64,000 nt of DNA from Shewanella eurypsychrophilus (GCF_007004545.3 NZ_CP045503.2:5396501-5460500); one strand, 5' to 3'; numbered from the stretch's first letter, positions 1 through 64,000 are shown. Notes: generated by a model from the sequence alone, not told the origin. Numbers and translations: made by a program.

Positions 1-1824
1 TGGGTCGGCGTTAGCATGGCTGGTCCACTGCTCGGCAGCATTCATGGCTGGCAGAACTTCATGCCAAGGTGTGCTTGCCGGATAGGGGTTTTGTCCCTTG
101 GCTACCTTCTGTTGATACTCGGTAGAGGACTCATAAGCGCCATCACGACAGGCATTGACGACACCATCTAAACTGACACCATCGGCGATATTAGCCAGAT
201 CATAACGCCCTTCCATGCCACCGATAGGACCATTGCCGTAAGTCGCGCCACCTTTAGCATCATGGGAGCCCACTAAGGTATTCAATGTTGCCCAGATCCA
301 ACCCATCACGAATCCATCGGAAGAGTTAGTGCCGCCGTTACCTGCGATACAAGCCCTACGCCCATAATGGCCTAAGTCTCTCGCCACCTGACGCATATCT
401 TCGATGCCGATCCCCGATTGTTCGGCATAGACCTTCATGCTGGTACGCTGGGCTTCCTCTCTAAGCAGAGACAGGGAAGAAACCAGCTTAACCTTACGGC
501 CCTTGCTATCCTTAAACGCTTTACTGACAAACAGCTCAGCCTTGTCACCATTCTCGGCAGACACTAGGCTGCTTTGGCTCCCCGATTTGATGATTAACGC
601 TTCATCGCCACCTAGGCCAAAATCGGCGGCCTTAGCGAAGTCTAGGTAGTTCGCATGTTTAGGATCCATCACCACCAAGTGGCCGGCATTGGTATAGTTA
701 AGCTCATCCGCTGCCTTCGCCGCCTTCTCACTCGCCCCTTCAAGATGGGCCTTATTGAACCAGCCCTCCTCAAGCATGGTGCGAATGACACCGAAGGAGA
801 ATGCGGCATCCTGGCCAGGTTTTACTGCTAACCATTTGGCATTAGTATCTGCGGCAACCGTGGTACGTAATAACGGATCGACACACACATACTTGAATTT
901 TCTATCGACTCGGCTATCTGCAAGCCCACGTCCAGCTCGGTTAAGACTGTTACCCGATGAACCTGGGCTGGTGCCCATAAACAAGCCATATTCGACATTT
1001 TCCCAGTCGACATCGTTGAGCCACTCTTCAAAACCAGCCGCCATTCCAAGGCTATAGCCAGTTGCTTGCGCCGCTCCGCAATAAGCGTGCTTAGTACCTA
1101 AGTTGCTGGTGCCCCAAGACTGCTGCATGAAGCGCGCATAAAAACTACCTCGCAGCGTATCTTCGGCGCAAAATGTAGCAAACAGATGGTTAGCCGCGGT
1201 GCCAAACTCCGGGAATCCAGGCTTAACTTGTTTATCGAGCTGACGTACAGCTCTTAACCCCTCTACATGGCCCTCTCCAAACAGATCTCCACCTTCTAAA
1301 ATCTCTTTTAACGCTTGCTCATAACTGATGCTGACCCACTTACCCTCGCCACGCTTTCCATCACGTTTAAGTACTTGGGTAACCCTACGTTCGTCATCAA
1401 CGGAGTCGGCACAACTCGCCCCTTTAGCACAGGTAGTGGCGCGATTTTCCAATCCTGCCTCACCCGCTAAGGCTATATAACTTTGCTTAACAGGCATATC
1501 TATAGGTAATGGAGAGCCTGAGTTGTTCTCACAATATGGGTTACCACCAACTTTGAGAACTCTGTCACTCGCTTCATCGATGCGTACCCGTAAGCCGCAG
1601 ATGTTATAGCAACTGAAACAACGAGAATATGCCGTTCTTATTCCAGGCGTTTTACTCCATTGTCCATCGGCACTCTGTAGACACTCTGGAACAATTGGGT
1701 GACCGAAACGGGATACATCTTCGCTGCGCACAGCATTGGATGCTTGAGTTTTTTCACCACAACCCACAGTAGCTGCAGCGACAGAAACAGCGCCCGCTTG
1801 GGTTAAAAATTTACGTCTATCCAT
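1..1824 (-). CDS. Tetrathionate-reductase-like molybdopterin oxidoreductase, catalytic subunit (partial, C-terminus outside window)
   Basis: This is the N-terminal 608 residues of a periplasmic molybdoenzyme; the frame stays open to the window edge. It starts with a Tat signal (MDRRKFLTQAG). A 4Fe-4S motif follows with Cys at 69, 72, 76 and 132 (C-x2-C-x3-C-x55-C). The stretches GKRGEGKW, EGGDLFGEGHV and AYCGAAQ resemble the TtrA/SrdA/ArrA branch, closest by memory to TtrA. The Cys of AYCG is the probable Mo ligand. The FeS partner lies 9 bp upstream in the same operon, and a membrane NrfD-like anchor may lie beyond the window. The substrate (tetrathionate, another sulfur compound, selenate or arsenate) is not settled by sequence. 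Family membership is confident. Confidence 0.85.
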   Translation of the reverse strand, partial: MDRRKFLTQAGAVSVAAATVGCGEKTQASNAVRSEDVSRFGHPIVPECLQSADGQWSKTPGIRTAYSRCFSCYNICGLRVRIDEASDRVLKVGGNPYCENNSGSPLPIDMPVKQSYIALAGEAGLENRATTCAKGASCADSVDDERRVTQVLKRDGKRGEGKWVSISYEQALKEILEGGDLFGEGHVEGLRAVRQLDKQVKPGFPEFGTAANHLFATFCAEDTLRGSFYARFMQQSWGTSNLGTKHAYCGAAQATGYSLGMAAGFEEWLNDVDWENVEYGLFMGTSPGSSGNSLNRAGRGLADSRVDRKFKYVCVDPLLRTTVAADTNAKWLAVKPGQDAAFSFGVIRTMLEEGWFNKAHLEGASEKAAKAADELNYTNAGHLVVMDPKHANYLDFAKAADFGLGGDEALIIKSGSQSSLVSAENGDKAELFVSKAFKDSKGRKVKLVSSLSLLREEAQRTSMKVYAEQSGIGIEDMRQVARDLGHYGRRACIAGNGGTNSSDGFVMGWIWATLNTLVGSHDAKGGATYGNGPIGGMEGRYDLANIADGVSLDGVVNACRDGAYESSTEYQQKVAKGQNPYPASTPWHEVLPAMNAAEQWTSHANADP

Positions 1825-1833
1825 TGTCAACTC

Positions 1834-2529
1834 CTAGCGCTGCCATTCGAGAAAATTAAGTGACAAGATCTCTTGATCGTCTGTCTGTTCTGGTAAACCG
1901 ATATAAAAGATATTGGGCTGAGTACCTGCCTCAGATAACATGGCATACGCCTTATTGTCCCTAAGTAGCTCAGAGACCTTGCTTTCAGGATCATTCAGAT
2001 CGCCAAATACCCTAGCTTCACCAATACAGGTCTCAACACAGGCAGGCAGCAGGCCTACTGATACGCGGTGAATACAGAAATTACACTTTTCCGGGGGAGA
2101 TTCTAACGTCTCATCTTTGCGTCTAGCCCCATATGGACAAGCATCGACACAAAGCTGGCAATAGATACACTCATCATGGTCAATGACAACAATGCCATCT
2201 TCTTTACGCTTATAGGTCGCTTCGACAGGACATACATATACACACGCAGGGTTATCACATTGATTACACTGATTTGGTACGGCTAACGTTGATATCTCAC
2301 CTTGATGCTCAATACTCGCTTGATTAACTCGGGTTCTTCCTCGTCCTGCATCAGTCTGGTTTTCCATCGCACAAGAGACGGTACAGGATAAGCATCCAGT
2401 ACAACGGCGAACATCAAACACCATAGCCAAACGTTTTCCTGCAGTTTTTGCCTGTAATTGTGCCATCGGCACAATTGACAGCATGGCACCACCAGCAACC
2501 ATTTTTAATATGGAACGTCTATCCAACAT
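1834..2529 (-). CDS. Tat-exported four-cluster ferredoxin subunit of the TtrA-like reductase (TtrB/PsrB family)
   Basis: This 231-residue electron-transfer subunit should pass electrons from a quinol-oxidising membrane partner to the adjacent Mo subunit in the periplasm. It begins with a Tat signal (MLDRRSILKMVAGG). It carries 16 cysteines in four groups: 43/46/49/53, 88/91/96/100, 121/124/127/131 and 149/152/164/168, the usual pattern for four 4Fe-4S clusters in the TtrB/PsrB/NrfC family. It is the first gene of a minus-strand operon, with the Mo subunit 9 bp downstream. The start at 2529 directly gives the Tat motif. The promoter must lie in the AT-rich region shared with the divergent LysR gene. 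Confidence 0.88.
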   Translation of the reverse strand: MLDRRSILKMVAGGAMLSIVPMAQLQAKTAGKRLAMVFDVRRCTGCLSCTVSCAMENQTDAGRGRTRVNQASIEHQGEISTLAVPNQCNQCDNPACVYVCPVEATYKRKEDGIVVIDHDECIYCQLCVDACPYGARRKDETLESPPEKCNFCIHRVSVGLLPACVETCIGEARVFGDLNDPESKVSELLRDNKAYAMLSEAGTQPNIFYIGLPEQTDDQEILSLNFLEWQR

Positions 2530-2709
2530 AATCCACCCTTATATATAAACTATATTTTCACAGCCAATATGAATTGACCTTTTATTTTAAAATACACATA
2601 TAAGAAAGAATTAATAACTAGTATTAAATTTAAGATTTAAGATTAAAACAAAGCTCACACTTTAAAAATAAAAAAATAAATTGTGAAATAAAATCCTAGA
2701 TAGTATTTT

Positions 2710-2740
2710 AATGTGATTATGATAATTAATTAATCACATT
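2710..2740. promoter_or_regulatory. Perfect 10-bp inverted repeat, candidate operator
   Basis: The arms AATGTGATTA (2710-2719) and TAATCACATT (2731-2740) are exact reverse complements with an 11-bp spacer. The TGTGA/TCACA cores recall CRP or ArcA-type sites, but the spacer is too long for CRP. It lies about 180 bp upstream of the ttrB-like start. The binding protein is unknown. Confidence 0.5.
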
Positions 2741-2889
2741 GTAGTACAACAAATAATCCCAAATATTAAACAAACGAAACAATCACACCAAGAATACATT
2801 AAAATACAACGCGTTACACCAAGACAAGATCAAGCGCCCCGATGCGACCACAATATTTTAATTTATAAAAATCAAATAATTAATGAATA

Positions 2890-2922
2890 AAATACAAATA
2901 TCGAATATCGATATTTGTATTT
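2890..2922. promoter_or_regulatory. Perfect 14-bp inverted repeat, candidate LysR operator
   Basis: The arms AAATACAAATATCG (2890-2903) and CGATATTTGTATTT (2909-2922) are exact reverse complements with a 5-bp spacer AATAT. A third CGATATTT follows at 2925-2932. The site is about 130 bp upstream of the LysR gene and sits in the shared control region. It is a good candidate for the regulator's own binding site, though this is inferred only from position and symmetry. Confidence 0.55.
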
Positions 2923-3054
2923 ATCGATATTTAAAAATTGAGATTAATATCAAAGTAAGAATAATAACCACATTAAAAGTGTGACATATAGCACTGTATT
3001 AACGCCGAGATACATAGATGATACCAGCCAATAACAAATCACTTGATATATACC

Positions 3055-4020
3055 ATGAATAAAATTGACCAGTTAAATTACAATCAATTAAAAGTTTTCA
3101 TTTCAATATATGAACATGGTCAAAGTCATCATGCAGCCAACGAATTAGGCATGACAGCATCTGGGGTCAGCCGCACCTTAAAAATATTAAGAGAGATATT
3201 TAAAGATTCACTATTTATACGTCGCGCTTCCGGATTTGTCGCCACAGAAAAAACTCACCAGATCATTCCAATGGCAAAGGCACTCGTCGAACAGTACCAA
3301 CAAATAGAGGTGCAGCATTCCGTCTTTACGCCTGCCGAGTCAGGTGGCCAATACATCATTCATGCCTATGATGAATTCGTCTATGCGGTGAAGAAGGTAA
3401 TACGCGATGACATACTTCTAGAAGCACCCAATCTTCGCTTCGATGTTCGCGTGCTCACCCACGATTGCAGTATGGAGCTGGCCAATGGTGATATGGACTT
3501 CGTGGTTGTGTATGAAGGATTTAATGGTAAAAACCTCAATTATGAGATGTTCTCCGAAACCGACAGCCTATATTTATTAGCCAGAAAAGATCATCCATTA
3601 CTCTCTCAATCGCTGACCTTGGAATCCATCTCACAATACCCTTGCCTTGAAATAGACAATTATGACGATCTGACCTGCCCGCTATTAGTCAATCTGTGCC
3701 GCGAACAAAATCTCACCATGGACGTTGAAGGCTATACCGATAGTCTCGCATCAGCCATGAGACTACTTAGTGAAAGCGATGCGGTGACATTGAGCTGCAA
3801 TCAGTTCACACGTCAGTTCGTCAAGATGATTCCTCAGATCCAATACATCAAATTACCAGAATATTTAGCACGAAAATGCCGTATCCGCCGCAGAGAAAAC
3901 CGAGAGATTGGCAACTATGTTCTCTTTGGAAATACCAATAATTCAGCAGCATTTAATTGGGTTAAATCCAAACTAATCTGCGGCTTAGAGAGAGAGTGGC
4001 GACTCGCTAGTGATGAATAA
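3055..4020 (+). CDS. LysR-family transcriptional regulator
   Basis: This is a 321-residue LysR-type regulator. The N-terminal winged helix-turn-helix covers about residues 1-65 (LNYNQLKVFISIYEHGQSHH, then SGVSRTLKILREIF and FIRRASGF). The rest fits a LysR substrate-binding domain. I use the ATG at 3055 because it begins at the conserved domain; a TTG at 3043 would add four residues. No strong ribosome binding site is visible. It is divergent from the ttrBA-like operon and about 285 bp upstream of a second molybdoenzyme operon, so it could control either. Its HTH layout resembles the two LysR genes near 36-38 kb in this window. The ligand is unknown. Confidence 0.88.
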   Translation: MNKIDQLNYNQLKVFISIYEHGQSHHAANELGMTASGVSRTLKILREIFKDSLFIRRASGFVATEKTHQIIPMAKALVEQYQQIEVQHSVFTPAESGGQYIIHAYDEFVYAVKKVIRDDILLEAPNLRFDVRVLTHDCSMELANGDMDFVVVYEGFNGKNLNYEMFSETDSLYLLARKDHPLLSQSLTLESISQYPCLEIDNYDDLTCPLLVNLCREQNLTMDVEGYTDSLASAMRLLSESDAVTLSCNQFTRQFVKMIPQIQYIKLPEYLARKCRIRRRENREIGNYVLFGNTNNSAAFNWVKSKLICGLEREWRLASDE

Positions 4021-4304
4021 TTTATACCTTAAATAGCCATAAATGAATAATTAGTCCCTGCACCGGCTAGTCATTCAGTACCCATTGAATCAATAGGAGC
4101 GTGACAAACAACAGACTTAAATATCAGCAACAAAAGAGTGAGCTAAACCATAGCTATAAATAATTATTAGTGTGAGCAAAAAGCATGTAACGGCACCATC
4201 AAGCTACGCCTGAAGCCTGAGTCGTACATAGCTTCAAAGTGAAGTATCTAACTTTACAAATAAAAATTAAGTAGTGAATAACACTATCAAGATGGGGAAC
4301 ACAT

Positions 4305-6521
4305 ATGAAGATTAACAGACGCGCATTTCTGCAGGGGGTTGGAGCCAGCTCCATTGTCAGCTCTCTGTCAGGCTTGATGCCCGGCATTGCCAGTGCTACG
4401 GAACAACGTGGCGGCGCACCTGACAAGTTGCTCAAGCGCGAAGGTGAGATTAAATATCACACTTGCCAACGTAATTGTGCCGATCGCTGTCTACTGAAGT
4501 TTACCGTGCAAAATGGCCGTATGACTTATGTTGAAGGTGCTTCAGAGATGAAGAAGATGGGCACCTCTCCCTGCGTTAAAGGCCATGCTTACGTACAATA
4601 CACCTATGCTGCCGATCGTATCTTACACCCTATGGAACGTGCGGGTGAAAAAGGCGAAGGAAAATGGCGTCGTATCTCATGGGATGAAGCCTATGCAAAG
4701 ATCAGCTCTCGCCTGAAGACTATTATTAAAGATCACGGTGCCGATTCAATTCTGCCATACAGCTACTCGGGCCACGAAGGGGTTATCGGTAAGTACGGCG
4801 GACCAAGCCGTTTCTTCAACGCCGTCGGTGCACGTAAACTAGACCGTAAAGTCTGTGTATTTGCCGCCTATGAAGGCCTTAAATCTGTGACCGGTACTTA
4901 TCAAGGTCCAGATCCATACGACAATATCTACACCAATTGTTATATATCTTGGGGCCAAAACGAAACTGCAACTAACGTTCACGGCATCAAGTTTATCAAT
5001 CAGGCTCGTGATAAAGGCGCCAAGCTATTAGTCGTTAACCCTATTCGAACTCCTATCGCCTCTCAGGCCGATATCTGGCTTCAACCTAAGCCAAGTACTG
5101 ATACGCACCTGGCAGCCGGGATCATGAAGTACCTGATCGAGAATAACTTAGCCGACACCAAATTTATCGAAGCCAACACACTGGGTTATCAGGACTTGCT
5201 AAAACGCCTGGACGGAATGAGCTACGACGAAATTGAGAAGGTCACAGGCGTACCAACAGAGAAGATGTTCAAGTTCGCCAAGGCTTACGGTGAATCTGAG
5301 CTATCGGTATTACGTCTAGGTTACGGTATGCAGCGTAACTACAACGGTGCACGTATGTCTCGCGCTATCGCAATGATGCACGCCGTTGCGGGTCAATATG
5401 GAAAGATTGGTAACGGTTTTATCTACGATAATACCCAAGCTGATGACAGCCTAAACTACTCTAAGGGCCGTGCCGATCACATTCACCCTAATAGCGATAC
5501 CGTAGGTCATGTCAACATGACGGAGATCGCCAAAGCTATTCACCCAACAAATCCAACAGCTTATGGCAAGCCAATCAAGCCAATTAAGGCTGTGATTAAC
5601 TACAACGGTAATTTCGTATCGGTTGCCCCCGATTCAAATGCCTGTCGTCGTGGTGCCATGCGTGATGATCTCTTCTTAGTCGTTCATGACTTTCTGATGA
5701 CTGATACCGCAGAGCTGGCAGATATTATCGTGCCATCGACCACACAGTTTGAGTTCCCTGACATGGGCACTGACTATAACTGTTACCACATGCAAACCTC
5801 AGAGAAGGTCATTGAACCGGTTGGAGAATCTAAAGACAACTGGATCTTCTTCAAGGAATTAGCCGCCCATATGGGGCTAGATCATCACCCCGAGCTGCGG
5901 GTCGATTATGAGCAGATCCTGCGTGACTTCTTAGACACAGATGAACCAGCATTTAGACATAACAACATCACTTACGAGCAGATCATCAAAGAGAAATTTG
6001 TCACGGTTTACGATCAACGTCCCTACTTCGGTGACGGCAAGTATAAGACTGACAGTGGCAAAATTGAGTTCTATTCAGAGATGATGAAAGATGCAGGCTA
6101 CCACCCTGTTATCGACTTTGGTCTGCCTGAAGATGAGATGATCCCTGAAGAGAAAAACTTGCCGTTCCGCATGTTATCTCCGGCTATCCCTCAGCGTGCA
6201 AACAGCGCCTTCTACAACGTGAAGTACATTCGTAACTTCCCAGCCTACTTCGCCAAGGTTAATACCGAAGATGCCAAAGAATTAGGGATCGAGAACAACG
6301 ACAGAGTCAGACTCAGCAACCACAGGGGCGAGGCGTTCTTTATCGCGCAAGTGTCGTCTCAGGTTGGCCGTGGCACTCTTATGGCACCGAAAAACAACTG
6401 GCGCCGTATGGATCCACAGGGTAAAGCAAGCTGTACCAACAACCTCACAACCGACAAGTTAACCGATATGGGCGGCTGCTCCGCATACCATTCGACTAAT
6501 GTCGCGCTAGAAAAAGCCTAA
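4305..6521 (+). CDS. Tat-exported molybdopterin oxidoreductase, catalytic subunit (DMSO reductase superfamily, substrate unknown)
   Basis: This 738-residue Mo-bisMGD enzyme is exported by Tat (MKINRRAFLQGVGAS). Cys54, 58, 62 and 90 form the 4Fe-4S motif (C-x3-C-x3-C, then SPCVKG). The sequence around RKVCVFAAYEG suggests Cys184 as Mo ligand instead of the Ser of true DMSO reductases; this alignment was made by eye. The C-terminal pterin-binding domain ends in NNLTTDKLTD. The operon continues with an FeS subunit 10 bp downstream, a TorD-type chaperone and a cytochrome b. The anchor is of formate-dehydrogenase type although the catalytic subunit is not a typical FDH. The substrate is unknown; sulfur compounds, N- or S-oxides and formate-like donors all remain open. 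Confidence 0.87.
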   Translation: MKINRRAFLQGVGASSIVSSLSGLMPGIASATEQRGGAPDKLLKREGEIKYHTCQRNCADRCLLKFTVQNGRMTYVEGASEMKKMGTSPCVKGHAYVQYTYAADRILHPMERAGEKGEGKWRRISWDEAYAKISSRLKTIIKDHGADSILPYSYSGHEGVIGKYGGPSRFFNAVGARKLDRKVCVFAAYEGLKSVTGTYQGPDPYDNIYTNCYISWGQNETATNVHGIKFINQARDKGAKLLVVNPIRTPIASQADIWLQPKPSTDTHLAAGIMKYLIENNLADTKFIEANTLGYQDLLKRLDGMSYDEIEKVTGVPTEKMFKFAKAYGESELSVLRLGYGMQRNYNGARMSRAIAMMHAVAGQYGKIGNGFIYDNTQADDSLNYSKGRADHIHPNSDTVGHVNMTEIAKAIHPTNPTAYGKPIKPIKAVINYNGNFVSVAPDSNACRRGAMRDDLFLVVHDFLMTDTAELADIIVPSTTQFEFPDMGTDYNCYHMQTSEKVIEPVGESKDNWIFFKELAAHMGLDHHPELRVDYEQILRDFLDTDEPAFRHNNITYEQIIKEKFVTVYDQRPYFGDGKYKTDSGKIEFYSEMMKDAGYHPVIDFGLPEDEMIPEEKNLPFRMLSPAIPQRANSAFYNVKYIRNFPAYFAKVNTEDAKELGIENNDRVRLSNHRGEAFFIAQVSSQVGRGTLMAPKNNWRRMDPQGKASCTNNLTTDKLTDMGGCSAYHSTNVALEKA

Positions 6522-6531
6522 GGAGTAAAAG

Positions 6532-7077
6532 ATGTCTATTAATCAAAAAGTGGGCTTTGTCTTCAGACAAGAGAACTGTGTTGGTTGTGGTGCCTGTACT
6601 GTCGCCTGTCAAATCCACAATGAACTGCCAGAGAACCACAGATTTCGTAAGGTCGACCGCTATGAAGTACAGCGTGAAGATGGCGCGATTGATGTGTGGC
6701 TATCTCACTCTTGCATGCACTGTGAAAACCCTGCCTGTCTCATGGTTTGCCCAACTAAGGCCTACCACGTAAGAGATGACGGCATCGTTGTGTTAGATCG
6801 TGAGAAATGTACTGGTTGTGGCCTGTGTGTCAGCGCCTGTCCTTACTCTGCCGTGAGTATTCGCGAAGATGATGGCAAGGCCGATAAGTGCAACATGTGT
6901 GTCGAACTGCTGGACCGCGGCATGAAACCAGCCTGTGTAACCGGCTGCCCGGTGCAATGCATAGAAGTCGACAGTATCGATGAAGTGCTCAAGAAACCTT
7001 CGGCAAGTAAAGAGGGCGTAGGCTATGGCGACTGCATCACTAAACCTAACATGGTGATCATTAAGGAACGTGCATAA
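6532..7077 (+). CDS. Four-cluster ferredoxin subunit (DmsB/FdhB-like)
   Basis: This 181-residue FeS subunit should wire the Mo subunit to the cytochrome b. Sixteen cysteines fall in four groups: 16/19/22/26, 61/64/69/73, 93/96/99/103 and 120/123/135/139. The pattern is that of DmsB-type proteins with four 4Fe-4S clusters. It has no signal peptide, so it is probably carried out by Tat as a passenger of the Mo subunit, as known for DmsAB and FdnGH. A GGAG ribosome binding site precedes the ATG, 10 bp after the catalytic gene. Its TAA overlaps the ATG of the chaperone gene by one base, so the two are translationally linked. Confidence 0.9.
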   Translation: MSINQKVGFVFRQENCVGCGACTVACQIHNELPENHRFRKVDRYEVQREDGAIDVWLSHSCMHCENPACLMVCPTKAYHVRDDGIVVLDREKCTGCGLCVSACPYSAVSIREDDGKADKCNMCVELLDRGMKPACVTGCPVQCIEVDSIDEVLKKPSASKEGVGYGDCITKPNMVIIKERA

Positions 7078-7691
7078 TGAAGGCTGAATATGGCTCAACC
7101 ACAGCGGCATACTTCGCTTATAAATCGATGATTTTTAATCCTTCGGGCACTGAGGCGTTGAAAGGCCTCATCGACTACCTGAGCGCAAGTAGGCCAGAGA
7201 GTCCACTACTCGCCGAAGCGATAAAGTTTATCGAAGATCCTGCGGAGCTTGAGTTTGATTTTAATCGCATGTGCATTGGACCATATAAACTGCTGGTAGC
7301 CCCTTATGAAGGGATATATATCAGTGGCAACCATGTCATAAACACAGATGAAACGGTGAGAGTTGCCGAGTTTTACCAAGAGATAGGCCTGGTTATCGAT
7401 GATAAGTTTAATGAACCAGCCGATTTTATCGGTAATGAACTTGAGTTTCTCTACTGTGTTCACGCCTTAGCTTGTGAACAGAAACAAGTCAATAATCTTG
7501 ATGCGTTCAAAGAGCTCAAGCAGCTAGCCAATGAGTTTCTCAGCAAGCATCTTGGCAATTGGATCGCTCCCTTCTGCGAAGGAATACGCCAACATGCCTT
7601 TCACGCTTTTTGGCGGGAATTTGCTATAGAACTTCATCACTTTATTACCAGTCAGATGAAAGATGATGTTAACAGTCCAAACCCCTGTTAA
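7077..7691 (+). CDS. TorD/DmsD-family molybdoenzyme maturation chaperone
   Basis: This 204-residue cytoplasmic all-helical protein has the family signature EPADFIGNELEF at residues 113-124, FLSKHLGNWIAPF at 154-166, and the earlier FNRMCIGPYKLLVAPYE block. TorD-family members bind the Tat signal of their partner and hold it until Mo cofactor insertion. The partner is almost certainly the Mo subunit two genes upstream. The start codon overlaps the stop of the FeS gene (TAATG). Placing the chaperone in the operon argues for a dedicated, substrate-specific maturation system. Confidence 0.88.
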   Translation: MKAEYGSTTAAYFAYKSMIFNPSGTEALKGLIDYLSASRPESPLLAEAIKFIEDPAELEFDFNRMCIGPYKLLVAPYEGIYISGNHVINTDETVRVAEFYQEIGLVIDDKFNEPADFIGNELEFLYCVHALACEQKQVNNLDAFKELKQLANEFLSKHLGNWIAPFCEGIRQHAFHAFWREFAIELHHFITSQMKDDVNSPNPC

Positions 7692-7801
7692 CTCATCGCT
7701 ACCGAGTAAAACGGCATTATCCGTCAATTTCCGAATCCACCATTATTTCGGGGTTAGCGGCTAGCGCCAACTAAGCGACATGAGTCGCAAAGGAGTTATT
7801 A

Positions 7802-8767
7802 ATGAACAAAGCAATACGCTGGTTTAGCTTTATTCTCGTCGGTTTGCTTACCTGTGGAACTGCGATGGCAACCGACGTTGCCACCTTGCAGCCACAGCAA
7901 TGGCAAACGATAGAGATACATGCAATACCGGGGGATATACCTGAACTTAGAGGGATGCCGACACAAGCAGAATTGCTATTACCGGCATCAATTCCAGAAG
8001 ATGCCGATGAAGCCGTGCTCGGCTATTTAGGCGCAACCGACAATATCGCATTTCTGGTTTATGCCAGTCTGTTTGGCGTAATAGCCTTGTTTATCATCTT
8101 CATCATGGTGAACGGGATCTCACGCCTGGATAAAGGCTTCTCGGGAAAGATGATCAAGCGCTGGTCAGGCTTAAGTGTCAGTGTTCACTGGCTCGGAGCA
8201 ATTGCCTGCATCTTACTCATGTTATCCGGTTTGATCCTTGCGGGTGGTCGACTCTATATGGAGCCAGGCATGAATGCTTCCAGCTGGGCAGCCTTAGTTG
8301 GACTGTCTAGCGGACTGCATGAGCTAATGGTATTTCCCTTCATTGCGGGTTACATCTTGATGATCTTGATGTGGGCACCTAAGCAGATCCCCACAAGTTA
8401 CGATCTCAAATGGTTCGCCGTATTGGGTGGCTACATCAATATGGGTAAGAAACAACATCCAGATGCAGGCTTCGCCAACGCCGGTGAGAAACTCTGGTTT
8501 TGGGTCTTCGCACTGTTCGGCGGCTTCATGATAATTTCCGGGTTAATCATGATGTTTCCAGCCACGTTCGAGGTTAGCAAGAACACCGCTAACCTTATGT
8601 TACTCACGCATATCGTCTCCACTGTCATCATCAGCGCCTTCTCTGTGGTCCATATCTTTATGGCCACTGTGATGTCTGAAGGCGGCATGTCTAACATGAC
8701 CTCTGGATACTGCGATGAAAACTGGGCCAAGCAGCACCACAACCTTTGGTTCAAAGAACTCAAGTAA
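7802..8767 (+). CDS. Formate-dehydrogenase-type cytochrome b membrane subunit (FdhC/FdnI family)
   Basis: This is a 321-residue inner-membrane diheme cytochrome b. It has a signal peptide (cleavage near AMA at 21-23), a periplasmic stretch to about 80, and about five hydrophobic spans (near 82-104, 128-148, 172-190, 231-252 and 266-290). His129, His173, His270 and His284 sit in membrane spans and are the likely heme ligands. The C-terminus GYCDENWAKQHH matches the FdhC/FdnI tail. Length (about 320) fits the FdhC type rather than the short FdnI. AAGGAG precedes the ATG. It would exchange electrons between quinone and the FeS subunit. DMSO-reductase-like operons usually use DmsC or NrfD anchors, so this pairing is unusual. 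Confidence 0.87.
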   Translation: MNKAIRWFSFILVGLLTCGTAMATDVATLQPQQWQTIEIHAIPGDIPELRGMPTQAELLLPASIPEDADEAVLGYLGATDNIAFLVYASLFGVIALFIIFIMVNGISRLDKGFSGKMIKRWSGLSVSVHWLGAIACILLMLSGLILAGGRLYMEPGMNASSWAALVGLSSGLHELMVFPFIAGYILMILMWAPKQIPTSYDLKWFAVLGGYINMGKKQHPDAGFANAGEKLWFWVFALFGGFMIISGLIMMFPATFEVSKNTANLMLLTHIVSTVIISAFSVVHIFMATVMSEGGMSNMTSGYCDENWAKQHHNLWFKELK

Positions 8768-8932
8768 ACGGGCTAATTCCTAGCATCAAGCTTTGCTCAC
8801 CATCAACTTCATAGGGTGGTGAGCAATCTCAAATAGAGCTTAGGCTCTGACCCAAAAATAGTTCAGCTTTGCACTAACCGACTCTTGCCTAAAGAGAATG
8901 GCGGCTAGTTGCAGCCTGAAAAAACAAAGAAG

Positions 8933-9991
8933 ATGAATACGATGAACACACTAAAATCACTCGTGGCAATTGCCGTGACCCTTTGCAGCTATAACGCCTA
9001 TGCCGATGAGGCTCAGTCATTAGAGGAGCGTGTAGCCCAGCTCGAACACAACACCACAGCATCACAATTTAAAAATAGTCAGGTCAGTCTATATGGCTCA
9101 ATCCGTCCAACACTTAGCTACCTGGATGACAGCCAAGATAAAACCTGGGATGTTCGTGATGCCCTGTCTCGTGTAGGTATCAAGGCCAGCACAGAATTTG
9201 CCGATGGTTGGAGCGCTATAGCTCAGGGAGAGTGGAGCGTAGACATCGCCAATTCGGGGAACTTTGGCAAGGCACGCCAAGCCTATGCCGCTATCGCTTC
9301 ACCATACGGGCAAGTGGGTATAGGTAAGCAACGTCCGGCTCAGTACACCTTAGTTGCCGAATATGTCGATATCTTCAACCATGGTAACAGCCCATACGCC
9401 TATGATCATGAGAGCCCATTCTTCGTCGATAACTTTATTACTTACCAACTCGTCACCGGTGATTTCACCTGGATGGCTGGTGCACAAGTTGATGGTAATA
9501 GCGGTGATAATGGTGCCGATATGGTCAACATAGGTGTCGGTTACGATTTAGGCCAGCTACATCTAGGCTTAGGTTATGTCAGCCAAAACACCCAGACAGA
9601 TGCCAGCCTCGAAGGTGATGATCAAACCATTGGTGGCGTTGTAGCTTACACCTTCAGCAACGATCTCTATGTCGCTGTCAGCTACCAAGATAAACAATAT
9701 AACCTTGATGCCTTAAGCCAAGACCGCAGTGGTAGCACCTTAGACACTGCGCTGGCCTACCCTATCGCCAAAAACTACAAGGTGAAACTGGGCTACTTCC
9801 AGTTTAAAGATGGCATCGATGACAACACGTCAGCCGACTATGACGGCTTCAATACGACCCTCGAGTGGAATCCAATCTCAAATGTACGTGTTCACTTAGA
9901 GTACTTAGCCAAGAACTCTGATAAGCATGCAGATGATCAAGCACTAACCTTAGGCTTCAGATACGACTTCAACCTTAACTGGAAAGGCTAA
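8933..9991 (+). CDS. Gram-negative porin (OmpC-like family)
   Basis: This outer-membrane beta-barrel porin of about 352 residues has an N-terminal signal peptide ending near NAYA. A short coiled segment (SLEERVAQLEHN) follows, then the QVSLYGSIRPTLSYLDD opening strand typical of proteobacterial trimeric porins, with many alternating aromatic strands. The ATG at 8933 is chosen; ATG 8942 is nearly as good, and neither has a strong ribosome binding site. The C-terminus is DFNLNWKG, lacking the usual terminal Phe/Tyr recognised by the Bam machinery. It follows the molybdoenzyme operon by about 165 bp and may admit the enzyme's substrate, but co-transcription is unproven. Confidence 0.82.
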   Translation: MNTMNTLKSLVAIAVTLCSYNAYADEAQSLEERVAQLEHNTTASQFKNSQVSLYGSIRPTLSYLDDSQDKTWDVRDALSRVGIKASTEFADGWSAIAQGEWSVDIANSGNFGKARQAYAAIASPYGQVGIGKQRPAQYTLVAEYVDIFNHGNSPYAYDHESPFFVDNFITYQLVTGDFTWMAGAQVDGNSGDNGADMVNIGVGYDLGQLHLGLGYVSQNTQTDASLEGDDQTIGGVVAYTFSNDLYVAVSYQDKQYNLDALSQDRSGSTLDTALAYPIAKNYKVKLGYFQFKDGIDDNTSADYDGFNTTLEWNPISNVRVHLEYLAKNSDKHADDQALTLGFRYDFNLNWKG

Positions 9992-10034
9992 GTCGCTATT
10001 GAGCGAGCTGTAAAGCAAAAGAGCTAACCCCAAT

Positions 10035-10059
10035 AAAGAGGCCTACTAGAGGCCTCTTT
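10035..10059. terminator. Rho-independent terminator after porin
   Basis: The arms AAAGAGGCCT (10035-10044) and AGGCCTCTTT (10050-10059) are perfectly complementary around a 5-base loop, and a further T follows. It ends the porin transcript. Confidence 0.85.
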
Positions 10060-10257
10060 TCATTTATTTCACTATTGTGGAGATAAGTAATTGTTAGGAT
10101 TTAGAAAATCGCTGATAGCGTCAATGGTGAGACCACCAGCAATGAAACCATCAATCTAGCAACCGCAAACCATCAACTCAGGTTGATCGTGGAGCAATTC
10201 AAGCTGTCTTAACAATCGCAGCAGCGGGTCGTCCTGCTTAGGACTGGGCGACCTGAA

Positions 10258-11157
10258 TCAGCATGCCCGGTTCAGCGCTAACTTGAGCTTATCAATAAAT
10301 CGCCTTAACACTGGCGGCAGTTGTTGCTGATAGGAATGCAAGGCATACACCTCTCTCATCTCGCCCCTATAGTCAGGGAGTACTCTTTGTAGCAGCCCAA
10401 GATCGAGATCGGCTTGCACAAAGATAGAGGGCATAAGGCCAATGCCTATCCCACATTTCACGCTATTAATCGCACTGATAGAGGTGTTCACCTTCAACTG
10501 TTTATCACTGCTAAACAAAATACTCTCACTGTGATTATTTTGCAGAATGGCTCGATGTTGCCAAGGGAGAGTGACCAGATGATGAGACTCCAAACTTATC
10601 TCATTTACTGGTCTTTTAGCTAAATAACCAGGAGAAGCCACCAGAATGCTATCTAATGTACCTATTGATATTGCATGGTAATTACTGTCCTTTTGTGGCC
10701 CTACCGAAATCGCTATATCCAGATTATGCTGTAACAGATCCAGTCGCTCATCGGTAAACACCAACTCAGGCATCAGCTTGGGATACTCATGGCAGAGATG
10801 CGCAATTATAGGCGTCACTAACCCAGCTTCGAATGCATGGGGAGCCGTAATCGCGATTCGACCTGCTGGGGCAAGATCGTGTGACTTAACCTCTTCCAGC
10901 GTCATAGAAAGCAGATCAAGCAGCTGCTCACTTCGTTCTGCCAGCTTTTGGCCAATCACGGTTAAGTTTAATTGCCGTGTACTTCGATTTAACAGACGTA
11001 CGCCAAGCCCGCTCTCAAGTTGGCTCACATACTGGCTTACCGCTGACTTAGTGTGTCCCAGCGACTCAGCTGCCGCAGTAAAGGAGCCTTGCTTAATCAC
11101 CTCATCAAATACCAGCATCTGATAAGCCAACCTCTTTTGTTCAGTTTTATTGAACAT
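10258..11157 (-). CDS. LysR-family transcriptional regulator
   Basis: This is a 299-residue LysR regulator. The HTH lies at about residues 14-40 (FDEVIKQGSFTAAAESLGHT, then KSAVSQYVSQLE) and is followed by the LNRSTRQLNLT motif and a type 2 periplasmic-binding-like effector domain. The ATG at 11157 starts the domain with the usual spacing; an upstream in-frame ATG would add 19 residues without similarity. It is divergent from the cysteine-hydrolase fusion gene 90 bp away, which it probably controls. The HTH is of the common CrgA/AaeR-like type and differs from the three LysR genes beside the respiratory modules. Confidence 0.88.
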   Translation of the reverse strand: MFNKTEQKRLAYQMLVFDEVIKQGSFTAAAESLGHTKSAVSQYVSQLESGLGVRLLNRSTRQLNLTVIGQKLAERSEQLLDLLSMTLEEVKSHDLAPAGRIAITAPHAFEAGLVTPIIAHLCHEYPKLMPELVFTDERLDLLQHNLDIAISVGPQKDSNYHAISIGTLDSILVASPGYLAKRPVNEISLESHHLVTLPWQHRAILQNNHSESILFSSDKQLKVNTSISAINSVKCGIGIGLMPSIFVQADLDLGLLQRVLPDYRGEMREVYALHSYQQQLPPVLRRFIDKLKLALNRAC

Positions 11158-11247
11158 TGATTTCACCGTAAGGCTAATTATCATCGAATGAAATAACAAT
11201 AAACTGCCCGGCATAGGAAAACAAATCGATTACCCAGGAGAAACATC

Positions 11248-12189
11248 ATGAGCCAATCAATACGCCAGTCAGTCATGCACGCCAGCCAACAGTGGATAGC
11301 TAACTTTAATCAGGGCAACACTCAGGCTTGCATCGACAGATATACAATAAATGCCTCAATGCAGGTCTCTCCTTTTGGTCGCTTCCAAGGCATAGGTGCT
11401 ATAGGGGAGTTTTGGCATGGCTTTGCTCAGCATAAGCCAGGCGAGCTGGTCTATCGCAATGTCGAAATTAAAGTCTTGAATCCAAAAGCAGCCATTCTTT
11501 CGGCGAATTTTTCGATGAACATTGTCAGTGGTTTTATCAGTAAAGAACTTTGGGTATTAGCAGACGATGGCCAATGGTATCTGGAAGACGACGACTTTAG
11601 CGTACTCACTCAACTCGAAGCGCCTTTGGCCAAAGAGCAACGCACAGCATTGGTCTTAGTCGACTTGCAAAATGACTACTTTCCGGGTGGGCGCTTCGAA
11701 TTAGAAACCCCACTCGAAAGCACTAAGAAGGCAAAAGAGCTATTGTCTCACTTTAGGGCTAAACAGCTGCCAGTGATCCACATTCAACATATATTTGAAG
11801 ATGAAAGCGCCCCCTTCTTTGCCCCACATACGACAGGCATAGAGATAGAGAGCAGTGTCGCACCGATTGAGGGGGAGCCTGTCATCGTCAAGCATCAGAT
11901 AGATAGTTTTATCGACACGGCGCTGGAACAGACTTTGGTTCAATTAGGCATAGATAAACTGGTTATCGTCGGCGCTATGGCTCAGGCTTGTGTGCAAACC
12001 ATCTGTCGCAGCGCAGTCAATAAGGGCTATCAGTGTGAAGTCATCCAAGATGGCGTCGCAGCGCCTGCTTTAGAATATGGAGAACATAACTTCTCTGGTG
12101 CTGAAATTATCGCGGCGAACATGCTATCACTCACCTTTGGCGGCGCTAAAATCAATAATAGCCAAGCTTGGTTAGCCCAAAACAGCTAA
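11248..12189 (+). CDS. Fusion of an NTF2/SnoaL-like domain and an isochorismatase-family cysteine hydrolase
   Basis: This 313-residue protein has two domains. Residues about 5-122 look like a SnoaL/NTF2-like fold (ASQQWIANFNQGNTQACIDRY, then GIGAIGEFW). Residues about 131-300 are an isochorismatase-like hydrolase with the catalytic set Asp139 (VDLQNDYF), Lys215 (VKHQIDSF) and Cys248 in the GAMAQACV turn. Members of this family hydrolyse amides or vinyl ethers, for example nicotinamide, ureidoacrylate or isochorismate. A ribosome binding site (AGGAG) precedes the ATG. The divergent LysR gene is the likely regulator. The substrate is unknown, and the N-terminal domain may act in substrate binding or oligomerisation. 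Confidence 0.85.
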   Translation: MSQSIRQSVMHASQQWIANFNQGNTQACIDRYTINASMQVSPFGRFQGIGAIGEFWHGFAQHKPGELVYRNVEIKVLNPKAAILSANFSMNIVSGFISKELWVLADDGQWYLEDDDFSVLTQLEAPLAKEQRTALVLVDLQNDYFPGGRFELETPLESTKKAKELLSHFRAKQLPVIHIQHIFEDESAPFFAPHTTGIEIESSVAPIEGEPVIVKHQIDSFIDTALEQTLVQLGIDKLVIVGAMAQACVQTICRSAVNKGYQCEVIQDGVAAPALEYGEHNFSGAEIIAANMLSLTFGGAKINNSQAWLAQNS

Positions 12190-12231
12190 CTCAATGTTAA
12201 TTTAGTCACAGAAGACGAGTAGATATAAAAA

Positions 12232-12258
12232 AAGGGAATACTCAATAGATATTCCCTT
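12232..12258. terminator. Bidirectional terminator between convergent genes
   Basis: The stem AAGGGAATA (12232-12240) pairs with TATTCCCTT (12250-12258) around a 9-base loop, flanked by an A-run on one side and a T-rich stretch on the other. It lies between the convergent hydrolase and ygiQ genes and can serve both. Confidence 0.8.
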
Positions 12259-12295
12259 GTTTATATTCATTAGCTAGAACAGCGTCAAGCAATAC

Positions 12296-14602
12296 TTACC
12301 TTTGATGTTTAGGCGTGGTGCCCCAGACATTCTTTTTCGCTGGACGTTGCTTCTTGCTATTGGCGCTCGCTCCCTGGCCCGCGGAGGCTTTACCGCCCTG
12401 TTGACTCGATGAGCTGCCAGATTTAGCTTTTCCTTTAGGCTTTCTATCGGCAAACTGATCTTCCGAGAAGCGGGTAAAGGCTTTCTTACCCTCTGTAGAT
12501 GCCTTCTGCTTGCCCTTATTCGCACCGGCCTTACTCTTGTTACGCAAGGCTTCACGCTCATGACGGGACTCGGCTGGAACGAGACAATTTGCCCCATTAC
12601 CAATGAGTTTTTCTTTACCCATCTCGATAAGCGCTTCACGGATCATCGGCCAGCCAGCTTCATCATGATAGCGTAACAGTGCTTTATGTAATTTACGCTG
12701 ACGTCCGCCTTTAGGAACAGTCACTTGCTCTGTCGTGCGTTTCACATTCTTAAGTGAGTTGAGCTCAGTGTGATAAATGGTGGTCGCATTGGCCATCGGC
12801 GATGGATAGAAGTTCTGCACCTGATCGAGCTTGAACTTTTCCCCCTTAAGCCACAGTGCCAAGTTAACCATGTCTTCATTGGTTGTACCTGGATGCGCCG
12901 AGATAAAGTAAGGGATCAGATACTGCTTCTTACCCGCCTCTTTCGAATACTTATCGAATAGCTCTTTAAACTTGTCATAGCTCCCCATGCCCGGCTTCAT
13001 CATCTTGTTCAGCGGGCCTTCCTCTGTATGCTCAGGCGCAATCTTGAGGTAGCCACCAACATGATGAGTCGCCAGCTCTTTTACATAGCGTGGATCTTCA
13101 GATGCCAAATCATAGCGAACACCCGATGCAATTAAGACTTTCTTAATGCCTGGCACATCTCGCGCAGCGCGATACAGATCGATTGTCGGCTGATGATCTG
13201 TATCCATATGGCCACAGATATCGGGGAAAATACAAGAGATACGACGACAGGTTTTTTCGGCTTTCTCACTCATACAGCCTAGGTGATACATGTTAGCCGT
13301 TGGACCACCTAAGTCTGAGATCACGCCGGTAAAGCCTGGTACCTTGTCCTGAATATCTTTAATTTCATTCACAATCGACTCTTGTGAGCGACTCTGAATG
13401 ATACGTCCTTCGTGCTCGGTGATAGAGCAGAATGAACAGCCACCGAAACAGCCACGCATGATGTTGATCGAGGTCTTGATCATGTCATAGGCTGGGATCT
13501 TTTCCTTACCATAAGAAGGGTGCGGCACTCGCTGATAAGTGAGTCCAAAAACACCATCCATCTCTTCGGTACTTAACGGCCATGCAGGAGGGTTAACCCA
13601 GATCGCGCGCTCGGCATGACGCTGAAATAAAGCTCTGGCACAACCAGGATTCTGCTCTTGGTGCAAAATTCTAGACGCATGGGCATAGAGGTATTTATCA
13701 GCCGATACTTTTTCATAACTAGGCAGTAAGACATAGGTCTTCTCCCAAGGTTTAGGGCGAGCAGGCTGTACACTGATGGCTTTAGGTGCATCATTATCGA
13801 AAATTTTAACATCCGAGGGGCCGGACAGATTCTTACATCCGACATCGTCAGCCCCATAGGGATTTGGAATAGGATCTATCTTGTGTAGCTGATCAATCTT
13901 ACGCGAATCCATCCCCTTCCATTCAGGTAAAGGTTCTTTACGGATCACTGTGGTGCCGCGAATATTGTGCATCTCACTGAGCAGTTCACCACTGGCCATG
14001 CGATGAGATATCTCCACCAATGGGCGCTCCGCATTACCGTAAACTAAGATATCGGCTTTAGCATCTAAGATAACTGAGCGTCGCACTTTATCTGACCAGT
14101 AATCATAGTGCGCGATACGACGAAGACTCGCTTCGATGCCACCAATGACCACAGGCACTTGCTTAAAAGCTTCTTTACAGCGCTGAGTGTAAACGGTGAC
14201 GGCACGATCGGGACGCTTGCCACCTATATCACCTGCAGTATAGGCATCGTCATGACGCATACGGCGCTCGGCAGTATAGCGGTTGATCATCGAATCCATG
14301 TTGCCAGCTGTCACCCCAAAATAGAGATTTGGCTTGCCTAGCTTCATAAAGTCTTCTTTATTTGACCAGTCTGGCTGAGAGATTATCCCGACTCTGAATC
14401 CTTGAGCCTCTAGCATACGGCCAATCACCGCCATACCGAAGCTTGGATGATCCACATAAGCATCGCCTGTGACTATGATAATGTCGCAACTATCCCAGCC
14501 TAATTTTTTCATCTCTTTTAGAGACATAGGCAAGAAAGGCGCAGCCTTCGTTTGCTCAGGGCGATATTTAGGATAAGTAAAGAGAGTGGATTCAACTTGC
14601 AT
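12296..14602 (-). CDS. ygiQ: YgiQ family radical SAM protein
   Basis: This 768-residue radical SAM protein is of the UPF0313/YgiQ family. The cluster motif C-x3-C-x2-C is at Cys385, 389 and 392 ([10 protein letters not shown]). The N-terminus [17 protein letters not shown] and the blocks [16 protein letters not shown] and ISAHPGTT are typical of the family. The C-terminal roughly 100 residues are low-complexity and rich in Lys, Gly, Ser and Gln, a common and variable tail. The reaction is not established. It is monocistronic and convergent with the hydrolase gene. Family assignment is secure and function unknown. Confidence 0.93.
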
Positions 14603-14798
14603 GAGTAATAGAGCCTAGCTGTCTAACGGTGAAAATAGAATATTCGCGCCCACTAAGGGGACGCGGAGTATAGCAGGGGACACTGCAACTAGGCGAACAA
14701 AAAACAAACAAAAGTAAAGAAAAGCTAACTTAGGATGGAAATAATTGTGTAACCCTAAAAGTGGTAAGGATATAGCCAGGTTCAACATTTGACTCTAG

Positions 14799-15212
14799 TT
14801 AAGCTAGGTAGCCCATCGAGCCCAAAATAAACCGACTGATATTAAAAATTGCCAAGATCAGAATAGTTAACCAACTGAGTAATCCTCCCCAGAAACGCCC
14901 GAGATGATAGCCTCCTCTGCCTTTAGTTAATCCCACTGCATGCAAGAATCGCCCGATAACCCAAGTAACACCAAGCACATGAAGAAAGACTGCAGAGAGA
15001 CCATTTAGCTCGGCCACTATCAATAACACCATCGCAATAGGTGCATTCTCTACTAGGTTGGCATGAACCCGCGTTGCGAGCTGTAGCTCTCTATTGTCTG
15101 CATCGCCAATACCTATCTTGTGTTTTCGGCGCAACTTGACGACTCGCATAGCCAATGCGACCACTAATATTGCAGTGATACTGATATAAAGACCTGAGAT
15201 AACAACTGACAT
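14799..15212 (-). CDS. MAPEG family membrane protein
   Basis: This 137-residue integral membrane protein has four hydrophobic spans (about 4-24, 55-75, 77-95 and 110-130). It carries family-typical elements: RRKHKIGIGDADNRELQLATRVHANLVENAP and the later GRFLHAVGL. MAPEG proteins include microsomal glutathione transferases and eicosanoid-metabolism enzymes; bacterial members are mostly uncharacterised, and a glutathione-dependent role is inferred only from the family. It stands alone on the minus strand, divergent from the ThrE-like exporter gene. Confidence 0.87.
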   Translation of the reverse strand: MSVVISGLYISITAILVVALAMRVVKLRRKHKIGIGDADNRELQLATRVHANLVENAPIAMVLLIVAELNGLSAVFLHVLGVTWVIGRFLHAVGLTKGRGGYHLGRFWGGLLSWLTILILAIFNISRFILGSMGYLA

Positions 15213-15373
15213 ATGAGTTCCTTTTCCTTGCGTAGATTGTTTATGTAAACCAGCATTACAAGATACAGCAATGATGTAAATATTTTCCTACTGATTAACC
15301 TTTTTCCCACAAACTAGGTTAATATGCGCTCGTTTGATGGGAACGGTAAATTAATCCAAAACAGGCCTAACGA

Positions 15374-16594
15374 GTGAACAACGAAGAATTTATAACAAAA
15401 CGACGGTTTATCATAAAGTTAGGAAAGTCGTTACATAAATTTGGTACCCCTGCTTACCGACTAGAAGCCCACCTTCAGGCGGTCACTCAACTGCTGGGAT
15501 TAGAGGGATATTTCCTTATCTCACCGACAGCTATGACCTTTGTGCTGCAGCACGATACCGATCAAGAATATAACCATGTCGCCCGAGTTAACCCTGGCGA
15601 GTTAGATCTTGGCTCACTAGCCCGCACCGATGAGCTAGTTGAAGAGCTTGTTTCTGGTAAGCGTACGCTCACAGAAGCATTAGATCGCTTAGATGAGATC
15701 GCCAATAAACCTAACCCATACAGTAATAGGCTCACCCTACTCGCTTTTGGTAGCTCAGCTGGCGCTTTTGCCATGTTGATGGGCACAAGTTGGAACGATG
15801 TTTTTTGGTCTGCACTGCTAGGCCTTATGGTTTACGGCTTGGTATATCGAGCCGAGCGGTCTAAGCGTATGGCTGAGATGCTAGAGCCCTTAGCCGCTAT
15901 ACTCTGTGCGTTTATAGCAAGCGGAATTTCACATTTAGATCCCAACATCAATTTACCTGTGGTGATCCTCTCGGGCATTATTATCTTCATTCCAGGGCTA
16001 GCACTCACATTAGGCATGGCCGAGCTTGCCGCCAGAGATCTCATATCAGGTACAGCACGCATCATGGATGCTTTTATGCTGCTGTTTAAACTCTACTTTG
16101 GTGTAATTTTGGGCATGGTTGTAGGTACAGCCCTGTTTGGTGATGCCATCAGTTTTGACCCAGAGCCAGTTCCACAATGGGCTATCTGGTCAGCGGTACC
16201 TATTTTATCTATGGCGCTGGTGATCATCTTCAAGGCCCGAATGAAGGATGCTCCCTGGGGCATACTCGCTGGGATAGTCGCATTCTTCTCATCCATGTTA
16301 GGCAGCATCTACCTCGGAGATTCTATCGGTATCTTCTTCGGTGCATTTGCCGTTGGCGTCTACTCAAACCTATTTGCTCGTTGGATGAAGGCACCCGCCT
16401 CTATCGCGCTGCTGCAAGGTATCGTTATTTTAGTGCCGGGAAGTAAAACCTACATAGGACTCAATACCCTTATCTTAGGTGAGACCATGCTCAATCAGTC
16501 ACACATAGGTAGTCAGGTATTCCTTATATTTATGTCATTAATTGCTGGCCTAATCTTCGCCAACGTCGCCGTACCACCAAGAAGAACACTCTAA
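15374..16594 (+). CDS. ThrE-family threonine/serine exporter
   Basis: This 406-residue inner-membrane protein combines the DUF1212-type (ThrE N) and ThrE_2-type membrane domains in one chain. The amphipathic N-terminus (LGKSLHKFGTPAYRLEAHLQ) is typical. About ten hydrophobic segments follow from residue 125 on, with the IPGLALTLGMAELAARDLISGTARIMDA signature near the middle and LVPGSKTYIGLN near the end. The family is known for proton-driven efflux of threonine and serine. The start is GTG at 15374. A decayed copy of its last roughly 20 codons follows about 22 bp after the stop (16617-16682). Confidence 0.87.
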   Translation: MNNEEFITKRRFIIKLGKSLHKFGTPAYRLEAHLQAVTQLLGLEGYFLISPTAMTFVLQHDTDQEYNHVARVNPGELDLGSLARTDELVEELVSGKRTLTEALDRLDEIANKPNPYSNRLTLLAFGSSAGAFAMLMGTSWNDVFWSALLGLMVYGLVYRAERSKRMAEMLEPLAAILCAFIASGISHLDPNINLPVVILSGIIIFIPGLALTLGMAELAARDLISGTARIMDAFMLLFKLYFGVILGMVVGTALFGDAISFDPEPVPQWAIWSAVPILSMALVIIFKARMKDAPWGILAGIVAFFSSMLGSIYLGDSIGIFFGAFAVGVYSNLFARWMKAPASIALLQGIVILVPGSKTYIGLNTLILGETMLNQSHIGSQVFLIFMSLIAGLIFANVAVPPRRTL

Positions 16595-16616
16595 TTGATG
16601 ATGCCTTTGATTGGTG

Positions 16617-16682
16617 ATGTCTCTAATCACAGACTTAATATTTGACAATATTGTTGCCGTGTCACCCAGAAGAACGCGCTAA
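16617..16682 (+). pseudogene. Decayed tandem copy of the 3' end of the upstream thrE-like gene
   Basis: The frame from ATG 16617 to TAA 16682 reads MSLITDLIFDNI then VAVSPRRTR. The exporter itself ends in MSLIAGLIFAN then VAVPPRRTL. Fifteen of 20 aligned residues agree, with one inserted codon, and many nucleotide differences fall at third positions. Upstream of the ATG the match fades and a TGA interrupts the frame. This is best read as the remnant of a second thrE-like gene or of a tail duplication, not a functional peptide. Confidence 0.7.
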
Positions 16683-16695
16683 TTTTAGCAAGCCA

Positions 16696-16736
16696 GCCTA
16701 ACGCTTATATTCAATATTTGCGCTAGGCAGTTTTTT
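16696..16736 (+). terminator. Rho-independent terminator
   Basis: The stem GCCTAACGC (16696-16704) pairs with GCGCTAGGC (16720-16728) with one mismatch and is followed by AGTTTTTT. It lies about 100 bp after the ThrE-like stop and just beyond the decayed copy, suggesting it once ended the duplicated gene and now serves the intact one. The rest of 16737-16932 shows no gene. Confidence 0.7.
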
Positions 16737-16932
16737 ACCCAGTTACATTATCCTCTACACCCTAGACCCAGTCTGACTCCCCCTAAAATCTACGCACTCC
16801 ACCGACGAGAAATCACCTATTTATTTTTGACTTTACCTTGACTAACTCCCACTCCGAGTGTGTTATTAAGTTGTAATTAAAATTATTTCATTGCGCTGCC
16901 AAACATACCGTAAAAGTATATAAGGCCTTTAT

Positions 16933-18618
16933 ATGATGGGATTAAAGTGGATTTTATCTCTGTCTATTCTTTGTTTATTGGTGAGTATGCCAAGCAGAGG
17001 AGACGACTCAGTTTTACCCACGATCTCAGTAATGGCAGCCCAAGAGTGGGCCTCTCTTCAAGGCAATAAAAAGCAGTCTAAAGAGCGTAAACTGATCCGC
17101 AAGATTGTCGTCTCTAGCCATCCAATCTTCGATGAATCAGATCCCGATACCTTCTTTATTCATCACTGGGCGAACTACCTGCATATCAATACTCGAGAAC
17201 CAGTTATTCTCAACAAATTAAACTTCGAAGCTGGCGATAGAGTCACTCAAAAAGATCTCGAAGAAGCGCAACGTCTACTGAGGTACGAACCCTATATACG
17301 TGATGCAAAAGTCACGTTAGTCGAAAAAGCGCCAGATTCTGATATTACAGCAGCGGGAGACACACTGCTGGTTGAGACATGGGATAACTGGTCCTTGCTA
17401 CCGACCATGAGCTTAAGTCACAGTGGTGGAGAGAGTAAGTTTGCAATAGGGCTAAAAGAGGATAACTTACTCGGCTATGGGATACGCACACGGATAAATT
17501 ACAAATCAGATGCCGATAGAACCGGTTATAAACTATCGTTAGAAGCCCCCCTCGATAGCTTTATCAAACACTCTAAAGTGGCCTTTAATTATCATGATAA
17601 TAGCGATGGCCAAGCAACCCAGCTTTATTTCAATAAGCCCTTTTATACTTTAGACACCAAAGATATGTACTCGGCCATGTACAGCGATGACCAGCGAGTC
17701 GATACAATACGTCAAAATGGCATGGACATTAATGAGTTCGAGCACCTACAGAACTTTAATAGTTTAATCTACGGCTGGAGAATTGATAAAACTCATGATG
17801 CAAGAACTCGAATTATCACAGGTGTCACTCAAGACAAGAGTATTTTTGGCAACATAGATGCATATCCTGATTCAGAGTTACCCCAAGATAGAGACTTCCT
17901 CTATCCATGGGTTGCCTACGAGTATCTTCAAGATGACTACCGAGTCCTTAATAATGTCCACCTAATAAACTATAACGAAGACTTTAACTTGGGCTGGCAT
18001 CATTACTTAAAGTTTGGCTTAGAAACCCAAGATACCTCAGACAGCTCCCCTGTGGGCTACCACCTAAATTGGAAAACAACACGCGGCTACCAAGCAGGAC
18101 AGGAGCTATTACTTCTCGGCTTTGATGGCAAGGGAGTGTTTGCTACCAGCCAAGATGATTTTTTTCAGGTAAATCTAACCGCTGAATATTTTTATCAAAT
18201 AGATCCTAAATGGACCATCTATACAAAAACTAGGCTAAGCACTTCTAGCAATAATTACTTAGATCAACCCTTTGCACTTGGTGATGACACAGGTATACGT
18301 GGTTACCCCAATGATTATCAACACGGTGACAATCAATGGCTGTTTACTTCCGAGATCCGTAATTACCCCAATATAAACCTGTATCAACTTGCCGAACTGG
18401 GTTGGGCTGGATTTGTCGATATAGGGCAAGCATTTGGTGGACCCGATGAAAACAATGAGATCAACGGACCCATAGGCAGCGTCGGCATAGGCGCGCGCAT
18501 CTACTCATCCCGCTCAAGTTATGGCAATGTTGCCCATATCGATTTCAGCGTCCCCTTCACGACCGGAGTTGAGGTTAATAACTGGGAGTGGCGCTTCCAA
18601 GTTAGAAACCGTTTCTAG
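16933..18618 (+). CDS. Omp85/TamA-like outer-membrane barrel protein
   Basis: This 561-residue protein has a signal peptide (cleavage near residue 22) and a POTRA-like segment at about 50-135 (LNFEAGDRVTQKDLEEAQRL, then YIRDAKVTL). The long C-terminal beta-barrel contains the family-type loop GIRGYPN near residue 455 and ends in Phe (WRFQVRNRF), a proper outer-membrane signature. It resembles BamA/TamA-type surface antigens but is too short for BamA, with one clear POTRA region. Its role (lipid or protein transport across the outer membrane) is inferred from the fold. The neighbour downstream is a periplasmic binding protein, with no clear operon link. Confidence 0.78.
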   Translation: MMGLKWILSLSILCLLVSMPSRGDDSVLPTISVMAAQEWASLQGNKKQSKERKLIRKIVVSSHPIFDESDPDTFFIHHWANYLHINTREPVILNKLNFEAGDRVTQKDLEEAQRLLRYEPYIRDAKVTLVEKAPDSDITAAGDTLLVETWDNWSLLPTMSLSHSGGESKFAIGLKEDNLLGYGIRTRINYKSDADRTGYKLSLEAPLDSFIKHSKVAFNYHDNSDGQATQLYFNKPFYTLDTKDMYSAMYSDDQRVDTIRQNGMDINEFEHLQNFNSLIYGWRIDKTHDARTRIITGVTQDKSIFGNIDAYPDSELPQDRDFLYPWVAYEYLQDDYRVLNNVHLINYNEDFNLGWHHYLKFGLETQDTSDSSPVGYHLNWKTTRGYQAGQELLLLGFDGKGVFATSQDDFFQVNLTAEYFYQIDPKWTIYTKTRLSTSSNNYLDQPFALGDDTGIRGYPNDYQHGDNQWLFTSEIRNYPNINLYQLAELGWAGFVDIGQAFGGPDENNEINGPIGSVGIGARIYSSRSSYGNVAHIDFSVPFTTGVEVNNWEWRFQVRNRF

Positions 18619-18743
18619 CTTCTACCCCCTAATCTAGTCTCAGCCAATTACTGAAATATTTACTCGTAAGAGTTCATGTTTATGAAAACATGTTTCACGT
18701 TTAGTGACTAAACTCATAGCTAAGCCCCAACAAGTGCCTCTCT

Positions 18744-19583
<840 letters not shown>

Positions 19584-19593
19584 ATGTATTTAA

Positions 19594-20361
19594 TCATTGT
19601 AGCCGCCTTCTCAGCATCAACAAAATAGAGTAACAAGCGCCAGCCGTAAAAAGGTGCTTCAATGTATGGCCGCTAACGCTCTCAAAGGTCACAAGATAGA
19701 TAGTCTCGTCCAAATACTCTGTGATTTTTGCCATAAGGTAGCAAGCCAAGCCAATTAATAGGTAGCCCCTGTGGGATGAGCCAGATTTATATAACAGGAG
19801 TACCAAAGGTATCGTGACAATAGGTAAAAGCTGTACCCAGTAATAAAGACGAAGATCATCGACTGCACGCCAGTAAAAAACGCTGGTAATCCCAAGAATA
19901 ATCGCTGGCACCAAGATGAAACGGCCAACTCTCAGGCCTAAGCTCTCCTTCATCAAAGCGGAGAACAAGCCCATAAAGCCCAACGTCATCGGCAACCTGT
20001 CCCATAACAGCGACTCATTGCTGGGAGCAAAATGATAGTAGGCTGAGCCTAGGCTAACCAAGATGACTCCAATAAAAAAGACACTCCACTCAGCATGTTT
20101 TCTGCGACGCTCGCTCGCTAAGCAGAAGCGAACTCCTAACACGCCAATGATTAAAAACGGCAAGTTTGATACGAGATCCAGAAAGTGGGGAATAAAGAGT
20201 AAACCCCGATTATCGGCAAATTGATGATAGCCCACATCTTGCGAGATAGCGTCCAGACTGAATATCCAAACAAAAGAAATCACTATGGTGCAGATAAGCA
20301 CAGCATGGCGCCAATACAGATTAAAACAATCTATTACCGAGTGAGTCAATTGAGTCTTCAT
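19594..20361 (-). CDS. Ceramidase-like (CREST superfamily) multipass membrane protein
   Basis: This 255-residue protein has about seven hydrophobic spans. It shows the CREST-superfamily metal-site pattern: YYHFAPSNESLLWDRLPMT (His and Asp) near residue 115 and SGHTLKHLFTA (two His four residues apart) near 233. The superfamily contains alkaline ceramidases and PAQR receptors and is thought to hydrolyse lipid amides through a zinc site; activity here is unproven. The start at 20361 is preferred over the longer frame because GAGG lies at good spacing before this ATG. It is divergent from an HTH regulator gene. Confidence 0.72.
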   Translation of the reverse strand: MKTQLTHSVIDCFNLYWRHAVLICTIVISFVWIFSLDAISQDVGYHQFADNRGLLFIPHFLDLVSNLPFLIIGVLGVRFCLASERRRKHAEWSVFFIGVILVSLGSAYYHFAPSNESLLWDRLPMTLGFMGLFSALMKESLGLRVGRFILVPAIILGITSVFYWRAVDDLRLYYWVQLLPIVTIPLVLLLYKSGSSHRGYLLIGLACYLMAKITEYLDETIYLVTFESVSGHTLKHLFTAGACYSILLMLRRRLQ

Positions 20362-20508
20362 CACTACCTCTCCAATACATTCATTAGCCAAAAGTCAGTG
20401 CAGACAAGGGCTATACCGCCTACTAATCTTGTGTGTTAGTAGCGAAAACCACAAGCTGTTGCTATAAAGTATTCAGTGGAGACACCAAGAGTATCGAAAG
20501 GTAATACT

Positions 20509-21261
20509 ATGAGACAAACCAGACTCTTAATTGAAACCTTAAAGCGAGAATTGAAGAAGCAGCAGAAGACCTATAAGCATGTTGCCGAGGCACTGTCTCT
20601 GTCGGAGGCGAGTGTAAAACGCTTATTTGCCGAAGAATCTTTCAGCTTAGAACGCTTAGAGAGTATCTGTGAGTTATTACATTTAGAGTTCATCGATCTA
20701 GTGAGATTGATGGAGGAGTGTATTAATTTAACTTCTCAATTGACGCTAAAACAGGAGAAGGAGTTAGTGAGTGATATTCGTCTGCTACTGATGGCACATT
20801 TTCTTATTAACGGCCTACGTTTCAGTGATATTACTGATAACTACGCCATCTCAGAAACCCAGGGGATTCAACTTCTGGCTAAACTAGACCGAATGAAGAT
20901 CATCGAGCTACTCCCAGGAAATAGGGTCAAGATGATGATATCGAATAACTTTCAGTGGATAAATAGGGGGCCGATTGAATCTTTCTACCGCTCGGCGATT
21001 CAACCCGAATTTTTCGACGCGCGCTTTAACCAGCCCGGAGAATGTCAGCTGTTTGTTTCCGGCATGCTGACACGGGACTCTAACGCAGAACTCATTAATA
21101 AGATAAAACGTCTGGCCAATGACTTTAGTGAACAAAACACCCAAGATCAATCCGCCACATTAAGCCAAAGATTTGGCACTAGCTTAGTCATTGCCATGAG
21201 GCCTTGGGAGCCTAAAGTATTTGAGAAACTTCGTAGAGGTGACTCAGATAAAAAATTCTAA
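20509..21261 (+). CDS. HTH-domain (Cro/C1-type) transcriptional regulator
   Basis: This 250-residue cytoplasmic protein begins with a Cro/C1-like helix-turn-helix at about residues 8-60 (KHVAEALSLSEASVKRLFAEES, then LERLESICELLHLEFIDLV). The C-terminal roughly 180 residues contain a second winged-helix-like stretch (YAISETQGIQLLAKLDRMKIIELLPGNRVKM) and no domain I can name. The start ATG 20509 has AAAGG upstream; a longer frame adds 11 residues without support. Two small genes (YiaAB-like and coiled-coil) follow and might be its targets. Gene reality is secure, and the target is inferred. Confidence 0.8.
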   Translation: MRQTRLLIETLKRELKKQQKTYKHVAEALSLSEASVKRLFAEESFSLERLESICELLHLEFIDLVRLMEECINLTSQLTLKQEKELVSDIRLLLMAHFLINGLRFSDITDNYAISETQGIQLLAKLDRMKIIELLPGNRVKMMISNNFQWINRGPIESFYRSAIQPEFFDARFNQPGECQLFVSGMLTRDSNAELINKIKRLANDFSEQNTQDQSATLSQRFGTSLVIAMRPWEPKVFEKLRRGDSDKKF

Positions 21262-21402
21262 ATAGAGTCGCAATATAAACACCTATGAGTATCGCCAGAT
21301 GCTACACCTCCTACCCTTGTTGCACCCAAGTCATTCATAACAGACACTCGAACCTCAATGATGGCTGTAACACTAGCAGCAAGCAGGTTAAAGGAGTTCA
21401 AA

Positions 21403-21675
21403 ATGGACAACTCACATATACAGAGTAATTCGGCCAGCTGGATATTCTTTATTAAAGTCTCCTTCTCAATTGCACTCATAGCAATGGGGATAGGCATCAT
21501 CTTTATGCCTGGTGGATTAGTCATTCAGGGCTATTTTGCCATCTGTTCACTGTTTTTAGTGAGCGCGACGATTACCCTATCTAAGACCCTACGTGACGAG
21601 CATGAGAGTCAGAGGTTAATCAGCAAGATTAATGAGGCCAAAACGAATAAGATCCTCAATGAATTTTCAGACTAG
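21403..21675 (+). CDS. YiaA/YiaB-like two-helix membrane protein
   Basis: This 90-residue inner-membrane protein has two hydrophobic helices (about 10-33 and 38-60), with a QGYFAI turn between and the TLSKTLRDEHE stretch after the second. The pattern fits the YiaA/B two-helix domain (WxxFxxSF..., GYF..., KTxRD). The start ATG 21403 has AAGGAG at ideal spacing; the longer frame upstream is not supported. The charged C-terminal tail faces the cytoplasm or forms a short coil. Function is unknown in the family. It is closely followed by a coiled-coil protein gene. Confidence 0.7.
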   Translation: MDNSHIQSNSASWIFFIKVSFSIALIAMGIGIIFMPGGLVIQGYFAICSLFLVSATITLSKTLRDEHESQRLISKINEAKTNKILNEFSD

Positions 21676-21711
21676 ATGACTCTAGATGATACAGAGGAAG
21701 TGGGAGGCTAT

Positions 21712-22113
21712 ATGTCATGGGTTAACTTACTTACCGTGTTGAGAAGCCCCCTTCTTGCCATCAATGAAGTGCTTAGATCACAGCAGCGATTAAATCAAAA
21801 TCAGCAATACCGAGATATAAACAATGAGCAGATCAGGCTGATAAAGCACGAACTAGACCTTGTATCAGCCTGCATAGTTAAGCTTAAATATAAGATGAAA
21901 TTGATAGAGGCATGCATCACGAAGCAGGAGAGCTTGGCAATAAATGCCTTATCACTAAGTAATGATACTCTCGCCTATTCGATCGCAACACTTATCGCCC
22001 ATAAAGAAAATGAACTCAGCTGCTTATGTAAACAACTCAAAATAATGGAAACCAGTCAGATAAAACTGACACAAGGTCTAAGATCATCGATCAAGCAGAG
22101 GCAACAAATGTAA
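21712..22113 (+). CDS. Small coiled-coil protein, possibly PspA/IM30-related
   Basis: This 133-residue, largely helical protein has Leu-, Gln- and Glu-rich heptads (residues about 20-130) and no signal peptide. The start ATG 21712 follows GGGAGG. The N-terminal WVNLLTVLRSPLLAINEVL could be an amphipathic membrane-associating helix as in PspA/IM30, but the protein is much shorter than PspA (about 220) and the resemblance is weak. It stands 36 bp after the YiaAB-like gene and is probably co-transcribed with it. I do not assign a function. Confidence 0.55.
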   Translation: MSWVNLLTVLRSPLLAINEVLRSQQRLNQNQQYRDINNEQIRLIKHELDLVSACIVKLKYKMKLIEACITKQESLAINALSLSNDTLAYSIATLIAHKENELSCLCKQLKIMETSQIKLTQGLRSSIKQRQQM

Positions 22114-22201
22114 TATGAGCGCAGCCCTTTCCTCAGATAAGTATCTCATGTGATAAACCGCCAGCTATCTTGCTAACGACTAATAATTAGTGACTTTTTG
22201 C

Positions 22202-22528
22202 TCAGTGGCTGTGCCCTTGTGAGAAATTAATCATCATCACGCCTGCGGCAACCAGCCCCATACCGATCCAAGCCGTAAGATCTAAATGTTGACGATAGAA
22301 AAGTGCAGATAATAGAGTCACGGTAACAATGGCCAAACCAGCCCATAACGCATGCACTACCCCAACAGGCATCCCCTTCATGGCTTGGCCGAGAAACATA
22401 AATGCCGTCAAATGCCCAAGGATCACCAGTGCAGCAGGCAAGGGTCTGCTAAAGCCATCGGTCGCCTTGAGCGCCACATGAGACAAAGCTTCGGCCATGA
22501 CACCCAGTAAAAGAAAGATCCAACTCAT
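22202..22528 (-). CDS. Small multidrug resistance (SMR) family transporter
   Basis: This 108-residue protein has four transmembrane helices, as in EmrE/SugE. The conserved membrane Glu is at residue 13 (LLLGVMAEALSHVALKATDGF), and the VHALWAGLAIV stretch corresponds to the conserved Trp region of TM3. It would export cationic compounds or guanidinium in exchange for protons, acting as a dimer. The tail HSH is unusual but short. It is monocistronic on the minus strand. The subtype (Qac- or Gdx-like) was not resolved. Confidence 0.88.
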   Translation of the reverse strand: MSWIFLLLGVMAEALSHVALKATDGFSRPLPAALVILGHLTAFMFLGQAMKGMPVGVVHALWAGLAIVTVTLLSALFYRQHLDLTAWIGMGLVAAGVMMINFSQGHSH

Positions 22529-22690
22529 AATATAAGCCTTTATGTAAAGTGGTCGCAGACTAAGTCCGCTGCCTAGATTGGGATATTGATTTTGTTGCGG
22601 CCATTATATTCTTAATCATTCAGATGATAATCTAGCTAAATAACAAATCACTTTTACCTATGAGTAATAAAGTTTGTGTGATCAAAAATA

Positions 22691-22712
22691 AAAAAGCGCC
22701 GAAGCGCTTTTT
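22691..22712. terminator. Rho-independent terminator (bidirectional)
   Basis: The stem AAAAAGCGC (22691-22699) pairs with GCGCTTTTT (22704-22712) around a CGAA tetraloop. It lies just after the end of the minus-strand gfa-like gene and ends that transcript. Confidence 0.88.
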
Positions 22713-22752
22713 ATGATGTCCACTCTCACGGATATCGAACTAGCAATCTGTG

Positions 22753-23310
22753 TTAGCCGTTACTCGCAATATGAGCGGCGATGGCATCCATCAATACTGG
22801 AGATAGGCAGTCATATGGCGCCAATCCCAGATCAGTTAATGTATTGCGCACATCAGCCATGGTTTCAGGTGCTGTACCTGACTCGATGATTGAAGAGACA
22901 AATGCAGCGAACTCAGGTGCAGACCAACCTTGTTGCTTAGATAGCTCTGTATGCACAAAATCTAAGCCATAGAATGGGTGTCCGGTGTTTTCGATGCGAC
23001 CGTACATATGAGTGCCACACTCTTTACAAGCATGGCGCTGAATTGCCGCCGACTCATCGATGATCTGTAATTTATCAGCATTGGCCGTTACTGTGACGTT
23101 CTCTTTTGCAACCACGGCGATCTGAGCAAACAGAGCACCTTCTGGCTTCCAGCATTTACTGCAACCACATACATGGTTATGTGCAGTTTGCGCCGTAACG
23201 GTAACTTCTACAGGATTATGTGAACACTGACATTGCAATGTTCCTCCGGTAAAACCTTCTGCTGTTGCTGGGATGCCATTATCGACCTGTGGGTGAATTA
23301 ATGTTTTCAA
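22753..23310 (-). CDS. gfa: S-(hydroxymethyl)glutathione synthase (glutathione-dependent formaldehyde-activating enzyme)
   Basis: This 185-residue Gfa-family zinc protein promotes condensation of formaldehyde with glutathione. The seven cysteines expected for the two zinc sites are present at 27, 29, 48, 50, 53, 95 and 98 (QCQCS, CGCSKC, CKECG). The start is TTG at 23310 with GGAG eight bases upstream, so an unusual start codon is used. It lies about 57 bp downstream of an iron-type alcohol dehydrogenase in the same direction and is probably co-transcribed. That pairing replaces the more usual class III zinc dehydrogenase (FrmA) partner. Confidence 0.92.
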
Positions 23311-23367
23311 AATGATTACTCCAAAAAAATATGGCTAAGCCCTGCTTGGCAAGGCTTAGGTTGTTAA

Positions 23368-24519
23368 TTACATCGCTTGATTAAAAATATTGATGATCTC
23401 TTGTGTGCTAGCCTTTCTTGGGTTGGTTAAAGAGCACGCATCGTTTAAGGCATTTATTGCCATAAATTCGAGTTTCTCCTGTTTTACCCCAAGATCAGCA
23501 AGCTTCTGGGCGGTACCAACAGAGGCTGATAGTTGCTCGATGACGACAATCCCAGCTTCTGCAGCATCAGCGGCATTCATACCTGTTGTATCTACGCCCA
23601 TCGCCTTGGCGATATCGGCAAATCGTTCACTACTAGCCACTGCATTGAAACGAGAAACATATGGCAGCAAGATGGCATTACATAATCCGTGTACTAAGTC
23701 ATATACACCACCTAACTGGTGAGCCATTGAGTGTACATAGCCCAGTGATGCGTTAGAAAAGGCCATACCGGCTAAATACTCTCCGTACTGCATCGCATCT
23801 CGCGCTTCACGGTCTTCACCGTTATCAACAACTCTTTTCAGGTTTTGAGCGATTAACTCAATGGCCTTAATAGCTGAGGCATCGGTTATCGGCGTCGCAG
23901 CAGTAGAGACATAAGCTTCAACTGCATGAGTCAATGCATCCATACCAGTTGCGGCTGTAAGAAACTTTGGCATCGCGACCATAAGCTCTGAGTCATTCAC
24001 AGCAATAATAGGTGTCAGGTTTTTATCTACAATCGGGTATTTAGTCTCATCTTCTTCATTGGTCACAATAGCGAATATGGTCATTTCTGCCGCGGTACCC
24101 GCTGTGGTATTCACAGTAACGAGCGGAAGCTGTGGTTTAGCCGACAGATGCACTCCTTTAGAGAAGTCACGAATATGGCCACCATTAGCAGCGACCAAGG
24201 CGATGCCTTTAGCGCAATCGTGAGAAGACCCACCACCAAAGGAGATAACAAAATCACAATCCTGAACATTAAGTAACTCAAGGCCCTGCTCAATGTTTTT
24301 CTCTGTTGGGTTAGGCTGTACACCGTCAAAAATAGCGAAAGCGATATCGTGTGCGGTTAACTCCTCTGTAAGCTTGTCGACGAGTTTAATTTCGACCAAT
24401 GCTTTGTCTGTCACAACGAGTGCTTTGTTAAAGTTTCTCGCCTGTAGCTCACTACCTAATTGCTTGATGGCATTGGGGCCCATCAGAGACATTGGAGGCA
24501 TATAGAATGTTGTGCTCAT
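23368..24519 (-). CDS. Iron-containing alcohol dehydrogenase
   Basis: This 383-residue group III dehydrogenase has the GGGSSHDCAKG nucleotide-binding motif at 95-105. The metal ligands of the family are all present: Asp194 and His198 (GMDALTHAVEAYV), His263 (YVHSMAHQLGG) and His277 (LVHGLCN). It should oxidise or reduce a short alcohol/aldehyde with NAD(H). Its coupling to gfa suggests a role in formaldehyde or S-hydroxymethylglutathione metabolism, but family members act on many substrates (ethanol, propanediol, methanol, glutathione adducts). AAGGAAA precedes the ATG. The divergent LysR gene is the likely regulator. Confidence 0.92.
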   Translation of the reverse strand: MSTTFYMPPMSLMGPNAIKQLGSELQARNFNKALVVTDKALVEIKLVDKLTEELTAHDIAFAIFDGVQPNPTEKNIEQGLELLNVQDCDFVISFGGGSSHDCAKGIALVAANGGHIRDFSKGVHLSAKPQLPLVTVNTTAGTAAEMTIFAIVTNEEDETKYPIVDKNLTPIIAVNDSELMVAMPKFLTAATGMDALTHAVEAYVSTAATPITDASAIKAIELIAQNLKRVVDNGEDREARDAMQYGEYLAGMAFSNASLGYVHSMAHQLGGVYDLVHGLCNAILLPYVSRFNAVASSERFADIAKAMGVDTTGMNAADAAEAGIVVIEQLSASVGTAQKLADLGVKQEKLEFMAINALNDACSLTNPRKASTQEIINIFNQAM

Positions 24520-24829
24520 TTTAGATTTCCTTAAATAATATAAAAACTGGCAGCCTCTTTAGATAATATGAAACCACTGAAAGCGGAGGCTGGATGACTC
24601 AAGGTCATTCGATGGCAGTGATTATATTCCTTACAAATAAATTGATAATGACCCATTATTGAAAATTACTTTTTATGCACAGTAATAATAAATATCACCA
24701 CCAAGCCATATTTAATGCTAGATGTGACGTAATGGCAGCTTAAAGTGATAGCTAACTTTAAATTGCATTTAGCCTAAATTTGATAATAATTAGAGGATAT
24801 TGAATAAAGATAATTTCTTGAGAGTAATA
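24520..24829. promoter_or_regulatory. Divergent control region (adh-gfa / LysR)
   Basis: The 310 bp between the iron-ADH start and the LysR start hold no gene. The sequence is AT-rich, and promoters for both directions must lie here. No convincing operator symmetry was found by eye. Confidence 0.5.
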
Positions 24830-25699
24830 ATGTTTAATTGGGAAGGTGTAAGTGAGTTCGTTGCCGTAGCAGAAGCCGAGAGCTTTACCAAGGCATCACA
24901 ACGTCTGGGGATCTCGACGGCACAAGTCAGCAGACAGGTCAGCGCGCTAGAAACCAGAATGGCAACTAAACTGTTTCACCGCACCACCCGTAAAGTCTCT
25001 GTCACCGAAGTCGGTAAAATTTACTATCAACATTGCCGCCAAGTGTTAGATGGACTCGAAGAAGCTGAACGCGCTATCACTAACTTGCAGAGCACGCCTA
25101 GGGGTCTGTTAAAAATTACCGCACCGGTAACCTATGGTGAGGGGACATTAGCGCCTTTGGTCAATGACTTTATCGTCAAATATCCTGAACTTGAGGTAAA
25201 AATAACCTTAACAAATCAGAAGGTCGACCTTATCGATGAAGGCTTCGATCTCGCCATTAGACTAGGTCAACTCGAAGATTCCAGTATGATGGCAAAAAGG
25301 CTGGGTTCGAGAACGCAATATGTCTGCGCCTCACCTAATTACCTATCAACATATGGCTTACCTCACTCATTGTCTGAGTTAGAGCAACATAACTGCCTAC
25401 AAGGCACACTAGACTACTGGCGCTTCCAAGAAAGTGGTAAGACAAGAAATATCAGAGTCAGGGGTAATTTAAGCTGCAATAGTGGTCATGCACTTGTCGA
25501 TGCAGCAATCAAAAGCATAGGCATCATACAGCTGCCCGATTACTATGTTTTACCTTTCATTGAATCCGGTCAACTCGTGCCACTGTTAGAGCATAATCGT
25601 CAGCCAGAAGAGGGGATTTGGGCTCTCTATCCGCATAACAGGCACCTATCCCCTAAGGTTCGCATCTTGCTTGATTACCTCAGTGAAGCGTTAAGTTAA
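24830..25699 (+). CDS. LysR-family transcriptional regulator
   Basis: This is a 289-residue LysR regulator of the large CrgA/DmlR-like type. The HTH is at residues about 8-50 (FVAVAEAESFTKASQRLGIS, then AQVSRQVSALETRM), followed by FHRTTRKVSVTEVG. The effector domain contains the usual LLKITAPVTYGE block. I choose ATG 24830 because it starts the conserved domain; a TTG ten codons earlier is less likely. It is divergent from the iron-ADH and gfa genes and probably responds to an aldehyde or related metabolite. The effector is unknown. Confidence 0.88.
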   Translation: MFNWEGVSEFVAVAEAESFTKASQRLGISTAQVSRQVSALETRMATKLFHRTTRKVSVTEVGKIYYQHCRQVLDGLEEAERAITNLQSTPRGLLKITAPVTYGEGTLAPLVNDFIVKYPELEVKITLTNQKVDLIDEGFDLAIRLGQLEDSSMMAKRLGSRTQYVCASPNYLSTYGLPHSLSELEQHNCLQGTLDYWRFQESGKTRNIRVRGNLSCNSGHALVDAAIKSIGIIQLPDYYVLPFIESGQLVPLLEHNRQPEEGIWALYPHNRHLSPKVRILLDYLSEALS

Positions 25700-26031
25700 C
25701 CAGAACAATATTGGGTCTGAAGCTGCTGTCAGACTCAAGAAAAAGACCCGTGACGGTTATGATACTGAACAGATATACCATGAGTGATAGGGACTAAAGT
25801 GTGGCTAAAATGACGCCAAAACTCGATAGTCTATGCCCACAGGGGTGTTAACAACGTGCACGGCATGCTAACTTAATGATAACAAGCCACTTGCCATATA
25901 GCTGTTTAGGTAAAGGGTTTGTCGTCACGCCGTCGCCTGCAACAGCTTAAACACAACCTCAAGTTTGAACGCTAACAATGGTTAGTAAAGGCACGTGCGC
26001 AAAGATATCTAACCTCGAGCACGGAGTTCTT
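25700..26031. other. Intergenic region upstream of proX; no gene seen
   Basis: This 332-bp stretch has no coding frame of note. It should contain the promoter of the glycine betaine transport genes, possibly osmoregulated, but I could not identify -35/-10 boxes with confidence. Confidence 0.4.
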
Positions 26032-27036
26032 ATGAAACGTATACTTTTGATTGGCGGTCTACTCCTCAGTAGCGCGACACATCAAGCTTTTGCCGAAGAG
26101 CAATGCGGTAAAGTCACTATCGCAGATATGAATTGGAGCTCGGCTTCATTAATCGCTAATGTTGACCGCTTCATTCTAGAATATGGTTATGGCTGTGAAG
26201 CCGAGTTGATCCCAGGCGATACTATGCCTACCAGTACCTCAATGGTTGAAAAAGGTGAGCCTGACATCGCGCCGGAGATCTGGAGCAACAACGTCAAAGA
26301 GCTTATCGCACGAGGTGTCAGTGACAAACGGCTGACTATCGCAGGTAAATCACTTTCCGATGGCGGTGAAGAAGGCTTTTGGGTTCCCCAATATATGCTC
26401 GACAAAGATCCAAGCCTGAAAACCATTGAGGGAATTATCGCTAAAGTAAAAAGCTTTGAACACCCGGAAGATCCTGAACGTGGCGCATTTTATGGCTGCC
26501 CAGCGGGTTGGGGCTGCCAAATCTCGGCCGAAAACTTGTATCAAGCCCTAAAGCTCGATGCTGCAGGGTTTGATCTTGTCGATCCCGGCTCAGGAGCGGG
26601 CCTGTCTGGCTCCATCGCTCGAGCCTATGAGCGTGAAAAGCCTTGGTTTGGTTACTACTGGGCACCCACAGCGATATTAGGTAAATACAAAATGGCCAAG
26701 GTGGATTTTGGTACCGGTATCGATGCGGATCATTTTCGGGACTGTATCTCACAAATTGAGTGCGCAGAACCTAAAGTCACCATGTACCCAGCGGCATTAG
26801 TACAAACTGTCACCACCACAGCTTTCGCCGATAGATCACCCCGGGGATTTGAGTATCTTGCTAAACGCTCTCTGACCAATGCCCAAATGAATGGCTTACT
26901 CGCTTGGATGGAAGATAACCAGGCAGATGGCAATATCGCCGCCGAGTACTTCCTGATGAATCATCAAGACACCTGGCTTAAATGGGTTCCCGCCGATGTT
27001 GCCGCAAAGGTTAAATCTGCAATCGCCGATCTGTAA
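26032..27036 (+). CDS. proX: Glycine betaine/proline ABC transporter substrate-binding protein
   Basis: This 334-residue periplasmic protein has a signal peptide (MKRILLIGGLLLSSATHQAFA) and the OpuAC/ProX-type fold: VTIADMNWSSASLIANVDRF at the start, then WSNN, GEEGFWVPQYML, YGCPAGWGCQ and a tryptophan-rich ligand pocket (PWFGYYWAPTA). It captures betaine-like osmolytes. The ATG 26032 has CGGAGTT upstream. It is first in the order X-W-V, unlike the E. coli V-W-X order. A terminator-like hairpin between proX and proW should allow more binding protein than permease. Confidence 0.9.
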   Translation: MKRILLIGGLLLSSATHQAFAEEQCGKVTIADMNWSSASLIANVDRFILEYGYGCEAELIPGDTMPTSTSMVEKGEPDIAPEIWSNNVKELIARGVSDKRLTIAGKSLSDGGEEGFWVPQYMLDKDPSLKTIEGIIAKVKSFEHPEDPERGAFYGCPAGWGCQISAENLYQALKLDAAGFDLVDPGSGAGLSGSIARAYEREKPWFGYYWAPTAILGKYKMAKVDFGTGIDADHFRDCISQIECAEPKVTMYPAALVQTVTTTAFADRSPRGFEYLAKRSLTNAQMNGLLAWMEDNQADGNIAAEYFLMNHQDTWLKWVPADVAAKVKSAIADL

Positions 27037-27050
27037 AAATCAAACAAGAA

Positions 27051-27078
27051 TGCGAGGCTAGCAGAGCCTCGCACTTTT
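27051..27078 (+). terminator. Intra-operon terminator/attenuator between proX and proW
   Basis: TGCGAGGCT (27051-27059) pairs with AGCCTCGCA (27065-27073) around a 5-base loop, followed by CTTTTAT. It is a partial terminator candidate that would raise the ProX:ProWV ratio. Confidence 0.7.
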
Positions 27079-27120
27079 ATTCCCATCTAGATAGTACGTT
27101 TAAAAACTATAGAGGTTGTC

Positions 27121-28020
27121 ATGGCTGACTTTGATTGGTTCAGCAAGTTTCCTAAAATGGATCGTGAAACGTTAGTGGAAATTCGTAAATATTTGGACAG
27201 CAGCTTTCGGGACTTCTCCCGTGAGTATGGCGATCTTATCGAGTCTTTCTTCGATCCACTGCTCGGCTTTCTTATCTGGTTTGAAAAGTTGTTGGTGCAA
27301 TCCCCTTGGTGGGCAGTATTGCTCTCTATTACCGCTTTGGTTTACTTCACCAGTCGTTCATGGAAATTGTCCTTGGGCGTCATCGTTTCATTTCTGCTTA
27401 TCGGCTATTTCGGCATGTGGGAAGATACCATGCGCACCCTTAGTATCATTACCGTATGTACGCTAATGGCCATAGTACTGGGCGTCCCCATTGGTATCTT
27501 AATGGCCCGCAACAATCGCACCCAGGCGGTAGTGACACCCATCCTGGACGTGATGCAAACCATGCCCGCCTTCGTTTACCTGATCCCTGTGGTCATGCTA
27601 CTTGGCATTGGCAAGGTCCCGGGGGTCATAGCCGTTGTCATCTATGCTATTCCGCCGGTCATTCGCTTGACTAACCTGGGGATCCGCCTGGTAGACAAGG
27701 AAGTGCTGGAGGCTGCCACCGCCTATGGCGCCAATTCGATTCAACGTCTGATGGGGGTTCAGTTACCACTGGCCTCTCCCACTATCATGGCAGGTATCAA
27801 TCAGACCATTATGATGGCACTGGGGATGGTCGTGATTGCGTCTATGATTGGCGTCAAGGGCCTAGGTCAGCCAGTCCTCAAGTCTATCACTAACCAGTAT
27901 TTCACCTTGGGGCTCTTTAACGGTTTGGCCATCGTCGCGCTGGCCATTATTTTTGATCGCACCTCTCAAGCCTACGCCAAGCGATCTCAGCAACATATGC
28001 AGGGTGGACAGCATGACTAA
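27121..28020 (+). CDS. proW: Glycine betaine ABC transporter permease
   Basis: This 299-residue inner-membrane permease has an N-terminal amphipathic region, about six to seven hydrophobic spans and the EAA-type loop EAATAYGANSIQRLMGVQLPLA (about 195-216) that docks on the ATPase. The sequence MARNNRTQAVVTPILDVMQTMPAFVYLIP is typical of ProW/OpuAB. Its stop overlaps the proV start by 8 bases, showing translational coupling. It transports betaine or related osmolytes with ProX and ProV. Confidence 0.92.
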   Translation: MADFDWFSKFPKMDRETLVEIRKYLDSSFRDFSREYGDLIESFFDPLLGFLIWFEKLLVQSPWWAVLLSITALVYFTSRSWKLSLGVIVSFLLIGYFGMWEDTMRTLSIITVCTLMAIVLGVPIGILMARNNRTQAVVTPILDVMQTMPAFVYLIPVVMLLGIGKVPGVIAVVIYAIPPVIRLTNLGIRLVDKEVLEAATAYGANSIQRLMGVQLPLASPTIMAGINQTIMMALGMVVIASMIGVKGLGQPVLKSITNQYFTLGLFNGLAIVALAIIFDRTSQAYAKRSQQHMQGGQHD

Positions 28021-29281
28021 CGGATCACAAATGCAGCCACTCATTCAGATCAAGGATCTCTTTAAGGTCTTCGGTAAAAAACCAACCAGCGTTATGCCTA
28101 TGGTTAGAGAAGGTTTATCCAAGGATGAGATTCTCGCAAAAACCGGCCATACCGTGGGCCTAAAAGCCATCAATCTCGACATTCACAAGGGAGAGATATT
28201 TGTGATTATGGGTCTATCTGGCTCGGGGAAATCGACCTTGATCCGTCACTTCAATCGGCTTATCGATCCTACTGAAGGGCAAATCCTAGTTGAAGGCGTA
28301 GATGTCATGAAGCTCAATACCAAGGAGCTTGAGCAATTTCGTCGTAAGAAAATGGCAATGGTATTCCAACGCTTTGGTTTAATGCCCCACAGAAGCGTAC
28401 TGGAAAATGTGGCCTATGGCCTCAGTGTACAAGGAATAGATAAAGCCACGAGAAATGCCAAAGCCAAACAATGGCTTGAGACCGTCGGTCTGACCGGATA
28501 TGAGCAGCAGTTCCCCGCTCAGCTTTCCGGTGGTCAGCAACAACGCGTCGGCTTGGCGAGAGCTCTGTGTACCGATGCTGAAATCCTCTTGATGGATGAA
28601 GCTTTCTCGGCACTGGATCCTCTGATACGCAGTGAAATGCAGGACCAACTGATTGAACTACAAAAAGAGCTGCATAAAACCATCATTTTCATTACCCACG
28701 ATCTCGATGAAGCGCTGCGAATTGGCGATCGCATCGCGATCCTCAAAGATGGCAACCTTATCCAGGTGGGTGAGCCGGTGGACATCTTGCTCAATCCTGC
28801 CGACGACTATGTCGAAGCCTTCGTAAAGGACGTAAATCGACCGCGAGCGCTAACTGTCGAGACCGTCATGAAGCCGCCCGCATATCGCCTAACCGCCGAC
28901 ACGATAGGCGAAGCCCTCAAACAAATGAAACGTATCCCGGCTAACTATGCTTATTACGTTACCGATGAGGGTTTTCAGGGCGTTGTGTGTCAGGTAGCAC
29001 TGGAAGATGCTGTTAAAACAGATAAAGAAGCGCCGATGGATGAGTTCAAGGTAGAGGAGTTGGAGCCGATATCGCCGGATGCACTGCTCGAAAGCATCAT
29101 ACCCGCAACCATGGAATCAGACTTTCCTCTGCCTGTAGTCGATGCCGATGGCGACTTACAAGGTGAGCTTTCCCGTACTCACCTGGCCGACGTGCTAGCG
29201 GACTTCTACACAGGTGATGATGCTAACGACAGCACAAACGAAGACGCAAAAAAGCCAAACTCAAGCAACAAAGATAAATGA
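28013..29281 (+). CDS. proV: Glycine betaine ABC transporter ATP-binding protein
   Basis: This 422-residue ATPase has Walker A (GLSGSGKST), the LSGGQQQRVGLARAL signature, Walker B (EILLMDEAFSALD) and the H-loop (FITHD). C-terminal CBS-like tandem domains run from about residue 275 to 395 (TVETVMKPPAYRLTAD, FPLPVVDADGDLQGELSR), which in OpuA sense ionic strength. A low-complexity Asn/Asp/Lys-rich tail ends the protein. The start ATG 28013 overlaps the end of proW; a longer frame into proW is not used. Confidence 0.93.
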   Translation: MTNGSQMQPLIQIKDLFKVFGKKPTSVMPMVREGLSKDEILAKTGHTVGLKAINLDIHKGEIFVIMGLSGSGKSTLIRHFNRLIDPTEGQILVEGVDVMKLNTKELEQFRRKKMAMVFQRFGLMPHRSVLENVAYGLSVQGIDKATRNAKAKQWLETVGLTGYEQQFPAQLSGGQQQRVGLARALCTDAEILLMDEAFSALDPLIRSEMQDQLIELQKELHKTIIFITHDLDEALRIGDRIAILKDGNLIQVGEPVDILLNPADDYVEAFVKDVNRPRALTVETVMKPPAYRLTADTIGEALKQMKRIPANYAYYVTDEGFQGVVCQVALEDAVKTDKEAPMDEFKVEELEPISPDALLESIIPATMESDFPLPVVDADGDLQGELSRTHLADVLADFYTGDDANDSTNEDAKKPNSSNKDK

Positions 29282-29290
29282 ATCAAGAAG

Positions 29291-29320
29291 AGATACCGAA
29301 CTTAAGTTCGGTATCTCTTT
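29291..29320 (+). terminator. Rho-independent terminator after proV
   Basis: A perfect 26-bp palindrome (AGATACCGAACTT at 29291-29303 and its complement to 29316) is followed by CTTTATT. It ends the proXWV transcript. Confidence 0.85.
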
Positions 29321-29373
29321 ATTCGATTAAAAAGAACATCTAAAACCCCACTAAATCTCGGGCAACTGTTGCT

Positions 29374-29424
29374 TACTTGCCTACTTGCCTACTTGCCTAC
29401 TTGCCTACTTGCCTACTTGCCTAC
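29374..29424 (+). repeat. Octanucleotide tandem repeat (TACTTGCC, six full copies)
   Basis: Six exact TACTTGCC units occupy 29374-29421 and a partial TAC follows. The tract lies in the 361-bp gap between proV and the NADH dehydrogenase gene, about 220 bp upstream of its start, and is not coding. The remainder of the gap holds the proV terminator and presumably the ndh promoter. Confidence 0.95.
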
Positions 29425-29642
29425 ACGATGATTTAAAGGCTTGAGTCGACACCAAGCATCATTATTACCTAGCTGGAAAAGTCATTTACCTTTTAAGATG
29501 ATTGTTCCTATCAAGATGGGAATTATAATAGCCGTCATCAAATACGCCTCCCCTTTCTATGCAATACCTCAGGTATCACAGTTAAGGCCCAATTACTTCA
29601 ATTATTAATAACGCATCGTTTAGATTGCGCTAAGGAAAAATT

Positions 29643-30854
29643 ATGTCTCGTGTTGTCATAGTCGGTGGTGGTGCTGCTGGGCTGGAACTCGCTAGCCTAT
29701 TAGGTCGCTCTGTTAACGGTCAGGATGAAATCATCTTAGTGGAAGGTGAAACTCACCATTATTGGAAACCTAGGTTTCACGAAATTGCCGCCGGCACCTT
29801 CGATAACGATCTCGACACCTTGTGCTATTTCAGTCATGGTGCAAAAAATGGCTACCGTCACTTTCAGGCCAGAATGACAGATATCAAACGTGAAGATAAG
29901 CAGATTATTGTTTATAAACCTAACGGGGAAACTGACACCTTATCTTACGATTATCTGGTGATCGCCATTGGCGCAATTAGCAATGATTTTGCTACCAAAG
30001 GTGCATTAGATCACTGCCTATTTTTAGATACCCCAGAACAAGCCAGAGATAGCTGGCAACAGATTAGCGCATTACTGCGTTCAGGTGAGAAGCGTACCAT
30101 CAATATTGTCGGTGCTGGTGCTACTGGCTTAGAATTAGCCGCAGAACTTGCCAAAGTAAGCGGTAAACTGTCACAGAATCCTCATGCAGCGAGACTGACA
30201 ATCAACTTGATTGAAGCAAGCGATAGAGTCTTACCAAACAGTCCGATTGAGATGTCTAAGCAAGCTCATAAAAAGTTAGAGCAGTATCAGGTCAATGTCA
30301 TGCTCAACACGCGTATTGCCAGTGTTGATCAACAAGGCATGACCACCAGCGATGGACAGACATTGAATGCCGATATTCAATTTTGGGCCGCTGGTATCAA
30401 GGCGCCAAACTGGCTAAAAAATATTGGCGGCTTAGAGAGCAACCAGGCTAATCAACTGATGGTGCAACAGACTTTAGCCACGACGCTAGATCCCAATATT
30501 TTCTCTCTGGGAGATTGCGCCTCCATTCCACAAGGTGATGGCACTATGGTGCCACCTAAAGCACAAGCAGCCAACCGCGCCGCAGTGCATTTAGCAAAAA
30601 ATTTAACCGGCTTAATGCAAGGCAAGGAGCTGACTCCATTTATCTATAAAGATGGCGGAATGGTAGTCGCAATAGGCCATGATTTTGCCATCAGCACCAT
30701 GATGAATGACAGGTTAATCTTAAAGGGACGCTTAGTTCGCCGACTCTATGACACCATCTTTCGATTGCATCAAAAGACAGTCAGTGGCCTGTTTACTATG
30801 TCACGCTTGATCATAGCTAAAAGGTTGAAGTGTATTTTCCAGCCCAGTAGCTAG
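29643..30854 (+). CDS. Type II NADH:quinone oxidoreductase-like FAD protein
   Basis: This 403-residue protein has an N-terminal FAD-binding GxGxxG (VVIVGGGAAGLELA), a second dinucleotide motif near residue 155 (INIVGAGATGLELAAELA) and the C-terminal FAD contact SLGDCASIP. This is the pattern of NDH-2 enzymes, which pass electrons from NADH to quinone without pumping protons. A C-terminal amphipathic stretch (RLYDTIFRLHQKTVSGLFTMSRLI) can anchor it to the membrane. E. coli Ndh is slightly longer (434), so this may be a paralogue. AAGGA lies before the ATG. It is monocistronic. Confidence 0.87.
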   Translation: MSRVVIVGGGAAGLELASLLGRSVNGQDEIILVEGETHHYWKPRFHEIAAGTFDNDLDTLCYFSHGAKNGYRHFQARMTDIKREDKQIIVYKPNGETDTLSYDYLVIAIGAISNDFATKGALDHCLFLDTPEQARDSWQQISALLRSGEKRTINIVGAGATGLELAAELAKVSGKLSQNPHAARLTINLIEASDRVLPNSPIEMSKQAHKKLEQYQVNVMLNTRIASVDQQGMTTSDGQTLNADIQFWAAGIKAPNWLKNIGGLESNQANQLMVQQTLATTLDPNIFSLGDCASIPQGDGTMVPPKAQAANRAAVHLAKNLTGLMQGKELTPFIYKDGGMVVAIGHDFAISTMMNDRLILKGRLVRRLYDTIFRLHQKTVSGLFTMSRLIIAKRLKCIFQPSS

Positions 30855-30880
30855 TTGGTAAAGCGCTCACTCGAGATGTT

Positions 30881-31042
30881 ATACCAATCTACATAAGTAC
30901 TTGATCATTCTTACTTGTTAAAACCGCTGATCACTACGTTATGAGTTTGCAATTAGAATAACTAGTTAACAGCAACTCAAGCCTTGTTCTAAGCGGTTTT
31001 TCCTGCGTAATTTTATGAACACTTACTTATCCAGACTGGTAT
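30881..31042. mobile_element. Short MITE-like element with terminal inverted repeats
   Basis: This 162-bp element begins ATACCAATCTACATAAG and ends with a matching inverted terminus; 20 of 26 terminal bases pair. Inside, AAAACCGCT and AGCGGTTTT form a second inverted pair. The ATACCA.. termini resemble those of the 265-bp element at 51.1 kb. It has no coding capacity, and no clear target duplication was seen. Confidence 0.55.
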
Positions 31043-31073
31043 TACTTGTAAGCAGGTTTGAAAACTGAATCAT

Positions 31074-31107
31074 AAAAAGCCGCATCACAACAAGTGAGCG
31101 GCTTTTT
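31074..31107. terminator. Strong bidirectional terminator
   Basis: AAAAAGCCGC (31074-31083) pairs perfectly with GCGGCTTTTT (31098-31107) around a 14-base loop. It serves the minus-strand CadC-like gene that ends at 31160 and possibly the NADH dehydrogenase gene from the other side. Confidence 0.87.
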
Positions 31108-31159
31108 AGTGGAGAAGATGTTCTATAGATAATTGGTTGTTGTATTAAATTACAGCAAA

Positions 31160-32521
31160 TTACAATGACACTTGCTCGCGATGTGCCCAGACCATAGTAT
31201 CGCCCCACAAAGGCAACATCCATACACCACTATCATCATCTTGATACAGCTGTCTTAGCACCATACTCTCATTTTTCAGCACATTTTTACGGATCTCTCG
31301 ATAGATGGTGGCAGACTCTTTCGATAGTGTTTGTGGACGGGTAAATGAACGTTCATCGATATCAACGAAGAAGGTTTTAACGGTTTTACCATCAACTTTT
31401 GATTGTTTAAGCTTAAAATCACCACTAAATTGATATCGGATAGAGATCTCTTTGAGCAAATCATCGGTGATACAGGCTGCAGCAACCAGTTTCCCTCTAT
31501 TCTCCGAGTCAAAAATCAAAGATAAACGTACATCGGCGCGTACCACATTTTGGCTATCAGAATAGTAATAAACATCGGCCCTGAATATATCCTCAATGAG
31601 CCCCTTATCGCCCCCTTCAAATTGATCCAACAATATCTTGTTATACGTCACCTGCTCCATTCTTAGCTTGGTATTAGCTAACCATTGAATATCGAGAGGA
31701 GCGATGGGGAATGTCATAGAGCGAACTAGGTTTAGCGGCTGATGATCACCGCAGGTCTTATCAAATTCATTACAAAGAGCTACCGACTCATAACGACCAT
31801 TGTCATACATAAACATCTGTTTTTCAGCGCTATTATTCAAAACGGCATCATAGTTAAACCAATTATCTAATAGGTGCCCAACGGGTATTTGTGGGCTATT
31901 TTGATTATCTAGTTGTACCGTATTCACCAAGGACGGCTTTTCAGCCAAGATGAAACTTCTCTCTGTTATCGAGGCCACTTCAGGCTCTGCGATTAATGAG
32001 AGAATATTAACTGCTTTTTTAAGACCGCCGGAAAAATGTAAGCTTGCGATAACTAGGCACAATCCGACCAAAGAAAGCCATCGATAAACACCACGTTTTC
32101 TGCCTTGAATCTTGGTAGATATCTGCACTTCTTCTGCAGGTATTATCACTGATGGGTTGTGCTCACCATCTCTCAGTTTACCGCTATCATCAACACTAAG
32201 CGCATGCTCTTTGAGCCCATTGGTATCGACAATGCACAAGCTATAGCCATAGCGGGGAATATTTTTAAGTTCGATCTCTTGTTGTGTAGCCAGCTTCTTT
32301 CTTAAGCTGCTCATACATTGAGTCAGAGATGAGGGCGCAACTACCCTTCCAGGCCAGCCAGCTGCATTTAGCGCCTCTTTGCTAACAACGTCTCCAGCAT
32401 GCTTAATTAGGCACTTTAACACTTCGAATTCAGCAAGAGACAGTGGGCTGCGGTTTGAACTTTTAAGATCAACTAAATCTCTGGCATCTAAGTCTATAAT
32501 TAAAAACTCTGTAATCTTCAT
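31160..32521 (-). CDS. CadC/ToxR-like transmembrane transcriptional regulator
   Basis: This 453-residue one-component regulator has an N-terminal OmpR-type winged helix at about residues 25-97 (LSLAEFEVLKCLIKHAGDVVSKEAL, then SSLRKKL and IPRYGYSL). A single transmembrane helix follows at about 146-163, then a large periplasmic domain of about 285 residues with no recognisable family and two possible disulfide pairs (CNEFDKTCG; AACITDD alone). It would sense a periplasmic signal and act on DNA directly. It lies downstream of the 11-heme cytochrome gene on the same strand, separated by a terminator; regulation of that gene is a reasonable guess. Confidence 0.85.
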   Translation of the reverse strand: MKITEFLIIDLDARDLVDLKSSNRSPLSLAEFEVLKCLIKHAGDVVSKEALNAAGWPGRVVAPSSLTQCMSSLRKKLATQQEIELKNIPRYGYSLCIVDTNGLKEHALSVDDSGKLRDGEHNPSVIIPAEEVQISTKIQGRKRGVYRWLSLVGLCLVIASLHFSGGLKKAVNILSLIAEPEVASITERSFILAEKPSLVNTVQLDNQNSPQIPVGHLLDNWFNYDAVLNNSAEKQMFMYDNGRYESVALCNEFDKTCGDHQPLNLVRSMTFPIAPLDIQWLANTKLRMEQVTYNKILLDQFEGGDKGLIEDIFRADVYYYSDSQNVVRADVRLSLIFDSENRGKLVAAACITDDLLKEISIRYQFSGDFKLKQSKVDGKTVKTFFVDIDERSFTRPQTLSKESATIYREIRKNVLKNESMVLRQLYQDDDSGVWMLPLWGDTMVWAHREQVSL

Positions 32522-32656
32522 AATCTCCCCCTAACCACGACTCTTTATCTAGTCTCACTAGCAGAACATGCTATACGATTTACCTATTTACAGCGCTGAT
32601 ATGATTCCGGGTTCTGACTAAATAGGCGATACATTATTGATATTTGTGATCTCGGT

Positions 32657-32686
32657 AAAAAAAGACCCTAGCTCAGTGCTAGGGTC
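32657..32686 (-). terminator. Terminator of the 11-heme cytochrome gene
   Basis: GACCCTAGC (32664-32672) and GCTAGGGTC (32678-32686) form a perfect stem, followed in minus-strand direction by a T-run (plus strand A-run 32657-32663). It ends the cytochrome transcript before the CadC-like gene. Confidence 0.88.
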
Positions 32687-32712
32687 AAAACTTTGCAGGA
32701 GATGTAACTTAG

Positions 32713-35040
32713 CTATTTCAGGTTATGCGACTCCTTCAAATTATTAAGGTCATGACACACGGAGCAAGACTCTTCACCCGTGTACTCGTTAAGTGTGACG
32801 CCAAACTGCGCACCGTTCTGCTTCATATGAGCAACGACCTCAGCACGTACTTGTTTACGATCTTCGCCCTCTTCTGCAGCACGCTTACCGTGACAACTTA
32901 AACATACGGCAGCGGTAGGAGAGACATACGCATCCGCGACACCATCAACAGCATAACGGCCGTTCACAGGGTTTGTTGGGTCGGTATAGGTGTCCATATA
33001 ATCAAGATCTAATGCCAAAGGCTTACGACCGACTAGATATTTAGCATCGAAACTATCTTCTGTATGACACTTGGCACAATTCGCTAGGTCTGCGGAGTAT
33101 TCAACGTTACGTCTCCAACCTTCACCACTTTGGTTAGCTCGGTTGTTAGCGTGCATTGCGTGGATCCAAACCTTCTGATCTGGATGGCTCATGGTCAACT
33201 GCTCAACATAATCCTTATCACCTTGCTTGGTATGTGCATCACGAATAACCTGAGTGGGCACCACGTTGGCGTTGTGGCAAGCCATACACTCTTCAGCAGC
33301 ATTAGAGGCGGTAGTCCAATCACGCTCGCCACGAGGCATCAAATCTTTCAACAAAATTTGCTCATTGCTATCAACATTGCCAGAGACACAAGTTGTACCG
33401 TGGAACTCACCATCACCCGCTTTAGAGTGACAGTTACGACAGTTAAGCGTCATCTGCACAAAACCATCTGCAGATGTTGTCGTACCATGACAATCACCAC
33501 ATAGCTCGTTAGTCACTATTTGACGGCGTGGACGCTCCTCCATCAGACCTTCAGTATTAAAGAACTCTAACCAGTTGTAACCCGCAGCACCGTTACTCCA
33601 ATCAGTCTCACCGTCACAGTCCATAATGCTCTCGCCTGCAGCATCCATACAGAACCAGATACGCGGAGAGATGGTGCCATATAAGTCCGTCACATCACCT
33701 TTGAACTTATCTTCCATGGAGAAGGGACCAATCTCGTAAGTCGTCTTGCCATTGTTATAACCAACAACAATTGGCTTCTCTGAATAACCTTCATATGGCC
33801 CTTTATTAGTGTGTACGCGCAATACCTTACCGCGACCGTCAGCAACACCTTCACCAAATCCTAGACCTTGGTCATGATCGCCCCAGTTGATATAAAACTC
33901 GGCGTAGTAGAGGTAGTTAACTTTATCCAACTGTTCGTTACGCGAGACACCATTCTTATCTAGAATATCGATAGTAACCTGAACGAATGAGCCCTCTTTA
34001 CCCTGATTTTCTTCAGCTTGCGGCTGAGAAATCATCTTAGCGTCAGTCACTGTTAGGTGGAGGTTCTTACGTCGCTCATTCTGTCCCTGGTAGGTACCAA
34101 GGTGTAAGCTCTCGATAACATCTGGCGTATGGCAGTTTGCACACTGAGAATTATCGGCATAAGGCCAGTGGTTGACTCCCTCTTTGAAGTCCACCTCGGT
34201 ATGACAAGTCACACACGTCTCGGCAGTCGGTACCTCACGCCAGTTAGCGAAATCTGTAGCTTGTTCATTCTCTGAGTGGCAATTATCACAGCCCCCAACC
34301 GGCGCAGAAATAACACCAATATGCGCTTCATGGGCCAACATAGGGAAAACTTTGCTCGCATCGCCCATCTTATTATCGGTATGACATGAGACACAGGTTT
34401 CCACTTCTGTGTATTTACCACCATGAATAGCAAAATCATCATGACAACCGGCACAGTTTTGATTATTAACTACATTTTTACTGTATAGCGCTTCCTCTCC
34501 CTGACCTCTGAAGTCATAGTGAGTGTTGGCATAGGAAATTTCTGTTGAACCAACGGCTTCCCCGCCAGTACGTAAGACGAGTCTAAGCGTCTTTTCATCT
34601 GTGATATCAAAGGCAGCTTCAGCAGTGACATCTTTAACGAAACTATATCTGTAACTACCGTCTTGATTATCAGTCAAGGTGCCACACTCAGAGTACTTAC
34701 TCGCGGGGCAAGCTTCAGAGCTCAACAGGCTCCAATTGCTGGCATCACCTTCCATGCCCTCTTCAAGTCCCGATAGGATAAAACCAAACTTCTCTAACCC
34801 AACAACCGGCAACGCCTTCTCATTGGTAACTGTAAAAGTAATATCAGATTGAGTCCCTACCGAAATTTTTCCCATTTCAACAGTGAGCACTTTCGCATCC
34901 GTTGCAACAGGAATGCTTGGCTGACCTGGTTGACCTGGCTCACCATCTTTACCATTTTGTCCATCATCACCGGAACACCCTGTCAGGGCTAACCCGATGA
35001 ACGCTGCTAATGTAGCAACCTTCATACCGATTCGTTTCAT
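32713..35040 (-). CDS. OmcA/MtrC-family outer-membrane lipoprotein cytochrome with 11 heme motifs (UndA-like)
   Basis: This 775-residue protein has a lipoprotein signal (lipobox LTGC, Cys22) followed by a short collagen-like Gly-X-Y linker. Eleven CXXCH motifs occur in two groups: five at about 196-304 and six at about 514-760. The grouping of five plus six matches the undecaheme UndA type rather than decaheme MtrC/OmcA. Beta-rich segments before each heme group fit domains I and III. Such proteins sit on the cell surface and pass electrons to metals or flavins. The start ATG 35040 has GGAG six bases upstream. No MtrA/MtrB genes adjoin, so it must use conduits encoded elsewhere or act differently. 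Confidence 0.9.
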   Translation of the reverse strand: MKRIGMKVATLAAFIGLALTGCSGDDGQNGKDGEPGQPGQPSIPVATDAKVLTVEMGKISVGTQSDITFTVTNEKALPVVGLEKFGFILSGLEEGMEGDASNWSLLSSEACPASKYSECGTLTDNQDGSYRYSFVKDVTAEAAFDITDEKTLRLVLRTGGEAVGSTEISYANTHYDFRGQGEEALYSKNVVNNQNCAGCHDDFAIHGGKYTEVETCVSCHTDNKMGDASKVFPMLAHEAHIGVISAPVGGCDNCHSENEQATDFANWREVPTAETCVTCHTEVDFKEGVNHWPYADNSQCANCHTPDVIESLHLGTYQGQNERRKNLHLTVTDAKMISQPQAEENQGKEGSFVQVTIDILDKNGVSRNEQLDKVNYLYYAEFYINWGDHDQGLGFGEGVADGRGKVLRVHTNKGPYEGYSEKPIVVGYNNGKTTYEIGPFSMEDKFKGDVTDLYGTISPRIWFCMDAAGESIMDCDGETDWSNGAAGYNWLEFFNTEGLMEERPRRQIVTNELCGDCHGTTTSADGFVQMTLNCRNCHSKAGDGEFHGTTCVSGNVDSNEQILLKDLMPRGERDWTTASNAAEECMACHNANVVPTQVIRDAHTKQGDKDYVEQLTMSHPDQKVWIHAMHANNRANQSGEGWRRNVEYSADLANCAKCHTEDSFDAKYLVGRKPLALDLDYMDTYTDPTNPVNGRYAVDGVADAYVSPTAAVCLSCHGKRAAEEGEDRKQVRAEVVAHMKQNGAQFGVTLNEYTGEESCSVCHDLNNLKESHNLK

Positions 35041-35639
35041 CATCAACTCCACTCACTTATATATAAGCCCTCTTCTCTGGGGCAAGTGAAATGTATCGAA
35101 TCGATGGAAAATATAGTGTGATAGCCTCGATTGCATTCCAGTCAATCTGATCAAGCGGGAGCTAAGCCCCAAAACCAGTAACCAATGTTAATAATTGGTG
35201 GCCACTAGGATCCAATCGAGAACGTAAGATGTAGCGATAAAGTTAACTCGCGCTGATTAATCGTGATTGTTAGCACATTTCAAACTCACAAAAGCTAACA
35301 AAAGTCTGAATTGTTACCAACCGCTAGGATTTCGAGTCATTTTGCCAACTCTGACAGGAGGTAATGTTCAATCAGTGCAAGATTATCGAGCTCAAAACCG
35401 TCGAGACAATGCGCGCTTGAACAGGTCTATAAGCGCCCTCTTATTTAGCAAAAGCAATCAGTTATGGGCAGTTCATTGATCTACTTCCTAGATTTTTATT
35501 TATGGTAGTGATAAAAATGATGCTTGCACATTCTCGCTTACTTTCTGAACAAATCGATAAAGGTTCATTCAAAGGCGAACAAACGTGGAGCAAGACTTTA
35601 CGTTCCAATAAAGGTTCAACAATAAGAAAGGGTCTGTTA
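35041..35639. promoter_or_regulatory. Divergent region between 11-heme cytochrome and LysR gene
   Basis: About 600 bp without a convincing gene; short frames here lack ribosome binding sites and codon structure. It must hold promoters for both directions and contains the CCAAT-type dyad at 35181-35199. A longer reading of the LysR frame from 35502 is possible but unsupported. Confidence 0.5.
35181..35199. promoter_or_regulatory. CCAAT-type dyad, candidate shared operator (copy 1)
   Basis: ACCAAT (35181-35186) and ATTGGT (35194-35199) flank the spacer GTTAATA. The 17-bp core CCAATGTTAATAATTGG differs at two positions only from the dyad upstream of nrfB (38654-38670). It lies about 140 bp upstream of the cytochrome start. 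Confidence 0.45.
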
Positions 35640-36704
35640 ATGAAACAAGTGAGTCGTCTTGATTATTTTACCTTACAGGTCTTCATTGGTTTAGTTGAAC
35701 TAAAAAATGGCAGTGCGGTAGCGGATAAACTGAACACAACACAATCTAAAGTCAGTCGAGCACTTAGTTGCATGCGTGAAGTCTTGTGTGATGAGCTATT
35801 TGTGCGACAGAAGTATGGTTTTGAACCCAATCGACTCGCCTTAAAGATAACCCCTATGGTGCAGGCTGTTCTGCAGCAATACGATAAAATTATTGCTGCC
35901 ACTTCAGATAAAAAAATCTCCTCCTACGAGTTAACTGTCGCAGCTTATGAACATTGGTCGTTCATGGTACTTAATTGTATTCAGCAATCTTGTCGCTGCG
36001 TTGAAGGAGGCGTACACGTTAATGTATTACCTTGGTCAGAAAATGTGGGCCAACGCCTGAGCCAAGGTAAGATTGATTGCAGTATTTCGATTGCACCGAT
36101 TAATCACCCCATGGTAACTGATAGCAAAATTGGTGACATCACGCACTTTTTTATCGTTGCTAGAGCAGGACACCCTTTACTTGAGTCACCCCAACCTCTG
36201 GTTGATATTTTTAATTACAATATCGGTTTAGTTAATTCTAATTTACAGAATAATCAGCAGCATCCCATTGAGGAGTACGCTCAAGCTAATGACATCGATA
36301 TTCGAGTCGTACTTAAGAGTCCAAGCGTGAACATGATTATCGATCACGTCAGTAACACCGAGGATGTATGCATACTATCATCGGCAATGTCTTTTTATTA
36401 CTTTGAAAACCGCACCGACGTGGGCTTTACTGATATATCATCGGACTGGCGAAAAACGTTTGGCCTCACTTGTGATAGCTATTATTTACACTGTCACCAA
36501 ACTGTTTTACCACAGATAGTTAGCTGCTTAGAGTCACTGTTAACCAACAAGCTGCGCGAGATGCAAGCTCATTATGATAATACGATAAAATCTATCGCTG
36601 ACACTCATGTGATTTCAACCTGCTGCTCAAAAAATAATTGTACTGGTTTAGAGTGCCATACTGACTGCCATCATTTTAATAATACCGAACCAGAGACAGT
36701 TTAA
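35640..36704 (+). CDS. LysR-family regulator with a Cys/His-rich C-terminal tail
   Basis: This is a 354-residue LysR-like regulator. The HTH is at residues about 6-50 (LDYFTLQVFIGLVELKNGSA, then SKVSRALSCMREVL), followed by FVRQKYGFEPN. The effector domain runs to about 310. Beyond it is a short tail with Cys328, 329, 334, 339, 343 and His340, 344, 345, unusual for LysR proteins and suggestive of metal, Fe-S or redox sensing (inference). The ATG 35640 is chosen for its AAAGGG site and its alignment with the domain start. It is divergent from the 11-heme cytochrome and convergent with another LysR gene of the same subtype. Confidence 0.83.
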   Translation: MKQVSRLDYFTLQVFIGLVELKNGSAVADKLNTTQSKVSRALSCMREVLCDELFVRQKYGFEPNRLALKITPMVQAVLQQYDKIIAATSDKKISSYELTVAAYEHWSFMVLNCIQQSCRCVEGGVHVNVLPWSENVGQRLSQGKIDCSISIAPINHPMVTDSKIGDITHFFIVARAGHPLLESPQPLVDIFNYNIGLVNSNLQNNQQHPIEEYAQANDIDIRVVLKSPSVNMIIDHVSNTEDVCILSSAMSFYYFENRTDVGFTDISSDWRKTFGLTCDSYYLHCHQTVLPQIVSCLESLLTNKLREMQAHYDNTIKSIADTHVISTCCSKNNCTGLECHTDCHHFNNTEPETV

Positions 36705-36749
36705 ACACCGACGACTCGCCAGCTAGGATTTAAAACTGTTCGTTAAACA

Positions 36750-37730
36750 CTAATGTACGCTTTGTTTAATAATCTTCGTCACAGTCCGAGTTAACCAATC
36801 AATATGATTTGATTCATTTCCTTTCGCCTTAACCAGATACAAAGTCGGATAAGACTGTGACAGATACAGGCGCTTAGTTTCGATTTCAGATAAACAACAA
36901 ACATGCAGCCCTGGTAACAAATTACTTTGATCGAAAACCTTATTATAAGGTAACAAGGTAACGCTATTGCTATCTGCAAGGAACTGATAGATCTCATGAA
37001 AAGTTAACTTACAGTCAATGTCGTCAATGTTGGCTAATTGACACAAGAGTTTGTGTTGTTGGCAATACAATAAAAATGGATCGACTGAAGAGGGTATCGC
37101 CAGGTCAACTGCGCTCAAGTATGGATAACTTGCGATCGTCTCTAAATCCAGTTCCTGCTTTAGCAGAGGATGGTTAAGTCCGCACACTAGGTAGAGATGA
37201 TTCAGCTGCATTAATGGAATAATATCCAATGAATCAACATAAAAGTGAAACCGTTGCTGATTTGACTCACTCAATATGGCTAGATCTATCCTTCCCTGTT
37301 TTATTTCATTAAAAATATTGTCAGAGTCAGTGTGCAGCTTATAGCTTAAGGGCAGATGGGCATCATAGATTTCACGACTAAGTTGCTGTGGGAAATGTTG
37401 GATCAGCATATCACTAGCAAAAATATTTATCGCACTATCCATTTTATTGTTATCGAGCTCATTGAGCTGATAAAGGTGCTGTGAACACTGGACAAGTTCC
37501 TTAGCAATTGGATATAGCTTCCGGGTAAATTCATTGGGGATCAAACCATGCTTTTTCCTAATGAATAAGGGGTTATTAAAAATAACTCTAGCATGCTGCA
37601 AGCAACGACTCACCTTTGGCGCAGGAATATTCATTTGCTGAGCAACAAAAGTGGCTGAGTGCTTTTCATATAGATTGACTAATATATTTATACTCAGCAT
37701 ATCCAAATCATCTAGAGTCACATCGCGCAT
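36750..37730 (-). CDS. LysR-family transcriptional regulator
   Basis: This is a 326-residue LysR-like regulator of the same subtype as those at 3.1 and 35.6 kb: LDMLSINILVNLYEKHSATF, then PKVSRCLQHARVIF and FIRKKHGLIPN. The ATG 37730 has AGAGG at ideal spacing; a GTG three codons upstream is the alternative. A perfect 8-bp inverted repeat (37766-37786) lies about 36 bp upstream and may be its own operator. It is divergent from the small membrane protein and nrfBCD genes, which are plausible targets. The effector is unknown. Confidence 0.85.
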   Translation of the reverse strand: MRDVTLDDLDMLSINILVNLYEKHSATFVAQQMNIPAPKVSRCLQHARVIFNNPLFIRKKHGLIPNEFTRKLYPIAKELVQCSQHLYQLNELDNNKMDSAINIFASDMLIQHFPQQLSREIYDAHLPLSYKLHTDSDNIFNEIKQGRIDLAILSESNQQRFHFYVDSLDIIPLMQLNHLYLVCGLNHPLLKQELDLETIASYPYLSAVDLAIPSSVDPFLLYCQQHKLLCQLANIDDIDCKLTFHEIYQFLADSNSVTLLPYNKVFDQSNLLPGLHVCCLSEIETKRLYLSQSYPTLYLVKAKGNESNHIDWLTRTVTKIIKQSVH

Positions 37731-37765
37731 ATTAAACACCTCTACACATTTAAGGCTTCACAATT

Positions 37766-37786
37766 AACAATATACTAAATATTGTT
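37766..37786. promoter_or_regulatory. Perfect 8-bp inverted repeat upstream of LysR gene
   Basis: AACAATAT (37766-37773) and ATATTGTT (37779-37786) are exact complements with spacer ACTAA. It sits in the 403-bp divergent region 37731-38133, which otherwise shows no gene. An FNR-like half site (TTGAT at 38037) is too weak to claim. Confidence 0.45.
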
Positions 37787-38133
37787 TTTGGTAAATAATA
37801 TTAGTAATAAAGACCAATTACACAAAGCAATTAACACACACAAACCCACCGCAGTATAATCACGAATAGAAAATCACAAGCAACTGATTTAAATCGCATT
37901 AAAATAGTAATCCATTAATCTGCACTTTTCACATTCAAGAATCCCACCTTATGAAACTGATATTATTACTTAGTGGATTTCTGAAACTTATAATTCTACA
38001 AGTTAACACTGTGACTAAACTATGATTTCAAATAAATTGATTTTGATATTTATTGCACGAAATTATATGTAAGAGTAATAATTAATACGAGATAAAAATA
38101 AATAAAGTAAAAATAATACCCAGGAGGTTTATT

Positions 38134-38631
38134 ATGAACGCCACCGTTATATTCAGTTATGCTTTTATATATTTTGTTTTGTTTTTGATTGTTCCTCTGG
38201 TTATCGTAACATTTGTAATGACTTGTATTAAGTTCTTTAGATCGAATGGTATGCAGATGACAGAGCTCAGCGTCAAACCACATCGGTTAGATAAGGAGTC
38301 AATGCATTTTCTAAAAACCTTAAAAGCAATGACAAACAATCGCTATGATGTTCTCTATGGCGCATCACTGGTCAACGTTGTTGATATTGACGACTCAGTT
38401 AAAAATCATGAAGAAGTACAAGATTTTATGGAGCACTGTCATCTTGATTATGTCGTAGTAGATAACGAGTCATCATCAGTGAAGCTAGTCATTAGTAATT
38501 CCGATGAAAGCTCGCCTGAACAGACTAAATTTGTAGAAAAATGTTTAGACTATGTGGGCGTTCAATTCATCAAACTAGACAAGAATAAACAGTGCAATGA
38601 AGCTTCAATAATGAACGCGCTCGCCGCATAA
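38134..38631 (+). CDS. Small membrane protein with DUF2726-like C-terminal domain
   Basis: This 165-residue protein has one N-terminal transmembrane helix (about 8-32) and a cytoplasmic domain (about 45-160). The domain's pattern, YDVLYGASLVNVVDIDD then LDYVVVDNESSSVKLVISNSDESSPEQTKFVEKCLDYVGVQFIKL, resembles DUF2726, a small restriction-endonuclease-like fold; several usual catalytic residues appear altered (an Asn/Ser replaces the DDxSH-type motif). A very strong ribosome binding site (AGGAGG) precedes the ATG. It is 90 bp upstream of nrfB and may be co-transcribed. Function unknown. Confidence 0.65.
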   Translation: MNATVIFSYAFIYFVLFLIVPLVIVTFVMTCIKFFRSNGMQMTELSVKPHRLDKESMHFLKTLKAMTNNRYDVLYGASLVNVVDIDDSVKNHEEVQDFMEHCHLDYVVVDNESSSVKLVISNSDESSPEQTKFVEKCLDYVGVQFIKLDKNKQCNEASIMNALAA

Positions 38632-38649
38632 CAACCCACAAACAATCCT

Positions 38650-38674
38650 AGCGCCAATGCTAACAATTGGCGCT
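38650..38674. promoter_or_regulatory. CCAAT-type dyad upstream of nrfB (copy 2)
   Basis: AGCGCCAAT (38650-38658) pairs perfectly with ATTGGCGCT (38666-38674) around GCTAACA. There is no T-run, so an operator is as likely as a terminator of the preceding gene. The core matches copy 1 at 35182-35198 in 15 of 17 positions. Confidence 0.45.
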
Positions 38675-38721
38675 CACTTCCCTTAATGTTTTGTATTCAC
38701 CTTTCGGTGTAAGGATCCCTG

Positions 38722-39198
38722 ATGTCCATTACTTACCGTTACGGCGCTATATTGCTTTATGTCGTGTGGTTCTTCTTGTTGTGGGCTAGCTTCCCCCTGC
38801 CCGCATCAGCAGAAGAAGAAGCGAACGTAATGACCAGCCGTACTTGCATGAAATGCCATAAGCGTAATGGCCTGATGATAGGCTTACACGCCAATAGCGG
38901 ACTCGATATCCGCTGTGAAGATTGTCACGGTGAAAAAGGTCGTCATCCTAAAAAAGGTTCTGCCATTAAAGCATTTACTGCCGACAGCCGCACAGCAAAA
39001 ACTGAGCAAGTTGCCACTTGCCTTACATGTCATGACCATCAAGAACTTGCCAGAGCTCATTGGACTCACAACGTACATGCCAATAATGTTGGCTGTGGTG
39101 AGTGCCATCAACTGCACCCACAAAATGATCCCATATTAAACCTGCAAGGATCTCAGCGCAGTCAGCTATGTATAACTTGTCATCAAGCCAAGAGATAG
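38722..39198 (+). CDS. nrfB: Pentaheme c-type cytochrome NrfB
   Basis: This 158-residue periplasmic cytochrome has a signal peptide (cleavage near PASA at 27-30) and five CXXCH motifs at Cys42, 65, 100, 125 and 150. The blocks TCLTCHDHQELARAHWTHNVH and GCGECHQLHPQ correspond closely to E. coli NrfB, which carries electrons from NrfCD to the nitrite reductase NrfA. It is shorter than the E. coli protein (188) at the C-terminus. It heads an nrfBCD operon, and no nrfA is present nearby. AAGGATCC serves as a weak ribosome binding site. Confidence 0.88.
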   Translation: MSITYRYGAILLYVVWFFLLWASFPLPASAEEEANVMTSRTCMKCHKRNGLMIGLHANSGLDIRCEDCHGEKGRHPKKGSAIKAFTADSRTAKTEQVATCLTCHDHQELARAHWTHNVHANNVGCGECHQLHPQNDPILNLQGSQRSQLCITCHQAKR

Positions 39199-39208
39199 GA
39201 GATGCACC

Positions 39209-39892
39209 ATGGAAAATTCAAAGAGACGTTTTCTAAAGGGATGTGGTGGCTTGCTTGCGGGTATATCTGTCTATACCGTCACAAAATCGCCACTGGCAAG
39301 TAACGGTGAACCAGAACCCCAAGTGAAATATGCCATGGTGCATGACGAAAGCCTATGTATAGGCTGTCTTGCTTGTGAGGACGCTTGTCGCGAGGTTAAT
39401 CAGGTTCCCGAGGGAGTCACTAGGCTCAAGATCCTGCGTACTGGTCCATTTGGTGAATATCCAGATCAGCGCTATCACTTTCGCCGACACTCTTGCCAAC
39501 ACTGTGAATCTGCACCTTGTGTAAAAGTCTGCCCAACGGGTGCAGCTTATATCGATAAGGAAACAGGTATAGTCGCAGTGAATGAAGATCGCTGCGTAGG
39601 CTGCCAATACTGTATTGCAGCTTGCCCTTATCAAGTACGCTTTATTAATCCAGAAACCAAGGCTGCTGATAAATGTGACTTTTGCCAACAAACCCAGTTA
39701 TCACAAGGTTTACAGCCAGCTTGTGTGCAGGCTTGCCCAACAAGGGCCTTGGTGTTTGGAAATATCAAAGACCCGACATCTGAGTTAGTTAAGTTATTAA
39801 AGTCTAAGCCTAGCTATCGTGAAAAAGTAGATTTAGGCACCCGTCCCAAATTATTCCACATTCAGACAATTGATGGGGAGCTTGTATTATGA
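39209..39892 (+). CDS. nrfC: Tat-exported four-cluster ferredoxin NrfC
   Basis: This 227-residue FeS protein has a Tat signal (SKRRFLKGCGG) and 16 cysteines in four groups: 50/53/56/60, 96/99/104/108, 129/132/135/139 and 156/159/172/176. The set fits the NrfC family, which relays electrons from the quinol-oxidising NrfD to NrfB. AGGAG precedes the ATG, 10 bp after nrfB. Its stop overlaps the nrfD start (ATGA), showing coupling. The related TtrB and PsrB families share the fold; the adjacent NrfB favours NrfC. Confidence 0.9.
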   Translation: MENSKRRFLKGCGGLLAGISVYTVTKSPLASNGEPEPQVKYAMVHDESLCIGCLACEDACREVNQVPEGVTRLKILRTGPFGEYPDQRYHFRRHSCQHCESAPCVKVCPTGAAYIDKETGIVAVNEDRCVGCQYCIAACPYQVRFINPETKAADKCDFCQQTQLSQGLQPACVQACPTRALVFGNIKDPTSELVKLLKSKPSYREKVDLGTRPKLFHIQTIDGELVL

Positions 39893-40830
39893 GTGCATTT
39901 CATTTTGATGGTCTAGTCTGGCATTGGCCAATCGCTATCTACCTTTTTCTCGCGGGATTATCAGCAGGGGCGGCTTTCTTTGCCATTATGCTCAAACACT
40001 TTAAATTAGCAGAGCGGGCCTATCTCTCCCCCTTTGTCCAAGCAGCAGCAATTATTGCACCTGTTGCCGTGTGTGCTGGATTGGGAATTCTAGTGCTGGA
40101 TCTGACTAAACCATTCGATTTTTGGAAGATATTAGTTTTTTACAATACAAGTTCAGTGATGTCGATGGGAGTACTGGTTCTCATGGCTTACCAGCTATTA
40201 CTATTTGCTTGGATTGGCTGCATATTTGGTGAGCCTCTGCAGCGATGGCTGGCTCATCGCTGGCCATTATTAGACAAAGTGATTGTGGCGCTAATGAAGC
40301 AAGAAGAGGTCATCACTGGCGTGCTGGTTATCTTATCCTTATCACTGGGTGCTTATACTGGCTTTTTATTATCGGCCTTGATAGGTTTCCCGCTGTTGAA
40401 CAATCCAGTGTTACCACTGCTGTTTTTGATTTCAGGCTTATCATCAGGCGCCGCCTCGACCTTGCTGGGTGGTATTTTTCTTAGAGGCAACCCCAACGGC
40501 GTTGAAGTGAGGTTTATTCATAAAATTGAGATCCCCATGATTTTAGTGGAGATCATTTTACTGTTTACCTTCTTCGCGGGCTTAATTTTATCGGGCGGGC
40601 AAAGCCAAGTCGCTGCCCTCAATGCGATAGGAGAAGGGTTTTGGGGCTGGATCTTCTGGGGGGGAGTCGTAGGTATTGGTTTGACCTTACCACTGGCATT
40701 TAATCTTTGGATGAACGTATCGTCAGACAGGAAGTTTGCCTATGTTGCCGTGACTGCAAGCTTTAGCTTGATAGGCGTATTATTACTGCGAAACTTTATC
40801 CTCTATACCGGACAGATGACTTCGGCCTAG
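39889..40830 (+). CDS. nrfD: Quinol-oxidising membrane subunit NrfD
   Basis: This 313-residue integral membrane protein has eight predicted hydrophobic spans. Family features include the opening FHFDGLVWHWPIAIYLFLAGLSAGAAFFA and the GLSSGAASTLLGG repeat-like stretch. NrfD/PsrC proteins oxidise menaquinol at a site near the periplasm and lack heme. The start overlaps nrfC. With NrfB and NrfC it makes a complete quinol-to-periplasm route, but the terminal reductase is missing from the operon. A terminator at 40858-40889 follows. Confidence 0.9.
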   Translation: MSAFHFDGLVWHWPIAIYLFLAGLSAGAAFFAIMLKHFKLAERAYLSPFVQAAAIIAPVAVCAGLGILVLDLTKPFDFWKILVFYNTSSVMSMGVLVLMAYQLLLFAWIGCIFGEPLQRWLAHRWPLLDKVIVALMKQEEVITGVLVILSLSLGAYTGFLLSALIGFPLLNNPVLPLLFLISGLSSGAASTLLGGIFLRGNPNGVEVRFIHKIEIPMILVEIILLFTFFAGLILSGGQSQVAALNAIGEGFWGWIFWGGVVGIGLTLPLAFNLWMNVSSDRKFAYVAVTASFSLIGVLLLRNFILYTGQMTSA

Positions 40831-40857
40831 CATTCGCAATGATTTAGCAGACAACAA

Positions 40858-40889
40858 AAAGCCCGCTTATCGTGAGATAAGTGGGCTTT
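40858..40889. terminator. Terminator hairpin (third after rnpB; also ends nrfD)
   Basis: AAAGCCCGCTTAT (40858-40870) pairs with ATAAGTGGGCTTT (40877-40889) with one mismatch. It is flanked by an A-run and a T-run, so it works in both directions, for nrfBCD and for read-through from rnpB. Confidence 0.85.
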
Positions 40890-40948
40890 TATTTTTATTA
40901 GGTGATATTTATGCCCGATAAGCCCTGCTCGGCAGGCAGAAAGTTAAA

Positions 40949-40974
40949 AACCGCATCTCTTGCGAGATGCGGTT
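40949..40974 (-). terminator. Second terminator hairpin after rnpB
   Basis: AACCGCATCTC (40949-40959) pairs perfectly with GAGATGCGGTT (40964-40974) around a four-base loop; the minus strand continues into a T-run. Confidence 0.85.
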
Positions 40975-41033
40975 CTACTTTTATTAGGTGACATTTATGC
41001 CCGATAAGCCAATGCTTACAGGCAGAAACGTAA

Positions 41034-41059
41034 AAGGCCCCACATTGCTGTGAGGCCTT
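41034..41059 (-). terminator. First terminator hairpin after rnpB
   Basis: AAGGCCCCACA (41034-41044) pairs with TGTGAGGCCTT (41049-41059), one G-U wobble, loop of four; the minus strand then reads TTTTACG. It is the primary end of the rnpB transcript. Confidence 0.82.
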
Positions 41060-41070
41060 ATACTTTTATT

Positions 41071-41414
<344 letters not shown>

Positions 41415-41421
41415 GGCGCGG

Positions 41422-41450
41422 ATTATAGCGAGTGTTGGCGATGACGGCAA
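41422..41450 (-). promoter_or_regulatory. Sigma-70 promoter of rnpB
   Basis: On the minus strand the -35 box TTGCCG (41450-41445) and a consensus -10 box TATAAT (41427-41422) are separated by 17 bp. Transcription would start about eight bases on, at the first base of P1. Confidence 0.82.
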
Positions 41451-41499
41451 GCAATTAAATGCCCAGAGTTAATAACCTAGGCCGAACTCGCAGCAGTTT

Positions 41500-42345
41500 T
41501 TATAACCCTATCTCTAAACCATATTTATATAAGGCATTTTTCTTGATGCCATAGATTTGGCCAGCAATCGCGGCAGCTTTCTTTAACGGTAACTCTTCGA
41601 CAAGAAGCTTAAGTGTATTCACCACTTCGGTTGGAATACCGGTATCTTCGGTGTCGCTACGGTAACCATGACACATCAAGACAATCTCACCTCGTTGCTG
41701 GTTAGGGTCACTTTTAACTATCTCAAGCACTTCAGCCACTGTTCCCGAAAGAAAGGTTTCAAAAGTCTTAGTGATTTCGCGACCCATTACAATCTGTCGG
41801 TCCTCACCTAAAGCCACCAAAAATGACTCGAGACTCTGAACGATGCGGTGAGGCGATTCATAGAAAATCAGCGTTCTGGGATCTTCTTTCAGTGCAGTCA
41901 ACTTGTCTAAACGTCCTTTCTCTTTCGAAGGTAGAAAACCTTCGAAAGTGAAGCGATCTGAAGGAAGACCCGATGCACTTAGCGCTGTAATAGCGGCACA
42001 TGGCCCAGGCAGAGGTGTGACCTCATAACCAGCAGCTCTAACCGCTGTCACTAAGTGGTAGCCAGGATCTGAAATGAGTGGGGTTCCTGCGTCTGAAATC
42101 AGCGCCACTGGCTCACCGTTACTTAATTTCTGAATGATCCAATCGGCTCTGTCTCGCTCATTATGATCATGGAGCGCTGTTTTTCTGGTCTCGATGCCGA
42201 AGTGACTCAGAAGTATTCCGCTGTGACGGGTGTCCTCACAGGCAATTAATTTGACATTATTAAGTACATCTATGGCACGAGAACTGATATCGGCAAGGTT
42301 GCCGATTGGGGTTGGAACTATGTAAAGAGCGACCGCCAGATCCAT
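41500..42345 (-). CDS. rsmI: 16S rRNA 2'-O-ribose C1402 methyltransferase
   Basis: This 281-residue tetrapyrrole-methylase-fold enzyme methylates C1402 of 16S rRNA using SAM. The family signatures are [42 protein letters not shown] and FYESPHRI. The C-terminal [19 protein letters not shown] is the usual small helix pair. GAGG lies before the ATG at 42345. It is divergent from lpoA, the same arrangement as yraL/yraM in E. coli. rnpB lies downstream in the same orientation. Confidence 0.96.
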
Positions 42346-42432
42346 ATCTACCTCGGTTTGACTATCACAAGACTTTCGTCAAGCGTAAGAGAAGGTTAAA
42401 CTATTGGCTGCATCTTACCAGAGTGGCCTCTT

Positions 42433-44307
42433 GTGTTGAAAAAAAGTATGTTGAAAAGACTAAATACAACTAAATTTATTTCTATCGCGATTTTATCTAC
42501 GCTATTGTTCGGTTGTGGCTCTACGCCAAGCCAAGTTAAGCCAAAGGTCACACAAGTATCTTTAGTAAGTGCACCTCTGCAGCCTACGGATTACCTAGCA
42601 AAAGCGTCAACGGCCAGCAGCCAGGAAAAACAAAACCGATACGTATTACTCGCTGCACATGCCTTTATCAATGAGGGTGATGCTCATTCAGCCGTCAAGA
42701 CACTAACCTCTATCAAAACTAGTTTAGTCCAAAAACCTGAACTCTTGGCGGAGCATAAATACTTAACAGCAAGAGCATTAGAGTTAACATCGACTTATGA
42801 TCAAGCACTCAATGAGCTAAATTACCCCTCACAATGGCAACTTGCCGATTGGCAGATGGTGGCTTATTACCAATTTAAAGCGCGTTTGTATCAATTTACT
42901 AAGCAACCGATCGAACAAGTTAGACAATTAAGCCTATTAAGTACTCACCTACCAGCAGAGCAAGCCAGCGAAGTAAATGACAGTATTTGGCGGATCTTGC
43001 AACCACTGCACGAGCAAACATTACTGACTTTTAGCAAGGATCCATCTAATTCAGTGTTTGCTGGTTGGCTACAGCTAGCCTACATAGCAAAACATTACGC
43101 CATAACGCCTAATAAACTCGTACAGCACCTAGGTGATTGGCAACAGGTAAACCCGACACATCCCGCTTCTATCAAGTTACCGACAGATCTTGAAAAAGCG
43201 TTAACTACCAAACCTTACAAGCCAAACAACATCGCTGTGTTATTGCCGTTAACAGGCCCAAGAGCCAATATTGCTAGCACAGTAAAGCACGGTATTATGT
43301 CCAGTTACCTGACTAATCCTGATGATAATGTATCAATAAATTTTTTCGATACGGCTAAAGGAGCATCCCTTGCCTATCAGAAAGCTATGGCAGCAGGAGC
43401 AGAGTTTATTATCGGTCCGCTACTTCAATCTGAAATTGAAGAGTTACAAAGCGCTACACCGACCAATAAGCCTACAGTAGATAATGACCCATCTTTAATA
43501 TCTCAACCTGTACCACAATTATTTCTTAATCATGTAGATGACTTTTCACCAAGTAACGATAGCTTCTATTTTGCACTCTCACCGGCGCATGAAGCGAGCG
43601 ATGCTGCAGAGAAAATGTTTGACGACGGTATAACGACACCGCTCGTCTTAGCCAGTAATAACGCCGTGGGCCATAGAATGGCTGATAGTTTCAGTAAGGC
43701 TTGGGCGGAGTTAACTCAAGCACCTGCCGAAATTCATTTTTATGACCCTGGCGACAAAATGAAAGTGACGGTACAAAAATCTCTCGGCGTTATCGACAGT
43801 AAGGAGCGTATCGCGCGTATCAAGGCTCTAATCGGTAATACAGTCAAAGCAGATTTTCGCTCTCGCCGTGATATAGATGCTATTTATATGATATCGGGTA
43901 ATCGAGACCTCCCACTGCTAAAACCTTTTATTGATGTTAATTTTAGTGTTTTCGCAGAGCCTGTACCGCTTTATACTACCAGCCGAGCTCGAGTCGAAGA
44001 TAACTCACGAGAAGTGTCTCAAGAGCTAAATAATCTTATTATTAGCGATATTCCATGGTTAATAGCCAGTAATGACGAAACTCAACTGGTCGAAAAGCTA
44101 TGGCCAACTTGGAGCTATGGTCGAAAACGTCTCTATATCATGGGTTATGATGCACTTGAATTAGTTGGTAAACTTGCCCAGATGCGTGCGTTACCCGGCT
44201 ATCAATTCTCGGGAAGAAGCGGCATGCTGTCAGTGTCTCCCGATGGCACTGTAAATAGAAAGCTCAGCTGGGGCCGTTATCAAAGAGGCAGTTTACGCCC
44301 ACAATAA
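42433..44307 (+). CDS. lpoA: Penicillin-binding protein activator LpoA
   Basis: This 624-residue outer-membrane lipoprotein reaches through the periplasm to activate PBP1A (encoded at 60.6 kb). The lipobox LLFGCGST is near residue 27. A TPR-like helical N-terminal half (to about 255) precedes a LppC/type 1 periplasmic-binding-like domain ([23 protein letters not shown]). The start is uncertain: GTG 42433, TTG 42436 and ATG 42448 all keep the lipoprotein signal. It is divergent from rsmI and overlaps yraN by one base. Confidence 0.93.
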
Positions 44308-44669
44308 TGGCATTTAACATAGGCAATAAAGCTCAAGCTTCCCATGAGCAAGGTCAGCTTGGTGAAAACCAAGCCAGAAAATATTTAGAACAACAGGGAC
44401 TAACCTTTGTCGACCAAAATGTTAGATACCCTTTTGGTGAGATTGATCTCATCATGCAGCAAGGCAAAGAAGTTATCTTTGTCGAAGTAAAATACCGCTC
44501 AAAAAGCCATTTTGGCGGCGCAGTCAATGCGCTGAGTAAAAAACAAATTCAGAGGCTGAGGCGCTCTGCCGAGCATTATATGCAAGTCAACAAGATGGAT
44601 GTGATCTGTCGCTTTGATCTTATTGCTATTGATACCGGACAGATACACTGGCTAAAGAACGCATTTTAA
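44307..44669 (+). CDS. yraN: YraN family (UPF0102) endonuclease-fold protein
   Basis: This 120-residue protein has a Holliday-junction-resolvase-like fold. Signature residues are present: [33 protein letters not shown] and FVEVKYR, which supply the Glu/Asp/Lys of the nuclease-like core. Its biological role is not established. The ATG overlaps the lpoA stop (TAATG), so it is translated together with lpoA. The order lpoA-yraN-diaA-dolP is conserved in Gammaproteobacteria. Confidence 0.94.
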
Positions 44670-44722
44670 AACAAATTTAATGTTTCATCTCATAAGTGAA
44701 AAATCAACTTATGGCATGATAG

Positions 44723-45343
<621 letters not shown>

Positions 45344-45374
45344 TGCCCAATAAGCTTATTCAGGAGTTCACAGT

Positions 45375-45944
45375 ATGAGTCGATTACTACCAATAATGGC
45401 AGTACTTCTCATGCTGCAAGGCTGCGCAGGGGCCGTTATGGTCGGTGCAGTCGGCGGCGCAATGATGGTCAACGATGAGCGAAGCTTTCAGACTCAGCTC
45501 GATGATACTAATGCCGATTTTATGATCTCCAGCGAATTAGCTAAACTTGAAGATGTAAATAATCAAGCCAATATTACCGGCGTAGTCATGAACGGTAACA
45601 CCTTGATGATCGGTCAATCGCCTAACTCTATGTTAAGAGATAAGGCGATACGGGCGGTTCAAAGCCTAAAAATCGGCGGTAAGATCCATAACCAGATCCG
45701 TATAGGCAATCCAACCTCTTTTACCACAAGAAGTAACGACACCTGGATCACTACCAAAGTCAAAAGCCGGATGCTAAATACCGATAACCTAGATGTCACA
45801 CGAATCAAAGTTATCACCGAAAACGGTGAGGTATTTCTACTCGGTGTTGTAGCAAGAGATCAAGTTGAACTTGCTGTCGATGTCGCACGAAATACTGCCG
45901 GCGTTCGCAAAGTCATTAAGGTTTTCGTATCTCCTAGCTCTTAA
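45375..45944 (+). CDS. dolP: BON-domain outer-membrane lipoprotein DolP
   Basis: This 189-residue lipoprotein (formerly YraP) has the lipobox LQGCAG and two BON domains (about 47-113 and 122-189; GNTLMIGQSPN and GEVFLLGVVARDQVELAVDVARNTAGVRKV). It supports outer-membrane integrity and binds anionic lipid. It follows diaA by 31 bp and is likely part of the same transcription unit. Length matches the E. coli protein (191). Confidence 0.93.
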   Translation: MSRLLPIMAVLLMLQGCAGAVMVGAVGGAMMVNDERSFQTQLDDTNADFMISSELAKLEDVNNQANITGVVMNGNTLMIGQSPNSMLRDKAIRAVQSLKIGGKIHNQIRIGNPTSFTTRSNDTWITTKVKSRMLNTDNLDVTRIKVITENGEVFLLGVVARDQVELAVDVARNTAGVRKVIKVFVSPSS

Positions 45945-46003
45945 CGCACTAAAGCTAGAATACTCCTAGTTTTAAGATACTTAATTTAAATATGTTTAGT
46001 TTT

Positions 46004-46903
46004 TCAAGTTCGTCTATGGCTTGGATAAAATTGACCGATGCGAGCTATCACCTGACGCTTGCTGACGCCAGCAAATAACCAAGGTAAAAGAATAGATGGC
46101 AGCACGATGAACCCAGCGCCAATCCAGCTCAAACCATCTAACCACTCTCCAAACCATAGCCAACCAAACAAGACACAGAACACCAGCCCCGTATATTCAG
46201 CAACAGCCACTTCGCTAGCCATGGCTCTTCTATAGGCTAATACACAAAGCCACTGGTATAAGAGTAAAAAGAGGTTACTAGCAACAGCAATACCAAGTAG
46301 TGTCCAACTCAAGCCGGAGATGCCTTGATAAGCAGCAAATACCATAGCTAATGGTATGCCTAACAAGTTATACATGACCAAGGTAATAATTGGTGATTCA
46401 TCGGCAGATAGCTTTTTCAATAATAACTGATTGATCGCGAATGTCATGGCAGCAGCTAATACCAGCACACCGAACAGATTCATTTCACTGGGTCTAAGAA
46501 TAATGACGATACCTATAAAGCCTAATAAACCGCAGATAGATTGCACTGGGGTTATCTTTTCTTTTAAAAATATCGCCCCCATAAACATGATCATTAAAGG
46601 TGCTGAGTAAAAAAGTGAACTTACCGTAGCCAGAGGCAGAGACATCAAGCCGACAACCAATAAAAGCGCGCCGAAAGCACCGATATTAGCCCTGACAAAA
46701 TGAAGCTTGTTATGACTGGATTTAGGCCTGCCAAGCATTATCCAAAATGGTAACAACATAAGGATTGAGGTCAGTTGACGAAGCAGTACAAATGTCGCGG
46801 CATTAGTCTCTTCCGGTAGCCACTTAATCGATACATCATAGAGTGCACTAAACACATTCCCAATAATCAATAAGCCTAATGCCATCATTACGTTAGGTTT
46901 CAT
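46004..46903 (-). CDS. EamA/DMT-family membrane transporter
   Basis: This 299-residue protein has ten hydrophobic spans in two EamA repeats (about 8-135 and 145-285). It opens MKPNVMMALGLLIIGNVFSALYDVSIKWLP and has the typical FLKEKITPVQSICGLLGFIGIVIILRP at the end of the first repeat. DMT proteins export metabolites or amino acids; the substrate is unknown. It is convergent with dolP and divergent from a GcvA-like LysR gene 140 bp away, which may control it. Confidence 0.88.
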   Translation of the reverse strand: MKPNVMMALGLLIIGNVFSALYDVSIKWLPEETNAATFVLLRQLTSILMLLPFWIMLGRPKSSHNKLHFVRANIGAFGALLLVVGLMSLPLATVSSLFYSAPLMIMFMGAIFLKEKITPVQSICGLLGFIGIVIILRPSEMNLFGVLVLAAAMTFAINQLLLKKLSADESPIITLVMYNLLGIPLAMVFAAYQGISGLSWTLLGIAVASNLFLLLYQWLCVLAYRRAMASEVAVAEYTGLVFCVLFGWLWFGEWLDGLSWIGAGFIVLPSILLPWLFAGVSKRQVIARIGQFYPSHRRT

Positions 46904-47043
46904 CTTGCTTCTCTCTGATCACACAACATTATTTGAGCGCATCATATCCGGGAGTTAACTTTAGTTAAAATGATGATTTCTAATCTTATATGAATTACAT
47001 TCATAGATTCATTGTTAACCCTTGATATGGATCAGTGCTAGAT

Positions 47044-47919
47044 ATGCGAAAAATTCCTCCTTTACGTGCATTACAGGTATTTGAAGCAGCAGCCAGGCAG
47101 GAACACTTCTCCCGAGCAGCTGAAGAGCTATGTATCACTCAAAGTGCTGTTTCACATCAAGTTAAGGTTTTAGAGGAGCATTTCTCTGAGCAGCTTTTTA
47201 GACGTGAAGGCAGACAGTTAAAGCTGACCTCAAAAGGAAAACTACTTTATCAAGAACTCACCCAGATTTTTGATAGCTTAAGCAGCTTAAATCAGCAGGT
47301 CTCTGGAGGGGAAAGCCAGGAACTTAGGCTCGCGGTATACAGCTCTTTTGCCGTCAAGTGGCTGATCCCCCGCCTAAGCCACTTTAGACGGCAGTATCCC
47401 GATATAAAAATCAGACTGAATATGATCACTGACGATCCGGAACTCTCTGACAGTGTCGCAGATATGTTTATCAGCGGACAAAATGGGCATCCCGGGTTTT
47501 GGCATAAGTTACTGCACCAAGAGAGGCTTATCCCCGTGTGTGCGCCAGAGCTATTTGATATAGGTGAAACCATCGAAGTGACTTCACTGTTTAAACAGCC
47601 ATTGCTCACCGTGGATGAGGGACCATTAGGACTAGATTGGCCACGATGGAGTCAGGCTAATCAGGTTATATTTCCTCCCTCTCAACAGGAGCATATATTT
47701 AGCCATGTGTTACTTGCCATAGAAGCGGCAATTGCAGGACAGGGAGTCGCGCTAGCATCTGATTTTATGGTGATGAATGATATTGCAGATAAACGTCTTA
47801 TCGCCCTTAATTTACCCGATATATATACTGGCTTTGAGTTTAATTTCAGCTGTAAGAAAAGCCGGGTAAAGGAGCCCGCTATTGCCGCTTTTATTACTTG
47901 GATCTGTACGCAAAACTAA
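47044..47919 (+). CDS. LysR-family regulator (GcvA-like)
   Basis: This is a 291-residue LysR regulator opening MRKIPPLRALQVFEAAARQEHFSRAAEELCITQSAVSHQVKVLEE, the signature of the GcvA subgroup, with FRREGRQLKLT after the recognition helix. The effector domain is of the usual length. I choose ATG 47044; GTG 47035 is possible. It is divergent from the DMT exporter gene. GcvA controls glycine cleavage in E. coli, but many paralogues with this N-terminus have other targets, so no symbol is given. Confidence 0.87.
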   Translation: MRKIPPLRALQVFEAAARQEHFSRAAEELCITQSAVSHQVKVLEEHFSEQLFRREGRQLKLTSKGKLLYQELTQIFDSLSSLNQQVSGGESQELRLAVYSSFAVKWLIPRLSHFRRQYPDIKIRLNMITDDPELSDSVADMFISGQNGHPGFWHKLLHQERLIPVCAPELFDIGETIEVTSLFKQPLLTVDEGPLGLDWPRWSQANQVIFPPSQQEHIFSHVLLAIEAAIAGQGVALASDFMVMNDIADKRLIALNLPDIYTGFEFNFSCKKSRVKEPAIAAFITWICTQN

Positions 47920-47930
47920 TCTAACTTGCA

Positions 47931-47955
47931 TAAAAAAGCCGACTCTTAGTCGGCT
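47931..47955 (-). terminator. trpS terminator
   Basis: AGCCGACT (47937-47944) and AGTCGGCT (47948-47955) form a perfect stem with a CTT loop; in the minus direction a run of T follows. It lies 20 bp after the trpS stop and between convergent genes. Confidence 0.85.
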
Positions 47956-47974
47956 GATATAACAAAATTAGCAG

Positions 47975-48982
47975 TTACACAATCAAGCCAATTTTTTCGT
48001 AAACTTTTTTCACGGTAACTTCGGCGCGAGCTTGAGCTTTCTCTGCTCCATCTTTCATCACTTGATGCAAGAATGTGGTGTCTTCTCTGAATTCGCGGTA
48101 TCGAGCTTGTAACGGTTCAATCATCGCAACAACGGCTTCACCGGTTGCCGCTTTTAAATGACCATACATCTTACCTTCAAACTCAGCCTCTAACCCAGCA
48201 ATACTCTTGCCTGATACGCCAGACATTAAGCTAAGCAAGTTAGATACACCTGGCTTGTTTTCTGTATCGAAACGCACAACTGGTGGCTCATCGCAATCTG
48301 TCATTGCCTTCTTAATTTTCTTCATGATCTTTTTAGGATCTTCAAGTAAGCCGATAACATTATTACGATTATCATCAGACTTAGACATCTTCTTAAGCGG
48401 ATCTTGCAGCGACATCACCTTAGCACCTAGCTCTGGGATGAATGGCTCAGGGATAGCGAAAGTGTCACCATATGCATTATTAAAGCGCGTTGCAATATCG
48501 CGAGTTAACTCTAGGTGTTGCTTCTGATCTTGGCCCACAGGGATCTCATTGGCTTGATACAATAAAATATCGGCCGCCATCAATACTGGGTAAGCAAACA
48601 GACCCACATTAATGTTGCTGGCATGCTTCTGCGACTTATCTTTGAACTGAGTCATACGATTCAGTTCACCCATCTGGGTATAACAATTCAGTGCCCAACC
48701 TAACTGAGTATGCTGAGGAACCTGAGACTGGATAAAAACGGTACTCTTCTTAGGATCGACGCCACAAGCAAGGTATAGGGCCAAGGTATCCAGACAGGCT
48801 TCTCTTAGCGCTTTAGGATCTTGCCTCACTGTGATGGCATGGAGGTCAACGACACAATAAAGACAATCATGACTATCTTGCAGAGCGACCCACTGTCTCA
48901 ATGCGCCCATGTAGTTGCCAATGGTCAGCTCACCTGACGGCTGTGCGCCGCTTAGTACTATGGGTTTTGCGGGGTTAGTCAT
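47975..48982 (-). CDS. trpS: Tryptophanyl-tRNA synthetase
   Basis: This 335-residue class I synthetase charges tRNA-Trp. The HIGH-type motif is in [17 protein letters not shown] (residues about 12-28), the ATP/Trp pocket in [12 protein letters not shown] and [16 protein letters not shown], and the KMSKS loop in [11 protein letters not shown]. Length equals that of the bacterial enzyme. The start overlaps the end of gph by 8 bp, forming the rpe-gph-trpS operon typical of enterobacteria and Shewanella. Confidence 0.98.
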
Positions 48983-49685
48983 ACGTTTCTTGCTCCGTTG
49001 CTTTATGGCTACTGTTTACCAGCGTCATGATTTCACTAAATTGCTCACAGACCGCATCTGGGTCACTTAATCCGATATCTTCACCGTAGTTATACCCATA
49101 GGTCAAGCCTATCGAGGTAATACCAGCGGCTTTTGCGGCTAAAATGTCATTTTTTGAATCCCCAACCATCAAAAGCTCATTAGGCTCAAGTTGCCAATGA
49201 GATAAAAGATGAGTTAACGGCATCGGATCCGGTTTCATTTTTGCCAACGAATCACCACTCAAAATGCTCGAAAAATAATGTCTGATCTCGAATGCTTCCA
49301 AGAGTGGGACCGTAAATTCGTGTGGCTTATTAGTCACAATAGCAAGAGGATAATTCAGTTTTGATAATTGCTCTAATACCGACTTTACATCAGGATATAG
49401 CTGGCTGTGTTGCTGCAAGTTTTCTTGATAATGATGCATAAACTTAGGCATGGCATTATCTAACTCATCTTGCTCAACTTCACGATTCAAAGCAAAACTA
49501 AGCGCACGACTCATTAATACCCGTGCGCCATTACCTACCCAAGTACGCACTTGTCCTTCAGTGCAGCTAGGTAAATCAAGCTCAAGCAAAGTCGCTTGAG
49601 TTGCAGCAGCCAGATCTGGAACACTATCGATAAGTGTTCCATCTAGATCAAATGCAATGGCCTTTAAATGTTTCCAAGGTGTCAT
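48975..49685 (-). CDS. gph: Phosphoglycolate phosphatase
   Basis: This 236-residue HAD-family hydrolase has motif [15 protein letters not shown] (nucleophile Asp near 12), motif II IVTNKP and motif [21 protein letters not shown], with a helical cap after motif I. It removes phosphoglycolate arising from DNA repair. The gene sits 3 bp after rpe and overlaps trpS by 8 bp; this context favours Gph over other HAD phosphatases. Confidence 0.95.
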
Positions 49686-49688
49686 CAG

Positions 49689-50363
49689 TTATTCATCAAC
49701 CTTAGCTAATTCACTGCGCATCTCATCGATAACAGCTTTGTAATCAGGTTTATTGAATATGGCTGAACCTGCCACAAACATATCCGCACCCGCAGCAGCT
49801 ATTTCAGCAATGTTATCGACTTTTACACCGCCATCGACTTGTAGCCTGATGTCGTAGCCGCTGTCATCAATCAGTTTTTTCACTTGCTTAAGCTTATCTA
49901 ATGTTGATGGAATGAAAGATTGTCCACCAAAGCCTGGGTTTACAGACATCAACAAAATAACATCTAACTTATCCATGACATGATCGAGACAATGTAGTGG
50001 CGTACCTGGATTGAACACTAGACCAGCCTTACAGCCTGACTCTTTAATCAGTTGTAGACTTCTGTCTAAGTGCTCAGTGGCCTCTGGATGAAAAGTAATG
50101 ATCGATGCACCGGCTTTGGCAAAATCGACAATCATGCGGTCCACAGGCTTAACCATTAGATGCACATCTATCTCGGCAGTCACACCGTAGTCGCGCAAAG
50201 CCTTACATACCATAGGACCTATTGTCAGGTTCGGTACATAATGGTTATCCATAACATCGAAGTGAACAACATCTGCGCCGGCATTAAGCACAGCATCGAC
50301 ATCTTCACCTAAACGGGCAAAATCGGCAGATAAAATTGAAGGAGCGATAAGAAACGGGCGCAT
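49689..50363 (-). CDS. rpe: Ribulose-phosphate 3-epimerase
   Basis: This 224-residue TIM-barrel enzyme of the pentose phosphate pathway interconverts ribulose 5-phosphate and xylulose 5-phosphate. It opens [20 protein letters not shown] and contains [19 protein letters not shown] (metal His/Asp), [20 protein letters not shown] and LQVDGGV, the full set of signatures. It is the first gene of the rpe-gph-trpS operon, with its promoter in 50364-50571. Confidence 0.97.
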
Positions 50364-50504
50364 AGCAAACTCATACAGTGTCTAAGAAGTACGCTATTCT
50401 ACCTGCTGCTCGCATAAGCCTCTAGAGCCGAGGCAAAATTAAACTCGATCAGCCACAAAAAAGTCATACCTTTATATGATATTATCAATCTTCTAAAAAA
50501 TATG

Positions 50505-50532
50505 TTCAAAATGTAAACTACTTTGCTATAAT
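50505..50532 (+). promoter_or_regulatory. Candidate sigma-70 promoter of the small-gene pair
   Basis: A consensus -10 TATAAT (50527-50532) lies 16 bp after TTCAAA (50505-50510), 40 bp before the ATG at 50572. Confidence 0.5.
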
Positions 50533-50571
50533 TATGCGACCTGTGAGGGCTGTTTAATCAAGGGAAATTGA

Positions 50572-50925
50572 ATGAAAAAGGGAAAAAAGCTCACGGCGAG
50601 TATAAAGTCTGCAGGTATTCTTGCAGCTTCTGCCTGTGTAATAGCTATTACCGCGATGACTATGCAGAACCTTTCTGCCTCTGAGTCTGCGTCGGCCTGT
50701 GTCTGTAGCAACTCAACAGCCAGCTATAACCCTTCTTTGCCAGCAAGCCATCCCAATAACCGCTGTGCTCGCCAGACCGAAGATTTAAGTTGGACCAATT
50801 GGTTTGCAGGTAAGAGTCGATCTAACCAATTACACTTTGTCGATCTGTTGGAATTACTTTACGGACATAGCGAAATTCCGCTTGATGAGGTGACTCCAGC
50901 GAATAGCCAACAAAACGGCTTTTAA
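50572..50925 (+). CDS. Small exported or membrane-anchored protein of unknown function
   Basis: This 117-residue protein has a basic N-terminus (MKKGKKLTASIK) and one hydrophobic segment at about 13-33, a signal peptide or anchor. The mature part has three cysteines (43, 45, 64) and a conserved-looking block RQTEDLSWTNWFAGKSRSNQLHFVDLLELLYGH. I recognise no domain. A candidate promoter precedes it. It lies 11 bp upstream of the DUF2970 gene and is likely in the same transcript. Real by its start context and position in a conserved core block. Confidence 0.7.
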   Translation: MKKGKKLTASIKSAGILAASACVIAITAMTMQNLSASESASACVCSNSTASYNPSLPASHPNNRCARQTEDLSWTNWFAGKSRSNQLHFVDLLELLYGHSEIPLDEVTPANSQQNGF

Positions 50926-50936
50926 TCAACACCTCT

Positions 50937-51122
50937 ATGTTAATTAAATTCTGGCAACTATTCTCAAGTACTTTTGCTGCATTTTTAGGGGTGCAAAGCG
51001 AGCAGAATAGACAAAGAGACTTTCAAACTAGCTCTCCTTTGCCTTTCATCATAATGGGAATAATCTTAGCGATTGTGTTTGTTATTTCTCTGCTTTTTAT
51101 TGTTCAACAAGTACTTAGCTAA
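50937..51122 (+). CDS. DUF2970 family small membrane protein
   Basis: This 61-residue protein has the DUF2970 pattern: FWQLFSSTFAAFLGVQSEQNRQRDFQ followed by one transmembrane helix (PFIIMGIILAIVFVISLLFIV). Its function is unknown. The ATG is 11 bp after the preceding gene. The stop codon TAA uses the first base of the MITE that follows, so the element inserted at the very end of the gene; the protein length still fits the family. Confidence 0.87.
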   Translation: MLIKFWQLFSSTFAAFLGVQSEQNRQRDFQTSSPLPFIIMGIILAIVFVISLLFIVQQVLS

Positions 51123-51386
51123 TACCAATCAGTATAAGAAAGTGATCTACTCAGAGTTATTTTTGGCAAACTAATTCAAGGTGAATAGGTGATGGAATGG
51201 TTATCCCTTGTGAGGCTATTCAACGAAGAAGTAGGCAGCCAAAAACACTCCTGAAAGGCGAGTTTTAGCGCATCAGATGCTGCGTTAACGAGCTAAAACG
51301 TAGAATAACTATGTTCTTCACTCGTTGCCTTACCTCTGAAGCGCTAAACTCTCGCTGAGCGATCACATCTTTATACTGATTGGTAT
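51122..51386. mobile_element. 265-bp MITE-like element with long terminal inverted repeats
   Basis: The element starts ATACCAATCAGTATAA and ends with the reverse complement of that 16-mer. Complementarity continues imperfectly to about 35 bp (GTGATC..CTCAG on both sides). An inner pair GCGAGTTTTAGCGC / GCGCTAAACTCTCGC strengthens the palindromic shape. It codes for nothing and separates the DUF2970 gene from the convergent dam gene. The rest of the gap to 51434 is unremarkable. No transposase or clear target duplication was identified. Confidence 0.8.
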
Positions 51387-51434
51387 AATACCACTTTGTT
51401 TTCTCTGATACTGAACCTGCTTCAACTATTTCTG

Positions 51435-52274
51435 CTAGTCATTTTCACTGTGGTAGCGATCATCATACAAGGCCATAAGCTCATCAACTTTCTTGCGTCC
51501 ACTGCCTTTTTGGCTGATGTTTCTCTGCACCTTAATCGTATCCAAACTCGCACCGTGATATAGCTCTCTGGTGAGAGGCGTATCATGATTGCTGATCAGT
51601 ACCGGAATACCACGCTCAATAGCCGTATGACGCGATTTTCTAGCAAGTAATGCTTGATCATCTAAGCTAAAACCGGCACCTACATAAGTGGTGAAGCTTG
51701 CAGTTGTCGATAGAGGGGCATAAGGAGGGTCACAATAAACCACATCACCTTGCTTGGTTAACTCAAAAGCCTGCTCGTAGCCAATACACCTAAACTCTGC
51801 ATTTTTCGCACTTTCAGAAAAAGCACGTAGCTCTTTTTCAGGAAAATAAGGCTTCTTATAAGAGCCGAACGGCACATTAAAACCGCCTTTACGATTATAA
51901 CGACACAAGCCATTAAATCCGTGACGATTCATATAGAGGAAGTAAACTGAGCGTATAAAAGGATCGCTAGTGAGGTTAAATTCGGTTCTAACCTTGTAAT
52001 ATGCCTCTTTATCATTCATCTCAGGCACAAACATGGCTTTAGCGGCGGTAATATAGCGTTCAGGATCGGTCTGAACCAACTTATAGAGATTGATCAGATC
52101 TTGGTTTATATCACATAGGAGATAGCTGGAATAGTTTGTATTAAGAAATACAGATCCTGCTCCAACAAAGGGCTCCACTAAGCGATCACCTTCGGGAAGA
52201 TGCTTTGAGAGTGCTTCAATCAGTTTAAATTTTCCGCCAGCCCATTTAAGAAAGGCTCTTTGTTTTTTAATCAT
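51435..52274 (-). CDS. dam: DNA adenine methylase (GATC-specific)
   Basis: This 279-residue N6-adenine methyltransferase has FLKWAGGKFKLIEAL (SAM motif I) at the N-terminus, VEPFVGAGSVFLN, and the catalytic DPPY in GDVVYCDPPYAPLS near residue 183. Length and the damX neighbour match Dam, which guides mismatch repair and controls initiation. It is the last gene of the minus-strand aroK-aroB-damX-dam block. The start at 52274 gives the canonical KKQRAFLKWAGGK. Confidence 0.97.
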   Translation of the reverse strand: MIKKQRAFLKWAGGKFKLIEALSKHLPEGDRLVEPFVGAGSVFLNTNYSSYLLCDINQDLINLYKLVQTDPERYITAAKAMFVPEMNDKEAYYKVRTEFNLTSDPFIRSVYFLYMNRHGFNGLCRYNRKGGFNVPFGSYKKPYFPEKELRAFSESAKNAEFRCIGYEQAFELTKQGDVVYCDPPYAPLSTTASFTTYVGAGFSLDDQALLARKSRHTAIERGIPVLISNHDTPLTRELYHGASLDTIKVQRNISQKGSGRKKVDELMALYDDRYHSEND

Positions 52275-52323
52275 TTAAATTGATTGATTGCTATAAAAAA
52301 AGAAGTCGTCGATTGTACTCTGT

Positions 52324-53727
52324 TTATTGACGAATATCATCAATGGTGAAGCCTTCTTGCAGCTCATATTCGGCTAAATCTTTCCATTGGCGGGTCCAAG
52401 GTGATTTCAAGTGGTATTTATGAGTCAATAAACTCGCTTTTTGACGAGCCGAGCTTAGTGATGAGAAAGTTCCGAGCAATACAACCCAGCGCTTATTATG
52501 GCGCGCAATATGAACGTCTGGCTCATTCTCGATCTCATTCAATATGTTCAGTAACGAGTTGCGTTTCCGAACGCTCGCTAACTGCAAGGTAAACCCCGTT
52601 AACGCTGGTGTACTGACTTCGGCCACCTCAATAGACTGAGCCTCTGCCGAATCAAAGGCTTCAAGGCCTTCAAATGTTTTAACCACATCTTCAGATCCTA
52701 TTACGTCCTCAACATCAGCGCCAATTTGTGATAATGGCTTCTCAACTATTGCTTTGGGATCTTCCTCAATGGCTATATCGGCATTTGAGTCAGCACGCCC
52801 TTTAACCTTCTTAGTCACTTCTACCGCTTGGTGGTTCTGGGTCACTGGTTGACGTTGCATGAAATAGCCTAACAGCACGCGCTCACCATATAATGATAAT
52901 AATGACACCCTAGGCTCTGGCTGAGTCACCGTTTCATCTACAGTGGGATGAGGCACACTCTGCACCGGTTTAAAAAGACTCCAACTCAGCAAAACAATAA
53001 ATAACGCTAGAACTCCTGTGACTATTGCTCTGGTCCATTTTCGCTCAGTAACAATTTCAACTTGGCCATTGAGTGATAACTCAAGCAAGTTAACCACCTC
53101 TTGGGGAGTACCAAGCTGCTTTTCTAACTGTGTTTTTACTATCTCACGTGGAGTAAATGGGTCTTCATCACTTCGACTCAGTAAGGTGTAGTAGAGAGCC
53201 TCTTTTTCCTTATTTGATAAAGGATCGATACTAATTGATAAAAGTGATTCTTGCAGATCTTCAGATAACCCCATCTCTAACTCATTAAAAAATGCCTGAC
53301 TACAAGTTAGAGTTAAGGAAATAGTCTTTCCAGGAATAGTCAGTTGACTCAATATGATACATTCGGCGATCAGCTCCATTGGCAGATAATGCGCATCATC
53401 TAAAACAATAAAAGACGATTGAGGCATTGCTTTTGATAGTCTAAGAACCGTTTCCGGTAACGCAACTTCATCATCAAAAACCGGTTCGGAGAACAACTGA
53501 ACTAAAATTTTTCTGCGAATTTCGCTGCTTGAGCAGTGTTTAGGACATGTGACTAGTGCAGAGCTGTATTCTTCGAGCTCAGTAAGAAGTGAAGTAATTA
53601 GAGTTGTTTTACCCGAACCATTTCCTCCAGTAACGGCGATAAGCTGTTGGCTATAAAGGCTGACATGCTGTAGTCGCTGTACTAAAGTTTCTTGGCTAGG
53701 TAATAAAATTGAATCGTAATAAGTCAC
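52324..53727 (-). CDS. damX: DamX: AAA ATPase with membrane helix and SPOR domain
   Basis: This 467-residue protein has an N-terminal ATPase (Walker A GGNGSGKTT at 34-42; FIVLDDAHYL as Walker B), a transmembrane helix near 234-253, a variable linker, and a C-terminal SPOR domain (about 385-460; FTLQLASVRKRNSLLNILNEI). DamX accumulates at the septal ring by binding denuded glycan. The layout of an ExeA-like ATPase plus SPOR is seen in Shewanella and Vibrio. It lies 17 bp after aroB. Confidence 0.9.
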   Translation of the reverse strand: MTYYDSILLPSQETLVQRLQHVSLYSQQLIAVTGGNGSGKTTLITSLLTELEEYSSALVTCPKHCSSSEIRRKILVQLFSEPVFDDEVALPETVLRLSKAMPQSSFIVLDDAHYLPMELIAECIILSQLTIPGKTISLTLTCSQAFFNELEMGLSEDLQESLLSISIDPLSNKEKEALYYTLLSRSDEDPFTPREIVKTQLEKQLGTPQEVVNLLELSLNGQVEIVTERKWTRAIVTGVLALFIVLLSWSLFKPVQSVPHPTVDETVTQPEPRVSLLSLYGERVLLGYFMQRQPVTQNHQAVEVTKKVKGRADSNADIAIEEDPKAIVEKPLSQIGADVEDVIGSEDVVKTFEGLEAFDSAEAQSIEVAEVSTPALTGFTLQLASVRKRNSLLNILNEIENEPDVHIARHNKRWVVLLGTFSSLSSARQKASLLTHKYHLKSPWTRQWKDLAEYELQEGFTIDDIRQ

Positions 53728-53744
53728 TCACACACCACAAATAT

Positions 53745-54821
53745 CTAGGGGCGACGAATAACCTGTTCGAGTATCTCATCGGTCACATTGCTATAAACTC
53801 CAGCTTTCCCAATGCTATCGGGAAGCACGAGCCTAACTTGACCTTTAAGAACCTTCTTATCTCGCCGCATATGCTTAATGAACTGTTCAAAATTCATTGA
53901 ATCAGGATGAGAAATAGGTAAATCAAATGTTTCGAACAAATTAGTAATTCGACAAACAATTGACTCATCTATCAAGCCCATCAGTCTTGCAGTATTGGCA
54001 GCAAGTACTGTGCCAGCAGAAACTGCTTCGCCATGCAACCAAACCCCATAGCCCATTTCAGCTTCGATAGCATGCCCAAAAGTATGTCCCAGGTTAAGCA
54101 GTGCTCGCACTCCTCGCTCTGTTTCATCTTGAGCAACTACATCAGCCTTTATCTCACAACAACGGCTGATGGCATACTCTAAGGTTTCTTTATCCAATGA
54201 CTTTAATTGGGAAACATTATTTTCTAACCACTGAAAGAAATCAGCATCCCAAATAATGCCATATTTAATGACCTCTGCCATGCCTGCTGCAAACTCTCTG
54301 GCTGGAAGCGTATCCAGACAGTTAGTATCTATCAACACAAATTTAGGTTGATAGAAAGCACCTATCATATTCTTACCCAATGGGTGATTGACTGCTGTTT
54401 TTCCGCCAACAGAAGAATCTACTTGCGATAGCAGTGTCGTTGGGACCTGAATAAAATCAATACCTCTTTGATAACTGGCAGCTGCAAAGCCTGTCATGTC
54501 ACCAATTACACCGCCACCTAAGGCAACGAGAACAGTGTCCCGACCCAAGTTTTGCTGTAACAATGAGGTGAATATATCATCCAATTGTTCCAGTGTTTTA
54601 TATTGCTCACCATCAGGTAATACAACGGGTTCAACACAGTCAAAATTAGATAATATTGATTGTAACGACTCTAAATAAAGAGGCGCTATGGTGTCATTCG
54701 TAACAATTAGTACTTTTTTGTCTTGGAGGTAGCGAGCAAAATGCTCGCCACAACTCAGCAAATCCTGGCCAATAACAATGGGGTAACTTCTTACTCCGAG
54801 TTCAACCTGAATTTGTTTCAT
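53745..54821 (-). CDS. aroB: 3-dehydroquinate synthase
   Basis: This 358-residue NAD- and metal-dependent enzyme catalyses the second step of the shikimate pathway. Motifs include [46 protein letters not shown] and [17 protein letters not shown], which carry the metal and substrate ligands. Length equals the E. coli enzyme (362). The order aroK-aroB with 8 bp between is conserved. Confidence 0.98.
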
Positions 54822-54829
54822 TTTTCCGC

Positions 54830-55345
54830 CTAAAAACCTAACTGTTCAATAATCTGATTCGCAACAACTTTTGCACTTTGCTCATCAGTTTTTACTATGA
54901 CGTCGGCAATCTCTTCGTACAAAGGATTACGACTAGCAGCAAGATTTTCCAGGACTTCTCTTGGGTCATCTACCTGCAATAGTGGACGACGCTTATCTCG
55001 CTGCGTACGAGCTACTTGCTTATCTATTGTGGTTTCTAAATAGACAACAATACCTCGGGCAGAGAGGTTATTGCGTATCTCTTTACTTTGAATTGAACCG
55101 CCACCCGTCGCTAAAACAATACCTTGTTTCTCGGTTAAGTCTGCGACAACTTGAGTTTCACGAACTCGAAAGCCTTCTTCGCCTTCTACATCAAAAACCC
55201 ACGCGATATCAGCACCAGTGCGCTTTTCAATTTCATGATCTGAATCGTGGAAATCTAAGTGCAGCATCTGTGCTAGATGACGGCCTATTGTGCTTTTACC
55301 AGCCCCCATAGGGCCTACTAGAAAAATATTACGTTTCTCAGCCAT
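54830..55345 (-). CDS. aroK: Shikimate kinase I
   Basis: This 171-residue kinase has Walker [10 protein letters not shown] (11-19), the shikimate-binding [21 protein letters not shown] and the lid RDKRRPLL. It phosphorylates shikimate ahead of EPSP synthase. It is the first gene of the aroK-aroB-damX-dam transcript and follows pilQ after a terminator, so a promoter lies within 55346-55516. Confidence 0.97.
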
Positions 55346-55516
55346 TGCTTTACATCTAAATCTTATATGAAGTTTGTCGATGTCGACTCGAAAAATAAAA
55401 TCGACCTAAATTGTTACCTTGCTCTAATGAGACTTGACCGCTGATTATCTCAGTTAAACCCCACCTAAGGCAAGCTATGTGACACACATATTGTAAAATT
55501 AGTCTTTAGGCAAGAA

Positions 55517-55543
55517 AAAACCAGCATAGTAATTACTGGTTTT
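55517..55543 (-). terminator. Terminator after pilQ
   Basis: AAAACCAG (55517-55524) pairs with CTGGTTTT (55536-55543); on the minus strand the stem is followed by TTTTTTCT. It ends the pilMNOPQ operon. Confidence 0.75.
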
Positions 55544-55563
55544 CTCCCCGTTACAGCTGCGTC

Positions 55564-57609
55564 TTAGAGCTCTTCAGAAATAATTTTGGGTGTAACAAAA
55601 ATTAAGAGCTCTTGTCTTTCATTCTTGTCTGAAGTGCTCCTGAAAAGAAAACCTACGAAGGGGATATCGCCCAATATAGGTACTTTACTCACACGGCTGA
55701 TCAAATTTTGTTGATAAATCCCACCTAAGACTATGGTTTCTCCATGGTCCACGAGCACCTGAGTACCGATTCGCTGCGTATCGATAGAAACGGCTTCACC
55801 CAGAGGCGTAGCAACCACCTTACCTTGAGAATCTTGAGTGATCTCTAAATCCAATATCACCCGATTATCCGGAGTGATTTGCGGTGTCACCCGCAGTGAC
55901 AAAACTGCCTTCTTAAAGCTAACCGTAGACGCACCGCTCGAGCTCGACTCCACATATGGGATCTGAACACCTTGCTCTATGTATGCCGCCTTCTGGTTCG
56001 AGGTCATAATTCGCGGACTGGCGATGATCTCACCTTTATTCTCTTGCTCTAAAGCACTTAGCTCCATATCGAGTATTGTACCATCAGCAAGCTTAGCCAC
56101 ATGAAATGCAATACTGGCAGCTCCAGCAGGTGCAGGTAAGGCTACATTTAACCTATCAGCTAAGGCGGGGATAAGTCCGTTAGCTATATCCTCCGCCCCC
56201 TTTAAGCTACCTGAAGTCCCTTTATCACCTTGCTGATCAGTTATCCCCCATTGGATACCAAAGTCTTCGGAAACATCATCTTTCACAGTCACCATTCGAG
56301 CCTCGATAAGGACCTGACGAATGGGAATATCCAGCACCTCGATTAGCCGGTGTACATTCTCTAACGTCTCTTCGGTATCTCTGACTAACAGAGTATTGGT
56401 ACGCTCATCGACGGCTGCACTTCCCCGAGAAGTCAGCAGGCTCGAATCTTCACTCTTCAACAATTCAGCGATATCAGAGGCTTTAGCATAATTTATCTGT
56501 AGGTATTCAGAATATAATGGCGCTAACTCTTTTACTTCCAGCTGATTCTTTAGCTGCTGGCTCTCCCGAATGGCTAACTCTTCGCTAGGGGCGATCATCA
56601 ATATATTACCTTCGATGCGCTTATCTAGGCCTTTAGTCTGTAGAATCAGATCCAGCGCTTGATCCCAAGGTACATCATCTAAGCGTAAGGTTATATCCCC
56701 TTCAACGGTATCGCTAGTGACTAGATTAAAGTTGTTATAATCGGCAATAATTTGCAAAACAGTTCTCACTGAGATGCTCTGAAAATTCAAAGAAAGAGAG
56801 CGACCGTCATATTTTTTTTCTTCTTTTGCAACTTTTAACTTCTCGGATTTTTTTATACTAAGCCGAAATAGACTTCCTTCCTGCTTATAATTAAATTCAT
56901 ATTGGCCAGATATATCGATCACGACTCGAGTGGTCATCTCTTCTTTAAAGGTTTCAAAACTGCGAACCGGTGTAGCGAAGTCCTGAACGTCCATAACATA
57001 TAAAAAATCTGAAGAGATATCAGTATTGTACAGTTGCAACTCTAATTTAGAGCCCACCTGCTGTACATTGGCAGCAACCGTTCTGTTGTTCAGCTGAACC
57101 AGTAATTCTCCACCACCTTCCGATGTCCGACGAAAATCAATATTTTTAATGCCATTAATAAATGGATTTGCAGCAGTCTCGCCTCGCTCTGCCACTTCGT
57201 CATTAATAGTCAGGTTATAAGTATTACCAACCAGCTTTCCTTTATAGGCTTTGACTTTATTTAATGCGACCATAACTCGCATCATGCCATCGACCTGAGT
57301 CACATTTATATTTTCGACGCCAACAGTATTCACAGGAAGACTGTCTTTTTCTAATCCTGAAACACTCTCGCTAAAACCTAGAATGATTTGAGCCGGTGAA
57401 GCATTAAGATCAATTTCCGGAGACGTAACTTCATTTTCAAAAATTAATTGTAATTCTAGCTGATGATCCACAACTGAGTGGTACTTAATATCCACCAAAC
57501 GATTTTCAGCCGAAGCATAGGAAGCGCTTATAATTAAGGCAAAAGCACCAAAAGTTCTGGCAAAATTAGACACATTTAAAAAGTTTTTTATCGCGGCAGA
57601 AGATTCCAT
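55564..57609 (-). CDS. pilQ: Type IV pilus secretin PilQ
   Basis: This 681-residue outer-membrane secretin is the pore through which pili pass. It has a signal peptide, AMIN domains (about 40-250), a secretin N0/STN domain (SLNFQSISVRTVLQIIADYNNFNLVTSD), an N1 domain and the C-terminal secretin core (VPILGDIPFVGFLFRS, ELLIFVTPKI). It is the last gene of pilMNOPQ, and a terminator follows. Confidence 0.96.
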   Translation of the reverse strand: MESSAAIKNFLNVSNFARTFGAFALIISASYASAENRLVDIKYHSVVDHQLELQLIFENEVTSPEIDLNASPAQIILGFSESVSGLEKDSLPVNTVGVENINVTQVDGMMRVMVALNKVKAYKGKLVGNTYNLTINDEVAERGETAANPFINGIKNIDFRRTSEGGGELLVQLNNRTVAANVQQVGSKLELQLYNTDISSDFLYVMDVQDFATPVRSFETFKEEMTTRVVIDISGQYEFNYKQEGSLFRLSIKKSEKLKVAKEEKKYDGRSLSLNFQSISVRTVLQIIADYNNFNLVTSDTVEGDITLRLDDVPWDQALDLILQTKGLDKRIEGNILMIAPSEELAIRESQQLKNQLEVKELAPLYSEYLQINYAKASDIAELLKSEDSSLLTSRGSAAVDERTNTLLVRDTEETLENVHRLIEVLDIPIRQVLIEARMVTVKDDVSEDFGIQWGITDQQGDKGTSGSLKGAEDIANGLIPALADRLNVALPAPAGAASIAFHVAKLADGTILDMELSALEQENKGEIIASPRIMTSNQKAAYIEQGVQIPYVESSSSGASTVSFKKAVLSLRVTPQITPDNRVILDLEITQDSQGKVVATPLGEAVSIDTQRIGTQVLVDHGETIVLGGIYQQNLISRVSKVPILGDIPFVGFLFRSTSDKNERQELLIFVTPKIISEEL

Positions 57610-57630
57610 TATTCCCTCATCCTTCGCTTG

Positions 57631-58152
57631 TTATCCGCCAGAAAGTTCCATGTTGCTCAACCTTTCAGTCCAGCAACCAGAACCATCTGGTATTAATTCA
57701 ATAATTTCGACCATTTGCTGAGTAACTTTAGCTATACGGCCATTATAAAGCCCTAAATACTCACCAATACCTAATCGATAAACGCTACCATCATTAGTTT
57801 CAACTAAGGCCCATATCGACTCGGACTCACTTAGAGTTCCGCGCATTTTTAGATTATCCAGTGCATACGTCTCTAAGCGCCCTTTACGTCTTTTAAGGTC
57901 GGGCTGGGTACAATTTTTCGTCGTATCAATAACCTCTTCAGTTAATTCTCTCGAAGGAGGAACGAATGGGCTACGCATCAAATCAGCTTGATAGACAAAG
58001 TGTTCAAACTTTGGCGTTTCCTTTAAAGGCGGAATATGTGCAACATGTTGCGCCTTCGTCGTGGTAACAAATAACTCTAAATCGCTGCGGTCGCCAACAC
58101 AAGCTGTTAAAAAAAGACAAGAGAAACAAGTAAAAATAAATCTCATCGTCAT
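57631..58152 (-). CDS. pilP: Type IV pilus lipoprotein PilP
   Basis: This 173-residue lipoprotein (lipobox LTACVG) links the PilN/PilO inner-membrane complex to the PilQ secretin. The conserved C-terminal domain contains LDNLKMRGTLSESESIWALVETNDGSVYRLGIGEYLGLYNGRI. Its start overlaps the pilO stop by 4 bp (ATGA). It fits the family in length (about 175). Confidence 0.95.
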   Translation of the reverse strand: MTMRFIFTCFSCLFLTACVGDRSDLELFVTTTKAQHVAHIPPLKETPKFEHFVYQADLMRSPFVPPSRELTEEVIDTTKNCTQPDLKRRKGRLETYALDNLKMRGTLSESESIWALVETNDGSVYRLGIGEYLGLYNGRIAKVTQQMVEIIELIPDGSGCWTERLSNMELSGG

Positions 58153-58769
58153 TTTCCTCCTACTTTTGCCGTTTCCGGAGGCAATTGAGCCCCCTCTTTA
58201 AAGCGATATGTTTTGGCTAATATCTCCATGCCTAAGGCGCCACTTTCGGTTTTCTTAATGACGAAATCATGCAAACTCACAATGCGTGGCAATTTAGCGA
58301 CTTCACTCACCAATTGCCCTAACTCGTGATACTCACCACTAACCGACATGCCGATAGGAAATTCAATATAAAAATCTCGTTGGATCTCCTCACGCCAATC
58401 CAAACTATCAATCTTCAAACCTGAATCAGTGGCGACAAAAGTGAGATCATCGACTAAGCCAGGCATCTCATTTTGAGAGGGTAGCATCTTAAGTAATTCA
58501 GCAAATTGCACTTCCATTACGGCAAGTTGTTCACGATATAGCTTTAAATTTGCAGCCAACTGATACTTTGATTTAAAGTCAGTTTTGAGTGTAACTTCAG
58601 CCCTTTGCTCTCTATTGAGTACATCTATTGCGTCAGAAACAAATAGAAAGTAACTTGCCACAAAAATACAGACTGCTAATAAAGCCGCAAATACTATTTT
58701 AACCAGTGGTGGCCATCCGCCCACATTTTCAAAATCTATATCATTAAACTGCTCCAAATCGAGGTTCAT
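58149..58769 (-). CDS. pilO: Type IV pilus alignment protein PilO
   Basis: This 206-residue inner-membrane protein has one transmembrane helix (about 26-46), a periplasmic coiled coil and a ferredoxin-like domain (FYIEFPIGMSVSGEYHELGQLVSEVAKLPRIV). It dimerises with PilN. Overlaps of 4 bp with both neighbours show tight coupling. Confidence 0.95.
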   Translation of the reverse strand: MNLDLEQFNDIDFENVGGWPPLVKIVFAALLAVCIFVASYFLFVSDAIDVLNREQRAEVTLKTDFKSKYQLAANLKLYREQLAVMEVQFAELLKMLPSQNEMPGLVDDLTFVATDSGLKIDSLDWREEIQRDFYIEFPIGMSVSGEYHELGQLVSEVAKLPRIVSLHDFVIKKTESGALGMEILAKTYRFKEGAQLPPETAKVGGK

Positions 58770-59338
58770 TTACTCGCTCCTTGGACCGTTTCAATTTCAA
58801 CTTCTTTTATTGTCACTTTTAAGCTAAATCGCTGTAACTGTCTGAGTTCTTCACTTTGCGAGACAATAGACTGCATATTGGGATCTTGTAGCCACAATGA
58901 TGTCTTCACTTTCCTCATCATATTGGCGACATTATTATTGGACTCACTACGCCCCTCGATCCACAATAAGCTACCTTTCTTTTCGATACTTGAAAGGTAT
59001 ATCCCTGGTGGAACAACTCTCACAAGCTCATCCAATACATGAGTGGGCAAGTTCCTAGACTGCTGAAGATTCAGTATAATTTCAGTGCGTCGTTCAATAT
59101 CACTTTTTCTGGTCTTTATCTCTTTTATCTCAGAAATCTGTTTTTCAAGCAGACTAATTTCCGATTGCAGATATGCATTTCTAGACTTTTGGTTGTCCGT
59201 CATCATCTCGACGAACCCCAACGAAAGATAAACCACCAAGGATGACACTAAAAAAACTAACGCTAGTAAACCTATGTAATCTTTCTTTTGTTTCTCTCTG
59301 GCTTCTTCGCGCCAAGGTAATAAATTTATGTTCGCCAT
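58766..59338 (-). CDS. pilN: Type IV pilus alignment protein PilN
   Basis: This 190-residue inner-membrane protein starts MANINLLPWREEAREKQKK, the family signature whose NLLPWR motif binds PilM. A transmembrane helix (about 22-44), coiled coil and periplasmic ferredoxin-like domain follow. I choose ATG 59338, which overlaps pilM by 13 bp, over a longer in-frame start. Confidence 0.95.
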   Translation of the reverse strand: MANINLLPWREEAREKQKKDYIGLLALVFLVSSLVVYLSLGFVEMMTDNQKSRNAYLQSEISLLEKQISEIKEIKTRKSDIERRTEIILNLQQSRNLPTHVLDELVRVVPPGIYLSSIEKKGSLLWIEGRSESNNNVANMMRKVKTSLWLQDPNMQSIVSQSEELRQLQRFSLKVTIKEVEIETVQGASK

Positions 59339-60405
59339 TGAGAATAACTCCTCAGCGCTAAGCCACAAGCCACCATATATTTACTGATATTAGGATGTAA
59401 CAGCTCTTTCACGTCATCATCGGCATGTAAACACCCCTGAAATGGATCGGCTATTATGGTATGAACACCTAATTCATTTGTCAGCAAATTAGCCATACCT
59501 TCCAATTTCGATGTTCCACCACATAAAATTATATGATCGACTTTATCTTTGCCGCTAGAAGTACAGTAAATTTGCAGCGTTCTCTTAATTTGCTGTAGAA
59601 GCTGAGTTTGAAAAGGAGATAGCACCTCAAACATATAATTACGTGGGAGGTCACCTTCCAACTTAGCCTTTTCAGCTTGTTCATGAGACATGCCATAAAA
59701 TGATAGTATAGATTGAGTAAACAGTTCTCCACCAAAGGCCTGCTCTCGAATAAAGCTAGTTTCACCATTTTCAACGACGGCAAACGTGGTGATATTGGCT
59801 CCGATATCGACTAAAGCCACAACCTTATTTTCAGCTTCTCCCGGCAATTGCGCCGCGACAATTTCAAAAGATCGACCTAAGGCATACCCTTCAATATCAA
59901 CAACTTTAGTCTCTAAGTTAATGCCATCTAGCGCATCGACTCGTGCATCAATATTTTCTGTACGACATGCACTAAGCAATACATCAACCTTTGTCGGGTC
60001 GGTGCTATTGGTACTTAAGGTTTCAAAATCAATACTGACTTCATCTAAAGAATAGGGGATCAAGTTGTCAGCTTCAATTTCAATCTGAGCTTCCATCTCT
60101 TCTTCACTAAGCAACGCATCCATGTAGATAACTTTAGTCATGACTGCGGAACCAGAAACGGCAACAGAAGCAAACTTAGTCCCTTTAGGAAGACTACGCT
60201 TCACCAGCCTTAATGATTCAATAATTGCATCATTATCTCTGATTTCATGATCATTAACGGCACCCTTTTTTACGGGTACTGCAGCATGACTTACAATTTT
60301 ATAACCGTCAGTCGTCTTACTCAGCAGTATTGCCTTTATCTCGTGAGAACCTACATCGATCCCAACCATCTGCGGAGCCTGACGCTTCCATAATTTCGAA
60401 AGCAT
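59326..60405 (-). CDS. pilM: Type IV pilus assembly ATPase-like protein PilM
   Basis: This 359-residue cytoplasmic, actin/FtsA-like protein has MVGIDVGSHEIKAILL at the N-terminus, VDIGANITTFAVVENG as the second phosphate-binding motif and IILCGGTSKLEGMANLL near the C-terminus. It binds PilN and ties the alignment complex to the cytoplasm. It is the first gene of the pilMNOPQ operon and divergent from mrcA across 187 bp of AT-rich promoter DNA. Confidence 0.96.
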   Translation of the reverse strand: MLSKLWKRQAPQMVGIDVGSHEIKAILLSKTTDGYKIVSHAAVPVKKGAVNDHEIRDNDAIIESLRLVKRSLPKGTKFASVAVSGSAVMTKVIYMDALLSEEEMEAQIEIEADNLIPYSLDEVSIDFETLSTNSTDPTKVDVLLSACRTENIDARVDALDGINLETKVVDIEGYALGRSFEIVAAQLPGEAENKVVALVDIGANITTFAVVENGETSFIREQAFGGELFTQSILSFYGMSHEQAEKAKLEGDLPRNYMFEVLSPFQTQLLQQIKRTLQIYCTSSGKDKVDHIILCGGTSKLEGMANLLTNELGVHTIIADPFQGCLHADDDVKELLHPNISKYMVACGLALRSYSQWRT

Positions 60406-60592
60406 AGTCCAAAGTCACTTTTTTGTTATAGTTTCAGGAATTAGATTAGCACAAAATCAACTCGTTATAGATATTTGTACAGAATGTTTCATAGTTTTAC
60501 AATTGCCATTTTTTTGACAACTATTTTTAACTTCACCAATAGGCTATCGCCTTATATACTATTGTCCCTGTTATAAATATTGGAATCATCTG

Positions 60593-63124
60593 GTGAAGTG
60601 GTTTAAACGTATTGTCATTGCCCTTTTTAGCTTAGCTCTTTTAGCGATAGGTGCTATTGCTGGAGCATATTTTTATGTGTTGCCAGATCTTCCTGACGTC
60701 AACACATTAAAAACCGTCAAGTTACAAACCCCGTTACGTATATACAGTGATGATGGCAAACTCATTTCTCAATTTGGTGAAAAAAGACGTATTCCTGTTT
60801 CTTTTCAAGATGTTCCACCTACACTGATCGATGCAGTTCTAGATACCGAAGACGCTCGTTTCTTTGAACATCATGGCATTGACCCCATTGGCATAACCCG
60901 AGCAGCGATCATTTTGCTAACCACAGGGAAGAAGAGCCAAGGTGCCAGTACAATCACCCAGCAGGTGGCCCGTGGATTTTTCCTTTCTCGAGAAAAAACT
61001 TACATTCGTAAAATTAAAGAAATATTTCTAGCCATAAAAATCGAGAAAGCCTTATCAAAAGAACAAATCTTAGAACTTTATTTAAACCGTTCTTTTTTGG
61101 GCAACCGTGCTTATGGGATAGGAGCGGCTGCACAGGTTTATTATGGTAAAACGTTAGATGAGCTGACTCTGCCAGAGATGGCTATGATTGCCGGACTGCC
61201 TCAAGCACCATCGGCAGCAAACCCTATACGCAATCCAAGCAGAGCGACCAATAGACGAAACTGGGTTCTTAGCCGCATGCTGGAGAAGAAAAATATCACT
61301 CAAACTCAGTATGAGGAAGCACTTCAGGCACCGGTTTCAGCCAGATATCATGGAGCAGAAATAACCTTATATGCGCCTTATATTTCAGAGATGGCAAGGG
61401 ACTACCTGGTCGACAAGCTAGGAGAGGAAGAAGCATATACTGGCGGATATAATATCTACACCAGCATTGACTCTAAGCTCCAAAAAGATGCCCAGCAAGC
61501 CCTAAGAAACAACGTTTACTCCTACGATGAACGCCATGGATATCGTGGAGCGACTGATGTGTTATGGACTGACACGCCACTTGAAACATCATCATTAATG
61601 ACTAGACTTAAGCAAACTAAAGCCTTTCAAGGATTAGTGCCAGCAGCAGTCATAAGTATCGATGACCAGAACGCTACGCTTTTCACATCTGCTGGGGAAA
61701 CCTTACAAGTAGAATGGCAAGGCTTAAAGTGGGCACGAAAATTCATCACCAATAAGCGACAAGGCAAGGCGCCAAAGACGGCTGCAGAAATTCTGACTGT
61801 AGGAGAGCAAGTTTGGCTACGTAATAACGGGGATTTCTGGCAACTGTCTCAGATACCTATCGTTTCTAGCGCCATAGTCTCGCTCGACCCACAAAATGGA
61901 GCAATACAAGCATTAGTCGGTGGATTTAGCTTCCATACCAGCCAATATAATCGTGTGACTCAAGCTAAACGTCAGTTAGGTTCGAATATTAAACCCTTTA
62001 TTTATACTGCAGCTATTGAGAAAGGTTATACCCTATCGACCTTAATCAATAACGCACCCATTAACAATGCCGACACCAGACAGGGTACTGCATGGCGCCC
62101 TAAAAACTCACCAGATCGCTATACAGGGCCAACTCGATTACGTATGGGACTGGCACAATCTATTAACGTAATGTCAGTAAGAACAATGCGCTATACCGGT
62201 CTAAATATGGCAATCGATACCTTAGTTAAGTTTGGTTTCGAACGCGATGATATTCCAAGAAATGAATCTATCGCTTTGGGCTCTAACTCAGTCACACCAT
62301 TACAAGTCGTGACTGCATTTTCAACCTTTGCTAACGGCGGATACAAGGTAGAGCCTTACTTTGTCGAGAGAATTGAAGACTCATATGGCACTGTCATAGA
62401 AACATCAAATCCAACGTTGGCTTGCACGCCGACTCTCCCGACTCCGACTGAAAAAAATGACGATCCTTTTGCCGCTATGGCGGAAGAGTTTAGACAAGCT
62501 GAGCAGATCAGTGATGTGCCGGCTTGTGGAGGCCCCGAAGCCCGTTACGCCAAACAGGTAATCTCTGAACAAACCGCATTCTTAGTCACTGAAGCGCTAA
62601 AGAGTGTTATTTGGGGAGGCGGTAACTGGAGTAAAGGTACTGGTTGGAATGGTACTGCTTGGCGCGCCGCCCGTGTAGTCAAACGCCGTGATATTGCAGG
62701 TAAAACAGGTACGACAAATGAATCCCGTGATACTTGGTTCAGTGGTTTCAACCCTAAACTAGCCACCACAGTTTGGGTCGGATTTGATGACCATAGCAAA
62801 GAATTAGGCAGAACGAGTTGGAATGCGAATGGTGCTAAAGATCAAATCTCAGCGGCAGAAGCAGGTGCTAAGACAGCAGGTCCTGGTTGGAACGAGTTTA
62901 TGAAAAACGCTCTCGCTGGAACAGCTCAAATCCCTAGCACTCCTCCAGAAGGTATTGTTTCAGTAAGAATCGATCTGGCGACTGGAAAGTTAAGCCGTAA
63001 AACAGATTACACCAGTTCATTTGAGTATTTTGTCTCAGGCACTGAGCCTAAAGAGTTTGCCACAGAGGCGATAGAGTCCAACGATATATTCATCGATGAT
63101 TCTGCTGAAGAGCTATTTCAATAA
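60593..63124 (+). CDS. mrcA: Penicillin-binding protein 1A
   Basis: This 843-residue bifunctional peptidoglycan synthase has an N-terminal transmembrane helix (about 5-30), a glycosyltransferase domain with the catalytic Glu in LDTEDARFFEHHGID, an ODD/OB-like insert, and a transpeptidase domain with SNIK (RQLGSNIKPFIY), SIN and KTGT. The start is GTG at 60593 with GGA upstream. It is the partner of LpoA, encoded at 42.4 kb. The position opposite pilM is conserved in Gammaproteobacteria. Confidence 0.97.
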   Translation: MKWFKRIVIALFSLALLAIGAIAGAYFYVLPDLPDVNTLKTVKLQTPLRIYSDDGKLISQFGEKRRIPVSFQDVPPTLIDAVLDTEDARFFEHHGIDPIGITRAAIILLTTGKKSQGASTITQQVARGFFLSREKTYIRKIKEIFLAIKIEKALSKEQILELYLNRSFLGNRAYGIGAAAQVYYGKTLDELTLPEMAMIAGLPQAPSAANPIRNPSRATNRRNWVLSRMLEKKNITQTQYEEALQAPVSARYHGAEITLYAPYISEMARDYLVDKLGEEEAYTGGYNIYTSIDSKLQKDAQQALRNNVYSYDERHGYRGATDVLWTDTPLETSSLMTRLKQTKAFQGLVPAAVISIDDQNATLFTSAGETLQVEWQGLKWARKFITNKRQGKAPKTAAEILTVGEQVWLRNNGDFWQLSQIPIVSSAIVSLDPQNGAIQALVGGFSFHTSQYNRVTQAKRQLGSNIKPFIYTAAIEKGYTLSTLINNAPINNADTRQGTAWRPKNSPDRYTGPTRLRMGLAQSINVMSVRTMRYTGLNMAIDTLVKFGFERDDIPRNESIALGSNSVTPLQVVTAFSTFANGGYKVEPYFVERIEDSYGTVIETSNPTLACTPTLPTPTEKNDDPFAAMAEEFRQAEQISDVPACGGPEARYAKQVISEQTAFLVTEALKSVIWGGGNWSKGTGWNGTAWRAARVVKRRDIAGKTGTTNESRDTWFSGFNPKLATTVWVGFDDHSKELGRTSWNANGAKDQISAAEAGAKTAGPGWNEFMKNALAGTAQIPSTPPEGIVSVRIDLATGKLSRKTDYTSSFEYFVSGTEPKEFATEAIESNDIFIDDSAEELFQ

Positions 63125-63161
63125 CTCACATACGTCGTTTTTACAGCATATACGACTAAAT

Positions 63162-63200
63162 AAAAAAGGCCCTTAAGTGATTTACTTAAGGGCCTTTTTT
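63162..63200. terminator. Strong bidirectional terminator between mrcA and argH
   Basis: A 17-bp perfect stem (63162-63178 with 63184-63200; core GGCCCTTAAGT) with a five-base loop has an A-run and a T-run at its ends. It serves both convergent genes. Confidence 0.93.
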
Positions 63201-63280
63201 TAATGTATAAATGTTTAAAATTAGTGACTTATTTTTGACATTACAAAAAAATATTTTCTAATCACTGTCTGTTTGAACAT

Positions 63281-64000
63281 TTATTGCGCTAGCTTACTCG
63301 CGAGTGCCGCACGAACCTGTATCAGTGAGGTACCACCTAATGCTTCCCGCTTGGCAAGACAAGACTCGATGGTCAAGCATGCATAAACATCATCAGTAAT
63401 GATTGCGGAGAAAGCTTGCAGCTCCTCTAACGCGAAATCTTCCAAAGGTTTCTTTTCAGCTAGCGCTTTAACGACCACTTCTCCCACAACATGGTGCGCC
63501 TCTCTAAATGGCATTCCTTTAGCCACTAAGTAGTCAGCCAGCTCGGTAGAATTAGCATAGCCTTGCTGCGCAGCCCTTAAGGTATTTTCACGATTAACTT
63601 TAAGACCACTAAGAACCAGCGCCGCCATCTCTAAGCAGATAGCCCAGCTATCCATGACGTCAAACAAGCCCTCTTTATCTTCCTGCATATCTTTGTTATA
63701 TGCCAGTGGTAGCGCCTTCATGGTGGTTAAAATGCCAATTAGGCTCCCGTATACTCGACCAGTCTTACCACGGATCAGCTCCAAAGCATCGGGGTTCTTC
63801 TTCTGAGGCATTAATGATGAGCCTGAGGTGACTTCATCATCGAGGTCAATAAAGCCAGCCTCGCCACTGTTAAAGAAAATAAGATCTTCCGCCATACGGC
63901 TTAAATGCATCATACTAATTGAGGCATCACTACAGATCTCAACAACGTGGTCTCTATCAGACACCGTATCTAGGCTATTCAGAGTCGGCGAAGAGAAACC
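63281..64000 (-). CDS. argH: Argininosuccinate lyase (C-terminal part; 5' end outside window)
   Basis: These last 239 residues belong to a fumarase/aspartase-superfamily enzyme that releases fumarate from argininosuccinate in arginine synthesis. The superfamily signature [15 protein letters not shown] is present, as are the preceding [17 protein letters not shown] and the following [30 protein letters not shown]. The frame is open to the window edge and reads [18 protein letters not shown] before the signature. It is convergent with mrcA and should be the last gene of an arg operon lying beyond the window. Confidence 0.96.

Follow-up and report, generated by a model that had tools for sequence, protein, structure and literature searches.

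A predicted respiratory molybdoenzyme of an uncharacterised subfamily with a formate-dehydrogenase-type cytochrome b in Shewanella and Ferrimonas

Which compound does a respiratory molybdoenzyme handle, and in which direction, when its membrane anchor resembles that of a formate dehydrogenase (FDH) and its catalytic subunit does not? The question is raised by an operon in the window (the whole stretch of 64,000 nucleotides from Shewanella eurypsychrophilus analysed here), whose genome is a single contig of 5.85 Mb with 17 Molybdopterin-domain matches. Judged by its sequence, the operon encodes a respiratory molybdoenzyme that is bound to the membrane and belongs to an uncharacterised subfamily found in Shewanella and Ferrimonas. 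We found no work on it in the open-access literature, and the subfamily is conserved in dozens of species of the two genera with no characterised member found.

The operon and its active site

The features discussed, with the evidence for each, are the following.

1..1830, minus strand: TtrA-like Mo subunit of a second Mo enzyme, 1014 aa in the genome and cut by the window edge (NCBIfam; no adjoining membrane subunit)
1834..2529, minus strand: TtrB-like FeS subunit of the same second enzyme (Pfam, NCBIfam, gene order)
3043..4020, plus strand: LysR-type regulator directly upstream of MoA, in the same conserved block (Pfam, gene order)
4305..6521, plus strand: MoA, Tat-exported Mo-bisPGD catalytic subunit, 738 aa (intact ORF, Pfam, NCBIfam, alignment)
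6532..7077, plus strand: FeSB, electron-transfer subunit with four [4Fe-4S] clusters, 181 aa (Pfam Fer4_11, NCBIfam)
7077..7691, plus strand: TorD/NarJ-family maturation chaperone, 204 aa (Pfam Nitrate_red_del; frame abuts the FeS gene)
7802..8767, plus strand: CytB, FdhC-type diheme cytochrome b, 321 aa, with an N-terminal extension (Pfam Ni_hydr_CYTB, NCBIfam)
8909..9991, plus strand: Gram-negative porin, the final gene of the block (Pfam Porin_4)
10035..10059, plus strand: terminator-like hairpin after the porin (pattern match only)

All five genes from the Mo subunit to the porin are open and undamaged, with Pfam domains above cut-off, in line with the sequence-only reading of a five-gene molybdoenzyme operon at 4305-9991. 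In MoA the Molybdopterin, Molydop_binding (dinucleotide-binding) and Molybdop_Fe4S4 domains each score above cut-off, which places it in the DMSO reductase superfamily (Mo/W-bisPGD), and its FeS cluster ligands are C54-x3-C58-x3-C62 plus C90. The Tat signal, the C-x3-C-x3-C motif and a probable Cys ligand to Mo had all been read from the sequence before, and residue 184 had been singled out for alignment. Cys184 (codon 4854-4856) is indeed the probable Mo ligand: in the MAFFT alignment it falls in the Cys/Ser ligand column (Cys in NapA, FDH and PhsA, Ser in DmsA and TorA), hhalign puts it in the same register as the ligand of the genome's own FdhA1 and places the ligand Cys of the genome's own PhsA in the same region, and it is invariant in all homologues examined. 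The residue that follows is Val185 in clade A, the MoA clade of the window, and Thr, Ile or Ala elsewhere in the family, whereas the genome's own FdhA1/2 and the FdhF of HDCR carry a C-H pair; the conserved His after the Cys/Sec ligand of FDH catalytic subunits is thus absent. An AlphaFold2 model of MoA from a 23-row alignment was unusable (pLDDT 52, pTM 0.42).

The partner subunits were largely as first described. FeSB has 18 Cys in total and 16 within the four cluster motifs, so that the earlier count of 16 holds for the motifs and not for the protein, and in NCBIfam it is DmsB-like with a score under the DmsB equivalog cut-off. The TorD assignment was upheld by Pfam above cut-off, but we did not read it as pointing to a reductase, since TorD occurs in fdh operons as well (PMC4464133). 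CytB, a protein of the cytochrome b561 fold by Pfam and NCBIfam assignment, exceeds the NCBIfam FDH-gamma cut-off (TIGR01583; 154.7 vs 115.85 bits) and keeps all four heme-ligand histidines of FdnI (two hemes), and the FdhC-type diheme assignment therefore stands, with the length corrected from 320 to 321 aa. Its identity is 47% to FdhC1 and 42% to FdhC2 of the same genome, against only 21% to E. coli YdhU, which represented the PhsC family in this comparison. From its conserved place, the porin is a plausible substrate channel.

Place of MoA among the molybdoenzymes

MoA reaches no NCBIfam cut-off, its best scores being 276 of 777.7 bits for DmsA/YnfE, 266 of 666 for Fdh-alpha and 223 of 694 for PhsA. 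Each of two trees recovers the MoA family as a clade of its own with support 100, outside the DmsA, PhsA/PsrA, TtrA and FDH/Nap groups; the trees had NarG as the only type II reference and left out ArrA, AioA and SrdA. The sister of this clade consists of unstudied cytoplasmic Mo enzymes of about 700 aa from Proteobacteria and Paenibacillus (in the first tree also from a planctomycete), and the two are grouped at 99-100 in both trees. The genes beside these cytoplasmic relatives differ between loci and no function emerged from them. When type II DMSO reductase references were sought in 150 genomes, no match exceeded the cut-off. The description of an uncharacterised respiratory enzyme is borne out by these results, as a position within the known PhsA/PsrA or FDH clades, which would have made it ordinary, was not obtained.

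It is very unlikely that MoA is an ordinary member of PhsA/PsrA, DmsA or FDH that has diverged along its host branch: all of these and MoA belong to one superfamily, and the AU test leaves several deep sisters for the MoA-plus-cytoplasmic clade (p 0.07 for PhsA/PsrA, 0.16 for AHY, 0.14 for FDH+Nap), but the link to the cytoplasmic enzymes outside the known clades, the curated cut-offs and the rejection of MoA alone with PhsA/PsrA (p 0.0001) or with FDH (p 3e-49), constraints that also pull MoA off its cytoplasmic sister, speak against it. Formate dehydrogenase itself was rejected as the identity of MoA on the missing His, the NCBIfam score and the place outside the FDH clade.

Compared with characterised complexes, the operon combines features of several. 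PhsABC/PsrABC share with it a Tat-exported Mo subunit of similar length, the Cys ligand and a four-cluster FeS subunit, and differ in the cluster motif (C-x2-C-x3-C in PhsA/PsrA) in addition to the score and clade given above. With FdhABC/FdnGHI it has the family of the membrane subunit in common, but not the Cys/Sec-His pair or the clade of the catalytic subunit. DmsABC/YnfEFGH resemble it in the C-x3-C-x3-C motif, in the best NCBIfam model of MoA (dmsA_ynfE) and in DmsB as the closest relative of FeSB; however, MoA has a Cys in place of the Ser ligand, the anchor is a cytochrome b and not of the DmsC type, and the scores are far under the cut-offs. The closest solved structure to MoA by sequence profile is acetylene hydratase (2e7z, E 2e-70), a cytoplasmic, non-redox enzyme, whereas MoA has a Tat signal and FeS and membrane partners.

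Distribution of the operon and its association with TtrBA

The order LysR-MoA-FeSB-TorD-CytB-porin is kept in the Shewanella and Ferrimonas loci with a long enough contig, and since it is conserved across both genera, it is far beyond chance. Clade A (MoA at 82-100% identity) was found in 30 of the 129 Shewanella genomes. More distant homologues, with clade B and intermediates at 55-61% and clade C at about 41%, occur in further genomes of the genus. Ferrimonas MoA is 75-77% identical, with other homologues at 56-60% and about 40%. Beyond these genera the best matches have about 31-34% identity, start near residue 44-53 and have no Tat leader. The plasmid search gave a 33% relative in Paenibacillus as its sole result, and no relative was found in the scan of viral contigs. 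Several clade-A and clade-B loci have common flanks (a conserved protein of about 198 aa, an S9 peptidase-like gene and a radical-SAM gene), which makes them look like two versions of a single locus. Both versions are present in tandem in one genome, which we take to be that of S. halifaxensis; this species and S. loihica PV-4 are presumably among the operon carriers. Most clade-B loci have, between LysR and MoA, a DsbI-like protein in which a DsbB domain is followed by a long C-terminal part.

Next to the operon in the window, on the other strand, lie the genes for the TtrBA-like enzyme. Its TtrA scores 741 bits vs the NCBIfam TtrA cut-off of 1750 and may therefore not reduce tetrathionate, and the TtrC membrane subunit of a tetrathionate reductase operon is lacking. 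No membrane subunit adjoins this window-type TtrBA at any locus examined, in contrast to two other TtrBA types of Shewanella, each of which has its own. Of the 30 clade-A Shewanella genomes, 29 have window-type TtrA (at least 81% identity), against 0 of the remaining 99. In the exceptional genome, that of HN-41 (G084, matching locus L054), the DsbI-like gene is present and LysR is just 62% identical to that of the window. One genome (G110) has TtrBA 3' of CytB on the same strand, with a putative porin gene between them. The clade-B operons are mostly without window-type TtrBA and most have the DsbI-like gene instead.

The Shewanella statistic is partly inflated by linkage and shared descent. 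Ferrimonas is a cleaner case, but a small one: a TtrA orthologue (61-64%) is found in 5/6 clade-A genomes and 0/8 others (Fisher p 0.003), and it co-occurs with MoA although it lies away from it in the genome. The association of the MoA operon with an anchor-less TtrBA-like enzyme is a new observation of this study, and it suggests an undescribed mode of respiration in these bacteria.

Direction, substrate and regulation

We consider the architecture of the complex and its link to menaquinone highly probable. TorD would load the cofactor into MoA and proofread its export, MoA-FeSB would be periplasmic and seated on CytB, and electrons would travel between Mo and menaquinone through five FeS clusters and two hemes. 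Homology to FdnI predicts that CytB binds the quinone on the cytoplasmic side. In the FdnI topology quinone reduction takes place on this side, so that energy is conserved when a donor is oxidised in the periplasm and spent when an acceptor is reduced there. With such a site, the enzyme would either gain energy by oxidising a low-potential donor or, like PhsABC, spend proton-motive force on the reduction of a low-potential acceptor. Barring energy waste, the FdhC-type anchor favours low-potential couples, that is, donor oxidation or a thiosulfate-like reduction. It had been argued that cytochrome b anchors usually serve formate or hydrogen oxidation; the FDH-type anchor is indeed there, but the argument overlooked that the Salmonella thiosulfate reductase, too, has a cytochrome b anchor, PhsC. 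Whether a donor is oxidised or an acceptor reduced is close to even.

The partnership with TtrBA tilts the substrate towards sulfur or selenium oxyanions. In the reading that we prefer, although we give it a little less than an even chance, MoABC and the anchor-less TtrBA form one module on sulfur (or selenium) oxyanions, in which TtrBA would act on the more oxidised species (e.g. tetrathionate) and MoABC on its product (e.g. thiosulfate), while the porin would let the anions in and LysR would regulate the operon. The scarcity of window-type TtrBA beside clade-B operons stands against a joint module. A thiosulfate role for MoABC would also be redundant, because the genome of the window has its own PhsA-equivalog operon (with a nine-helix membrane protein of 322 aa, PsrC-type by gene order, and no cytochrome b) and because in S. 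halifaxensis the thiosulfate sensor ThsSR controls PhsAB-PsrC (PMC5408782). The pairing of MoA with TtrBA provides a testable hypothesis on the sharing of catalytic and membrane modules and on the compound respired by these marine bacteria.

The enzyme may instead be a quinone-reducing dehydrogenase, a reading that we regard as possible and worth serious attention, if not as the probable one. The substrate of MoA would then be a small low-potential donor oxidised in the periplasm, with CytB transferring the electrons electrogenically to menaquinone in the manner of FDH-N, and TtrBA would be a separate acceptor reductase supplied from the quinol pool. The likeness of CytB to FdhC1, with the FDH-gamma cut-off passed and the four heme histidines in place, is what this would lead one to expect, and with an FdnGHI-like topology oxidation is the direction that conserves energy. 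On the other hand, MoA is not an FDH, it co-occurs almost strictly with TtrA, an enzyme of a reductase family, and no nearby gene indicates a donor. The oxidase suggested in the sequence-only reading is possible but not favoured by the evidence: as the FDH His is absent and the partner belongs to the tetrathionate reductase family, oxyanion reduction is at least as much indicated.

As a special case of the preferred oxyanion module, TtrBA could act on selenate and MoABC on selenite or a related oxyanion, which we find unlikely. Selenite reduction is high-potential and would not need an electrogenic cytochrome b, and the correlation comes from two species only, Ferrimonas futtsuensis and F. kyonanensis, which both have MoA and, according to a title in the reference list of PMC11944866, are selenate-reducing. 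The lineage of TtrBA is in keeping with such a role, since TtrA is grouped there with the selenate reductase SrdA and an alternative arsenate reductase (PMC10100899). Less likely still, MoAB and the anchor-less TtrBA might both dock on one FdhC-type cytochrome b and carry out a two-step oxyanion respiration, possibly in opposite directions as an internal dismutation.

Conservation in the alignment of the region upstream of MoA is mostly at the ribosome-binding region. FNR-type sites with at most two mismatches number 65 in the whole window vs 50.5 expected (sd 6.9), a count reached in 2 of 100 shuffles. Near the operon, one-mismatch FNR-type matches lie at 2862-2875, ahead of LysR, and at 8793-8806, ahead of the porin, and we did not count them as evidence. 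Chemoreceptor genes are found 3' of the porin in several loci, in clades A and B alike.

Two-component systems and a possible common regulon

Two-component system genes adjoin the operon of the Tat-exported Mo catalytic subunit MoA in genome G110 (L091:10399-12346), and such genes also lie close to the tetrathionate-reductase-like TtrBA genes in G102 (L130:1955-3851). The two systems are related (RR 37%, HK 27%), and their placement beside the MoA operon and TtrBA, respectively, hints that both could belong to one shared regulon.

Surroundings of TtrBA

The window-type TtrBA (1-2529, minus strand) represents a subfamily from Shewanella and Ferrimonas (also L127-L130 and L134) with no adjoining membrane subunit, whereas two other Shewanella TtrBA types possess one. 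In G102, genes adjoining TtrBA encode a small cytochrome c with four hemes and, with it, a Tat-type flavoprotein (L130:13317-15169), a pair resembling flavin-based periplasmic reductases.

Relatives of MoA and the DsbI-like gene

The sister clade of MoA consists of cytoplasmic Mo enzymes of about 700 aa from Proteobacteria (L101-L110), some with AMP-binding (acyl-CoA ligase-type) genes nearby. A third MoA clade (about 41% identity; L092-L098) has an FeS subunit gene alongside and at several loci a TorD-like gene close by. No cytochrome b was seen in this clade's loci. L093, the only one with typed neighbours, lies in a starch/maltodextrin cluster (GH97, GH15, alpha-amylase and MFS transporter). 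One genome, G038, has a clade-A operon and a clade-B operon arranged in tandem with about 12 kb between them (L082/L083).

In the majority of clade-B loci, as well as in HN-41 and in several Ferrimonas, a DsbI-like gene lies between LysR and MoA, encoding a DsbB domain and a long C-terminal part:
L084:10318-11760, DsbI-like gene
L054:8453-9889, DsbI-like gene (HN-41)
L058:8297-9763, DsbI-like gene
A 41% relative is encoded elsewhere in the window genome (G000:C1:919728-921164).
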